Positions 1-64,000 of a stretch of 64,000 nucleotides of DNA are shown in pieces (the first letter of the stretch is position 1; every line of letters begins with the position of its first letter). The notes below the pieces were generated by a model. The model worked only from the letters and a program-made list of their open reading frames with translations. It was not told the origin of the DNA and made no database searches. The position numbers and the translations under genes were made by a program. The DNA lies in NCBI GenBank assembly GCA_018902385.1, contig JABSSW010000025.1, forward strand, positions 62,001 through 126,000, read 5' to 3'. This DNA comes from Physcia stellaris (Eukaryota; Ascomycota; Lecanoromycetes; Caliciales; Physciaceae).

Positions 1-1237
1 TCATTTCTGATTGTTGAGAAAAAATTCTAAAAATTCGTTGAAAAAACAACATAATGATTTTTCGAAATCAATGATTGCAAATGAAATGTTTGAATGAAAG
101 TTCGATAATATATTGCAATTTCGATATCATTATCATCGATTGCAATATCGTTGCAAATGATCGAATTGAAATTTTCATGATCGCACATGATATTACGTCG
201 ACGACGACGAGTTTCAAAATGCTCAGAACATCGTTGATGTTTTTCACGAAACTAATTCAGAACAAACAGAATCTGTTTTACGAAACGATTAGATTGTAAA
301 GTTTATGATCGATCAAAAGACGTCAACATGAATTCGTTACAACTCATTGTCAAATTGAGACAGATAATTTTTGTTTCGATTTTTTGCTTTCATGCTATTT
401 CGCGTTATTTACAGTCAGAATTTACGTCGTTTGAAAAGTTGAATCGTGTCAAAAATATTTTCAGAAATTGTCGTCAAATCTTACTGAACAATAAATAGTA
501 ATGTAAAATGTCATGCAATGAGATGAATAAACACAGATTGTCAAAAAAATTCGAACATTTACGAATTCGTCAACAAAATTTTCAATTGCTTACTAATGAC
601 ACGCGAAATTATCTGTAAAATTCGTTCAAAATATTTGCTTTTCAAAAAATTTAATACATGCATATTTCGCTGAATGCAATGTACGAATCAAACGTCATAT
701 ATGCGATAGCATCAACGCGTTAATCGTGATGATAAAAATTCTGTCGATTTGTTCAAATTATTCGTTTCGCGATATCAATTTGATGTTGCAAAAATTCTCA
801 AAATTGTTGACGCGCTAAATCAAATTCACAATTTTTTATTTATTAATGTTCGTCGAAATTACTTCTTACGAAACGTATGAATTGATTATTTTTCAAAACA
901 TTCATTACATTCACATTTTATCGCATGCAATGTACACACGAATTCTCGCATACGCGAAAATATCAAAACGTTAAACATTGTTACGATGATTCTATTAACA
1001 TGATCAAACTGCTCATTTCATCGTAAATCGATTTGATGTTTTCACGATTTTTGACAAATCGATTTCGCGAACGAAATCGATTTCACAGCATTTCGAATTT
1101 ATCTTTTCATTTCATCAATCATTCAATTCAACGTCATTCAACGACGCATTCAGATCGCGCAAAACGTTTTTCATTAAAAAAGAAACGAATTCAGTTGATC
1201 GCTTCGAAGCGAAACTGAAAAAAAACGAGAAATAATG

Positions 1238-1458
1238 TGACGAGCGTACATCGAATTCAACATTTGACAAAATTAACATCGAGCTAACATCGTTATTTTA
1301 TCACATCGAATGTTAGAGTCGAAATTCGACTTGACGCATTCAAAAGATCAAATTTTCTACATATGTCTTTGCAAATCTCATGTATTTGCTTCTCATTTCG
1401 ATATTTTCGTGTAATTATGTAGTAGTACTATATTTCTGCATAGCATTTCACATTTTTC
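1238..1458 (+). repeat. Inverted ~220-bp repeat, copy 1 (possible LTR)
   Basis: This stretch matches, in reverse complement, the stretch at about 3060-3285. Shared landmarks include a TTTATCACATCGAATGTTA block, a TTTTCTACATATGT block and a CTCATGTATTTGCTT block, in the same order and spacing. Inverted copies about 1.6 kb apart in a retrotransposon graveyard are most simply LTRs or solo LTRs of oppositely oriented elements. A weaker, partial match to one end of the same repeat occurs near 500-535. Confidence 0.6.
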
Positions 1459-1797
1459 GCGAAATTCATCGATCAAATTTTGTTCTGAATAATGAAACAA
1501 TTGATTGAACAACATCAAAAACTCGAAAAAAAATTTCGAAAAACGTTGATTGATACGCATGATAAAAATTTTGAATTTATTGCGTACGTTTCGTTTTTTG
1601 TTCTTTTCAACATAAATCAAAATCAAAATATCAAAAATCATTTGAGAAATTTTGAAATAAACAATGTCGATTTTACGTCGAGCGAAAAAATGTTCGCGAA
1701 TTTTGTTTTCGATTCAATTGATGAATGTCGTTGTTTTGATATACTCGTCGACGAAATGATCGACGTTAACAATAAATTTGTTTTTGATCAATTGCTT

Positions 1798-2211
1798 TCA
1801 AATCTCGTAAAAAAAATTTGAAATGTTTTCATTGAATTTGAAAAAATTCGACATTTTGACATTTCTATTCTTTTTATCGATGAACAATGTGAAATTGAAA
1901 ATTGACGTTGTTGTGATTTTTAGAAAATTTATTTCGTTTTGCAACTCTATATTGCGATTGATCAATTTAGCATTTTCGATTTTGAATTTGATGTCATTTT
2001 GAAAAATGAACGTTGTTGTAAAATTCATTCGAAAAATATTCATTTCGTCACGCAACGTCTGATTATTTTTTTTGAATTTTTCATTTTCGATGTTGAGTTT
2101 GAATTTATCGACATTGAGTTGATTTATATTTCTATTTTCTCGTCGAAATAAATTGACGATTTCTCGATTGTGTTTTTTGTTTTTTTCGATTTTCTCGAAA
2201 TTTTTGAGCAA
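1798..2211 (-). mobile_element. Fossil gag-like stretch of an LTR retrotransposon
   Basis: A 137-residue open stretch on the minus strand is rich in Asn, Lys and Glu with a heptad-like coiled-coil pattern, and ends in a segment that resembles the start of the gag domain of fungal Ty3/gypsy elements. It is a relic of a broken element. Assignment is by general character only and is tentative. Confidence 0.4.
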
Positions 2212-3059
2212 CGAATTATAGTTTTTTACGTGAGCGTTTCAGTTTCAAACAATTTGAATTTTCGCGTCACGATCGATTTTCAATTGATTCAACATTTGCA
2301 ATATCGTGAAAAGATTTTTGCAAATTTATTGTTGAAATTGTTCGACGATACAAATGTTTATCGCATGTTTCGCATCGTTCGAATTGTAATTTGCGTTTTT
2401 CGAAAAAACGTAATCTAAAAAGATGTTTTTTATCAATCTGAATGAATCGACGATAATCTGATCATTTTTCGAAAAAATTGCTAATTGTTGAATTTGACTA
2501 AAAATTTTGCGTTTAAATTTAGAAAGAATGATCACAAAAAGAATGTTGATAGAAATAGACATGATTGAAATTTTGATGCAAAAGAAAAATTTCGTTTCAA
2601 TGAATTCGACAATAAATATTCAAAAATAATCGTGCTTTAGAAACTTGATCGTGAAAAACAACGAAAGCAATTCTAAATTAGTGTTATTTTCGATGAAATA
2701 ATTCGTGTTGATTTATGATGAATAACTTTTGATGAAACGATGAATGTTGAATTTCGATTTATCGTATAGATGTTTGTTGATTGAAAATTTGACGATTATT
2801 TTTGCAATTCGTTTTTCGATATATTCAATTTGATACATCGACTTTCGCGATAAACATTTTTTTGAAAATTTTGTACAACACTAAAGCGAACTAAATTTTC
2901 TGTTTTTTCTTTGTTGTTTTGCTGAATAGAGTCGAGTCTTCTTGTTCAATCTGATTTTGAAAATGACGTTTTAAATTTTCGTGATTGATTTGAAATTTTG
3001 TTTATTGAGTAAATTGTCGTATCTCGAACAGTCTGAAAAAAATGAATGATTTAAAAATA

Positions 3060-3285
3060 ATGTGAAATGTCATGCATTGATTGAACAATACATAATTACA
3101 CGAGAATTTCTAAGTGAAAAGCAAATACATGAGAATCTGTAAAAACATATGTAGAAAATTAAATCGTTTGAATGCGTCAAAACGAATTTCGACTTTAACA
3201 TTCGATGTGATAAAATAAAAATGTTAACTTTAGTGACTGATCAAATGTTGATTTCAAATGTTGAATTCGATGCACGCTCGTTACA
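3060..3285 (-). repeat. Inverted ~220-bp repeat, copy 2 (possible LTR)
   Basis: Reverse-complement partner of 1238-1458, with the same ordered blocks. The two copies differ at many positions but always without creating GG or CC. Relation to the gag-like relic between them is uncertain. Confidence 0.6.
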
Positions 3286-3559
3286 AATATATTATAATTC
3301 GCGTTATATTTCTATTCAATTAAAATAAAACGAAAAAATTTATTTACAATTCAACAAAAATTACAAATTGTTTGACAAATCAAATTCGAAATTATTTCAA
3401 CAACGTTGCGAATCATTTCGAATTTTTGAACGCATCGAACGTCTCGCGTACAAATTGAAATTGTCATCAACATGACGAATTCATTTCGTTGTGTTTATTG
3501 CACAATTCGAATCAACATTTGTCGAAATTGATTTTTACAATCGTTCGCGTTTTCAATAT

Positions 3560-3790
3560 TTTGATTTCATTGAAATCGAAAACGATACGAATCAATACAA
3601 ATTTTATAAAATTGAAAAACTAATCGAAAAGCGAACTAAAAAGTACAACAAAATTCTCGTAACTCAATATTTAGTCAAATGAATCGACTATGAATCGAAA
3701 TATGACGAATGACAATTCATTTTCGAATTACAGAATTTTCAAAATTTCATTGAACAATACGAACTCAATCATTCGCATGATTTTGATGAT
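3560..3790 (+). mobile_element. Fossil chromodomain-like stretch of a chromovirus
   Basis: The plus-strand translation here shows a YKxxKIEKLIEKR-type core followed by YLVK. This is the typical first half of the chromodomain found at the C terminus of chromoviral (Ty3/gypsy) integrases. It is a broken relic. Its strand is opposite to the gag-like stretch at 1798-2211, implying a second element or an inversion. Confidence 0.5.
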
Positions 3791-3960
3791 CGCAACGACA
3801 AAAAAAAAACGAGAAAAAAATAAATTGATGCATGATATGATTACGCATGATGATAAAACATGAAATTCAATGAAAACATTGATTTTTCTTTTTTTTGATT
3901 GACAAATTGTTATGACACAAAGTCAGATTAGATGATATGAATTTAGATCAAATATTTTGG

Positions 3961-4673
3961 CATGACTTTTGACAAAAATTCTGTCGTCATTTCATACTAA
4001 ATGAGTGATGATCAGACAATTGACTCGCAATTATTGTACATAAATTGGCACTCTGCCGCTCATAGTTCCTAAATCAATCAATCCAGACTTTACGCATAAC
4101 ACTGGGGGAGCCGACTATATTGGCCGGAATTCCTCGAACTGATGGCACAAGAGAGTCAGTATGCTATCCAAGGCTCAATTTATCCGGAAAGAGATAAGTG
4201 GCATGACTTACTGTGGCATCTAATTGGCAAAAAGAATCCGACTTCCGGCCGCAACGGCAGCAACAAGAAGAGATTGGGAATATCTGCAGAGTGCGAATGT
4301 GATTAGGCGCGTGAGTATCAATATTACTTAGTGATGACTCTTATAGACGCCTGGTCAAGGAGAAGGTATGCTTTTTTACTTTACGCCTTCCAAAGACCAA
4401 GCCGTATAAAATCATTGGTCCTAGCGTACAGGGCAAGACCGAAAACCATATGAAAGTCGTCAATCTGTTGTTCTTCGCAGAGATTAGGCCACAAGAGGGC
4501 AATACTCCAGCACAACATATTAGTGGTTGGGGCCATGCCAATGGCGAAAAGACGCTCAGTATGCACTACTTGAGGAAACCGACTTTACTACAAATCTGCA
4601 GCAGTACGGTGCCAACTCTGTCGTATGTGGTGTATGAAGCATGATGACCTTAACTATTCAAGCTTCCCCGTGA
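3961..4673. other. Transition from AT-rich block to normal-GC DNA; no gene supported
   Basis: The composition switches sharply between about 3958 and 4045; GG and CC become common at once after about 4045. Short minus-strand frames at 4341-4566 encode hydrophobic stretches and may be decayed 3' parts of the possible membrane-protein gene at 4674-5360, but nothing is continuous. Confidence 0.5.
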
Positions 4674-5360
4674 TCAAGCCATCGATCCTGTAGCGTTCCC
4701 TAGTGCTAAAGGATCCTTAACAATCACCCCATGGCTGATGGATATCCTTGTAGGATCTCGGGTATGAAAGACTGCCCAGGTAACCTCACAGATTTTCATG
4801 TTGAGCATGAAGCTAGCTAGCACCCCCAAAGCGTCGCCGATAAGAGTATAAGTCAGCTGGGACCTCGGTGGTTCATTGGAGAATGATATCTCAACACCAT
4901 AATATTTGAGCTCGGTATATTTCTCCACTACATAAGGGCTTGGACTGTTGCGAAAGGCAGCGAAGATCGCGATTTGAGCTGCAACGATCGCCGCGTAGTA
5001 ATTATTCGATGGTAACTTCGTGGCTGGCTTCCAATCCCTGCGAAGATTCCGAAATCAGTATTGCTCAATCAGAGCTGGATCTAATGCAACGACATGTCTC
5101 AGGAACTCATGGCTCTCAATCACTCTGGGAACATGATGTTGAGACTCAACAAACTGTGCAAGAAAGAAAATAGTGGCTCCGAGATTTACATACACTAGAA
5201 GAAGTGAATGTGTCCTATCAATACGCTCCACATGGGAAGGTGTTGCGCGATCTGTTATTATTGATGTAGGAGAAAATCCAGTGATGGCGACGACCGGCAG
5301 AATCGCATGCAGACAAACGAAAACGACAAAGAAATGTCGATGGACATCCCAATTACGCAT
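4674..5360 (-). pseudogene. Possible membrane-protein gene, decayed or with an unresolved intron
   Basis: A single minus-strand frame runs from an ATG at 5360 to a stop at 4674, broken only by a TGA at 5055-5057. Its start (MRNWDVHRHFFVVFVCLHAI) is followed by at least three hydrophobic segments: near the start, around LLLVYVNLGATIFFL, and around LIGDALGVLASFML. The TGA lies inside a TACTGAT sequence 20 nt before a CAG, a layout typical of a fungal intron 3' end, so the stop could be intronic; I see no good matching 5' splice site. Hydrophobic fragments in other frames continue to 4341. I do not recognise the family. Either a degenerate gene or one with an intron I could not define. Confidence 0.35.
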
Positions 5361-7239
5361 TATCTTGAGCCGGGTAGAGACCACACTTTTCCCAAATCAA
5401 AGGCTTTTAACCACGCAACGACAGAAGTATTATTCAAAGTATTGGCTTTAGGATGCCTTGAATGATAAGTGAGCTTTGTGGATCTTCTGTCAAAGTGAGC
5501 AATTGGCCGAGCTGGTCAAGCGACTTGCGATACGCGAACTACCGTACCAGATGCAGCCTACGATATCATGAGGATATCACAGCGGTTTTGGTGGGGACCC
5601 GGCTGATATCCATGCAGATCCCGAGTCTTCTCGCGCGTCTTCTCTGTCAGCCGCCCCTTAGACACCACATACCTGCAATGCGCTACATTTGAGAGTGCTG
5701 TGGCATTACAAGGACACGCTACAAATCGTCTATACCACGGTCCGACTAGCCTGAAGCTTCCTTCCTGCCTGACAGCAGCTATATGCTGAGTGAAGGCAAA
5801 ATTTCAGCATCCCGATTGTAGAAGAAGAACCAAGAGTTTAGCCGGAATGGACGAAGCTATCCAGCGGTCGCTACGAGAGTAGTATGGCCTTTTGATATCA
5901 TGAGGGGAGTCTTGGTGGCGAAGTCCACGATAAGGTGTCGCTAGAAGTTGGCAATAACAGAATACTTTAACCTACCATGTTTGCGTCGCTCTAGGAGTCT
6001 TCGCAAGTCGATGAGTCTGCTTCTGACATTACTGATACTAGCTGCAAGAGAAAGATGGTTGATAATTGACATGGGCAAGTGAGGAAAGAGCCTCCTTCGC
6101 CAATTGTGAACTTGACACGCGCCCAAGTTCAACTTGTGGACTGTCGTCTGGATGATGGTGAGTACGAAGGTGAAATAGGTATCAGTATTATCGAAAACGG
6201 AACGTGGAAGTTGACGATGCTCACCTACTCGTAACTTTTTACAAGTAGAGCTAGCCCGGTGATTGGTTCGTTAGCTGCTCTAATAAGAAGCTTCCAATTG
6301 CCGCGAGATACGTACTATCGAAAACCCTCGACGTCCGTCAGGAAGGCCAATTGCAACATTGTCCATACAACGCAAGCGAACGTCTCAAACAAAACGTATC
6401 GGAGACCATACTTTAATTGTTGCTTCCCTATTCAGCGAGTCCTCCATACACCCTGGAAGTAATTCTCGGTCCCAACCACCACCCCTAGAAAGAATCGTCC
6501 AAATCTCCAGCCTCAGAGAGGTGAAGAATGAGGCGCTATGACCGGTCGCCCTCCGAGTTAGTGTCAGCCTCGTTGAGAAATTTGTCCGATCCGTTCCGGA
6601 ATTAAAGACGCGGAGCCAGTGATGGATTTGTATCGATGCCAACTAGAGCCAATCCACGAACGGGCTTAATGCCTCGAGGGCGTATGCATGATATAAGGCA
6701 GGTATAGAGTCGAGGATGGGCCGGAGTAATCAGGAAACGCGACGGATAGTAGGTTGTGGCTCTGCAGGTCTCAAGCCGAGGCTACGAAAGCTTCACAACT
6801 TGCATCAGGTGTAAGTGAATTGTAAACACACCGCATCCCCATTGGATGTTGACACGAATGCCCTTGAGATGTTCTGCTCTTCTAGAAAGAGACTTGCCAT
6901 CCTGCTTATCGCAATCTTGTAGTCAGAAGAAGTCAAAATCCCTGCCATGTAAGTTTAGAAGAATCAGGAGGGTCGGTGAATCTGAGTAACTGAGTGAATA
7001 AGAATGAGGTTTCGTATGGCGTCTCCGGATAGACGCAATCTTACATGTCGCAATAAACCCCCCCCCGGATCTGTATAACTGCCTCAACTCCACCACTGGA
7101 TCCTGTAAATCAGCCTCTTGAAGCTTTGCCACAAGATTACTTTTACTTCGTGTTTCTGTCATCATGGATAGAGGAACTGTAGAGGCGGCTGAGTACGACT
7201 GAGTAACTGACACCCTTTGCTTGATCTTACATACTCACG
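5361..7239. other. 1.9 kb without a supportable gene
   Basis: Only short shadow frames on both strands; none shows a domain, good start context or splice-joined continuation. A run of nine or more C residues lies near 7057-7066. The last few hundred bases should contain the promoter and 5' leader of the peptide transporter; a TTATC (GATA-factor-like) site lies near 6904. Confidence 0.5.
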
Positions 7240-9227
7240 ATGACCAGGTTTCACGCAACGGAGGTCCAGCCACGAAAGATGAGCATGCAGGATATGGCTG
7301 GCGGAAATGATATCACCATCACTGAAGCCATGCCTATAGCTGTTCAGGACAAGCTTCACGGCGTCTCAACCGCAAGCCTATCATCTTTCGAGGGCGACGA
7401 ACCCACAGAGGAGGAGAAGACGACTCTGCGACATGTTGCTGACAAGCTCCCCTGGTCAACTTTCCTAGTTGCGATAGTGGAGCTCGCTGAGCGTTTCACC
7501 TACTATGGTATATCAGGGCCATTCCAGAACTACATTCAAAATGACTACAACTCCGTTCACAACACCAACATTGTCCCCGGCGCCATTGGTACGTTAAGAT
7601 CTTTTGGTGCTTTATTAGAGGAATAACATTTCTCTCAGGTCTTGGTCAGACTGGCGCCACTGGACTGGGCGACTTTTTCCAATTCTGGTGCTATTGTACC
7701 CCGGTACTGGGAGCTATCGTCTCGGACCAATATCTAGGAAAGTACAATACAATCCTGTACTTTGGATTTGTCTATCTAGCTGGACTTATCATACTGTTCT
7801 TCACTTCCCTACCTATTGCTATCCAAAACCACGCTGCGTTGCCCGGTCTCATTGTTGCCATGATAATTATTGGACTCGGGACTGGAGGGATCAAATCGAA
7901 TGTCAGCCCTCTGATTGCGGAGCAGTACCGTGGAACACGACAGAAGATCAGGACCTTGAAGTCGGGAGAGCGAGTTATTATTGATCCTGCTATTACCATA
8001 CAACGGATCTATATGGTCAGTCTTTTGCAGACGGATTATGCAGCAGGGAGTGCTTACATTGAGATTAGATCTTTTACATGTGCATTAACATTGGTGGTCT
8101 GTCGTCGATCGCTACCACCGAAATGGAGCAAAGAATTGGATTTTGGAGTGCGTTCCTATTGTGCCTTTGCATGTTTGCTGTTGGTTTGTTGACCTTAATC
8201 GTCGGGAAGAAGCATTATGTGGTGCGCCCACCAAAGGGATCCATTATCGTGAATGCCTTCCGTGCTATGTGGATTGGCGCGAAGAACGGGGGCAGGATGG
8301 GTGAGTTACGAATGACATATACCGAAGAATCAACGCTCATAGATCGCAGACGCCGCCAAACCCTCGTATCAGGCTGAACATGGGAAAACCGTTACCAGCC
8401 GCTGGAATGACCTGTTTATCGACGAACTGAAGCGCGGACTTGTCGCATGCCGTGTCTTCGTCTTCTTTCCCATTTACTGGGTTTGCTACTCTCAGATGTT
8501 GAATAACTTCGTATCACAGGCGGGCACAATGGAGCTACATGGCATTCCCAACGACATCATGCAAAACATCGATTCCCTCACCATTATCATCTTCATTCCT
8601 ATCTGCGACAAATTCATTTATCCAGCTCTACGGAAAGTCGGTATACCCTTCCGACCCATCACCCGTATCACTATGGGCTTCATATTTGCCTCAGCCTCCA
8701 TGGGCTACGGCGCCATCTGCCAGCGCCTGATCTACAACGCCGGACCATGCTACAGTGCGCCGCGCGCTTGTCCCGCAGCCGGCAAGGATGGCGAGGTCCC
8801 AAATCGTATCCACGTCGCCGTGCAGACGCCAGCCTACCTCCTCCTCGGCCTATCCGAGATCTTCGCCTCAATCACCGGCCTCGAGTACGCCTTCACCAAA
8901 GCCCCTCCCAGCATGAAGTCCTTTGTCATGTCCATCTTCCTGCTCCAAAACGCCTTTGGCTCTGCTTTGGGCATCGCCCTATCGCCTACGGCTGTGGATC
9001 CGAAGCTGCTCTGGATGTACGCCGGTCTCAGTATTGCGACCCTCATCACGGCTGGCATCTTTTGGGTCCTATTCCACAAGTATAACGCGCAGGAGGAGAG
9101 CATGAATGCGTTGGAAGATCAAGGCGAGAAGGTGGTGCCGGTTGGTGAGCTCGGTGCTACGGGGACGCAGAAGCAAGACGCTAGTGGCGAGATCGGCGAC
9201 AGGACCGGGGCGCAGGGGAAGGCTTGA
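7240..9227 (+). CDS. PTR2-type proton-coupled oligopeptide transporter (POT family, MFS)
   Basis: Four exons: 7240-7588, 7639-8015, 8069-8300 and 8350-9227, with introns of 50, 53 and 49 nt; the spliced frame is 611 residues, normal for fungal PTR2. It imports di- and tripeptides across the plasma membrane using the proton gradient. Family hallmarks: the N-terminal LVAIVELAERFTYYGI with the conserved ExxERFxYY proton-coupling motif, GLGTGGIKSNVSPLIAEQY in the first half (POT signature region), IFYMCINIGGLS after intron 2, and a long run of transmembrane helices to the C terminus. The C-terminal tail is hydrophilic. The start at 7240 is the first ATG in the open frame; ATG at 7258 (or the pair near 7279) is possible. 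It stands alone, facing the isochorismatase gene tail to tail. Regulation by nitrogen source is likely from the family, not shown here. Confidence 0.93.
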
Positions 9228-9740
9228 GCTGAGAGCTTGTGCTGATCACGTGGATAGATGCTTGTTGCTTGCATCTGAGATGAGAAGATCCGAAAGCACT
9301 TGTATGCACATTTCAGTATTCGATTCTACCTAGCGATAATCAATCCAGGCCAGATGATGTTGAATATTTGTGCTACTGGAGATATGCAATTGCTGAGTAT
9401 TGAACTCGTCTATTCGGGAACCGTGATCCCTTTCCGGTGCGACGTCGTAAAGATGTCGAGACTTCAATGGCTGTAAAGATTCTAATCATCTTGCTCACAG
9501 GCTTTGAGAGACGAGAATGAAAACGAAGGCTTAGAGCAAGAATTGGGCATCTTTTACCGATGACCGATTAGGTCCTGGGCGCCACATGGATCCAGCAAAA
9601 GCAGAAGGAAGGTCAGTTGAGACAGGAAGATCTGTCATCTCTGGAGGAACCCCATTCTCGATTGTAAAAGCCTAGCGCTATAAACTATGCATTTCCCTTC
9701 TTCCTCGATCCCTTTCCGTCCAATCTCTCACGCTCCATGC
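9228..9740. other. Convergent intergenic region
   Basis: About 510 bp between the 3' end of the peptide transporter and the 3' end of the isochorismatase gene. It should hold both 3' UTRs; no other gene seen. Confidence 0.5.
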
Positions 9741-10671
9741 TCAAGCCCCCATCGCACGAAGCACCTCCTGCGTTGTCCAAATCTCCGCAAACTCATCGCG
9801 CAAGCTTTCGACGTTGACGGCATGCACAGTCTCTGCGTCGAAGGTGCCTTTGGCGAAGGTGGCGGTTGCGTCTGTAACGAGGATTACACGGCCCTACCCA
9901 GCGCGTAGCTGTCAGCCGGAACGGTATCAGAAGGGAAAACCGGGGCCAGGTTACTTCGCCAATTCTTGACGTAGTGGCAAGATAAGCAAAGCTGCCGCAG
10001 AGTTACGATGGGAGAAGTGTAAAAAGCGAAATGGCAAAACTGTAGCCCGCAGGCTCAAAGATAGCCCCCCCGGCCCATCGGAGGCCAAGGCCAAGTCTAC
10101 TTCCACGTTCTTCACGTGATAATCCAAAAGAGGGCAGAAAAAACAAAGGTATCCGCACAAGCAAAAGAATAGGTTTCAAACATACCTTCCCCCACCCCCC
10201 ATCACAAACCCCCAAATTCTCCGCCATCCGCGTGGTGGTGCTCACACACTGGTCCGTGGTGATGCCCCCGATCACCAAAGTCCTGATCCCCCGCTGCCGA
10301 ATCATCGCCTCCAGCTCCGTCCCAATAAATCCACTATTCCCCGCTTTCGTCACCACCGCTTCTCCCTCCAGCGGCCGGGCATAGGGCAGGAAGTCCACCC
10401 CGTGTTGGCCTTCGAATCCGCTTCCGGGGGAGCCGATGTAGGAGGGATGCAGCTTGCTGGATGGGTTTGGGGAGAGATGTTGGACGTGGATTACAGGCGG
10501 TGGGCTCGCGCTGGAGCGAGAGCGGCGGAAAGCGGAGAGCAGGGCTGAGATGTTGGCTTCGTGGGAGGGGTTGGAGCGGGCGCTGCCCCAGTGGGTGGGG
10601 TGTAGGAAGCTGGTTTGGATGTCGATTAGGAGGAGGCAGGTTGTTGAGTCGAGAGCGATCGGGGCGGGCAT
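9741..10671 (-). CDS. Isochorismatase-like cysteine hydrolase
   Basis: Two exons, 10186-10671 and 9741-9893, give 212 residues, the usual size of the family. The cysteine-hydrolase triad is visible: Asp17 in LLIDIQTSF, Lys109 in [10 protein letters not shown] and Cys142 in [11 protein letters not shown]. The second exon supplies the expected [14 protein letters not shown] strand and the helix [15 protein letters not shown]. The intron (9894-10185, 292 nt) is longer than most in this window; a CTGAC branch sequence lies about 25 nt before its TAG acceptor. Members hydrolyse small amides or enol ethers (isochorismate, nicotinamide, ureidoacrylate or N-carbamoyl compounds); the substrate cannot be told from sequence. 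No N-terminal targeting signal, so probably cytosolic. Start ATG at 10671 immediately precedes the conserved first strand. Confidence 0.88.
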
Positions 10672-11631
10672 CGTTGGGGAGGTTTCGGTTGATGGATTGG
10701 ATCGAGGGAATGGGTTGTGGAAGGCTGGTATGGATATGTGATGCCGAACGTGTATACGATTAAAACCGGATGCTGGATAATCGTTTGCTGTCGTATTGAG
10801 CTACTTGAGAGGCTCTGGACCTTTTCTTGGTAGCTACAGAACAGAGCCTACTTCATGCGATAAGGAGGGAAATGCTTTTGCTCTTGGTTTTCGGCTCTGA
10901 CCCTCGTCTTTATAGCTATGAAAATCTACCTTCTTCTTGAAGCTTTTCGAGGGGTTCCGTTGGATTTGTAAGCATCGAGCTATCTGTAAGGTAGTGTTTG
11001 TCCTTACGTAAAAACGGGCAAAGAAAGGGACGGAGCTCCATAATGAATGATGAAATACAGAAGACCTACGACCTATATGCTACGTTTTGGAGATTGAAAC
11101 AGTAGAGGTACTGCAACAAGCAAGTAATAATAATGTGATTTAGCGGATGAAAGAGAGTGAAAGGCTGAGAAGCGGTCCAGCTCAGGACAAAGGTCGACCC
11201 GTACACAGAGCTACAATCACCTCGAAACTTGATCTTGATGCCCCTCGACAAGGCACTTTTGAAAAGCACTTACTTGGATTACTCTCTTGCCTCTAGGCGG
11301 ATACTGTAACATCGGTAGCGGAATCGCAGCTGGATTAGCAGTTCGCTCGAACTGTCTGGGGATGCTTGGCGATGCTTGGCGACGCAAAGACAGATGAGAA
11401 AGTGCAGGAACGGAAGGAAGCATGCAATACAGTTCCAATGGTATCATTCTCAAATTAAATCAATTTTGGTATTGACAAGGATGTCTCCTATGTGCATACG
11501 TTCTGCGCCCTGCCCCCAACAACCGTGGTATTCCCTTTCGAAACGAATGCTATCCACACCCCGGAAGCCAGCCCTGCCAATATACGGCCTAATATCACCC
11601 AAGGTCAATGGCGATAGTTCTACTATTATTC
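10672..11631. other. 960 bp intergenic, no gene seen
   Basis: Contains the promoter of the isochorismatase gene on the left and the 3' UTR of the ammonium transporter on the right. Several short frames lie here but none has family features. Confidence 0.45.
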
Positions 11632-13410
11632 TCACCCTCGGTGGTGATCGGCTGCCTCTTTCTTCTCGGCCATTATCCCATGTCGATCTCCACCGATTCC
11701 GGTATGCTCTTCGCCACTGCTGTTGTCATCCGGTGCTCTACCCATCAGCATGGTCCCGTGCGCTCCAATGCCGTGTCTCTCGTGTTGGGGGATGTTGTGC
11801 TCGCCCGAGTCTGGTGCAGCCTTGGCCGGTGTCCAGGCAAGGTAGTCTCTCCTCACCTCGACGTAATCATACGCGAACTCGCCTAGTTGGTCATCATCCA
11901 TACCTAGAAGCTCAGCCTCTTCGCTCGCACGGAGGTGTAGGCCTGGGATGAAATTCACAGCGTAGGCGATGATCAAGGACATGGTGAATGCCCATCCGCC
12001 GCAAGCGAGGATGTATGCGATCTGAACATACAGCATTCGCCACATGTGGCTAACCCAGCCGCCTGTGACGACACCAGTGTTGACTCCGTCAAGACCAATG
12101 ATGTAAGTAGCACCGAATAAAGCATTTGCAAGAAGCCCTAGTACGCCGGCGAGTCCGTGCTCAACGAAAATATCCAGACTGTCATCGATGCGGAGCCAGT
12201 ACTTGACTGTTGACTGTTAGAGGTAGCTTCAGAGGAGTAAGGGTACTGCTCAACTCACTTTTAGTGCCGTAATTGCAAAAAGCGCCGGTAACGATGCCAA
12301 GAATTATAGAACCCCAGGGCGTGATAAATCCAGACGCGGGTGTAGCAGCTACGAGGCCAGAGATGGCACCGGAGCACCAGCCAACCATTGACCATTTCCG
12401 GGCCAGACGCCAGTCGAGAATCGTCCACGTCGCCGCGGAGAACATCGCAGTCAGGTTGGTGTTCCAACAAGCCATGACAGCTCGCAGGTTGGCGCCAAAC
12501 GCAGAGCCGCCGTTGAAGCCTAACCATCCAAACCAGAGGAAGACGGTTCCCAACACAATCAAGGAAACATTGTGAGGTCGGAAGTTGATCATCATTTTCT
12601 CCTGTCTCTTGCCGAGAACGAAGGAGTAGGCGAGGGCAGAAAAGCCAGAGCCGATCTCGACCGGTCCTCCACCGGCATAATCCAGAACACCATATTTGAA
12701 GGCCCAACCGTTGATGTTCCATGCCCAACAAGCGATGGGACAATAGACAAGAGTGGCCCAGAAGAATAGGAAAACCATCATCGGTAGGACTCGACCCCGT
12801 TCGGCCACAGCGCCAGCCGCGATAGCAGCGGTAGTCGCGCAGAATTGAAGCTGAAACCTGATGTTAGCCTTGAGTCTGACGCAAGGCGAGAAGTCAAGGT
12901 ACCTGGTAAAACGCATAGAGAAGCTCGGGAATCAAAGGTGACCCAGGACTCGGTGCACCCAAGGTATTGATAAGGCCAAAATGTTCAAGGTTGCCGATGA
13001 ATCCACTTGTGCCTTGAGCCGAAAAAGCCAGGGAATAACCCCAGAAGTACCATTGGAAGGTGATGATGGAGAAACTAGCCATGCAGACCCAGATCATACT
13101 CAGGGCCGACTTTCTTCGCGCAAGGCCCGAGTATAAGAAGCCTAGACCTGGTATCATGACTACCACCATAGCCGAGGCTATGATGATGTAGGCCTGATCG
13201 CCTGAGGTGTACCATTGATTCAGATTTTCGGTTGCTAGGGATTGATACTGTCAGCGGAAACCATCGGTTTACAGAGTGGAATTGACATCAATTTTGAAAG
13301 AGATGTGAAAGGGCGCTTGGCATACCGGAATCGCCGCCAGTCAGCATGTTGGTTCCATTGAACTGGGTCGGCGGCCCAATCCAGGAATAGTAGGGAGAAA
13401 AACCACTCAT
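11632..13410 (-). CDS. Ammonium transporter (Mep/Amt/Rh family)
   Basis: Four exons: 13326-13410, 12903-13234, 12259-12850 and 11632-12206, introns 91, 52 and 52 nt; the product is 527 residues with the usual 11 membrane helices. Visible family marks are the N terminus with Asn-Gly-Thr and GLGFLYSGLARRKSALS, WNINGWAFKYGVLDYAGGGP, the pore segment VEIGSGFSALAYSFVLG, and DDSLDIFVEHGLAG in the last exon. The second pore histidine (VEHG) is present; the first position of the twin-histidine pair is Glu (PVEIGSG), as in yeast Mep1/Mep3 rather than Mep2. This predicts a high-capacity uptake transporter rather than a Mep2-type transceptor, by analogy. The cytosolic C-terminal tail (about 100 residues) is His- and acidic-rich and poorly conserved. 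The region upstream has GATA-type sites consistent with nitrogen repression. Confidence 0.95.
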
Positions 13411-14970
13411 GATGGCGATGTTCCAGCTGTTGGACGCAGCTTGTCACGACCGAAGGTGAGCGAGATGCAGAATTGATCAAATATCAGAAGGTGGAGGAAG
13501 CAAAAGTGACGGGGTCCAACGGAAATGGGTCACTGCAGCGTCACGCAGTCATATAACTCAACAGTAAGAAATGAGAAGTACACGGGAGGCAGATTCACTT
13601 TATTATTATTATTACTGTGTTGGGGTAAAGCTACCCCGGCGCCACATACCGGGCAGTGGGGATTGAACAAGGCTGCTTATCATGCCAACGGGTGCTAGTT
13701 CGGCCAGTCATGGCCCGTTTCTCATCCCCTTCCAGCCAGTCATCTTGGGGTCAGAACTACTCCGATGGCGCTGATTGGGGTCTCAGGATCTCGTGTAGCA
13801 GGTAGATCTGGCTCCATTTCGGTGTGGGAGGCAGGCCATGTGCAGCCAATGTCAAATAACTCCAATGTTGGCACCCACCTAAGCGAATCGTGAATCTTGG
13901 CGCACGGCGAATTGACGGTTGTGCAGCCAGTGAGTGCAGCCTCCCGAGGATCTGTAGGAGCATCCTCGTCCATGCTGCTGTCCCAGCAAAAAGAAATGGA
14001 CCGGGGAAGCAGCGAATCATACCCGTTAGCTGGCGACTGAGCATACAAGTTGCAGTTGATGGTAACGAAGCGAATAGGGGGAAAAAGTTCGTGGGATGAC
14101 GACACCTAGCGTGGGACAAGCCAGGATCTCGCGGCGGGAAAGGGTCTGGACGGTGTCAAAAAAGCATCTAAGAGAAGTGGGAGATAAGGCTACTCCGGTT
14201 AAGGGATAGTCGGGAACTGTTATCAATTCCTCTGATTGGCTCAGCCATCCTTATCTTGACCTCCATTATTGAATCTCAACAGCCAAGGCTTCCTATCAGC
14301 CCGCTGGACGTCGCTCTCTTTTGACTTTGCACAATGTCTTGCTGGAAGGCAGCCGAGGCGTGTTGAATCATCACTTGGGTGCTCATCATCGACTTTAATT
14401 GCCAAAGGCCTCGAACCGCCTGGCCTCACTCGAGCTCCATCGATCCATGATGTTTCAGGCCTGACAAGAGTGCAAACTGGATAAAAATAGCCAGAGACGG
14501 GAAAGCTGCAAAGCGCCAAGCAGAGGGTCACGCGATCAAAAGCTGATCATCCCGAAAGGGACGAGGTATTTCAAACACCTCTCAGCAATTTCCTTCTCGC
14601 CTAAGAGTCTTGTTTCCTGGATGGTGCTCTGCGAATCTCATCAAGCCATCAGCAAGCGCCGGCCAAAGACTCTTGGAGGAATCAGCGAGGAGACCAAATC
14701 AGGAAAAGGGCTGTCGCCGCTTGGTAATCCCACCCAAGCCAATCGACGAAAACCATACGAGAAGCCATTATTCACTCTCACCATGTCTTGGTGCTGGTAG
14801 CATGGCAACAAGGCTTCATCTCCACACGGGCTATTTGTAGCCTCTTTTGAAAAGCACTTTGTTACCTGCTTGGACTCTACAGCAATCTCTTGTCTCTGAT
14901 CCGTCACAACAAAACCACAACCCACAAAAACCTTCGCGGTAAATGCCGCCGCTGCTTTTCGACGACTAAT
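13411..14970. other. 1.56 kb between GAD and the ammonium transporter; promoter, no gene
   Basis: Upstream region of the ammonium transporter plus the 3' UTR of glutamate decarboxylase. It contains a short TTA microsatellite near 13596-13613 and a small perfect hairpin (GGGGTA, loop AAGC, TACCCC) at 13622-13637. Overlapping short frames at 13740-14119 lack any recognisable feature. Confidence 0.45.
13676..14256. promoter_or_regulatory. GATA-factor (AreA-like) candidate sites upstream of the ammonium transporter
   Basis: Three HGATAR matches lie upstream of the start codon: CTTATC at 13676-13681, AGATAAG at 14182-14188 and CTTATCT at 14250-14256. AreA/Nit2 family regulators bind such sites to activate ammonium transporter genes under nitrogen limitation. 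The motif is short and occurs by chance, so functional use is inferred from context only. Confidence 0.35.
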
Positions 14971-16907
14971 CTAGCAGACCGTCCTGTGGACTCCTTTTTG
15001 CATCGGTCTCTGCGCTTTATGCCTGTTCTGATTATCGAACCCTTTACTCATGTGTTGCTTTTCCACTGAACTCGATCCTGGCTGGAAGGCGGCCAAGTCT
15101 ACTGCATCCGTGCTCATCAACTGCTGTGTAATCGTGAGAATATCCGAAATCAAGCGATCCAAGAGATCCATTGACATGGATTCGCGTACGACAATTCGCA
15201 GAATCTCCGTTTTCTCACACTTGGGGGGAAGTGGATAATCTGATACCAATGTAAGTTCCTTGAAAAGATGATACTATGGACGCAGAGGCTACGACTTACT
15301 GGGAATGATATACTGCTTCACCCGAAGGAGTGTGCTGACACTCTCTTGCTTGACATGAGGGTACTCTTGCTTGAATCCATCCGACAGTCTAAAAGCGACA
15401 ACCGGCAAGCCAGCGTTGTACTTGGCGCTTGACTCCTCAGGCTCTTCTTTAATCTCCTGCGGTCCTCGATAGACGTGCTCGCCTTTCTTGCGGTGGATAT
15501 CACTGACACAAACATACCAACCACTCGCTTCGAGCGCCTTGCTAAGAAGACGTGCATTGCTGAGGCAGTTTTCCATAATGGCGCGATACCCATCAAAGCC
15601 TAGATGGATGAGATTGTAGTACTGAGCTATGATCTGTGCGCCTGGCCGAGAAAAGTTCAGGGTGTACGACTCCTCCGTACCCCCAAGGTAGTGCAACTCG
15701 AAGATCAGATGCTTAGGAAGGTAAGATTCGTCTCGCCAGATTATCCAGCCTACACCAGCATAGACCAGGCCGAACTTGTGGCCCGAAGTGTTGATTGACT
15801 TTACTCTGGGTAGTTCAAAATTCCACTTGTGACCTCCAGCACGAGCCAGGGTGAAAGGAGCAATGAAGCCACCACTAGCGGCATCGACATGTATTGGAAT
15901 GTCAACGCCAGTCTGCTTCTCATAGTCGTCCAGTATCTTCGAGATCTCCTCCACCGGCTCGTAATGTCCAGTATATGTACTCCCCAAGATCACGAAAACC
16001 CCAATGGTATTCTCATCAATGTTCTTTTTGACCAGCTCAGGATCCAGACGGTATAGACTATCCTCACTAACATCCAAGATCCGAGCCTCGACCTCAAAGT
16101 AGCGGGCAAACTTCTCAAGCGCAACCTGGGCGTTGGATCCCATGATGATATTCGGCTTACTCTTGTCCTTCCCGTCCTTGTCCCGCTTCTCCTGCCATCT
16201 TCGCTTCATCGCCAGTCCACCAAGATGGATAGCTTCCGACGAACCAGTGGTGGCCGACCCAATGGCCTTCTCGCCTTTCTGGGCGCCCCACAAATTGGCA
16301 ATAATGGACACGCAACGAGCATGCATAGCCATCATCGCCGGATACTCATCCGCGTCAGACATGTTTTTGGCTAGGTTCTCCACCATCAGAGCTTCGGCTT
16401 CCCTCTCCATATAAGTCCCCACGAAGCTCGCGAGGTTCAAGTTTGGTCGTCCATCGAGGTCTAGCTCATCCTTCAGCATCTGGTGCACGGCATCGGCAGG
16501 TGCTCCCTCCTTCGGGATCGTGAACTTGCTAATTTCCTGTTCGCTGGAATAACGGGTACTGTATGGGGTGGTGGAGGTGGTTGTGGTCTTGAAATGGGCG
16601 CGATGCTTGTGGGCTTTGTTGTCAGACAGCTTGAGTGAGGCTATCAACTCATCCGGATCGATCTGTATGGGCGTCAGAGAAAAGAAAGAGTATCTTGGCC
16701 ACGGATTTCGCGAGGGCTATTGGATGCTATGCTTTGGGGATGATACTCTCGCAGACGTGAAGGAGATAAACTGGGTAAGGAAGTGTGTAGTACAACGAGT
16801 GTTCAGCAATTCGGAGGTAAATGTTCACAATCATCTAGCTTCCATGTGGAATGAATAGCAGAGATTGACGGATTTCTCCCAAGACTTACATGGCGTGCAA
16901 GAGACAT
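14971..16907 (-). CDS. Glutamate decarboxylase (PLP-dependent, group II)
   Basis: Three exons: 16890-16907, 15300-16662 and 14971-15239 (introns 227 and 60 nt), 549 residues. The enzyme converts L-glutamate to GABA and CO2 in the cytosol, feeding the GABA shunt and acid or oxidative stress tolerance. Hallmarks: LNLASFVGTYMEREAEALM, the substrate-binding SATTGSSEAI, HVDAASGGF with the PLP-nitrogen aspartate (Asp266), and NTSGHKFGLVYAG with the PLP-binding lysine (Lys302). The C-terminal exon gives NYPLPPKCEKTEILRIVVRE, as in eukaryotic GADs. No in-frame ATG lies at the start of the main exon; the best start is a six-codon first exon (MSLARH) ending at a GTAAGT donor, which joins to IDPDELIASL, a common fungal GAD N terminus. 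The last 60 or so residues are polar and variable. Confidence 0.95.
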
Positions 16908-17608
16908 ATCGCCGCTACTCTATCTACCAATGCTTTGGCTGTGAAGTACGAGTACTTGGTCTCGATTCAAGAGCTAATCAAGCCAGCAAAAGATGGCTTC
17001 AGTATGTTTGGATTTTGCGGACGTGATGATGGATCTTGGCAGGTACAGAGGTACAATAATATTATAAGTGTAAGGTAGTATTCTCATCATGCAGACCAAA
17101 TTACGTACTGGCCCCGGAAAAGCCAAACAAGCTTTCGGGTTGACGTCCCGCTGTGCTTCGTCATCGTTCCGTCACTTCCGATCAGAAGCGGTGTGGGGAA
17201 TTGCATGTGGGGTATCCGAGGTAATTTGTTCACTTCATTACTGCGATTCAGGTTCGGATTGGCTGAAACCTCCAAACCTAAGGTATCACTGATCAGAGAG
17301 CGAGCAGGTAAAGGAGACGATGCACTTTACCGAATGAGATTCGTAACTTCATATCTACAGTATGTAAAAGCAATTAATGGCTTGAAAGGCAAGTCTACTG
17401 TATCTTCCAGACCCAACAGGAACCCACATATACCCAACACCCAGTCGCTCGCAAAGATGCACCCTCAATCCAAAGTAGATGCACGCTTCATCCAAAGTCC
17501 CCCGCAATATCCAATGCGTAATGTATTCCTCTCACCCCCTTCTGCGCCCTTGTCCATCCCCCCTGAAACACGTAGTCTTGATGGCAAAGCCCTAGGAGTC
17601 AAAACAAA
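16908..17608. other. 700 bp intergenic, no gene seen
   Basis: Upstream of GAD and downstream of the giant gene's 3' end, so it should contain the GAD promoter and a 3' UTR. A plus-strand frame at 17193-17666 overlaps the giant gene's end and shows no domain; treated as chance. Confidence 0.45.
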
Positions 17609-20600
17609 TCAAATCATCCCGCCCATCCCAACATCACTGCCCATCCCAAACTCACTGCCCGCATAGCTCGCCGTTCTCGCACTCGGCTCCGCACTGCTAA
17701 CCCGCACCGTCTTCTTCTCCTTCGCCCCCGGCGCCGTCAGCACCTGCGCCGGACACACGACGATCTGCTCATCCCCGACACCCGCCTCATCGCCCTTCTT
17801 CACCACCAACGGGAACAGCACCATCCTGACCACCGCTTGCTGCGCCTCCAGAGCTTCGTTCGAAGACGTGGCCCCGCTGCGCTCGTTCATTAGCGAAGCG
17901 TTGAAGTAGACTTTTCGCGCGAGGTCGCCGTTGGTGTCGTATTCGGGTTGAAGCGGGGGAAGCATGATATACTCGGCGCGCTGTGTGCGCATCTCGATGC
18001 TGAGATCCACGGCCGCACCGACGACTTTGCGGAGGGAATCTTGGATTTGATCGACGAGATGTGGAGGCGGGGGAAGGAAGGTCGCGAGCGTGCTGTAGAT
18101 CTCATGAACCACTGCTTCGCTATCCTGCGCGCGTTGATGGAGGAAGGCATCACGTTTGGCCAGCAGGTTCAGGGTCGTCGCGCGCCATTTGTTGACCGCT
18201 GACGGGGACCGACTTCCGAAAGCGTCTTCTCGAGCGCCTTGAGTTTCTGGCGTTGTTCACGGTCCATGCCGAAGAGGTAGCGCGTGAAGATGTAGTCCCA
18301 AACCATAGTCATGACAACTGACATGAAGACGTCACGTCTTTTGACGCGGTCTGCGAGATAGAAGTCGACATCGGAGCCGTCGAGGATGGCGTTCTCCATT
18401 CGATCGACGATCTTCTCGTCAGCGATCTCGCTGGCTAGGAAACAGGCTTTCATGTCAGAGAACTTCGAGAAGCGAAGCACCCACTGTTGTACGTGCTGGC
18501 ACAACTTCTGGCATTGGCCGTCAAAATAGTCTTCGTCTCTGTCCATGATGAAGTCTTCCTTCGATCTCGATGCTAGGATTTGCTCTTGCAAAGCACGTAC
18601 TTGATCTTTTGCTGCTTCAAGCTCGTCTCGTACTTGGCTCAGCTCTGCATTTCGTGCTTCGAGAGCTACATCAATCTCATGCTTTACAATTGCCTCCATT
18701 CCTCCAGATAGATTAGCATGCTGCTGCCTGAGCTCGTCTAGTTCCCTCGTCGACTGCTGCCACTGCTCTCGAGTGTGCGCGTGCTCGGCTTCAAGCTGGC
18801 TGTATTGCTGCTTATGATCGGCCACGAGAGTACGATCTGCCGTTAGGCTCTCGTTTACTTCAGTAAGCTGTGACACCTGGCCCTGGAACCCTTCCAGTAT
18901 TCTCCGGAGTTCTCGGAGTTCGTCGTCCTTCTGGCGCAAGTAGAGGTCACGTGACTCGATGGCTTCCCGAAGCGCGTTGTTTTGCTTCTTTGAATCTTGC
19001 GATGCATCGTCCAAGTTTCTCTCGGCTCTGCTTTTGGCATCTTGAAGTAAGCGGTTTTCTGATACGAGCTGATCAAGTCGATTCTCGAGGTCGAGGATTT
19101 GCATGGATTGGCGTTTCCGCATCATGCTTTGAGGTCGCGATGGTGACATAGGACTGCCGCTGTGGACATCGCCCCAACCCTCCTAGGTGCATTGATCAGC
19201 GATCAGAATAATCCAAGGAAAATGGAGCTGGTACTTACATAGACATCAGCCATCTTGGTTTTGCCTTTGTCCTTGGTAGGGTCGTAAGAGGAGGAGGAGG
19301 CGATGGCTTCAGATTGCGACGTGTCCGCCTCAATTTGTTTAGCGAGACTCTTGGCGCGAAGATCCCCGCTAACGCTTCGATCAACACGGCGCAACGGCGG
19401 AGTCCCTGATGAATGATAGCTCAACCCACTGGCTGAGCGCACTTGATCCGGTGTGCGGATGATCGCATTGATACTGTCCCCGGATTTGATGCTTGCCCCG
19501 CTGAAAGAACGATAGTCACCGTCTCGTTGTTTGGGAGGTCCGCCTACGGGTGAAATTACACTCTGACGGCTTGGGGCTCGATTTTCGGCAGTGCGGCTTC
19601 TGCTACGTTCGAGCTCGACAAAGTCGTGCTCTTGGTCCACTGCTGGCCAGGAGAGTCTAGAGATCATATCATCCGTGGATACCATGCCCTGCGGTTCTTT
19701 GTTTGGGGATTGAGGCGACTGCGCTCGTTGCTGCGGGTCTGTGCGGCGCCGACGTCTGCTGCCACGCTCAGGTGATGGACTGTACGAGCGAGTCCGTGTC
19801 TTCCTTTGTAATGGAGAGTCTTCAGGGCTGTATTCTTTGATCGTGTCCATTGGTTTCCGATATGACGCCTCGTTAGCAAAGGGACTTCTTGGTGGCGAAG
19901 GTAATTCTCCGACTGTCGCAGGCGGTCCCCCAAAGAGAGACTGATGTGACAGACCTTCAGGCGCCGTGCGTTCGTCGAGTCCGGCTGGGCTTAATGCACC
20001 CTCGTTACTAGGTTCATCTTGACCGGACGGACTTGAATACGGCTTCTGAACGCTCGCGTCCTCGTCTCTGGTGGACGGAGAAGACTGGAAAAGTATAGAC
20101 GATCGATCCTTGCTACTGGGACTGACCGGAGAGGGCTGGCGACGGTCATCGTAATAATTCGGTGTGGGCAATACGTCGCGGAGAATGTCACGATCTCCCG
20201 TGCGCTGATGGTGTTGTGTAGCTGGATTAAATGGTGGGGATTTGTATCGTTCATTTTCAAGAGACATTGAAGGTCGTCCAGCGCCTAGCATACCAAACCC
20301 TGCATCAGCAAAGCTCCTCTGATCAGGTTCGGCATTGGATGAGCCCGGGTGATGATATGGTTCGGACGCTGAATTCAATACTTCTGCATTATCGGTTGGA
20401 CCAGCGTCCGCAGATATGTTGAAAGCGTTAGCGACTGGGCCCTCGGAGAAATCGACATTCTGGTCGCCTTCGCCTTGGTTCCCTTGACGCCTTGCGGACG
20501 AGAAGGAAGTATCTGTTACGTCCATACCGTCGTTACTTGCCACACTCCTTAAGGCTTCGATAGGACTTGCTTCGGTTTCTTGGTAGCCACTATCACGCAG

Positions 20601-23600
20601 TACGCGGTGGGAAGGGAGAACATGGGAAGCGTTTGGAGAGTCAGCAACGTGGATAGCGCTATCACGGTTCATGGAACGATCCTCGTGGGCATCTACACCT
20701 TCGTGCACACTGTTCCCCTCGGTGACCACTCTAGGGAAGGCTTCATGAGACCTTGGTGGTGTCGAGACAGCATCTCCTTGCTGTAAAGTTGATTGCCGAT
20801 TTTCTTCCATCTCATGCGCGTGGGAAAGGTTTGATTCAGGGGCTTCTGTCTCCTCATCCTCCCATCGCCTACTCTTTTTCTTCTTCTTGCTCTTACCATC
20901 ACGTTTGGAGTCTTTACGAATCAGGGTTGGGCCCATGACTGCAGCAGTACCTACAGCTCCAGGCATACCACCAACAGTATCAAGAATATCTATAGGGTCT
21001 CCGATGGACTTGGAGAATTGCCTTGGTGAAGAGCTTCGCGATCTTAGCTTTGTGGTCTCAAGACGCTGGTCCCTTGCGCCCTGATAAGTTAGGTCTTCCG
21101 AATCCTGGGAGTTGGTGTTCTCGGTGGCTGGCGCTTGTCTCATGGATTTCTTTTTGGATTTCTTGCTCGTCATGATTGGACCGATATCTTCCTCTTTTAC
21201 CGGATGTGCGGCCACAAGAGATTCATGCTCATCCGCTGTTGATCTAGTAATTTCTCCGTCTCCAGTAGCTTCCTGCTCTTCTTCTTTTGATTCTTTCGCG
21301 CCTCTCGCTTCTGCACCATCAAAGTCTGCAGTAGAAGAGATCGTTCCCACAATATCGTTTCCATGATCTTCTGCCCCTTCCGTCACTTGTTTATTAATCT
21401 GCATTACATCTTGATCAGCAACTACAGGAACTTTGTCTGTTGTCCCGTGAGATCCGGTATCAGAACGGCCTTTGGTCTCAGTGTCGAGCATCTGATTATT
21501 CTGGGTCATTGGCACTGTTTGCGCTTGAAAACGAGGAATTTGCATATCAGCCGGTCCATTCATTTTGAGTGAGGCGGGCGATGGGTCCTTGCTATTGTCC
21601 ACAGCGTCGATGGCACTGTATTCGGCGTTGTTGAGCTCTACAGCCTTATTTTTTGGCTTCTCGAGACCAGAAGAGGCCACCTCATTCAGGGCTTCCCAGT
21701 TCTGGGAAACAGGTGCTTGAGGATCTGCACTAATAGTCCTCCCAGCGTCCTGTGTGGGTAAACTAAAATAGTCGCTTTGCTCGTCAATATGACGTACCGG
21801 TGAATCCGGTAAAGCTGCATCTTCTGCCCGAGGCAAAGTCGATGTCGGCTCGTGTGACTTTCCTGGGTAAGTCTGATGAGGACCCGGTTCAGCCGTGGCT
21901 GAGAGACGTTGTGGGGACTGCAGAGCAATAGGGGCAACATGCTCGTGCCATTGTTCAACAACAGGCATTTTAGCTGTCTCATCTTCCCAGATGATTGGCT
22001 GTTTCCGCTTCTTCTTCTTGCTGCTGTTCTTCAGACTAAGAATGGAGGCCGAAGAATCGTTGTCTTGAGGAGGTTGGGCTTTGTCTCCAGGTAAAGTTTG
22101 CGCGTCATGCAAGGACGTCGATCCTTCAGATACTTCGGAATTTTGAGCTCGACCAGTCGCATTGTATCGAGGTTGTAGATCTGCGCTGCGGTTTTCTTCT
22201 TTACTGATTGCTTGGGCATTCGCCTCTAATGATTCTCCCGCAGCGGGTTTGGGTTCACTAACGCTTGAATACGGGGTTGATCTTTGTTTTTTGCCCTTTT
22301 TGCTTTTCTTAGCAGGAACATCCCAGGAATCGATGTCATCATCTTTTGCTTCATTGCTTGTCTTGATTGGTTCCCTCTCCACTTCGGCCTCACGAGAGTG
22401 ACCTTTGACTTCCCCTGCAATAGGTTGACGAATAAGCAATTCATCGTCGTGTACCAAATCTGCGGCTCTTGGAAAGCCTTCCTCAGTGGATGCGTTTCGT
22501 TGTCCACTTTGTATGTCATGCAGCTCATTAGATCGCCGAGGCTCTATCGGGTCCAGGTCTGTTGTAGCGCCTCTTTTAGACTTCTTCTTTTTGCTTTTTT
22601 GGGGCAGTGCTAGCGCTTCTTCCTCCATCTCAACCATTTTCTTCGACGGTGGGTCTGCATCGGTACGCTTAGCCTTAGATGGCGGCTCAATAGCGGCTTC
22701 TTCCTCAGCTACCATTTCCGGCCCCTCTTCTTCGAAGAAGCTACGCTTGTGTGCCTGCTCTGGAGACAGCTGGGGTGGGACAGCAGGTATGTCATCATCA
22801 ACACCCTGCTGAGAAACAAAATGTGCTGTAGCAAGCTGCTCCACCTCTGCAAACGGTAGCTGCAGCTTCTCAGCATCCCGCAAGTTAGGACTTTGCTTTA
22901 ATGCTTCTTGTGGCTTGATTCGAGTTTTCGCTTGACCATGTTCCGAAGAATCAACCTCATCAGCAACGCCATCACTGGAGTCTGATTTGGGTTTAGAAAT
23001 AGGTTCCTCCAAAGGCGCCGGCAGTGGGAAGGTAGACAGTCGTTCCGCCACAGGCTCTTCGATCACTTGAGGGGCAGCTTGCGCGGCTTCTTCCTCTACA
23101 TCCAAAACCATGGGCTGCTTTGAGCTTTTCTTCTTCTCTGTGGAAGAAGTATCAGGCTCTAATTCGATCTCTGTTGGGGGATTCGTCTCATCATATTGAA
23201 CTTCAACAGATCCAAAAGCGTCAGGTCCCCTTCCCTGCTCGTATATTTGCTCAAGAGGTGCATTATGATCTTCAGGACCGACTATGGGCTCTTGTGTGGT
23301 TCCCACATGCCCCAAATCCTCCACGCGCTGAACGTCATCCAGCTTATCCGTATCTTTGTAGTCTTCAAGCCGGACCTCTGAAGCCTGAGACTCGTCCCAA
23401 GGAAGGGTTTTCGATTTTCTCGCTTTCTTGTCTTTCTTCTTCTCTTTTTTCGTCGCGAGTATAATTGAAGCTGGATGCTCCCCTTCGTTTTGTCTAAGAC
23501 TTGGAGAAAGCTGCCGTGCCTCAGTGATCGCTTCATCTACCCTCCCTGCTGGACTTGGCATTGTGTGGGAATCGGCTTCGGCCGCAACGGTTGAGATTGG

Positions 23601-26600
23601 GGGTTCCTCAAGTACTTCCTTGATTGTCGGCAAGCCTTCTTGCAAACCTTGAGTGGAGGCTTCGAGCATTTCCGGACTGGTAGCCACCGTGTTCTCTTCT
23701 GCTGAAGGGGCTTCAACGACCTCGACCCCTGTAAGCGAGCCACGCTTCTTACTTTTCTTCGACCTCTTGCCTTCTCTTGGAGCAAAAACGTCATTTCTAG
23801 TCTCGTCTACGGGGAGCATGAAGCTGTCCTCTGGCCGCTGTACGGAAGCCCCCAAGCTAGGGTCTATCACAAACGGTTCCTCCGCTTGACGAGGAGTGTC
23901 CTCCTCCCATGGTGAATTTTGACCTTTCTCGCGCTTTTTGTTCTTTTCGCCCTTCTTTTTCCCACTTGCGAAGTCTTCTAGACCTGCCGGAGATGGACTC
24001 TCTAAGATTTCTACGGGTCCCGCAACCAACTCCGAGGCCGCTTCTTGAGTCTGCGGTTCTGACGCAGCGGTAGATTTTGCTGGAGAGATACCGTCAGTGT
24101 CTGCCTCGGCGTGTTTAGGCAGCTCGGCGGTTCGATTCGAGTCTTCATCGATAACTTTATCGTGAGCAGATACTTTTGGCACCTCAGCAGCCTTCAAGGA
24201 GCTGTCTATAACTTCGCCAATAGATTCTTCCACGCTCACCTTAGATTCTTTAGACGCGTCTTCTGCTAATGTACCACCCTTAGGGCTAGAGATTTCCTGT
24301 CCAGTGGAATCCCCGGCGGTATCGTCTTCCCACAGCAGTGAACTCTGATTTGTCTTTTTGCTTCGCCTTTTCTTACTAGGTTTGGAAGTATCATCTAGTA
24401 GCTCCATTGTTGGCTTGCTTTCGGTCAGCAATGCGGGAACAATTAGCGGTGCTTGGATGCCAGTCCCCGAAGTAGGCAACTCGTCATTCGACACAGAACG
24501 TTTGTTCTTCTTTGCCGATTTCTTTTTGTCTTTTTTGCTCATCGACGACGTAGTCTTCGGTGGTTTACTTGAATCCACTGCCTCTCCAACGGCTCTTGTT
24601 ACATCAGACATCTCATTAACCTCCTGCACAGGTAAAACGGAGTCTGAGGGTGTGATTAGAGGCTCCTTAGGTGCAGAAGCGGGTCCGGAAGCGTGGTTGT
24701 CCTCTTGATACGGCGTTGTAAATGATAAATCCGTGGTCGTGAAGTTGCGGGGCTGATGCTCGGTACCATAGGATGCATTGTTGAGGCTGGAGCTGCTCGA
24801 TACTCTAGGAAGAATGCTACCATGGAAGTCGTTAAAGGGCTCTGACTGGGTCTCGCCTGCCGGCTCGTCATTGCTTGCTTCGACGGGCTGTTCCATGGTT
24901 GGGATCTCAGTCGTACCCTGAACTCCCACGGCTGGCTTAGACTGTAAGTTGGGTAGGTCGAGAAGCTCTTTACTATGGTCTATGGATTCCATAACCTTAT
25001 CACTAAGTGTATCAGCGGTTGCAGGGTCTTCTAGTGGTTGGCGTAATTCCGAAGGTGCTGTTCCTGAATCCGTTGCATGTAGAGCCTGATCGTTGGCTTT
25101 TGTGGAAATCTGAGTCTGCTGCTCGTGGATATCCAGTGTTCCAGGGGTTGTGGTAAGAGGATCTTCCTTTCCTTTTGGCCTAGCCGTGCCCGTCTCCATG
25201 TTCTTCATTGACGACGTACGGGCGAACAAGTCTTCATCTACTTCATCTTCAGCAAATCTATCTTTTTTTGATGGACCAGTGTAATGCGGCTTCACTTCGG
25301 TCGGGCTAGAAGGTTGCTCGGAGATCTCCGCCCCAAGTAGGGCCTCCACGCTTTCGGCGGTGTTTGTCATGGCTATCGGCGGGTCTGTCATTGATACATC
25401 CTCGTCATTCCCTACATCTGGTTTGATAGCTTGGTTCCTCTTAGCTTTCTTTCCCTTCTTCTTCTCTTTCTTAGTGGACGTGGTCCAACTGAAGCCCTCC
25501 TGATGTTGTTCCTCTTTTGGTGATGTCGCTGGGTCTGAATCTGGATAGACAGGCACGAAATTCGCTGGCGCCTGTTCTTCGACTGGTATTGTGGCTTGCA
25601 TTGTTGGTATGTCCTCGACTGCTTGTGACGTGGCCGTTAAGACAGAGGGCTTCGAAGCATTCCGGACATCTTCAACTTCTGCAGGATCGGCCAGATTGGA
25701 GATCAGTGGCACTTGATCAGTAGTTTTCAATGCGGAAGGGATGTCCTTTGTCAGAGGAGGGGAGTCCACACCGGGAATCTGGACATTCTCGGAAGACTTG
25801 ACTGAGCCTGTATCCTCGGGGCGCGAGCCTTCTATTGCTGGGTTTTGAGGTGAGGGTGTTGACAGGATACCGCCAACTGACTCTTGGGTCCTCTCATCTT
25901 GGGGCAATGACTGCAACGCTGACTGTTTGGGTGGCAAAGTGCCACCCGATATAGGACGCTCTATCAGTGGAGCCTCGGACTTATCTTGTTGCTTGGGATC
26001 TGGCTCAGGGCTTTCCAGAAGGGCATCATGGGTTTTAAGTTTAGATTCGGAGTCTACCTGCTCTAATGGTTGCTGATCTACCGGGTTTGAATGAGACGCT
26101 AGCTGTGAATGTACTGCGTGTTCAGGCTGTTGGAGGTGTAGCTTCGAAGGAAAGAAGTCAGCCTCGGGCTTCAGACCTATTGGATCTGAGTGTTCCTCGT
26201 TGGATGTTAGTATACGCGAATCTATTGGCGCATTTCTATTGCCGATCGCTTGCCTCACTCCATCGTGTATTGTGGGATCTGGTGATAGCTTATCGGATAC
26301 TGTCCTACGCGGCTCGGCATCTTGTGGGTTCTTTTTATGGAATCCACCGTTGCTCTCGATTCCAAGAGTATCGATATCAGCTGTTTGCGGACTCGCTGCC
26401 CGATTCAACCCCATCACACTAAGCTCTGTTTGCCGAGAGTCCTGTGGAGCTCCAAGATCATCGAATGACGTTTCATGTTTTGGCAGCTTTTTTGCGTCGG
26501 GGGAAAGTGGGTTGAGGTCCGTTTGTGTACGGTCCATTGCCACAATATCAGGTTTGGAAGGATGACGTTTCGAAGACCCCATAAGCTGCTCGGTTTCGGT

Positions 26601-29600
26601 GCCTAGACTTGAAGTAGTGTTCTGATCACCTTGAACAACACAACTTTCTTCCACAGGATCAACAGCTTTGTCTGAAGAGATTGCGTCCACTTGGTCAAAG
26701 TCGAAATGTGATTTGGCTGACTCAACTTTGCTCGGCTTTTGCATACCCTTGCTACCTTCTTCCATGGACGACGCAAGGTCCGCTAAGTCGACATCCTCTT
26801 CTCGCTGATCAGCATCACAATCAAGTCTGGCGGCGGTTTCTTCTTGAGGTGTAGCAGCAAGGGTAGGTAGCCTCGTTAGGATGGGCCCTGACGTAGATTT
26901 TTCGTTGACTGATAGATCACTATCAATGTGCGGTTCATCTGGGGTTTCGTCCAATAAATCGAGGTCCTCGCTACTGGGTAATGCTACGGCTTCTGGACAA
27001 CTCTGAGGGCTGATAGCAGCTGTAGGCTGCTCGTCACTGTGCAGGGCTTTTTCATGGCTCTGGACAGTTCCTGGACTCGATCCTGAAAGATGGTCATCGT
27101 GGACAAGTCCCTGATCGAATGGATTTTGACCGCTGCCGCCACCTACCAATGAAGGCTGCCCCAGCGCTATATCCTCTTTCTGTGGGAGACTGTTCTCGTT
27201 ATAACCCTCAGTTGCCGGATTGCTTTTACGAATTTTCTTAGACTTCTTGGATCTTTTAGAGGACTGCGCCTCTAGATTTGTCTCCAGCGGTACGAATCCT
27301 GATGTGGCATCAAATGAGTAATCCTTGTTGGACAAGCTGCTCAGTGGAGCTTCGTCACAGTCGGGATACTGATTACTCTCATTGCTAGGTTCAGATAGGG
27401 GATTTATTCCGGTTTCAGCTTGTCCTGATGGCTTCAATTTAATTTTCGCCTTTTTGGATTTTTTCTTTGAGGAAGCACGACCAAGGTTCTCAGCAGATCC
27501 CCCTAGATCATCGTGGGACATGGTCAATGCGGGTTTCCCATCGCCAAGAGAGTCTCCAGGAGGAATAGTTGCTGCAGTTCGATCTGATGTCAAGGATATT
27601 TCTCTGTCCAGGAGAGCTGGGGTTGAATCTTCGAAAGCTCTGGCCTTTTCCGACTGGTCCAGCCCTGGAAGAAGCGCATCAACATGGGACTCCTGCCCGA
27701 CGTCACCCACACCCTCGATCGTCTTCTTGCTAGAGGCATCTTTGGACTTGGAGGGTATGTCCTGCATCAGAGTCTCGACAGAATCATTTTGCACCCCAAA
27801 ATCCGTAGCACTGACGGTGGCCGCCTCTCCATTATCAGCTTCAGCAGCAATGCTCATACGATGCACAACCTCTAAGATAGGCATGCCTGGTTTCAATTCT
27901 ACGTCTCGTTGAGCTGATGGAACCGGTTTTGCACTTTGTTCCACCGAAGCTACGGCTTCCCGTACTGCCGAATCCTCAGGCTCTGGATTGTCGTCATCGT
28001 TCACCATTTGTGCGGAGACCTTGTCGTTTCTTGATGGTCCGCTTGTTGCCTCAGTCTGTACCTCCATAGAACTTACTGCGGCTCCTTTTTTCTTCTTGCC
28101 TTTACCTTTTGTCTTCATCCTAGGCTGCTTCAGCGCAGCTGGGGTGAACAATGAAGTCGCAGCATCTTGAGTATCCTGCTCTTGTGTAATTGGTTGCTGT
28201 CTTGCAGTGCCTGCTTCTACGTCTGAACCTTTGAGGCTTTCAGGTACATCTGATAGTTGAGCTGATGACGGATCATCGCTCATAGCGATGGTGTGAGCAG
28301 TACTAGGATAACGCATTGCATGATCATCCTCCTGGCGTTTCAAGAATTGGTCCTCATCTGCTTTCATGACATTATCATGTATTTCAACTGACGGTACGGC
28401 TGGATAGACGTTTTCCCTCTCGATCATGTCTCTGCTCTGTTCGCGTACGTTGCTCTCTAAATCTTCCGCCCTTTCTCGATGATGCTTGACCACGGCCACA
28501 GCGCTTGCGGCAGAGGCGCCGAGGACAGCACCAAGAGTGACAGCCTTGAGATCGTGCGGAATTCCCAAGCTTTCTTGTGCTGGGCTTGCAGCTGGAGACG
28601 AAGAATTGCTGCTCGGTAGGGAAGGAAACCCCTTTAAGCGTAAATCAGCAGTGACCGGGACAGTATTTTCAAGATCTAGATCATCACTGGTCCTTGCATC
28701 TGCGGGCTGCATCGCTTCCTTTATCGCCGCTGAAAACGATGATGCGGTAGGTGTAGGCTGCTGCGAGTCCAGCAGATCTGAGTCCACTTCGTCGCGTGTA
28801 TTGCCTCTTACTGAAAGATCTTGGTCGTCAAGGGGGTCGTATAGAGTCCGAGTTCTCTCACGGGCGGTTTCATCAGAATCATGCACAGATGAGCTTCTTG
28901 AAGTGGTATGGCTAGAAGGCAGCGAAGGATAAACCTCATCGATGGGCTTCTCCTTGAACGACGCGTGCTTCGAGACCAACCACAGAGGCCTAAACTCGTT
29001 GGAAGACTTGAATTCTGTAGAGCGTGGCCGAAGCTTTGGACGCGAGGGAGCAGAAGCCGCTTCTGAAGCGGACGGCGTCTGCGGTAACGACGAGAAGGCG
29101 CGACCTGTGCTGGGGGATGATGGCGGAATACGGAAGTGGAAAGGCACAGCAGTAGGCGAGGGCTGTGGCGACAGCGTCTTTTCTCCGTCCTGAAGTTCTA
29201 AGAACCGTTGGCTTGAAGCCCTGTACTTGCCCGTGGGAGATGAAGGTAGACTACTAGCTCCGGAGGGTGGCTCAAATTCTGAACGATTACCGAGTGGAGA
29301 AGAAGAGCGTCTGGCAGTGATGGTAGACTCTCCTACGCCTGCTGGAAAAGGGCCACCGGCGTCAGCTACAGCTTCGAGAGGTAATGAACCCTCCGGGTTG
29401 AGTATGTCAGGCGGTCGCGGTAGTTCCTCGCGCATTCCTAAAAAAGACATCGATCGATTATCTTCATGCGAGTCATGGTGGTTTGTGTCAAAGGTGGATG
29501 CCGATTCTCTGGTCTTGAAGCCCTCATTACGAGCGGACACTTCGTCCTCGGGGTTCGTCAGCCAAGTGTGGGAAGATGGGGAAGGGTCAAGACCAGTTGA

Positions 29601-32600
29601 AGCCGGTGCAGGAACCGTGGCGGGTAGGGTCGTCCTACCTAAATCTTCCGCTGGGCGGCCGTCATCATCAGCTTCGATCAGATCAATCTCATCTGTTCCT
29701 CGCGTTGCCAGCTTGCTCCTTGACTTTTTCTTGCCCTTCTTCTTTGGCGTCTCGAAATCGGCAGCTGCTGTGGTGGCTCCGTCTGCGACCGGAACAACCG
29801 ACTCGGAAACGTCCGCAGATGATTTCCCGAAAAGGCCAAAGAGGCCGCCCTTGCTGCCTCTTCGCTTGGCCTTCACATCTTGCACCTTGTCACGTGTAGT
29901 GGATGTTGACACTATAGAGTTTTCGTCTTCAAAACCAGTGCTGTCGCGCTTCGATTTTCTCTTCTTCTTGCCGTTACTTTTCTCTGTAGGAACGGGAGCA
30001 GATGCGGCCGCAGACCGAGCATCGTAAAAATCGTATTCATCGGATTCTCGGGCTAAAGCCTCGCGTCCTCTGCTAAGTACTCGAGGCTCTTTGAAGGCTT
30101 CCTTATCCTGGTTGGTATCCGCGTCCTGAAGCTCTTTGTCGGATGACTGGTTGGTTCCTTGGCGTTTCGATTGCTTGTCTTTCTTTCTCTGCTCTCGTTT
30201 GCTGAGTTTCATCTCCGATTCTGCTGGCTCTGCACTTGGCTCGTCTTCTTCGAAGGCACCCGGCATGTGGGGAAATACTTCGCCCTCGACGAATCCTTGT
30301 TGAGGTGGTGCTCTGTCGCTGGATGATAGCTCACTGCTTATGTTATTCACAGTCTCTCCAAATGAGCGCCGAGGGATCTCAGCCTCATTGGATCCTGGTG
30401 GAGATTCTCGGCGTCGGAAACCTGGGTCATCCACCACAATGGAGGGATCGAACCCAGCTTCCGAAAGACCCGCTGCAAGCGTTCCTGCGAATTCCAGATC
30501 GTCACCAAAATCCTCAGATGATTTCGTTCGCCTGCCTTCAGCTTGTGACGCTTGTGCCAATGGTGACTCTGGTTGGACAGTATCGGACTCAGGAGAGATA
30601 TCGGACTTTACATGTGTGCCCTCTTCTCTTGACATAGACTCTTCGTGCCTATCGCGATCAATCCTCGGCTCGATAACCCTATACTCAGAAGCGTGAGATT
30701 CTTCAAGAACGTCCTGAATCGTCGCCTGTGGGTCACGGGACGTTTCCGAGCCTTCAGCTTGTGGAGCTTGTGCCAATGGTGGCCCTGATTGAATTGATTC
30801 GGGCTCAGGAGAGACATCGGGCTTCACATGTATGCTCTCTTCTATTGGCATAGGCTCTTCGTGTCTATCGCGATCAAGTCTCGGCTCGATAATTCGATAC
30901 TCAGGACTGTGAAACTCTTCGAAAACGTCCTGAATCGTCGCTTGTGGATCACGCGACGCTTCCGAGATTGAAGTTTCTTCAGCGACAGCTTCCGGCCTTG
31001 GTGGTGGTGATACGTCGCCGTTTTCTGAGCCCTCCAGACTGCTAGGCTGAGGCGTCGGTGAGATGAGCTTAAGCTTCGGTACCCAAGGTGGCGGCAGGGG
31101 ATCTGGATTGAGTTCCTCTCCATTGGGCCCAAAGGTGTAAGCGGGCGCCTCTCGCGAATCATGAAAGCCATTGGGTTCAATGGTAATCACTTTAGGAACC
31201 TCAAAGGCAGCAATGGCGTTATCTGTATCTGCTTCTGCTACAGCTTCTTTGTATGACGGTGACCTTGATAATAGCTCAGTGGGAGTGAAGAAATCTGCGT
31301 AATCCTCGTGGTTTGAAGTTCTCTTGTGTTCACCGATCTCCTGCCAAACAGATCTCTCCTTGCTTCGTCCATCGAACCGTGCTTCGCGCTCAAGATCTTC
31401 AACACGCCGAGCTTCTCGTGCTTGACGTTTGCGCTTCCGGCGTTCTTCTCCAGAGCTGTCGGATTGCGATAACTGAGTGTCCACAACAGCTCCCGTGGCA
31501 GCAGCAGCTCCTATAGCCGCGGGAACAGCCCAAGAAACTCTTCTACCAGATGGTACTTTTCTATTCGAATCATCCTTTCTGATATAAGATTCATCCAGGA
31601 CTTTTTCAGGCTGAGTTGTAGATTCAGAAATTCTTTGCGATCGACGTTCTGCTGACTTGGTCTCACGCTCCGCTTCCTTATCCTCTTCCAGCCCATGACG
31701 GTCATCACGAGCTCGTCGCTCATCGTCGTCTTGGGCCTGACGCTGTTCACTGCGATGCTCTCTTTCAGCCCTCTCATCTGGCGGATTAAAACGAACAGTA
31801 GAGGAGTTTTCTCGAATTGAGCTCCGGCGACGGGGCACAGCAGGTGTTGTAGGTTGCGAAAACTTTTGTGCCGGAGTAGGTTCTTGTGTGTAAGGCTTAA
31901 CTTCTTCGGGGATAGTGGTTGTTGACTGCACGCCAAATTGATGAAAGCTTCCAGGTATGATCGGCTGAGCGACATTATTGTAAGCCCCGACTCTCGAGTC
32001 TGGCGCTGGATGCTGAGCATAGGATGGCTGCGTGTGGACATTTGAAGTTGATACGTTGTATGAGTCACCATTCGGTGCCTGTGTGGTGTAGACTGCGGGT
32101 GACACAGGGGTGATGGGCTGCGGGTGCTGGATAGGAACAGGGTCCGGCCGGCCATTAAGAGGTATCTGATCTGCAGGTATGCTCGAGCTCGTCCTGGCTA
32201 CATTATATCGAGAAGGATCAGGCGTAGAGATCTGATGGGTTTGTTGCAGGGGAAGACTGCTGTTGCTGTGCATGGTAATTCGTGAACTATTCCTATCGGG
32301 ACCTTCATTGGCGGCTACACTTCCCCAATTAACGCCAGTGCCAATGTCGGCGTAAGGAAGGCCCTGTGGATCGGATGTTTTAGAGTTTCTGTCCTTAGCA
32401 GAACGCTTCTTCGCGCTGCCCCAACGCCAACCCCATTTACTGGTCCCAGACGAGTCGGACGAGATAGAACTCTTACTAGCCTTTCTCCGAATGGAGCTGC
32501 CATAGGCAAGGTCAGAGTTGACACTGTCCACGTCTCCTTCGGAAGCAGATTCCCAAACGTCGTCCTCAGAGTCTGATGCAGAGCGTTTTGACCTCTTCCT

Positions 32601-34976
32601 AGACTCCAAGCCACGAGGATGCTTCGCTTTCGATTCCTTGACAGCAACGAGATCCGCTCTTCTCCGAGATTTGTTGTTCTGGCGTGTGTTCTCTAAAGCC
32701 AGCGCGGCAGCAGCAGCCCCTAGTCCTGCGACAGCAAATTCAGCCTTCCGATGATCATTGCGCTCAACGCTCTTGCGCCTACTGTCTCTTCGCCGATCAG
32801 ACCTAGTGTACGAAGTCGAACTTGTATCCGATGAGGAAGCTGAAGAAGAATTACTGAAGCTGAAAAAGCCCTTGCTTTTACGTTCCTTGTGAGGCTTCCG
32901 GTGATGTTCAGGTGTTTGGGTGAAGGAGGCTGTTGTATGGCTCTTGCGCTCTGGCGAAAGGTTTGAATGATGACCATGGCTCTTATGTCTGGTTCTAACA
33001 AATGCCTTTTCAGACGAATGACCTTCACGTCGACTTTTCGATGCTACGACGCTTGATCCAACAGTAGACCCAACGCCGGTTCCAGCGAGAACATTCTTCC
33101 GATCACCCGAGTGTGATCTAGATCGCGATCTCGAGGTTGGATCTCGTCGAGCATCATATGTCGACGCTCGTGGTGAGCCAAGAGCAGCACCATGGGAAAC
33201 TTTCTTGTAGACTCTACCATCACCAGTAATTCCCGTTTCAACACGCTCTCTGGAACTGCTGCGGTGTCGTACCCTGATTTCGCTGGACCTTTCAGTCTTG
33301 CCACGTGAGACATAACTCCTTCGGTCTGGCGACCGCGAATAATGAGATCTCTCAGCGCGACCGGACTTGACACTATACGTATCGTCGAAGTCATTTCGCT
33401 GGATGAAAATGCTTTCCCCAACCTTGGCCAATCCATAGCCAGTGATCCCAGCTCCAAGCCAGGACTTGTTCCGCCTTCGTCTCTTTTCGTTATCGGATGA
33501 CGAGTAGCGACTATCCTTGTCAACTCGCATGCTACTCCCATAGCGGTCATTAGAGCGACGTCGCCGGTAATGATGTTTCCGCGGGGCATCTCTAGCAGAA
33601 GAACCTGGCGCAAAGCAGTCTCTGCACACACCAATGTACTCTGTATATTCTTCAAATTGCGCGACACCGTCAGGATCCTTGAAGAAATCCACCAACGTAG
33701 ACAGTGGACCACCATGACGGTGCTTCTGTGCCATTGAGCCACTCACGAAAGGCTGCGAAGCCGAATGATGTTGAGATGACTGATGATTCTGGTGGTAAGC
33801 CGAGGCTGCTAGCCCTGCTGTAGCAGCAGCGTACAATGGTAGATTGGATGAGTGCGATGAGTGTTTGCCAGGCGCAGTTGAGTCTGTATATTGAGAAGTG
33901 GCATCGTAATGACCACTGGCATAAGAAGTCGGACGCTGATTTATGGTTGTCTGACTGCCACCGGTAGAGGATACCCGGTGAGGGCGCTGCTCGTGAGAGC
34001 CGCTCCCGGTAGTCATGTAATATCCTGCTGCTGCACCGGCTGCGGCCGCACCAATCGTAGGGAATGCTGACGTCGAAGCAGTATAATCTTGGCTGTCTGG
34101 TCTAGCGGCGCTGTGAGTGTATGTTGGGAGTGGTTTTGACGAGCTTGAATGTTGAGAGACACTGTTGTTGACCGCTTCCGTACCGAAGCTGCCACTGAAG
34201 AAAGACGCAGCTGCTCCAACTCCACCTGAAGCGCTGGGTTCCGGCGGCGGTTGAGCGGTGGATGAAGCAGGCTTGAGATGTGACTGCACTGCTCCAGTTA
34301 TCGAGGTCGGTTGTGGTCTGACACCAGGTTGTTCTGAGACCGATTGTCCAGCATCTCCATAATAGTCTGCTGCGAGTCCTGGACCTCCTTCGTTTACAGA
34401 TAATGGAGGTCGGTACGGCCTAGCAGAAGTAGTAGGAAACTGACCAGGGAACTGATCAGGAACGTGAGAGGACATGGGTGGTGCTGATGTCGTTGGCGGA
34501 CCGCCAACAAACCCACCATCGTATTGCCCAGGAAACTGCATGAAGCCGGAGCTTCCCACTTGCGCATCGAAGTCGCCTCGAGTTGACTCGTGAAGACGTG
34601 TGTTGCCATTGCCAAAGTCGTTCGCCCGGTCATTTGCATTCTCTGCCTCGTCCTTTTCCCGCCTCTGCCTTCTTTCGCGTTTTCTCTCTTTTCGGTCCTG
34701 ACTGCCATCACGGCTTTTCTTCTCCCGTTTTCCTTCAGAACTCGGGGACTGGCCTTTTCTTCGCTCACGATTCCGCTCCCCATCATAGACACTATCGCGC
34801 CCACCACGTTCTGTCTTCGTTTTTGGCATAACGCTCTCAATGCTTACAGAATTTGCGGTCGCGGAGGATGCGGAACGGCGCTGGTGCGATCGCGAATCTC
34901 CATCTTTGCGCCGGCTGCTCTGTGTTTCTCGATTATCTGCTCCATCATTTTTCTTGCCACTCAGTCGACTCCACAT
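17609..34976 (-). CDS. Giant 'involucrin-repeat' protein, probably Leashin (LAH)-type Woronin-body tether
   Basis: Exon 1 (19239-34976) is open for 5,246 codons; intron 19183-19238 (56 nt, GTAAGT...CTAG) joins MADVY to EGWGDVHSGSPMS; exon 2 runs to 17609. The N terminus (MWSRLSGKK) is basic and RS-like. A conserved block near residues 420-470 has FFKDPDGVAQFEEYTEYIGV and a CRDCF pair. The middle, several thousand residues, is disordered and acidic, with recurring Lys-rich tracts (KKSKKxKK) followed by W-E-D clusters. Exon 2 begins with a coiled coil and then a conserved helical C-terminal domain. Size (about 5,770 residues), one huge exon and conserved ends flanking a variable middle match fungal Leashin, which links Woronin bodies to septa; this identification is inference. 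The frame shifts by one base at a G run, 18204-18207: upstream LEKTLSEVGP and downstream AVNKWRATTLNLLAKRDAF are both conserved-looking but lie in different frames. Read literally, the protein stops near 18169. Confidence 0.85.
30525..30956 (-). repeat. Two tandem 216-bp (72-residue) repeats inside the giant gene
   Basis: Copies at 30741-30956 and 30525-30740 both begin SRDPQATIQDV and continue through a ProIle/ValGluPro-Arg-Asp-Arg-Asp-Arg-His core to LAQA-QAEG. The period is exactly 216 bp, keeping frame. The copies differ at roughly a quarter to a third of residues, so the duplication is not recent. It is an example of how the spacer region of this protein may grow. Confidence 0.85.
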
Positions 34977-35852
34977 GATACCCTCACTTTTATTCGAGTG
35001 GCGGATTGTTACTGTGATTTGTGCTCTGAAAGGTTAGCTGCGTTGGACAGCTCACCTTGTGTATGTACGAGGGTACAGGGGATGTAGACGCGTAGGCGAA
35101 GGCTCGCAGGTTATGTTGTCTGCAAAGGTTTCAATATCGACAAATGGGTATCTTTATAATATTTAGATCATTAAATCATCAATGGCTCATGCCACGGGAA
35201 CTTCCTGAAAGAAAGCTTGAGACTCCAGAGGTCGACGGGAAGGGGCTGAAGTGGCACTGACTTCAATCTTGCACTAGCGGTATCATTACTGGCGGGTTCA
35301 GCTGCCAAGCCCGCCTTCAAACCCTCGAGGAACCCCACTTGATGCCAATACACAAGGAGACGAGGTAAAGGGGCATGTTGGATCTGACCACATTTCACCA
35401 GCTTCTTTGAAACTGCATAGAATACACTATTCATTGAAGGTAGCTGAATTCCGACCCCCTCTTTCATCACATTCAATTAGCACAAGTCCCGCCAGACACG
35501 ACCTACGTTGAAGTGGCAGTTTTCTATGTCTGATCTGGAATCAACAGATTGAATAGCCTATGGGCTGCTCGACAAGACAAGACTGCTTATACGACAGTCC
35601 GTCTAACCACTGGCAGCACACGTTTGCCTTCTTTTCCCTGATTTCTATGTGCTTTTCTTGTCCTCTTCAGCCATATCGATGACCGTTGCTCTCTGCTATA
35701 GACTTGAGAGCTGTTCAACAGCGCCTCTCGTCGTATGCCAAAACCCAATCTATGATTTCCATGCAAAATTACCTAACAATGAGATGGATGCAGACCGGTG
35801 CCAAAAACCTGGTGGAAGGCATAAAACACCCACCATACCAAATCCGTACTAC
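34977..35852. other. Region between the giant gene and malic enzyme; no gene seen
   Basis: It holds the promoter and leader of the giant minus-strand gene and the 3' UTR of malic enzyme. Only short frames without features. Confidence 0.45.
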
Positions 35853-37762
35853 TTACAGATGTGAGCCTGCAAGGCCGGCGACAGCTTGTTCGATTCTTTG
35901 CGTCTCCATGTGCGGATCATACATCTTCGACCTTACCCATCGCTGAAGCTCCTCATCTCCCATGCTCTTCAGTTGAGTCTCCCGATCAACGCCTGCCTTC
36001 TGCGCGGCTTTGATCACTCCAATGGCGACTTGCACGCTCACGTCACGGATGCGCTCGATCTCGGGATACAAAAGACCGTGCGAAACCTCCGAACTGCTCA
36101 AAGCGAGACTAAGAGATGTTGCAGAAGCGTAGATCATTGACTGGGTGACCATGGTTGCTTTGGACAGAATGGTACCCAAGCCGATCCCGGGAAATACATA
36201 CATATTATTCCCTGGTCCAAAGTCAGTTCCGCTCCATTTCAATGAAGTTGCATTAAGAAGCAATATACCTTGGCCCGCGTAATAGGTCTTCCCTCGGTAT
36301 TCCACTGGATCAAATGGACTTCCGCTGGCAAAGAGTACCTTTCCTTTGGTGTACTTGATTGCGTCCTCGAAGGTGCACTCAGAGTTTGCCGAAGGATTGG
36401 AAAGTGGGAATACTATGGGACGTTCATTCCACTGAGCCATTTTGGTAAGGATATCCGATGTGAAAGCATTTTGAATTGTCGACAGACCCATCAGGATCGT
36501 GGGCTTGACGTATTCTACCACCTCTTCGAGAGTCTTGTACTGCTTACCACGATTGTCCGGTCTCGAAAAGTAAATTTTGTGCTCTGCTAGTTTGTCGCCA
36601 CGATCATCGGTGACTAGACCTTTCGTGTCTACTAACCAGAAGCAGCGTCTTGCTTCATCTTCTGTGAGACCTTCGTTCTTGAAGTATTCTACGATCTGCT
36701 TAGCGACACCAACGCCAGCACTCCCAGCTCCTAGAAAAACAGCTCTCTGATCTTTCACAGGTATGCCTGATGTCTTTACGGCGCTGACTATACCAGCAAG
36801 GATGACGGCACCGGTGCCTTGTATATCATCATTGAAGCAGGTGTACTTTTCCTGGTATCGTTCCAGAGCCGGAAAAGGATTCTTAAAGTCTTCAAACTGA
36901 ATGATGATGCTAAAGCTCGTCAACGATGCACTAAAAAGGGCTTACTCGCTAGAACTCACCCTGGCCATTTCTCATTGAGGGCACCCATGATTTCGTCCAT
37001 AAATTCAAGCTCTTGTTCCGCAGAACCCTTCTCTTGTCGGCTCCCAAGATACAGTGGATCCTCTCTCAGGCTTCTGTTATTGGTCCCCAAATCAAGCGTC
37101 AGTGGGAGGGTTGCATCCGGCCTGATGCCCGCACACGCAATATAAAGAGCCAACTTTCCGATTGGAATACCCATTCCGTTGATCCCAAGGTCGCCTAGTC
37201 CTAGTATACGAGAGCCATCGGTGACAACGGTCATTTCTACATTCGGTTGCGGCCAATTCTGCAGTATTTGGGCGACACTGCCGCGGTCTGCATAGGAGAG
37301 ATACAGGCCTTCAGGCTGGACGTAATTGTGGGACCATTTCTGACAAGCTTCACCAACGGTTGGAGTATAAATCAGAGGAGCGATGGCCTTGATGTGATCT
37401 GTGAGCAGTCGGTAGAAAAGGTGAACGTTGGAGTTTCGTAGACCACTAAGGTATAGGTATTTCTCAATGTTTTCTTTCTTCTGAGCCAGTTGTTGAAGGC
37501 ATCTCTGAGCCTGTGTTTCTGAGTTCTCGACATTGGGAGGGAGGAGTCCATGCGTCCTGTTGAACCTGCGGACAGCAATTGAATGGGAGGTGTCATAGTC
37601 GCCAGGCTGAGGAACACGAGTAGCATTCGACATGACTGATTTTGAGCGGATCTGTTGAAGTTGAGCTGTTATATTCCTAGTGTTAATATCGAACAATGCT
37701 TTGGGTGACAAATTATTGGGTGGGCTTGGACAAAGGCAAGATAGACGCAAAACTCTCTGCAT
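35853..37762 (-). CDS. Malic enzyme (NAD-type, probably mitochondrial)
   Basis: Three exons: 36960-37762, 36269-36909 and 35853-36211; introns of 50 and 57 nt. The second intron has a length divisible by three and could be mistaken for coding; removing it restores YYAGQGNNMYVFPGIGLG. The product is 600 residues, normal for the family. It oxidatively decarboxylates malate to pyruvate. Marks: LIYTPTVGEACQKW, VVTDGSRILGLGDLGINGMG (malic N domain, catalytic Tyr region), GIRPDATLPLTLDLGTNN, the metal-binding FNDDIQGTGAVILAG, the Rossmann motif FLGAGSAGVGVAKQI, and PLSNPSANSECTFEDA. The first 45 residues are Arg- and Ser/Leu-rich with few acidic residues, consistent with a mitochondrial presequence. 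Divergently transcribed from the HAM1-like gene across 750 bp. NAD versus NADP preference is not certain from sequence. Confidence 0.95.
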
Positions 37763-38511
37763 TGGTCGAGGACAAGAGGATAAAAAGAAGACCGAGGGTT
37801 CTCCTCACAGCACGATGAGGAAAAAGCAATCGCGAGCGTGGAGCAGATAGTGGCTTATGCAAGCCGCGAAGGTGCAAGCCAACGTCTACTCGATAATAAG
37901 TAGGGAATGGCAGGCGCTACGGGGAAAGTCGCCGTTCACCGAATCGCCTGTGACAATTAATCATCATTTGGATCTCAGCTGGAGGATTACAGCACGAAGA
38001 GGATTTAATTCAGGCCAATGGCGATGCTTGATGGTGCTCACAATGCTGCAAATACCAAGCCTTCCCTTTTTTCTTTTTTCTCTTTGTTTTGTATCAGGTC
38101 CCGAACAATCGGGTTTTGCACGTTAGCCTGCTCGCGTGCCTTCCAAGCGAGCTAAGCTTCCAACAGGGTCCTCGCCTCTTTTAGCTTCCGTTAGATAACA
38201 CTTTCGCTTGGTCCGGCTGAGAGCGCACCTCGGCAGCCGTCTCCCCGCCATGGATGACGCTATTGTACCGAATGATGTAACTTTCAAGATTCTCTCGATC
38301 CTGCCCTGAACCAAGGAAAACCTACTTACGTACTCGTAGTACCAGTCAAATATCACCAGGTCATTCTTCCCCTCACTCGTGCACATTACTCACCGAACAC
38401 CTCTTTCTCTCTCAACCATTTTGAAGGATAGACTTGAAACCCTGTTACCGTACCCGACCTTCTCTTGAGCGTTGAAGAGACTATCACGAGACCAATCAAA
38501 CTATTCAGAGA
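37763..38511. promoter_or_regulatory. Shared divergent promoter region (malic enzyme / HAM1-like gene)
   Basis: About 750 bp separate two divergent start codons, so both promoters and 5' leaders must lie here. It contains a pyrimidine-rich tract near 38065-38095. I could not identify specific operator sites with confidence. Confidence 0.5.
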
Positions 38512-40785
38512 ATGTCTTCTTGCTTCGGCTCCCGCAAGTCGAAAGGCGATGACACAGAAGCGTTATTGCCCCGATATGCAGACGACACGAGCTTACAGAG
38601 GTCATTACACCAGAAGATGCATTCCTATCAAATGATTCGAGCTCTCTCCAAGGGATTTATGCCATCGACAGAACAACTCATTGTCAACTTACGCACTCTG
38701 TTAGCTTCAGATGTCCTCAATCCGGACAATCCAGATTTGAGCGACTCAGGCCGCCTGCTGATCAAATTCTCGAAGCAATGGCTAACCCAGTTCATTGAGT
38801 TGATACGCCATAAGAATGACAATGACGAGATCCAGGACTTCATATGGTACTTGTCGAAGTCAAGAATCTCATTGGATACGGATCACTTGGCCAGTAGCGC
38901 GTCAAAAGCTAAGTCCAAAGCCGATGCTACCGCTGGTATGCTTTGTCCACCCTTGGATTGAACCTTGCATCACTAACATTGTCCAGCTTACGAGAGCCTG
39001 CGCACAGTGGGCAGTCTGCTCCTTACAAATTCAGATTTCCGTTTGTTCCTTGGTGACCTGGGCACTGTGGGTCGCCAAGTGTTTGCAGATACAGCATTCT
39101 CTCTGTCGGGAGTGGCCGAAGAGGTCGGCAACAAATTAGAACCTTCGCAAGAGCAAAGCAAGACATTGGAGAAACCCGGGGCAGATGATGGTCCGCCACC
39201 CGGCGCAGAAGATCTTGGTAACGAGGTTGCCGATGTCTCCAAGGTTGTTGGTAATGGCCTGGTCAAGACGGGACGCGATGCCTTATCAAGCCTGCAAGAT
39301 AATGTGTCTGGCGATCAGAAAGAGACGTTACTGAATCGTCTGAAACAAGCGGTCATCAAACTGAGGAAACGAAACGACTACTCGGAATCAGTCTCCACCA
39401 TCGGGCTTCTGATAAAACGTTACGCCATAGCATATTCCCGCGCAGCTGATGAAACTGTGAATACTGCACAGCGCGATGTGCAAACGAACCCTGAGCTTGA
39501 CACAGCTGTCAAAAATTTCTGGTCATTGATCAGTACTTTTGGTGAGAAGAAGGAGTGGGAGCTCCTCGAGAAGAAGGTGAATAAAGTCATGGATCACTCC
39601 CAAAAGGATCCTGAATTCGAGAGTCTTATGACGGATGTGGGAAATTCAGTACAGAAACTGCTGACCGATCCGGACTTCTTTGCATCTGCGGACAAGAAGA
39701 TTCAAGAGCTGCGCGACAAGGCGAAGGAGATCGACTCGGAGTCAACCCTGCGCAAGGATGTCGAGGATGCTCTTACGCAGATGCAAGTGACGTTTCGATC
39801 TGTTGTTGAGGACGAGGATGTTTCCAGACTCATTGCAACATCAACGAGATTGTTCAACATTCTTTCACCAGCTCAAGTAGCCACGAACAAGGATCTTATA
39901 GACGACTTCATCCATGTCTTTACCCCACTCCTTATTCAGGTTGTTCAATACATCCCAATACCTCGCCTTGAAGTCTCCGTGCCGGAAATTGATCTCTTGC
40001 TTGAGAATCTCATTGTCGAACCTGGTCGCACTATCAACAATACGTCCTTTCTCCCGTACAAGCTACGCATCGAAACGTACAATGACCTCGAGATCCGCAA
40101 AGCCAAGTTCAAGACCACCTCTGCCGTGACATCTCTGGTCACAGTGAAAGTAGATGGTCTTTCTGTTCGCGCAGACGACGTCGGATTTTGGCTCCGCGCC
40201 CATTCTGGCATTTTTCACCTTGCGGACGAGGGCATAATGTCATTTCAGCTCGATGAACGAGGCATAGATATTGCACTGGACGTGGAGATTGGCCAAGAAA
40301 AGCTTGAGAAGATTCTCACTCTGAAAGCCGTAAGAGTTCACGTACACAAATTATCATATACATTGAGCAAGAGCAAGTTTTCTTGGCTGGCTTGGCTGAT
40401 TAAGCCAATCCTCCGACCTATCGTTCGCAAGGTGCTGGAAAAGCAGGTAGCGTCTGCAATTGCTGACGGTCTACACGCCGCCAATCGCGAGCTGTTGTAC
40501 GCCCGTGAACGTCTCCGAGCAACACGCATATCCGATCCCCAGGACATTCGGACGTTCATTAGAGCGATTATCACTCGCTTGACGCCGGCAGAGGACCCAG
40601 ATGTCTACACCGCAGTCGGCGTGAAGCCTAGCGAGGGTGTTTTCAAGGGCGTATATGCGCCTGGCAGTGTGGTCAAGCTTTGGGAAGAAGAGGCTCGGCA
40701 AGCAGGAGAGAGGATTGACGACTACTCTGCTAAAGGTTGGAGGAACGAGATCTTTGATGTCCAGACCAGGATGATGGGCCAGTAA
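38512..40785 (+). CDS. HAM1-like protein (DUF4449 family)
   Basis: Two exons, 38512-38935 and 38987-40785, with a 51-nt intron carrying a CTAAC branch site; 740 residues. Matches by eye the fungal 'HAM1-like' family: an N-terminal helical domain (SSCFGSRKSKGDDTEALLPRY start, then RTVGSLLLTNSDFRLFLGDL after the splice) and a C-terminal domain with repeated beta-rich segments such as GISMSFQLDERGIDIALDVEI-like pattern and the PILRPIVRKVLEKQVASAIA helix. Despite the name it is not the HAM1 nucleotide pyrophosphatase. The C-terminal half resembles tubular lipid-binding folds in general layout, which is speculative. No signal peptide; N-terminal Cys4 could be lipid-modified. Function unknown; likely cytosolic or membrane-associated. 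Confidence 0.85.
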
Positions 40786-41869
40786 GATATCTGTGGTCTC
40801 ATTATGTCGGCACGCATCAAGTACCTTGCACCAATACTGTCTTTTAGTCGCAAAGCGGTTATCTTGCAATTTGCCCATGGGCTGTTACGCATATCAGAAA
40901 AAGCATACTGCGGAAAAGAATGAGTTGGGTCTGGCGCTTTGTTAAAAAGAAAGAATAAGGAGCTGGAATATTGCAGCTGGAGCTTTGAAAGCAAGAAAAT
41001 CACGTAACTTGAGCCGGCTTTACTCTCATACGGAGTCATATCTTATCGAGATTTCCAAGCGGATGTCCTTAATTCCAGTGACATTCAGCCTCTCTGCTCT
41101 AGCAAGAGCGAAGCGGGAAATACGCACTGGATCTCTTGGGCAGATGGTTCTACTATTGATTTTGCCCATCCACGGTTTGCCATTTCCCTCATTTCGTAAA
41201 ACCCTCGGAATGCCACTTCTTGGTGGGTGCTCCTTGATACTGTAATCATATGATACCTAGGCTATCACATCTCACGTGACGCCAGTAAAACAAGTGGTCT
41301 TTTCCAGCCTGGACATGCATTTCATCCAGTATCTAGGCTCGTCTATCATGTAGTATTTTCAGTCATACTCCATTCTGTTTCCCGTCGCCCAGCAATCATT
41401 CATCTGTATTTGCCTTGTAAGTCTAGTTCACAACACAAGTGTTGAACATTAAATTTTGGCTAATTTAGTATGAGGGATCGCCCATAAATTCCCGGACACT
41501 GGGCAACTCGACAACATGAAAAGCAACAATCAGACCCATGAGTTGAGGCTAACGTTATACAGTAGTTTCATTTACCGAGCGAAGAGGGCCGGCGAAGAGG
41601 GGAAGCCACCAACAATAGGATTTGATTTGGAATTGACTTGTTCTTGGTAGTCAATGTCTATGGCGAAGGGATCGGTCGCCGACAGGAACATCAAGTCAAA
41701 GCTGCATACGTTTTGTCTCAGCCTGATTGCAGTACACAAGCTCGAGCAACAAAATTTTTCGTTCAAAGTCTCCGTGCAAAACTACTGACAGCATCTTCGA
41801 CGGCTTGAAGTTGCGGATCACCTGTCCTTCACACTCCGTCCAGTCATGTGGCGATCCAAGTCGCAGCAT
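40786..41869. other. 1.1 kb convergent intergenic region, no gene seen
   Basis: Lies between the 3' ends of the HAM1-like gene and con-6. Short frames only; the sequence should include both 3' UTRs. Confidence 0.45.
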
Positions 41870-42186
41870 CTACATGTTGTCCAACTTCTCCTGCGCCGAC
41901 TTCTTCCCCTCCTCTGTAATCTGGGGGTTGTTGATGGCAGCTTTCAGTCCTCCGGCGACCTGGTTCGGATTTTTGCTCTTGTTCTGATCTTCATCACCGT
42001 AGAAGGGCTTGTCCAACGAATCGAGGACGTCTTTAGAGTTGGCCTTGGATGCATCGCTTGTGTCTGCAGGCATGCGTCAGCTAAATGTTCGTCCCACGTG
42101 ATACGGCAATCTGGCTTACTGGGGTTCGCGAGGTTGGCTTTGTGGCCAGTGGCCATATTGGAGATGTCTTCCGCGGTGTTCTGCAT
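41870..42186 (-). CDS. Conidiation-specific protein Con-6
   Basis: Two exons, 42120-42186 and 41870-42063, intron 56 nt with a CTGAC branch; 86 residues. Two copies of the Con-6 repeat are present: NMATGHKANLANPNTSDASK (formed across the splice) and NQVAGGLKAAINNPQITEEGK, each with the Gly-x-Lys-Ala...Asn-Pro core. Con-6 is a small, hydrophilic protein made during conidiation and light exposure in Neurospora and relatives; its role is unclear, possibly protective in spores. ATG at 42186 (MQNTAED) is the only in-frame ATG before the first repeat; the open frame extends upstream only through a TTG. Confidence 0.92.
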
Positions 42187-43637
42187 ATTGATGGTCGTGG
42201 TACTGTTCAAAGCTGTCTATATACGTGGTTCTATGGTGGAGTTTGGTTGTGGATGTATCGATAATGCATTTTGGACAGGAGCATCGGTGTCCGAGAATAT
42301 ATACATGTTCCTGAACAGTGACCTAATGGCAGCATGGTGTATGACGCAAACGATGAGGTCAATACTTGAGCTGAGTTCATGACGGACTGAAGCTACGACT
42401 GGGTCTGGCCTGGTTTCTTGTCGGAGGGGGTGGAACGGGTTGGAGTTTGCGGGGAAGCTTTTCGGAAGCAAAGTCAATGGTGAAACACAGATCGCTCAAG
42501 GCCATGTCGGCTCCTTCCGGAAAGTGATACAACTTCGGATCGTAACACCGCGATTCTTTCCTCGAGACTCGGATATCGTCGTTTTGCGGGAGGACGGATC
42601 AAGATGCAAGATACCGCTTTTTGAAAGCTGCTGCAAGGAATGTCGGCTGGTTACCAAGTCACCATCTCCGAGATGGAGCTACAGCATGCAGGCCAAAGCA
42701 GGTACGAGTACTCGTACCTGACACTGCATCGCCTGGACTGTCAACTTTGACATCTCAACCTCCGACCAAAGGCCTCACACCGTAAGCTAGTAAGGGTTCT
42801 TCTCCTTGATTTCAAGCAGACGTAAATTTCATATCAGCCTCGATCATTATTCTCCCTGCCAGCATTATTTGGGTTTGAGTGACTGACTGTTCGTAAAACG
42901 ATGATTAAAATCAAAAGGCTTCAACTGATGCTGTCCAACACACCGCCGAATTCCACCGCAAGATATGCAGCAACAAGCATCTAAAGCTCTATCCCTGCAA
43001 ACCTTCTCCTAACACCTTACGCTGCTCCATATTATTCTCCGGCTCCCATTGCCACCAGCTGCTGCTGTCCGCTCTCTCGGCGCGGGAGATGGCCTGACCT
43101 CCGTCTCAGTCGGCAAGGAGTATCAGGCAAGAGAGTACTTTGCTGGCGATGTTTGTGTTTCCCTATCCGTCGTCTCTCGACTATTGCACGACAGTCTCGG
43201 TACATATAATAGATTATGGTACGATTTTCGTGTCAGGAATTCGTCCTGCTGTATCGCTTCCATCCTTGTCAAGCGCTCGTATTTCTTTTACAACAACTAT
43301 GTAGTACACTTTCACGAGGAGAGATCCATCGAAAATTGCAGCATGAAGCTCAAGGCGAGGGCTGGATCAGACGTGCATGTTGAAAGATTTTCGGTGGAAC
43401 CTTGCATATTGCCATCGGGCGATACATCAACTCCTATGTTTGAGCGGGACACTGCACCCGAGGGATATTGAAGGACCTTGTACCATGTTTCTCACCAGAT
43501 AGCCTTCGAGCTGTCAATTAAGTATAAGACAGGCTGAAATTTCCGATCGAGGTCTGCTCAGTGCTGGCTTCTCTGTTTCTTGATCATCTAGCTTGAACGC
43601 TCTCTTTACTAACCAAGCAGCTCTACCCTGGCCAGCC
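42187..43637. other. 1.45 kb divergent intergenic region, no gene supported
   Basis: Promoter space for con-6 (-) and the Ser/Thr-rich secreted protein (+). A 140-codon plus-strand frame at 43049-43471 shows no domain, signal peptide or continuation and is treated as chance. Confidence 0.45.
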
Positions 43638-45522
43638 ATGTATCAGTTACTTGCATTTATTGTACTGGGTGGTGTGTCTGCTTTGGCAGCAGCTGAGCCA
43701 ATCCCTTGTGAGTAACTGCTTCCATTGGTCAAGGCAAAAAGATGTATCCAACACCAACGGAAGAGAAGAAGTTGATCTGCCGTTCTGCTATTACTGTGGC
43801 CTTTCCGATACACGTATGCTAATAAGACTGTAGTTGCTGGGAACACACCAGCCGAGATAGACGAAAATGGGTATGGCTACACCTATGATACAGCAAGCTT
43901 TGGGGACATCAGCACCGGAGACACAGCTTTACCTGCTACTCCTACTACCACATCTTCCTACGACACCATCGTCGACCCAAGCATATATTCTGCACCGGTC
44001 ATTGTGAGCCCTTCGGCTGAGACGACGCTAGCTGGCCACCCATACACTTTCTTGACCGTAACGGATTCTGTTGATCCCCTCAGTACTGGGGCTGGATCCC
44101 CGTATACTGCTGTCCCTGATCCTACGTTTCCTGACACCTCTTCCGATGAAGGGGCTGCCTATACATACAGTTTTCCACCTTTCATCATCTCAACCTCTGT
44201 AGTCATACCACTCAGTACTGGCAGTTCAAGTGAGACAGCTGCTCCACTAAGTACAGGTGCTTCCAGCGTTACTTCCCTCGCGCCTTACAGAACCGAGACT
44301 CTCGGTCCATACACTAACAGCTCTATTGCCGAGCCAACCCAGATCAGTTCATATGGAAATCCGTTTACCAGTGGCAATAGTGGTATCTTCACTTCGCCTA
44401 CGAACACCATTGAATCAACTACCTACGTTACGGTCAGCGCAACCTCGACATTGACCAGTACGCTACAATCATTCAACGGAAGCAGCGCACATCCCACTGC
44501 TCCAATCTCGTCTTATGCCACTTATCCTGCCAGTGGACTTCCTAGCGGTACTGGTACCTTGGGAGGGATTACCGCAAACAGCACCTCCACCAGCGGCGTG
44601 TACACATCAAAAGAACCAACATATCCTTTTCCCAGTAACACGTCGTCCATTATTGGGACTAGTCCTGCCAGCGGCTCGTCTTCTCTTAACAGTCCGTTGT
44701 CAACGGGGACCGGTATTTCCAGCAGCCCAAGCAGCGGTATAGGAGTAAGCTCTACAGGCTTAGCACCGTATCCAATTCCCAGCAACGCGTCGTCCGTCAT
44801 TGGGACAAGTCCTGCCAGCGGCTCGTCTTCTCTTGTCGGTCCCTTGCCGACAGGCACCGGTGTTTCTAGCGCCCCAAGCGCTAGCACGGTGGGCTCTGCC
44901 ATCTCACTCTCTACTTACGGGCCAGTCATATGGCCTAACACGACCAGTACGAGCCTTGCTGGCCCGACTGCTATCTCGAGCAGTTATCCTACTGCACCAG
45001 TCTATCCTACGAGCGATCTCTCGGGCTCCGGAACTTCTTCGCCCATTGACACAACCTGCACCGAAGCACTGACCAGCACGCTCTCCGACGGCGGAGATGG
45101 GACTATCTCCGACTTCCTCACGACCTTCGTCACGGCGGTCTCGCCATCCATTTATCCCTCCGCTCCCTTCAACTCTACCACCCAAGCTAGTCCTCTCACC
45201 ACATCGTCCCCCTCGCTCAGTACCTTCCCGATCTTAACCACCGCTCCTGTTGTGGTTACATCTGGGGACCCGGTCTACAGCGCGGTGCTTACCTATCCGA
45301 GCGTGAGCGTGCCTGTGCCAACGGAGTACTACTACCATCATCGTCGGCCGCATGGCGGGAAAGAGAGAGTAAGTTTATACGCTGGGAGTTCTTGACGTCG
45401 AGCTAATCTTTGGACAGCGCCCCTATTTTTCACACGCTGGTGAGGACCAGGATGAAGGGTATGGATATGGGTATGATGATGGAGATGACTACGACTTTGG
45501 GGATGATGGAGCTTATGAGTGA
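43638..45522 (+). CDS. Secreted Ser/Thr-rich protein of unknown function
   Basis: Three exons: 43638-43707, 43834-45368 and 45418-45522 (introns 126 and 49 nt), 569 residues. The first exon encodes a clear signal peptide (MYQLLAFIVLGGVSALAAA), with likely cleavage before EPIP. The mature protein is about half Ser, Thr, Pro and Gly, typical of heavily O-mannosylated cell-wall or extracellular proteins, with scattered N-glycosylation sequons. Two 49-residue repeats occur at 44622-44915. The last exon adds a short acidic tail rich in Tyr, Gly and Asp (DEGYGYGYDDGDDYDFGDDG) after a His/Arg-rich YYYHHRRPHGG segment. No GPI signal or transmembrane helix is seen at the C terminus, so it is probably released or wall-associated non-covalently. 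No family recognised. Confidence 0.85.
44622..44915 (+). repeat. Two tandem 147-bp repeats in the Ser/Thr-rich protein gene
   Basis: Copies start at TAT codons 44622 and 44769, exactly 147 bp apart. Both encode YP-PSN-SS-IGTSPASGSSSL followed by PL-TGTG-SS. The 3' third is less similar. In-frame expansion of this kind is common in fungal surface proteins. Confidence 0.85.
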
Positions 45523-46065
45523 GGAGGCAGTAGAGATGCCTAGGAGTGGTTGGGGATTGAGATCAGAGCTGAGGGGAAGGGGGTAAAGGAGAAGAATAGA
45601 GTGGAGGGCAGTGAGGGCTGAAAATTAATCAGTGGAGGCGGGCTTTACATTCTGGCTGGAGGAAGTTTTTTTGCTTGGAAACATGGCTTTGTGCATAGAC
45701 ACCAAACGCTCATTGATAGATTGTAATGCATGAATTTTTGCATTACATACTGTTGTCAGGAGCCACTCTCCGGTCAGCGAAAGCAGCAGGAGCAGTTCTT
45801 CATGGATGTCAGGGATTGACAAAGGACTTGATCAGTGACAAGGCATGTAAATAACCCCCCGTCAACCAAACGTGAAGTCGTGAGGAGATCCAGGAGTAAG
45901 GAACATTTTCTCCTATTCGGATAGAACACGAGTACTAAGGATTAATGGCCAAAATGTAACTCCGCCCAAGGTATCACGGCGCCCCAAACCCAGATAATCG
46001 CAAAATCTCAATCTACCATCTACCCATCCCTCACGCCCTTCCAAAAAGAGATCATAACCCCTTTC
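45523..46065. other. Convergent intergenic region, no gene seen
   Basis: About 540 bp between the 3' ends of the Ser/Thr-rich protein gene and the flotillin gene; only short frames. Confidence 0.45.
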
Positions 46066-48361
46066 CTACTTCCCACCCTGATGACTCGGTATATTCCCAT
46101 TCGTAAGCCCCTTCCCCTTTGCCTTCACCTCCAGCGCCTGACTCCCACTTCCACTCCCCTCACCCATCTTCGCCAACCACCCCGGCGGCGCAATCCCCGT
46201 CTGCTCATTAATCGTGGTCAACAACGGCGGCAAACTCTGCAGAATATTCCGTATCGGCCCAACCACCTGATCCTCACCCTCACCCGACCCCGCCGCCGCA
46301 CCGGTATTCCACACCGTGATCTTCGGCTGCAGCCCATTGACCGCCTTGGCGTTCGCCAGCGCCAGCTTCTCGTACGTATTGTCCTGCAGCATCATGTATT
46401 GCAGCAAGCCCTGCGGCCCGCCGAGCACTTTCGACAACTGCTCGTACGCTTTCGCCTTCTCGGCCACGCCCTCTGCTTCTTTCTTCGCGGCGTAGAAGGC
46501 GGCGTCGGCTTCGCGCACGGAGCGCAGGTAGCCCGCCTCGGCGTCCTTTTGCCGCGAGTAAAGGTTAGCGTCCGCGGTCTTGTTGATGGTTAGGAATTTC
46601 GCCTCGGCGTCTTGCTGCTGCTTGTAGAGCAGCGCGTCGGCGGTCTTGTTGTCCGTGTAGAAGGCCGCGTCGGCTTTTTGCTGCGCGGCTTCGCGGTTGA
46701 TCTTGGCGTGCACGAGGTCCGTGGCGCGGCGGCGTTCGAGCTCCATCTCTGCCCGCTTGGTTTCGACGTCGCGCTGCAGTTCGGCGTCTTTGGCTTCGGC
46801 TTGGCGGGTCGCTTGGATGTTGGCGAGGTTGATGCCCATGTTTAGTCGTGTTTGGGTCTCGGTCAGTTCGGCGTCGGCTTTGGCTTTTTCGGATTTGCGT
46901 TGTGTTTCGAGGACGGCGGTTGCGGCGTCAATTTTGGAGACTGGTTGGGGGGTTAGTGATAATTCCCTGGTATGTAGGACGGTGAGGGTATGGTAAAGAT
47001 GAGCTTTGTTCTCGAAACCATATAGAATCAATCTGCGCGAATGCATCGTGGAGTGCTTACTTTCTTGCCTCGTTTTACCACGCTTTTCCGCCTCGCCGAT
47101 GTTGCCTATCATTTGGGCATTTGCAACATCAATTTTAGCCTGTTTTATAGGTTAGACGGTCAGTCCCCCGTAACGACACCGAGTCAAGGTTGGCGCATAC
47201 CTGATTAGATGCGCCCTCATGAGCTTTTCGTGACAAGAACTTGAAGTATTCGCTCCCAGCAGTATCTTGAAGTTCCTTGACGTTGGCATTGTAGCTATCC
47301 AGATCAGCTGCGTCCGATATACGAGAAGAATACTCACATCTTCAGGCCAAACTGATTAAGCTCGCTCTGAACATTCTCGATAACCTTGGTCTTGAACACT
47401 TGGCGCTCTTTGAATATCTCCTCCCTGGAGATTATTAGCATATAGTATCAAAGATATGGCCAGCAAGTGGGGGTTCCTGCTCTTAAGGAGAAAGGTTCCT
47501 GCCTGAAGAGGCTACAGCTCTTGGATCTCTACCCCTGAGCAATCAGATCGATTTTGGAAATACACTTACATTGTCATACCAGAAACGATGACGCGTGTTT
47601 CGCCTTCAATAATTCCCTTTACAATATCCTGGACATGATTACGGCCAGTAGGCGTGGCCTCATTGCTGGCTTTGTTAGCGTTATTGGCTCCCCTCCCCGT
47701 GAGGATCTTCGCGTATTTGCAAAGAGCATCCATTTGATCTTCTGGGCCGATGGTGAAAACTGCCGGAAGTGAGAATTGAAGCTTCTCGATGGTCATGGCT
47801 TGCAGGGTGATCTCAAAGTCGAAGGGACTGATCGAGATCCTCGTATGCTGTGTGGAAATCAGCCAACTGCATCCAAAGATGGAACGGGACGTATCCCATG
47901 GTCTGGTAATAAGTGGTGCTAGTTTTGGGGATACACCGACAGATCTACGATTACCCGACTTGGGGCGGAATCAGAAGATGATGTTATTTTCATGTCATCT
48001 TCATATCGTATTCATACCGTCTTCATGTGCTTTATGCCAAACACGAGTAAACGTGTTACCATATTGGGTGTATCGATGGCGATGCATCGGAGGCAAGATA
48101 GTACCACACCAGACCATGGGATAGGTTGTCATGTTGCCAGTCTTAAAAGATTCCGAGGTGAAACAGAACACCCGAGCCAATAGGGTGATATGATTTTTAT
48201 GACAGATTTTGCAAGACAAGGTAGACGAGTAAAAGGAGATCTCGCAAGGAACTCACCTTCTGCCATGACCATACCCAGGCCTTTTTACAGATTTTGACAT
48301 CTTCTATCCCACCGCCAGTGATGACGAGATAGGAGTTCGCGTCCGACACATTATAACCCAT
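46066..48361 (-). CDS. Flotillin-like SPFH-domain protein
   Basis: Six exons: 48257-48361, 47570-47847, 47338-47424, 47201-47294, 47061-47139 and 46066-46940; spliced length 1,518 nt, 505 residues, normal for fungal flotillin (A. nidulans FloA type). The N terminus (MGYNVSDANSYLVITGGGIE, CKKAWVWSWQK) and RISISPFDFEITLQAMTIEK are diagnostic. An SPFH domain occupies roughly residues 5-200, followed by a long Ala/Glu/Lys coiled coil with KADAAFY, KTADALLY and KTADANLY repeats and the KVLGGPQGLLQYMMLQDNTY segment. Flotillins scaffold sterol-rich plasma-membrane domains; in filamentous fungi they affect tip growth. The C-terminal 80 residues are Gly/Ser-rich. Intron 1 is 409 nt because it contains a MITE (47894-48121); the other introns are 43-145 nt. 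The start codon directly precedes the conserved N-terminal strand. Confidence 0.95.
47894..48121. mobile_element. Non-autonomous TA-flanked MITE in flotillin intron 1
   Basis: A 228-bp element has perfect 14-bp terminal inverted repeats (TCCCATGGTCTGGT at 47894-47907 and its complement at 48108-48121) and lies between TA dinucleotides at 47892-47893 and 48122-48123, the target-site pattern of Tc1/mariner/pogo elements. It has no coding capacity. Partial relatives are at 54996-55100, 55331-55455 and 62262-62350. Its sits wholly inside intron 1, leaving splice sites intact. Confidence 0.85.
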
Positions 48362-49821
48362 CTTAGCAAAGGTAAAAGACAGAGATAGATGATCCTATTA
48401 AGATTTTGAAGCTTGATAGACGTTGAAAGCAAATGTTCGAAGTCTGAATTCCAAGGACTACTGGCAAAGTGGGGAAAGGGAAGGAGGAAGTAGAAGAACA
48501 AGAACGGTTGAAGACCAAATTATATCAACCACAAGGCTGTAGTGAATGCCAACCAAAATGCCTCATAGGCAGCACATGACTATGTGGTCCCATAATCACA
48601 GTAGCTTTTTCGGCTGCAGTACCTTCTCCGCACCGAGTGCTGCAGTGGAAGGGATCTTTAGCGAGACTGAAACTGAAGGATGTTGTTGTGGTAAGCAAAA
48701 GGAGCAGGTGAGCAGTGAGCCTTGAGGCTTGGCCCAACCATTTCTTAGCCCGCACCCTCTTCCCACCGCGTTCCACGACGGTGCACACTAGTTCTACCTT
48801 TATCGCTGCACCTCAATCACCTTCCACGTTGATACGTGACGTTGAAGGTCAAGATGATTCCCGAGTAAGGTATCAATCATGATAGAGTGGGAAAATGGTC
48901 GAGGCCCGAGGGACATGCGGTTGGGATTGCAATCTGAAACAGGTCGGCTGTGGTCGGCCAAGGTGCCACACTGCGGAACACTCGGCCCGGACAGCATTGA
49001 GTGCACATAGAAAACAGCAATCACTTATCAAATCACGCTTACCCGTCTTTGGAATTCAGAAGGTAACTTGATATGAATGAAGTTCTAAATTGACCGTATT
49101 ATTTCCGAACTCGGGCTATCGTTGGTTCATCCATTCGATTTGGATGGATGATTGCGATCATCTGAGATGAGACCCGCACTCAAATTTTCCAAGGCCGAGT
49201 GGCTTTGAAATAATTCCATTTTCCACAGCCTCACGGATGAGACAAGCGTCACAGACGGCTCCCTCCAACTTGCCTTTGGTGCAAGATCACATCTTCTGAC
49301 ACTCTGACGAGGCATTTTTCGCTTTCGATTCTAGATTTCAAGACTAAGGTAAGCGAGTGTAAGGTACTTTACGGGTATCATGCTGCAAGGCTGAAGACCT
49401 CCACTCGAAGCCTTCTCGGCTAGCTCGTTCACCTGGTCGATATCAGATACCTAAGTAGCCACTCTCTGATGCTCTGGAAGGGAGTCGTACAGTGGCCTAA
49501 TGTCCCTAGCCAAAAACGTGGCTTGAGCCCTGGAACGAGAGGAGTCGTCGTTTGGCCTTCAGTAGCCTCAAATCTGCCTGGGCCATACCTAGATCATTTG
49601 ACAGTAGGTAATCCACCTGACGCCCACCGACCCGCTCGATCATCACCTTTCGATCTGATCTGAACATTCCGAAAGATCGACTTCAGTTTCAAGGTCTGCA
49701 GCATATTCAATACGGGTGCCAACGGGCGCAGGAATCAAGCTACTTTATTCAATCCACCCTGTTCCCGGTAATGGAAAGACTGATCCTGTCGTCACCAATA
49801 ATAGTATAATCGAATCCCACG
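48362..49821. other. 1.46 kb divergent intergenic region, no gene seen
   Basis: Promoter space for flotillin (-) and the unknown 247-aa protein (+). Frames up to 87 codons show nothing recognisable. Confidence 0.45.
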
Positions 49822-50656
49822 ATGAAGTCAGAACCACCTACTACGCCGTCCGCCTCCGCCTCCGCTCCACCACCCTCTTACTCCGAATCCCTCTCCTCGC
49901 CGACCCAAAACCGCCTCCCTCTGAACCCTCCTACTTACGCTACCTCGCTCCGCGCTCCGCGCATCAACACCCTGGTGAATGACCACGTCATCCCGCATCT
50001 GCATCAGTCCGCCATGAACGGCATAATGAGCAGCACGCTGATACTAATCCCTTCCAACGTCTCCGATCTCATGCATGTCGATATGTCGAACCCCGATCCC
50101 AAGCAGGAACCGCTTCTATCTTCATTTGCCTTCCCGGGTGAGAAAGTGGTCGGCTTCCCGGACAAAGACGCAATCACCGTTTCCCGTCTCAACGGTCCCG
50201 AAAACAAGCTCGAGTTCTGGAGGCAGGCTGGTGTCCTCAGAGAGCTGTTGGCCCAGCTACGGAGAACCTTGGAGTCGGAAGGATATTCTGTTCTCGACCA
50301 CGCACGGCCAACGTAGGTACTACCCAGCTACATCTCTTCTTCGCCTTCATCTCTACTTGGGCTGCACATATGTTGTGGCGTTCACCTTTTCCTTGGGATT
50401 TAGAGGGACTGACTCCAAACTCGCCGATAGGCCTCAGAGGAATGGGCCCACATCACCTTCTCTGGATGTCAGATCGGCGGAGTGGAAGGCTGTAGAACAG
50501 CCAATGCTAGCTGACGGAGAGGCGAGGATCGCAACGGACTTTAAAGAGATAACGCTGAGATTAGAGAATTCGATTGGGCTTTTTGAGACTCGAAGTGGAA
50601 TGGCCGTTGTCGTGAAGACAGAGATAGGTGGAATACGCGAAGAAGAGGATTATTGA
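49822..50656 (+). CDS. Conserved-looking hypothetical fungal protein
   Basis: Two exons, 49822-50312 and 50404-50656, with a 91-nt intron (GTAGGT...TTTAG); 247 residues. The N terminus is Ser/Pro-rich and ends with PPPSYSES, a PY-like sequence. The central part (residues 45-165) is ordered, with INTLVNDHVIPHLHQSAMNG, TLILIPSNVSDL and a helix FWRQAGVLRELLAQLRRTLE. The C-terminal exon encodes WKAVEQPMLADGEARIATDFK and an acidic tail. No signal peptide or membrane helix, so probably cytosolic. I do not recognise the family. The layout (disordered PY-bearing N terminus plus compact domain) is seen in fungal adaptor-like proteins, but this is only an impression. Confidence 0.75.
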
Positions 50657-51030
50657 GAATTCCAGATCAAGATCAGCCGTCTGACATTCGAATCGTACAT
50701 TAAGCATCACTTGGCCCTGAAATTAAATGGACACTGATCTTTCATCAAATCACGCCCACCCGTGTTGGGAATGTTCTATTTGCATATCATATGAATGGAG
50801 CCTTGTAAAGGAGGGGCGTTCCATGTCGGACTACTGCCCTTTCATCTCATCTGACAGCGGCACTCGATTTTGCTTCGTGGCCATTGGTACTGAGAATGAG
50901 AGTCAGGTAGGCTTCAGCAGTGGCACTCGGAGATTGGCACTTTAAGGGTATTAAGCATTGGGCTATTTGCTGATGGCCGATGATGCAAGCTGCTATGCAA
51001 AAAGCCACGATACGTACAGATCACCTATGT
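50657..51030. other. Convergent intergenic region
   Basis: About 370 bp between two convergent genes; should hold both 3' UTRs. Nothing else seen. Confidence 0.4.
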
Positions 51031-53223
51031 CTAAGAAGGGTTGAAAGCACTCTGGACTGAACCATACCTATAAGATGTCTATTAACATAGCGCTTGGTAA
51101 GTCATAAAACATGGGAACATACCCTTGTGGACATTTTCTGCCCAGTGCTGCACTTGCGCTTCTCATGTAACAGATCTTCGCCCGCGCGCATGCTTCGCTC
51201 GTACAATTCGGCGTCATGACACTCATCTTGCCTTCGAAGGTATTGAACTTTGACACTAAGCTGATGTCTCTCTCCATGGCTTCAGTGACAGCGTGCCAAT
51301 ATGTTGCATTGAGCGGAGCGTCCTCTGGCCATCCGATATCATAGGCCTGTTGGTGGATTCACAGTCAGTACTTCCATTCCAATTCCCTGCCAAGCGTTGA
51401 AGTGCGAGACCTACCTCTCTTGTAGAGTACTCGAAATGGAACGTAGGCCCAGTAGAAGATGTGTTAAGGTCGGGAAAGCTTGACACATCAGAATACCAAG
51501 TATAAGCTTCATAGATGTCAAACGAGCCAGTATCTATTTCGTACATCCGGAAGCCGCTGTTGAGGTTAGTCAGGGGTGTCACGCTCGGACCAATCCAGCC
51601 TGTTGTCAGTGCATTGGCGATCGAGGGATCGCTGCCATTGTTGGCATAGTAAATCATGAACTGGTCCTCGTGAGTGTGCCCGAAGAACACATTGGCAATT
51701 ACATGCGGGGAGTATCGATCGACGATCTGATAGAATAGGTCCGTAGGATTTGGCAGTGGATTGGATCCGTCCCAGCCTGTCAAGACATGGCCAATAATCC
51801 ATACTCTTTCGCCACAGTCCTCGGCCGCTTGTAGCTCTTTTATGAGAAACGACTGCATCCCTGAAACGTCCGGGTCACTCATATTGTAATAGTTGAGGTA
51901 ATTGCTTCGTAGCCAGAAATCGGTGTTGAGTGTGATGATTCGGAGGCCGTACTGATTCTTGACAGAGTAGGCGCCGTAGTGGAGCTTCGCTTCTCGCGCG
52001 GTAGCTGAATTAATCCAGCCATCATGTTGCCATAGAGCTGCCACGTGATCGTAATTCCAGCTAAATTGCCGTCCTAGCCCATACGGCTCGCTGTGAGGCG
52101 CATCGATGGCCACAGGGTTTGAATCGTGGTTACCCAGGACCGGGAACACTGGGCTTCGTAGATACTCACGAAGCATCTCGTATACGCTGTACTCGGTATA
52201 CTCAACATAGGCTCGAGAGAGCTGGTTCTGAGAGTCGTGCGAGACTAGATCCCCTGTGTAGATTGACCAAGCCAAAGGGCAGTCTTTTGTTGTTCCAGTC
52301 AGGGGTCCGATTGCTTGAAGTGCAGCCAAACCCAGATAATATGGCGTATCACATCGGAAAGCACCATATAGAGGGGCAGGTAGCTCTATCTGAGGCAGAG
52401 TCGAACCTAAGGCATGAACGTTGGTTCTACAGCACAGTCCGGATGTGCAATTCGCTTCAGAAGCGACGGCATATCGCGCGTCGAGATGGAAGTCTGACAG
52501 ATGCAGCACCTTAACGCGTTCACCACTAGCTTCGGGGACTGTAAGATTAGCAGGTTTCGGTTTGGGAAAAAGGTTTGTTGTATTCAGAGGTGAGACTGTG
52601 GGTGCTGGACAGAAGGACCGGCTGAGACCGTTGCAAATATATCTTCCGTCTAGCCCAGTAACATCGGCAAAATGTAAGACCTGCGCCCAAATAGCCCCAT
52701 AGTTTGTAGCGGCGTAGTTGTTAATACATGTAGAATTTGAGCCGAACTTGAACTTCTTGCACACACTGACCAAGAGATCAGGGACCTTTGAAGGAGCGGC
52801 TTGTGCAACATTCTTCGCAACAGCCAAAGCGGCTTGACATTTTGAGCAGTTGCTGGCGCCGTTGTTTGCTTCAATAACGCCGGTTATATTTGCAATGGCG
52901 GCCTGCACAAGTGATGCTGCGGTAGCATCGGAGATGTTCCCAATGGGTTGCGGATAGAAGACAGGGTCATTATCGACGGTGGGCAGCGTATCTGGGCTTG
53001 TGAGGTTGAGGGGAAAGGTGATATTCAGGACGGGATCGTGTAGGATCGGTTGAGCTTCCTGGGTCGAGGTCGGAGGCAGGTAGTAGGATGGAAAAGCCGA
53101 AGTAGGGAAGCCTGCTGGTACGGTGTAGGCTGATGGACCAAGGCAATTTTCAGGGCTAGATTGCCTCCAGACTGTGTGAGAGATGAGCAACGATGCGTTA
53201 ACAATTCCTTGCTGAGGACGCAT
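51031..53223 (-). CDS. Acid sphingomyelinase-like phosphodiesterase (saposin B plus calcineurin-like domain)
   Basis: Exons 51415-53223, 51123-51346 and probably 51031-51067 (introns 68 and 55 nt) give 689 residues; without the last splice the frame stops at 51068. The saposin B domain has its six cysteines at 126, 129, 155, 166, 197 and 205. The metallophosphatase motifs follow in order: LSDFHLD (Asp244, His246), TGDLVSHD (Asp325), LGNHDSNP (Asn365, His366), IIGHVLTGWD (His479) and FGHTHEDQF (His516, His518). Such enzymes cleave sphingomyelin or related phosphodiesters in acidic compartments or outside the cell, using two metal ions; the fungal substrate is uncertain. Many Asn-x-Ser/Thr sites and paired cysteines point to secretion, but the annotated N terminus (MRPQQGIVNASLLISHTVW) is a poor signal peptide, so a 5' exon may be missing. 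Confidence 0.9.
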
Positions 53224-53986
53224 GGTGATATAGATAGACGGAGGGTAGATGAGGAATCTTTCGCAGTGGGAGTGCTTTTATTGACGGTGGTGAGAAGCGA
53301 GCATGCTCGCATTCACACGCAGAATTGAGCTTCATCGTTACGTCGTGCGTAATGCCTCTGATCATGGCAATTGAGGAGAAAAGGATAGAATGAATCTGGG
53401 ACGAATCATCGGTCGCGAAGCGAACATGCGTCTACTTCACAGGCGAGCCAGGGTCAATCCCATTCGCCCCAGTCAGTTTTCGAGCACGGCGAGGAAGTGC
53501 AGGTGGACACTGATGGAATCTGGATACCTTACGTAGTCAAAATGGGACGATAGACGGTTCTAGATGACATGAAAGCATCTTTGGAATTGAATTAGTTCCG
53601 GGCTCGGGCCACCATCGTTGTGTTGCTCAACTGTTCTAGCCTGGCCGAGTGCCCGAACAAATACTCTAGAAGTTGTTATTTACATCATGCCTTCACAATG
53701 CCATCGACTTCTCAAAGACCACGCTTTATTGGGCAGCCAGGTCAATGAACAAATATCGGCTGGAAACATGCTTATTGTCCGGTGCGAAGAGCTTGGTCAG
53801 GATGATGAAATGAGTCGATTACGCATCTGCTAACTCATGCTATCTAGCACTCGAATGGCGAGAGGCTTCCCCAAAAGTGCAATCAGTCGAAGATAGCGTT
53901 AATGCAACCGTTGAGATCAAATGCCATGTCCTCCAATGCTCCGACAACCTCCTCTCAATCTCGAACGCCCCAATGTCATAGCACCC
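53224..53986. other. 760 bp intergenic, no gene seen
   Basis: Upstream of the sphingomyelinase gene; contains its promoter and possibly an unrecognised 5' exon. Short frames only. Confidence 0.4.
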
Positions 53987-54403
53987 CTAAACCCCCTTCC
54001 CATCAGCCCAAGCATGCTTCTCGGTTGCTGTTGTGCCCATAGCTCTGTCGTAGGACGGCGGCATCTCGGCGACGGAATCGACCACGCCCCTCCCAACATC
54101 ATTGAAAGCTAGGCCTTGAGGACCCTGAACCTCGCGCAGTTGACGCTTTTGGTGTTGCTCTTGAGCTCGAGAGTAGATGAACTGCCCCAACCGCCAAACC
54201 AAAGGGCCACGGCGGCTCCGGCGACAACAACGATTTCGTCGTCCCTCATAAACGTCACCTAGAGGCAGACCAGCAGTGCCCGCGGCATGGTGTTCGTAAG
54301 GCGTATATTCGGGCAAGTGACTCATATTGTTGGGTTGCTGAGATGCGACCGAGGCTACAAGAGCCTTTTGCGCACGTTTGTTGGCGTTTTTGCGGCAGCA
54401 CAT
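53987..54403 (-). CDS. Small hypothetical protein with Cys-Cys N terminus and PPSY motif
   Basis: A single-exon frame from ATG 54403 to a stop at 53987 encodes 138 residues. The frame continues upstream only through non-ATG codons. It starts MCCRKNANKRAQKAL, where paired cysteines next to basic residues could be lipidated for membrane attachment. The middle is Arg-rich (GRRNRCCRRSRRGP), followed by a helix FIYSRAQEQHQKRQLREVQG and, near the C terminus, MPPSYDRAMG, a PY motif of the type bound by WW domains of Rsp5-family ubiquitin ligases. This layout resembles small fungal membrane-adaptor proteins, but I recognise no named family. Confidence 0.6.
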   Translation of the reverse strand: MCCRKNANKRAQKALVASVASQQPNNMSHLPEYTPYEHHAAGTAGLPLGDVYEGRRNRCCRRSRRGPLVWRLGQFIYSRAQEQHQKRQLREVQGPQGLAFNDVGRGVVDSVAEMPPSYDRAMGTTATEKHAWADGKGV

Positions 54404-54995
54404 GACTGTAGATGGGCTTTCAGAAGACTGGTGTTTGGCTTGGTGGTTGGCTTGGTGTTTGGACTGTTTGACTGGAGAGAGGGAGGAAGAGGTCAAGTTG
54501 GTTTAACACGAGACACGATGGTCTTCAGCAAGTGCTCTTAGATTGGGAGTCTGTGGAATTAGGCTTGTATGAGATTGAGGAGGATGAACATGAGAGATAC
54601 TTGGGCCTTCTTGTAGTCGTCTATCCTGTTGCTTCGGCCGACAGATCCACGTAACACGTGTGTTTGGGCCCACGTATCGGGATAATTGAAGGCCAGAGTC
54701 CAAATCGCAGTGAAAGGGTCAAGGGCCGACGGTGTTGGCATGTTCGCAAAATGGCTACTGAGCTGGGAAAGGCTGGTGGTTAGGCTGACTTTTGGAGAAC
54801 CAAGCTCGCTTCTTGGCTCAATCTGATTGGTCACATACAAGCGCCGGAGGAGCTTTTCGCCGTCCTCACTTCTGAGGCTCGGCCGAAGTGGGAGAACTCT
54901 GTGTCACTCACGACAGTACAGCCAGACGTCGTCATCTGTTATTGTTCTTGTGGTTAAGCCTCTGACTTTCTTCTTAGGTGTGGCCTTGCCCAGAT
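54404..54995. other. Intergenic, no gene seen
   Basis: About 590 bp upstream of the small Cys-Cys protein gene, ending at a MITE fragment. Probably its promoter. Confidence 0.4.
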
Positions 54996-55100
54996 TATGC
55001 CATGGGCTGGTAGTAAGTGGTACTAAATTTCAGAATAAACCCTGACAAACCTACGGTTACCCGACTTGGGACGGACACAGAAGATGAAGTTCTTCCATGC
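54996..55100 (+). mobile_element. MITE fragment, left end
   Basis: Starts with TA and TGCCATGGGCTGGT, two mismatches from the 14-bp terminal repeat of the flotillin-intron MITE, and stays similar (TAAGTGGT, CTACG-TTACCCGACTTGGG, AGAAGATGA) for about 105 bp. The matching right end is not found downstream in the expected orientation, so the copy is truncated. Confidence 0.7.
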
Positions 55101-55330
55101 GACTGCTAATTTTGTAATTAATTTGACAGGCCATTCTAAATGATGCTCCAAGAATTGCCAAAGTAGCCGCCCAAGCTCGAGAGGCTCTTCCTTCGCTACT
55201 CATGGGACATATAAAGAAGGGAGCAACGTGTTTTCTATGCTGTCAAGCAATTGGTCTGGAAGTGGTCATTGAATATCTTGTTTGTCCAATGTCGTACATA
55301 CCGTTCTGGCGGGACTACTAGACTTTGACC

Positions 55331-55455
55331 TATCCTATGGTCTGGTGTGATGTTATCCTGCCTCCCATGCATCGTCACCGATACACCCAATATGATAATA
55401 CGCTTACCCGTGTTTGGCACAAAGCATGTGAAGATGACAGGAAGATGACTTGGGA
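55331..55455 (-). mobile_element. MITE fragment, right end in inverted orientation
   Basis: TA at 55331-55332 is followed by TCCTATGGTCTGGT, one mismatch from the terminal repeat, and then matches the reverse complement of the right half of the flotillin-intron MITE, including ATGCATCG, CGATACACCCAATATG and TTTGGCA-AAAGCA. Similarity fades near 55455. It is not the partner end of the fragment at 54996 because its orientation is reversed. Confidence 0.7.
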
Positions 55456-55842
55456 ATGGCACGAAAGATCGCTTTTCAAATTAATCAAAAAATTAGCAGT
55501 CCACTGTCGGAAGATCAAATGCCCAGCCTAAGTATCGAGAATGGCTTATCAGTATTTTCCTCAACCCGGAGACTTTTGGGCTCTTGGTGATCTTGGATAT
55601 GAAAGCTTTGGAAACCCTGGACTGATTCTCTGATTAGATCTGTTGTAGCCCAACAACGACTCGGACCTGATCTCAGTTTCTGGCTGGCCGCTCACGCCGG
55701 GAATCATATATTACTGAATTCACATTGTTATCGCATTTTTGAGACTCGCATGAATCAGTATGGAGGCTTATGAAGAATTCTACAGTTGTCTTAGGAAGGT
55801 TGAGAATCAAAGGACTTTCTATGTACTACAGACTGCAAGGCG
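55456..55842. other. Intergenic, no gene seen
   Basis: About 390 bp between a MITE fragment and the 3' end of the ipa-type gene; nothing recognised. Confidence 0.4.
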
Positions 55843-58431
55843 CTATTTGGTGAATTGGAAGTTTGCACGCTCCCACCCGAACCTTCTTGTAAGTCTCCTG
55901 CCAATTTTGTGTAGCATGATAGAGCTCAGGCTATCGTCTGGATGTGGTCTGTGAATAGTAATACTTCTCTTTTGACGACAATCGGGAGCCTCGGGAAGGA
56001 AAATTTCACCTCGAAAAGTGAACGCCGAGCCTCCGTAGTATTCTGCCTTGAATCCGAATTTGGCCATGACGGTAATAAAGTCATGCCACGCCAGGCGGAA
56101 TTCTCCAGTTGGCTGTTCGTGGTCCATATGCTGAGGCAGCATCTTGCAAATAGCTTTGTAAGCTGTAGATCTTTGCTTTAATATATAGAGTACGGGAGGA
56201 GGCTCGGAGTCCTTGCACTCTATCGTTTGGGGAGCGGCCCCGTCTTCAAGTCTCAGAGTTGGGCGAGATTTGGTTTTGGACTTCGTAACTATCTCAATCT
56301 CCTTCTTTATGTTCACTTTTTCCATATGCACCGATTTCAGGAACTCTGCATCCTGTTGAATGTACGAGTCTGCTACATGCTTTCGTTCCATAGAGGCTTT
56401 GAGGCCACTCAATATCGCAACTCGCTGTTCCTGAAGCCGAAGCAAGTACTCAGGTGACTCACACTGACGCATTTGGTCCAGTTGAGGATCAATGTAGGCT
56501 TGCGCAACGCCATATCCATCCAGCATTCTCTGGTAGCCGGTTCGGGCGGTCCGCCACAAATTAGCCAGAGCCTTGTGAGCATTTTCACTTTTAGCTAACC
56601 ACTCCTTATCCTTTGTACCTGTGGGCATACAAAATTTGCCCAATGGGAAACAGCGAGATCCTAAGGCATAATCCGAGGTTAATGTGACCTTGGTAGACAT
56701 CCCTTTTTTACTGAGAAATTGCCACACCTGACGGTCGTCTTTGATCACAAGCCAGCTCGGTGTTTTGAAATATGGCCGGTGAAGGTCCAAAAGATACGAC
56801 ATTCGCTCTATAGCAGCTATATTGGAGATGTACTCTTGCATTTCCTGATCCAATCGTCCTAGCTGTGAAGGATTAGCGAAGAGGTAATGCTCGAGGTACT
56901 GCAGAACCAGTATAGGAGCAAATGTGAACGGGTCTCCAGGTTCCTTTGTCAGCATATTCAAGCACCATCCTACTCGATCTCGTTCATGGAATGTGTTCTC
57001 ATCTTGAACCTTGTGCCTAGACAGCCATCCCCTGGGGCCAGTGTGAACAGCATCTACTGTAGTGAATGCGGACCTGAAAGCCTCGGACCTCACCAGTGCC
57101 CTAGTAAGTTTTGTTTGGTATATTTGCCAGGCTCTATTAAGTAAGACTCTTAGGCAACTCAGACTTCGTTCATAACACTCTTGAAGCTGGGAATCTACAA
57201 CTGGCTGGGTCTCGTGAATTTCATGGATCTGCTTGACAGCTCGGCACTCTTCAAGAAGCCACTGCCAATCGCGGGCTTTTTCCAGAACCCCGATGGTCAA
57301 AAAGTACGCAATGTTGTTGTGAATTTCTGTAGTGCTGATTGAGCGTAGTCGAGTATGGCCAATTTCTTTGTCCGACCATGACGCTTCGTGGTATTTCGCA
57401 CGGTCATGGAAAAAGTCTGGCTCTGTTTGGAGTAGCCAAAGGTCATCTTGGATCTCCGAGGTCTGGCTCTCCGCTATCTCGATGATGATATCCATATCAA
57501 ACTTACTAGGGTTTGTGAAAGGACTGTTGAGTCTCGCTCCAAGTGACACCCAGGGTTGAGCAACGTCTCGGGTTTGTTCGACATTGACGAGCTGACACCA
57601 GTTACGACAATGTTCTGACTCATCGAAGCCCCTGAACGCCATGGTTGCAGTCCTGATATGGTCCGTCGGACTTTCCATCGAGAACAGATCCGCTAGAAGG
57701 GCATTCGTGACTTTTACAAGGAAACCTAGTAGGAATTCTTGGCCTTCTAAAATAAGGAGTGCTCTTGGAGCAGCGTACGCACTGCCTCCATGGACATCAT
57801 GACGACTGAATGGCTTCCAGAATCCATACTCGCAATCAGTCATCATGACACAACCTTTCGCAGCCTGCTCAGCGAAACAACCTTGATTCCAACCTGGTTG
57901 AATCTGTGCGTTATCGAATGATACCCAGTCCTTCGGATGTGAGATAATCCGGTGGTGCAGAAGGCGAATGAGTTTGCTCGAGTCTTCGGACAATTCCTCA
58001 AGATTCAAGTATGGCAGCAGGTACGCCTTACGGTAGCTTCGCACCTCAGACAGCCGTTTACCTATCATAAGAGTGGCAAGGTCGAGCTGCGGGTCCTTCC
58101 TTGGATAAAGGTCAGGCTGCACCTGCTTAAGAAACTCTCTTCGTTTCTGTGGTGTTCGTTTTCTCCACCGTCTTGCGACTGCATCGCCATGAAAGAAGAT
58201 TAAGCGATAGAGGAGGTCTCGATGTTGAGATATTGACCTTGCATGGGACCCGGCTGCTCTAGCGACGTCTGCATCTTCCAATGTCTCCCCACAATAGGCA
58301 AAAAAAATGACATCTTGGTCATCGTAACTGCGGTATTGCTGTAAGCAGTAGTCGCAATCGCAAGGCAGACTGAATCGAAGAATTTCTCTCATCGCCTGTA
58401 GCGCAGCTAGCGCTCCTTCATGTTTGGTCAT
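55843..58431 (-). CDS. Fungal 'ipa'-type protein of unknown function
   Basis: A single exon of 862 codons from ATG 58431. By eye it matches a family often annotated as 'ipa protein' in filamentous fungi: near the N terminus RLIFFHGDAVARRWRKRTPQ with KRREFLKQVQPDLYP, a middle with DDLWLLQTEPDFFHDRAKYH and long helical segments, and a compact C-terminal module (about residues 775-862) with LAWHDFITVMAKFGFKAEYY, a conserved SITIHRPHPDD and IGRRLTRRFGW. The C-terminal module has the small alpha-beta layout and His-bearing strand of HicA/dsRBD-like folds, which is a structural impression only. The CDCDYC cluster near residue 24 could bind a metal. No signal peptide or membrane helix. The biochemical role of the family is unknown to me; copy number often varies between strains of a species. 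Confidence 0.8.
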   Translation of the reverse strand: MTKHEGALAALQAMREILRFSLPCDCDYCLQQYRSYDDQDVIFFAYCGETLEDADVARAAGSHARSISQHRDLLYRLIFFHGDAVARRWRKRTPQKRREFLKQVQPDLYPRKDPQLDLATLMIGKRLSEVRSYRKAYLLPYLNLEELSEDSSKLIRLLHHRIISHPKDWVSFDNAQIQPGWNQGCFAEQAAKGCVMMTDCEYGFWKPFSRHDVHGGSAYAAPRALLILEGQEFLLGFLVKVTNALLADLFSMESPTDHIRTATMAFRGFDESEHCRNWCQLVNVEQTRDVAQPWVSLGARLNSPFTNPSKFDMDIIIEIAESQTSEIQDDLWLLQTEPDFFHDRAKYHEASWSDKEIGHTRLRSISTTEIHNNIAYFLTIGVLEKARDWQWLLEECRAVKQIHEIHETQPVVDSQLQECYERSLSCLRVLLNRAWQIYQTKLTRALVRSEAFRSAFTTVDAVHTGPRGWLSRHKVQDENTFHERDRVGWCLNMLTKEPGDPFTFAPILVLQYLEHYLFANPSQLGRLDQEMQEYISNIAAIERMSYLLDLHRPYFKTPSWLVIKDDRQVWQFLSKKGMSTKVTLTSDYALGSRCFPLGKFCMPTGTKDKEWLAKSENAHKALANLWRTARTGYQRMLDGYGVAQAYIDPQLDQMRQCESPEYLLRLQEQRVAILSGLKASMERKHVADSYIQQDAEFLKSVHMEKVNIKKEIEIVTKSKTKSRPTLRLEDGAAPQTIECKDSEPPPVLYILKQRSTAYKAICKMLPQHMDHEQPTGEFRLAWHDFITVMAKFGFKAEYYGGSAFTFRGEIFLPEAPDCRQKRSITIHRPHPDDSLSSIMLHKIGRRLTRRFGWERANFQFTK

Positions 58432-59217
58432 TTCCTCGCTAAGGTGAAGAACAGATCGAGCGTTGCAAAATCAGATCCAGGACATGGGGAACTAGCTATT
58501 AAAAAGGTCAGTATCAGTTCGTGGCATACGTAGATTGATGTTGACCGCAGAGAGCACCTCAAGTAGAACCTTGATGTGTGGGTGTAAGCGAGGAAGTAGC
58601 TCACCTCATTCTAAAGATTCGAAAGGACTTCGCATTCCCACCATTGGTGTTGAAGACTCAAGCATGACCGAGACAGAATCAAACTTTCCTTTTTCACGTT
58701 TTCAGTTCCCAGTCTGGATGCCGCCCAAAAGACAACAGGAAGTATCTTGTGGTCAGGAGTTTGAAAATTGAGTGATCGATGTGATTCAAGTGAAAGTCGC
58801 TAGGGGATAAATGACTTCCGAGTAAAGTATAGTGAATGCAGCAGTGACACCGATTTTTGTGTTGAATGGTACTTCGATCTTGTATGGGTTACCAAAGCAT
58901 GGGACAACTCTATGATATCAGCATGATTCAGGAGATGAGTCCACCGCTGCTGTTGGGAGTCTCAATTACAGATTTCAGTCACCCTACGAACTGACGCAAG
59001 TACAATGAAAAACAAACCCCAAACCAAAGTAACCCATCATGATCCGAAGAGACCGGAAAAGCCTCAGGTCAGAGCCTTTCTCGACGCAGCGGCAAAATCT
59101 ACGCTATGCGTAAGAGTTCGTTATCTAGGGAGTAGAAGTTTAATCTGAATTGGATGCTCGTGTCGTCAGTCGATGTCAAATTGTAGCTACTTTCTCCTGC
59201 CCCTGGTTGAGACGTAC
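58432..59217. other. 790 bp intergenic, no gene seen
   Basis: Upstream of the ipa-type gene; short frames only. Presumably its promoter on the left and unstructured DNA on the right. Confidence 0.4.
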
Positions 59218-60149
59218 TTAAAGTCTGGTCGGACGGTGTCGGGGTATACTTCTCAGGTTGCTGTCTGGCTTCTTCATCGATGCAAACGAGCTTGCTGATC
59301 CTGGAAGATGCTGGGACGATGACACCGACCGTACTTGTATGGGAGCTCGCGGAGGAAAGGATCGTGCCATGATATGCAAGGAATGTGTAGAATGCAGGGG
59401 CTCAAATTCAAGAAAATACGTCCTCTCCCATTTACTGCAGCCGCATTCCAACATTGAGCTCAGCAGATTCAGGGGAATAACAATGTGAAGTCGTAGGTAG
59501 TAAGTGATCCGAGGTGACACCTCTCGTTGTACCGTAGGTTTGAAGCTCAAAATAGAAGATTGAGCCCGTTGATTGTTGAATAGACGCCGAGCATTGGTGA
59601 GTGGATTCCTAGTCTTCGGCATGGCAGTCGGCTGTTGCAGCGTATTTGCTTGTGGGGCCGTTGCTTCGTCAGTGTGAGCTGTAGATCGATGCCAATGCAC
59701 TAAGGCACAATAAGAGAGATGTGAAGCAGGCTGTTGAGGCGTATTTGCTTGTGAAATCATTGCTTCGTTGATGTGAGCTGTAGAACCAGAGGCATGGGGA
59801 GCAGGCTGTTGAGGCATAGTTGCTTGTGGGGCCATGGTTTCGTTGGTGTGAGCTGTAGGTACATGCCAATGCACTGGCACAGGATTAAACAAATTCGGGA
59901 TGAGCTGTTGGGGCGTATTTGCTTGTGGGGCCATTGCTTGGTTGTACTGAGCTGTAGGTCCATGCCAATGCACTGGCACAGACCAAGTAGATTCGGAACA
60001 GGGGGTGCCCGCTGATATGTGAACGGACTTATATAACACTGAGGTGCCTGATAGATCCCAAACGAGTGCTGCATGGTTTGCTGATACTGCTGTAGTACCT
60101 GGTTCTGTGCATAAAAGGCGTTTTCCATGGTGGCCTGGTATTGCGCCAT
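59218..60149 (-). CDS. Hypothetical Gln/Pro-rich repeat protein, frame unresolved
   Basis: An ATG at 60149 begins MAQYQATMENAFYAQNQVL, a Gln-rich N terminus, in one frame; from about 60039 a second frame, open to 59218, carries four repeats of the type PTAHTNETMAPQATMPQQ. The Gln/Pro style is continuous between the frames, and repeat spacings (99, 75 and 99 bp) are multiples of three, so translation of the second frame is plausible. I found no convincing intron joining them, so either a one-base slip or a spurious model is possible. The C-terminal third overlaps a 183-bp sequence duplicated at 62651-62838. No family recognised. Confidence 0.35.
59326..59508 (+). repeat. ~185-bp direct repeat, copy A
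   Basis: Starts CGACCGTACTTG and matches 62651-62838 at about nine bases in ten with a few small indels, ending near GAAGTCGTAGGT. It overlaps the 3' part of the Gln/Pro-rich frame. Confidence 0.85.
59631..59997. repeat. Minisatellite, four imperfect units of 75-105 bp
   Basis: The anchor CTGTTG recurs at about 59632, 59731, 59806 and 59905, each followed by GTATTTGCTTGTG (or a close variant) and a GAGCTGTAG segment, and in three of four units by CATGCCAATGCACT. Spacings are 99, 75 and 99 bp. The units are diverged by point changes and one short-unit deletion. Confidence 0.8.
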
Positions 60150-61007
60150 ATGAGGGTTATAAATGCTTTGCTATCCGAATGGTGAGGGCGTCTGAGGTAA
60201 ATGCTGGTGTGTTAAGAGCCTCGCCTACGCCAGGTGTCAGTATTTCTTTAGCAGTTGACTCGAGTATCCACAAGATCAACTCACCGCTTTTTCCGGGCGT
60301 ATGAACCGGTTCGAAGCTGGCAGTCTCACCCATCCTTGTCTTAACTTGAAATCATCGCGTCTGTTTTGTCGCCTTTGCTTTCTGGTGATTTCGGCTGCAG
60401 AAATTTACTCTGGATTAGCACGCAACAATATTAATAAAATGAAAAATCTATTTCTTCCAGTAACAAGAGGAATGGGATAAACATCGATGTACAGTTGGAA
60501 GCAAGCCAAAGCAAGTACAATCCACAGTGCCAACGCACTGGGCAAAACAGAAACTTCAGCAGACAAAACTTGAATTAATACTTACGTGACTTGTGATCCA
60601 TGATCGCTGTGATGATGAGCAAGCTGTCGATGCCAGAAATGAGGAAGAGAGCGTTGCCGTTGAGGAAATCCAGTTCCCCGGCATTTTCATAATAGGAAAG
60701 AACGAGCCAGCGCCCCACATTTTCTTAAAGGTCCTGCCGTTGATTGAAATAAGTTCAATAAGACTGCTGTCCGCGGACCAGCCGAGTGACAGCGATTGCC
60801 TTGTCGTTGGCGTGTAGAGGGGGGTTTCTCTCAATGTTGCCTGCCTACTAGATGGAATGTTGGGTTTCTCGATAATCGATAGAGAGATGTTCTTTACATC
60901 TGATGGGATCGACGAGCCATCTTTGACAGGAGGATGAATGGGGATTTCCAATCATTGGAAGAGAAAATAGGGAGGAGTAAAGAATTGGTTTGTAATATGG
61001 ATCACTT
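60150..61007. other. Unresolved short frames; possible exon fragments
   Basis: A short exon-like piece starts at ATG 60333 (MGETASFEPVHTPGKSG) and ends at a GTGAGT donor at 60284, but available acceptors lead to early stops. A 131-codon minus-strand frame at 60556-60951 lacks an ATG and ends in a GTAAGT-like donor near 60586. These may be parts of one decayed minus-strand gene, but I cannot join them. Confidence 0.3.
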
Positions 61008-61047
61008 GGTGTTCCCAAGTTCAAGGAGAACTGAACTTGGGAACACC
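61008..61047. repeat. Strong hairpin, 16-bp perfect stem, 8-nt loop
   Basis: GGTGTTCCCAAGTTCA at 61008-61023 is perfectly complementary to TGAACTTGGGAACACC at 61032-61047. A short GA microsatellite follows at about 61098-61114. No tail of T residues, so not a bacterial-type terminator; origin unknown. Confidence 0.85.
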
Positions 61048-61114
61048 GAAGGAACAGTCGGCGGACCACTATGGGTGTTTGCTACGCTGGGGAAGAAAGA
61101 GAGAGAGAGAGAGA

Positions 61115-61566
61115 CGGAATCGAATACCTAAATAATTTGGCACCCTCGGCACCCGGCTCCGGATCGTTAGCGTCGAAGGGCTAGCCGAGACCCGAACACG
61201 ACTAGCCGAAGGTCAAGACCGAGGGGACCCCCTCCTGCGCTAATTGGTTGGAGGGCCCCACCTCAAAGGGGTCATCACCTCAAAGGGTCAACATCGGGAA
61301 CTTTTTCTTCACATAGCATAACATATGCAATAATGCTCTGATTTTGTTGATTCTTGAGTCGTTTTGAAGCTCGTCTCTTGCGTTACAAATCATACACATA
61401 GGGTTAATCAATCGGCCGAAAAGTGGTGATGGTGTTGAGTTTTGAAGTTATTGACTCCCGAAATCCACAACGAGGTCAAAATCTTCCCAATTCGCTACAC
61501 TACGCTCAACCACCTTTTTCCATTGAAACTTGGTGTCTCGGATAACTCTATGAGTGCACTAATGCC
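61115..61566. other. GC-rich, gene-free stretch next to the transposon
   Basis: About 450 bp with small internal repeats (CCTCAAAGGGGTCATCA / CCTCAAAGGGTCAACA at about 61261-61290). It may include the 3' terminal part of the neighbouring transposon, but I could not identify a terminal repeat. Confidence 0.35.
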
Positions 61567-62300
61567 TCAAGAATGATAATGGGTCATCACCGCGATTAAT
61601 TCGTTGAGACGCATTACATTCTCGTCAAGCAGGTACTCCTTCTCCTCGTTCTCAGACTTCTCCTCATCGATTTCTGGCTGCTGTACAGACGCTCCAGGCA
61701 CTCCAGGAACAGGCGAATCAGGACTGATGTACTTCACCTCTTCTACGTCACTGTTGTTCAGGTTTATATTCAGTGCTTCGGTCACGGCGGCCTCGGCGCC
61801 TCGGGATTTCCGTCATCCTCGTTGTTCTGGTTCTTGCTCTGCTCCTTTTTTTGTTCGAGTTCTCGTTGGGCCTTGCGTTCCTCCGTCTTCTTGTCCTTTG
61901 TTTCACGTACAGTATACAGTGAGTTGTGGGTTGCGTTTGAAGAAGCGCGTAAACCAACTCTTGCCTATGAAAGTCGCCAGGGAATCGTCACGCTTCAGAA
62001 TGTAACTGACAGCTTCAACAACGAGTTTCGGGGTCGGTGACATGTTCATATCATCGAAGCGCTTCAGATCATGAAGTAACGAGACCTCTTGATCCTCATT
62101 AAGGCGATTTTGTGACTGAAATCGTGTGAATTTCGAATCGTTTCCATTGACGCGTTTCTGGAGGTTCTTCGGCTTGAGGCAATAATGATAACGAGCGCAT
62201 TCTGCAACTGATTCAAAATCGCCCTTAATCCAAGCCTCAGTGACCTCTAGGTAATGCCACCGATATGATAATACGCTTACCCGTGTTTGGCACAAAGCAT
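61567..62300 (-). mobile_element. Internally deleted pogo/Fot1-type DNA transposon
   Basis: The minus-strand frame 61903-62295 encodes a helix-turn-helix region (EVTEAWIKGDFESVAECAR) and a CENP-B-type DNA-binding domain (LVVEAVSYILKRDD...FIGKSWFTRFFKRNPQL), as at the N terminus of pogo/Fot1 transposases. Directly after RNPQL the sequence moves, with a frame change, into a charged KDKKTEERKAQRELEQKKEQ tail typical of the C terminus of these proteins; the catalytic DDE domain between them is absent. A further acidic frame runs on to 61567. It therefore cannot encode an active transposase. A piece of the MITE family abuts its 5' side, hinting that MITE and transposon may belong together. Confidence 0.75.
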
Positions 62301-62350
62301 ATGAAGACGGTATGAAAATGACATGAAAAAAACAATCATCTTCTGCTTCC
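62262..62350 (-). mobile_element. MITE fragment next to the transposon remnant
   Basis: Matches the internal part of the flotillin-intron MITE in reverse complement: TGATAATACGCTTACCCGTG, TTTGGCACAAAGCATATGAA, GACGGTATGAA and ATCATCTTCTG-TTCCGCC. The terminal inverted repeat and about 10 bp just inside it are missing, and the piece overlaps the start of the transposase frame. Confidence 0.7.
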
Positions 62351-62650
62351 GCCGCAATCTAGCACCGCTACTCGTATTGAATGATACTTCATCCCATCCC
62401 ATACATGCAGAATCCTTTTCTGTTATACCGACGACATAACGTGCGATTCTATCCTTGTCAAAGACTGAATGATGGCGTTGACGACGCAAGCTTAGCAATT
62501 AGATAGTGTGATGTTGACATGTAGCCTTGAATACTATCAGTGAGATACCATATTTCAAGTTAAGCTCCCTGACTCCTTAGCTCTAGACCACCATCTGAAT
62601 GGGAAATTGAGCTGCACATAATGAAGAGCAACTACCTAATTAATACACGC
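62351..62650. other. Short gene-free stretch
   Basis: About 300 bp between the MITE fragment and copy B of the direct repeat; nothing recognised. Confidence 0.35.
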
Positions 62651-62838
62651 CGACCGTACTTGCATGGGAGCTCGCGGAGGAAAGGATCGTGCCATGATAT
62701 GCAAGGAAAGTTGGGTAGAATGCAGAGGCTCAAATTCAAGAAAATACGTCCTCTCCCATTTACTGCAGCCGCAATTCCAACATTGAGCTCAGCACACTCA
62801 GTTGAATAACAATAATGTGAAGTCGTAGGTATTAAGTA
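62651..62838 (+). repeat. ~185-bp direct repeat, copy B
   Basis: Partner of 59326-59508 in the same orientation, 3.3 kb away. Copy B is longer by a few small insertions. It encodes no extended frame, suggesting it is a displaced fragment of the unit at copy A or both derive from an unrecognised repeat. Confidence 0.85.
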
Positions 62839-64000
62839 GGGATAATCTGCCGAGCTTGATCATCGGCACTTAAACCAGGTGATTGGGGTTCGCAGAGACA
62901 CTAGATCGCTTCCATGCTAGCGTCTCAAACCATCTGTTCGAACTGTTCTAGGGGAAGGTACCGAATTCCTAAAGCGATGGAACAGTCTCCCCTTGACATC
63001 GAACCTCAGGCTAACTCCTGCAATCCTCCTACAGCATCCTCTCACCCTGTGCGACTTTCTCCATCCCAAAACAAGCTGTGCTGTTGGAACAGGCCTGTCA
63101 CCCGCCGCCTACACCTAACCACGAGACCTTCGCAGTGGTCAGGACGTGACTGGACTTCAGCATTGTCGTGCAGTAAGAGCTTGGGGGGAACATAGACCTG
63201 GAGTCCTCATACTACACACCTAGAAACACGCCGGATGTGTTTGTGAGGATTGAGATCCTGCCGTGACATTTTCATCATCTTCATCCAGCACCAGTCGCGC
63301 TGCTTTCGTGCCAGTCGCCAATCGAACGGAGGGTCCCAGTCCATCGACGACCCGACACCAAAAATCCATTGGTGTTGCCTCGCGCAGCAGCATCGCCAGC
63401 CTGTTCCTCTGATCTACATCTTAATACCTCTTGAAGACTACGTGAAACTGCCGTTTCGCTGACTCAGGAAGACTACACCCCCAAGCGCACCCTATTACCG
63501 TGAGAACAAGGGAAGCCACATACGTTGCGCGAGATGGCAGAGTCAGAAGAGAGGCTCAGCTCGTCAGCACTTGTGGATTGAGTTGCATGCAACACGAAGC
63601 GCAGATTCGTCGAGCGGGACACACTGCGTGACCACTAATCTTTCAGGACGCAGTGATTTCATATAGCAACATTTTCGACTATACGAGCATGTTCTAAACG
63701 GTCCAAGGAGGTTAAAGGACTTTTAGTAATTTGGTCGTGCAATCGGAAGTATCGTCCAACTCCACACCTGCAGGCCAAGAAGCCTTTAGACCTTAAGCGA
63801 GGCTCCATTGAACGGCAGCATTTAACTCGTTGGGTTTGCAGACGAGCCTCGAAAAGACGTGCAGATATCACATCCCGATTTGGTGACCTTGCGTGCGTGC
63901 CAGCGCCTACAGAACCAGTACTGGATTGGGAGAAAATTTTGTGACGGCTTACGGGCCACAGATTTTATGCGCAACGGTGCATTGCATGTTCCCTGGTTGG
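62839..64000. other. 1.16 kb to the window end, no gene supported
   Basis: Frames up to 93 codons on both strands show no domain, signal peptide or splice-joined continuation. A partial gene entering from the right cannot be excluded. Confidence 0.4.

Follow-up and report, generated by a model that had tools for sequence, protein, structure and literature searches.

The AT-rich repeats of Physcia stellaris are very probably dead elements, mostly LTR retrotransposons, hypermutated on both strands by a RIP-like C-to-T defence that acts on C when a pyrimidine follows. Judged from conversion counts against unmutated copies, the target order is CpC > CpT >> CpA > CpG; CpA is affected only slightly, and CpG no more than the background. 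The process is seen in two unrelated kinds of repeat, retroelements and rDNA.

The GG/CC-free block and its repeats

Positions 1-3958 of the window (the whole 64,000-nucleotide stretch that was analysed) contain no GG and no CC, as the earlier note had stated, at a G+C content of 28.2%; the first GG is at position 3959. Its estimate that more than a hundred would be expected by chance agrees with 1000 mononucleotide shuffles, in which the mean count was 157 and the lowest 119. CpG, CpA and TpG were correctly described as abundant and TpA as scarce (observed/expected 2.77, 1.25, 1.33, and 0.42, respectively). CpT (0.43) and ApG (0.38) are also low, a feature absent from that note. Elsewhere in the window both dinucleotides are at normal levels (CC 0.93, GG 0.94) and no stretch free of them exceeds 104 bp; the count of CC plus GG per 100-bp piece rises from 1 (from 3901) to 4 (from 4001) and 14 (from 4101). 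Both dinucleotides are also absent from the 30 kb upstream of the window (G000:C25:32001-62000; L013-L015), and the resulting run, which spans 33,958 bp or more, has none, versus 958 expected. This length is a lower bound, as the left end of the run lies beyond the DNA read.

The block consists, as far as its copies and their surroundings indicate, of repeats, mostly relics of LTR retrotransposons (Table 1). Its first piece, 1-1452, has 25 further copies with 84-94% identity, eight of which (on C2, C11, C38, C39, C57, C68, C81, and C84) have a same-strand reverse-transcriptase match 2.0-2.2 kb upstream. The piece at 1453-3285 has 13 further full-length copies with 87-94% identity; in four (C4, C19, C30, and C49) an opposite-strand reverse-transcriptase match lies 1.9 kb past the left end. 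Positions 3056-3285 match 1236-1457 in inverted orientation.

Table 1. Features of the hypermutated block, in window coordinates.
Feature	Position	Strand	Remarks
GG/CC-free AT-rich block	1..3958		Right-hand end of the run of at least 33,958 bp (G000:C25:32001-65958); GG 0, CC 0
Putative 3'-part relic of an LTR retrotransposon family	1..1452	+	LTR-like end at about 1236-1452
Putative 5'-part (gag side) relic of the same kind of element, reversed	1453..3285	-	LTR-like end at about 3056-3285
Third repeat piece, kind not assigned	3286..3958		Matched once elsewhere, at C8:8285-8958 (92% identity)
Edge of the hypermutated block	3959..4100		GC and CC/GG back to normal within about 150 bp

The possibility, raised in the earlier note, that other repeat blocks have normal GG/CC levels did not hold: the depletion recurs in all 20 AT-rich loci read, which were picked via homology to the window block and trimmed by hand. 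Together with the window block, these loci comprise 188,858 bases with 43 CC and 27 GG (observed/expected 0.02 and 0.01); the ratios for CT, AG, and CG are 0.18, 0.19, and 3.74. Both GG and CC are missing from 333 of 376 half-kilobase pieces, the worst piece (L024) having 12. At least 68% of the AT-rich sequence has a matching segment of 300 bp or longer elsewhere in the loci read, and for 32% a repeat partner was not found within this small sample of loci. All 20 control pieces of 1.2 kb, taken at round-number positions on 19 contigs without a match to the block and thus not a random genome sample, had a GC content of 41-57% and 76-199 GG plus CC each.

Direction and target of the mutations

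Two GC-normal gypsy copies, L055 and L056 (GC 48-49%), which by eye encode the same protein over the overlap, served as the reference for eight of the 38 further gypsy copies found. The two references are 97.5% identical over 691 bp and free of hypermutation; among their 17 differences, 11 of 15 transitions fall at CpY by eye, a possible excess that looks too weak to build on. In the eight copies, C was converted to T at 548 of 585 CpC (94%) and 518 of 734 CpT (71%) sites, at 34 of 702 CpA sites (5%), and at 4 of 544 CpG sites (0.7%). Only two other base changes were found at C/G sites, and 26 of 2770 A/T sites were changed. Strand differences at p<0.05 are absent from seven copies (L060, p=0.013). 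The least mutated copy, L057, has changes at 60 of 73 CC and 42 of 91 CT sites, with none at 345 A/T sites or 68 CpG sites; these 102 CpY changes beside an unchanged A/T background indicate that the mutations arose much faster than ordinary substitution.

The same target is apparent in a dead rDNA unit compared with the Rfam consensus. Over the conserved columns of all 18 alignment blocks, C-to-T changes affect 38 of 44 CC, 27 of 56 CT, 2 of 47 CA, and 0 of 39 CG sites (86, 48, 4, and 0%; CpY versus CpR, p=2.1e-21). A count over 14 blocks, without four variable or poorly aligned ones (two each from LSU and SSU), gave 37/43, 25/51, 2/43, and 0/39, with both strands alike. The sole 5.8S match among the 39 of 2644 candidates scored is located in a mutated unit. 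Six contigs carry eight 5S genes of 108-120 bp that are spared, scoring 57-89 bits against a cut-off of 38; intact short 5S genes fit the prediction of a length threshold.

All 14 copies of 1453-3285 have only 0-4 CC plus GG, while CT plus AG ranges from 101 to 2, CA plus TG from 231 to 192, and CG from 93 to 102; TpA is higher in the most mutated copies. CpC is near saturation, and CpT conversion is graded between copies. The earlier note had proposed a C-to-T process acting on C next to C, perhaps on C before a pyrimidine, pushed to saturation. Comparison with the unmutated gypsy copies and the rDNA consensus supports this direction and this target.

In-frame stops are present in 140 of 150 scored reverse-transcriptase matches, and 250 of the 286 stops are TGA (33 TAA, 3 TAG). 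All 16 stops in the eight gypsy copies arose from TGG to TGA. The sparing of L055 and L056, along with the 10 of 150 matches without any stop, suggests that the process does not act everywhere, is inactive now, or that these copies are recent.

Candidate enzymes and competing explanations

Methyltransferases of the RID and DIM-2 types, which the earlier note had proposed looking for, are encoded in the genome: a DIM-2-type protein (L010) and two RID/Masc1-type proteins (L009; L011/L012). L010 matches PDB 9bap and 9baq (E 2e-181 and 2.9e-181) far better than DNMT1 (1.2e-34); both entries are labeled in the PDB listing as DNA (cytosine-5-)-methyltransferase; we take 9bap to be N. crassa DIM-2. 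The C-5 methylase domain PF00145 was found in L009 and L011/L012 (E 2.2e-33 and 3.3e-29), and both carry motif IV PCQ, as SPPCQ. Members of the RID/Masc1 family have an unusually small target recognition domain, of about 80 aa; a hand count between motifs VIII and IX, across a putative intron, gave about 74 and 80 residues for the pair. Motif VI, read by eye, is EET in L009, EQT in L011, and ENV in the DIM-2-like L010. According to the accessible text of PMC6709928, EQT or EET replaces ENV in this family, with EQT in N. crassa RID and EET in B. cinerea RID. RID/Masc1 genes are restricted to Ascomycota in the portion available of PMC4352252, so their presence here suggests an ascomycete genome, and RID catalysis has so far gone undetected in vitro in that of PMC13297926. 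The presence of two RID genes is insufficient by itself to explain the target, since P. subalpina has two and shows CpA-type RIP (PMC5148876, in part).

In the proposed mechanism, repeats would be sensed as duplicated, as the location of the mutations suggests, and C would then be changed to T at CpC first and CpT next. RIP acts between fertilisation and meiosis and requires RID; by analogy with Neurospora, the process in Physcia stellaris may likewise run in the sexual cycle. The enzyme would be of the RID/Masc1 type, most likely the second, EET-bearing paralogue L009, or alternatively RID together with DIM-2 with an altered preference. Tentatively, a fungal lineage may have re-targeted RIP from CpA to CpY via this second enzyme reading the 3' pyrimidine. 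If so, it has a defence that saturates CpC, spares CpG and CpA, and disrupts reading frames mainly at Trp codons; since the commonly used RIP indices do not register it, genomes of this sort may be on record as lacking RIP. It is possible, though doubtful, that the altered target belongs instead to DIM-2 or the EQT-type RID. A 2026 review gives a CpT preference for Neurospora DIM-2 (PMC13297926, in part), and RID-independent RIP is reported in N. crassa (accessible text of PMC11969663), but here CpC is preferred over CpT (94 versus 71%), EQT is the triad of N. crassa RID itself, and L. maculans has DIM-2 beside CpA-type RIP (PMC4352252, in part).

Ordinary CpA-targeted RIP of the N. crassa type is highly improbable. 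It could draw on the presence of both gene types, on CpA conversion above the A/T background, and on the climb of TpA in the most mutated copies; however, CpA is converted at 5% of sites against 94% for CpC, and the stops are mostly TGA rather than TAA or TAG. The indices point in the wrong direction (TpA/ApT 0.42-0.47; (CpA+TpG)/(ApC+GpT) 1.32-1.47), and the classical cut-offs call none of 33 kilobases, being blind to a process that changes C almost only when C or T comes next, opposite to the usual CpA rule. The dominant CpA-to-TpA signal, which the earlier note had named as the contrary outcome, is thus lacking, and CpA-type RIP is refuted for the repeats read. MIP-like methylation followed by spontaneous deamination of methylated cytosines is slow and makes CpG the most mutable dinucleotide. 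Such decay is improbable here, despite the DIM-2-type gene and the CpT preference cited above: CpG is untouched both in the gypsy copies, where 4 conversions at 544 sites reject decay of the CpG type, and in the copies of 1453-3285, and the changes in L057 are too fast.

Hypermutation of C to T on both strands would also be produced by a DNA cytosine deaminase of the AID/APOBEC kind or by UV damage, whose contexts depend on the 5' neighbour (TC, CC, WRC). In the eight gypsy copies the 3' neighbour decides: 202 of 219 TCC were converted, against 11 of 239 TCA and 2 of 208 TCG, and the second C of CCG was converted in 0 of 96 cases. These contexts are therefore rejected, and such an origin is very unlikely; APOBEC_N had no match in the genome, a weak test, with one family searched and prokaryotic controls. 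Zero counts across 34 kb do look artificial, but an assembly, base-calling, or simulation artefact is next to inconceivable and was rejected, given the graded states between copies, the codon-specific TGG-to-TGA stops, the recognisable rRNA, and flanks that are normal within 150 bp.

Comparison with known systems

Searches of open-access literature found no RIP in which CpC or CpY is the dominant target; the survey of Clutterbuck 2011 (Fungal Genet Biol), outside that scope, may have related cases. C-before-T mutation is common to Physcia stellaris and to B. cinerea, Sclerotinia, Magnaporthe (PMC4352252), and Anisogramma (PMC10998396), but in the accessible portions of these sources CpA ranks among the main targets too and CpC is not reported, whereas in Physcia stellaris CpC comes first and CpA plays a minor part. 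Monilinia has, according to the text available, CpC-to-TpT double mutations atop CpA-type RIP, which differs from the CpY target. Repeat-associated C-to-T mutation in a fixed dinucleotide context also occurs in Microbotryum and other basidiomycetes, where the target, in the part seen of PMC4352252, is CpG, here the most protected dinucleotide. Ascobolus MIP shares the Masc1/RID-type gene family but is reversible methylation (PMC7862722, in part), while the outcome here is mutation at CpY.

A survey published in 2025 and covering 1,239 fungi concludes, in its accessible text, that a CpA preference is common to RIP-like defences (PMC12543289); the Physcia stellaris genome contradicts this conclusion as there worded. 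It also shows that a RIP-like process, even at saturation, can go unnoticed in surveys that depend on the usual indices. The shift from CpA to CpY alters the damage, with few stops, many missense changes, and CpG retained. Carrying one RID of each type, EQT and EET, along with a clean CpY signature, this genome offers a natural pair for probing what sets the dinucleotide target of RID.

Like N. crassa RIP, the process causes C-to-T mutation in both strands of repeats, leaves AT-rich transposon graveyards, occurs with RID- and DIM-2-type genes, spares short 5S genes, and has mutated a dead rDNA unit. Unlike the RID-dependent, CpA-targeted N. crassa process, it acts on CpC and then CpT, nearly sparing CpA and fully sparing CpG; its stops come from Trp codons (TGA) rather than CAA or CAG, and the standard indices are negative. 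Duplication sensing in N. crassa has thresholds of about 400 bp and 80% identity (PMC3017866, in part). Measured against these, long repeats are mutated and the 5S genes of about 120 bp are spared, but L055 and L056, at 97.5% identity over 691 bp, are spared as well.

Composition and make-up of the GG/CC-free DNA

The AT-rich block at the left end of the window (1-3958) is free of both GG and CC, just as the earlier note had described; its G+C content is 28.2% and the shuffle mean is 157. CpG is high (observed/expected, o/e, 2.77), CpA and TpG are raised to a lesser degree and TpA is scarce, also as described there; the dinucleotide count shows CpT and ApG to be likewise low. The window corresponds to G000:C25:62001-126000 in an assembly of 43.97 Mb and 147 contigs. 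Since the 30 kb to its left also lack both GG and CC, the run extends over at least 33,958 bp (958 expected). At the right edge of the block normal composition is regained in about 150 bp.

Features of the window and the reference loci
Feature	Location	Description	Copies or associated match
First piece of block	window 1-1452		RT match 2.0-2.2 kb upstream of copies, same strand; C2, C11, C38, C39, C57, C68, C81, C84
Second piece of block	window 1453-3285		RT match 1.9 kb away from copies, opposite strand; C4, C19, C30, C49
Third piece of block	window 3286-3958		1 further copy
Short open frame	window 1798-2211, minus strand	137 aa; N-, K-, I- and F-rich	
Long open frame	window 19203-34976, minus strand	5257 aa; charged, repetitive	
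L055	G000:C5:1166401-1167100	GC-normal RT copy escaping hypermutation	
L056	G000:C12:60201-60900	GC-normal RT copy escaping hypermutation	
L034	G000:C41:41501-49500	dead, hypermutated rDNA unit; SSU, 5.8S and LSU recognised	

The reverse-transcriptase (RT) matches keep a constant side and distance relative to copies of the first two pieces of the block, and these two pieces terminate in related stretches of roughly 220-230 bp that are inverted relative to each other. These positions suggest two abutting LTR retrotransposons, one represented by its 3' part and the other by its reversed 5' part. The short frame is still open within this hypermutated relic. The long frame elsewhere in the window appears similar to the fungal involucrin-repeat proteins.

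A genome search with the block, in which 40 of 806 candidates were scored, gave at least 87 matches, among them the block's match to itself and those of its inverted ends. Twenty loci of up to 10 kb each were read, three of them being the adjoining 30 kb and the others surrounding copies of the block. Their AT-rich parts and the window block, hand-trimmed and selected by homology, amount to 188,858 bases, with 43 CC and 27 GG (o/e 0.02 and 0.01), and the depletion thus recurs in repeats read elsewhere. Corresponding o/e values are 0.18 for CT, 0.19 for AG, 3.74 for CG and 0.43 for TA. Neither GG nor CC occurs in 333 of 376 half-kilobase pieces, the worst having 12 (locus L024) and 7 (L030). 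At least 68% of the AT-rich bases match another place within the same few loci over at least 300 bp, a lower bound on repetition. Contrast pieces of 1.2 kb were taken at round-number coordinates from 19 contigs that the block did not match, and all 20 have a GC content of 41-57% and 76-199 GG+CC apiece; because of this mode of picking they are no measure of the AT-rich share of the genome.

Direction and target of the mutation

The two GC-normal RT copies, L055 and L056, are open and 97.5% identical across 691 bp (17 differences), and by eye they encode the same protein across the overlap; from its motifs we take this piece to be Ty3/gypsy-like. DNA search revealed at least 38 further copies of the element at 73-82% identity (40 of 172 candidates scored), eight of which were fetched to span the identity range and compared, strands pooled, at columns where L055 and L056 agree. 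C-to-T conversion affected 548 of 585 CpC and 518 of 734 CpT sites, 34 of 702 CpA and 4 of 544 CpG sites; other base changes at C sites numbered two, and 26 of 2770 A/T sites were changed. In L057, the least mutated copy, CpC was changed at 60/73 sites, CpT at 42/91, CpA at 2/88, CpG at 0/68 and A/T at 0/345, indicating that C before a pyrimidine (CpY) changed far faster than by ordinary substitution. The 5' neighbour has little weight: CpC conversion is 92-97% whatever base precedes, and that of CpT is lowest after G (53%) and highest after C (84%). Both strands are equally affected in seven of the eight copies, the exception being L060 (p=0.013).

The hypermutated rDNA unit, L034, contains the single 5.8S match found in the assembly. 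With 39 of 2644 candidates scored, no intact rDNA array was found in the assembly, and the working one may therefore be unassembled. Scored against the Rfam consensus at the conserved columns of the 18 alignment blocks listed, L034 shows C-to-T at 38/44 CpC, 27/56 CpT, 2/47 CpA and 0/39 CpG (CpY vs. CpA and CpG, p=2.1e-21; CpC vs. CpT, p=0.0001), with 322 of 333 conserved A/T columns unchanged. Adding variable columns weakens the contrast (CpC 165/243, CpT 95/158, CpA 20/140, CpG 38/181). The strands agree in the 14 of 18 blocks compared: CpC 10/12 and 27/31, CpT 8/14 and 17/37, CpA 1/15 and 1/28, CpG 0/20 and 0/19. The conversion counts of the gypsy copies and the rDNA relic therefore bear out the proposed C-to-T process on C next to C, or before a pyrimidine.

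Target order, stop codons and RIP indices

The order of targets is CpC first, CpT next and CpA slowly last, with CpG spared. Across 14 copies of the second piece, including that of the window, CC+GG is 0-4 each and CG is steady at 93-102, while CT+AG falls from 101 to 2, CA+TG falls from 231 to 192 and TA climbs from 90 to 130. Six copies of the first piece concur (CC+GG 0-4, CT+AG 99 to 1, CG 85-96).

Under the CpY rule the main sense-to-stop route is TGG to TGA. In-frame stops are present in 140 of the 150 RT matches scored among 527 candidates, ten having none, and comprise 250 TGA, 33 TAA and 3 TAG; classical RIP, in contrast, is expected to give TAA and TAG. Each of the eight gypsy copies has TGA in place of TGG at both of its Trp codons, which accounts for all 16 of their stops; none arose there from the reference's 4 CAA, 5 CAG and 4 CGA codons. 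Because the rule yields few stops, long frames can persist in dead elements.

TpA/ApT is lower in the block (0.42) and in the 34-kb run (0.47) than in the genic part (0.66); (CpA+TpG)/(ApC+GpT) stands at 1.47 for the block and 1.32 for the run. None of 33 kilobases passes the usual RIP cut-offs (0.89 and 1.03), and (CpC+GpG)/(TpC+GpA) is 0.000 in the run vs. 0.796 in the genic part; a classical CpA signal does not dominate, and standard RIP indices overlook the CpY-type process. The process seems to work in the manner of RIP, but without the CpA preference that is the hallmark of the classical form. The texts found by searching an open-access library, a scope outside which Clutterbuck (2011) falls, describe CpA, CpT and CpG signatures, and no CpC- or CpY-dominant, CpA-sparing case was found in them; a survey of 1,239 fungi, in the part available, gives CpA preference as common to RIP-like defences (PMC12543289). 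Judged from sequence, the CpY-targeted process would be what we call a new variant of RIP-like mutation.

Possible trigger and candidate enzymes

All mutated DNA of established nature is repeated (retroelements and rDNA). Direction toward repeats is supported by this, by the repetition of most AT-rich DNA read and by 5S genes that still score, at least eight on six contigs reaching 57-89 bits vs. a cut-off of 38 (47 of 1658 candidates scored). Counting against it, L055 and L056 are spared, although their length and similarity satisfy the Neurospora rule. Because of this pair, the step from mutation within repeats to mutation owing to duplication is one that we only infer.

The RID- and DIM-2-type methyltransferases to which the earlier note had pointed are represented by four PF00145 matches in three genes; a search for APOBEC_N, a weak test, gave no match in the genome. 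L010 is of the DIM-2 type (PDB 9bap/9baq, E 2e-181 vs. 1.2e-34 for the best DNMT1; motif VI ENV). L011/L012 is of the RID/Masc1 type with motif VI EQT, and L009 is a second such gene with EET; across 174 residues of its catalytic part it shares 40% identity with L011. The available text of PMC6709928 gives a short target domain and either EQT or EET as features of the RID group, with B. cinerea and P. destructans as named cases of EET. A CpT signature accompanies CpA in B. cinerea, S. sclerotiorum and M. oryzae, as given in the accessible part of PMC4352252. As EET and the CpT signature are both reported for B. cinerea in these sources, L009 is the first candidate for setting the shifted CpY target. 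The link is hypothetical, because P. subalpina, in the portion seen of PMC5148876, has two RID-type genes yet CpA-type RIP. By eye, two TGA codons within the L009 match sit at a would-be intron, the position of which L011 shares. A single genome carries two RID/Masc1-type paralogues with unlike motif VI triads.
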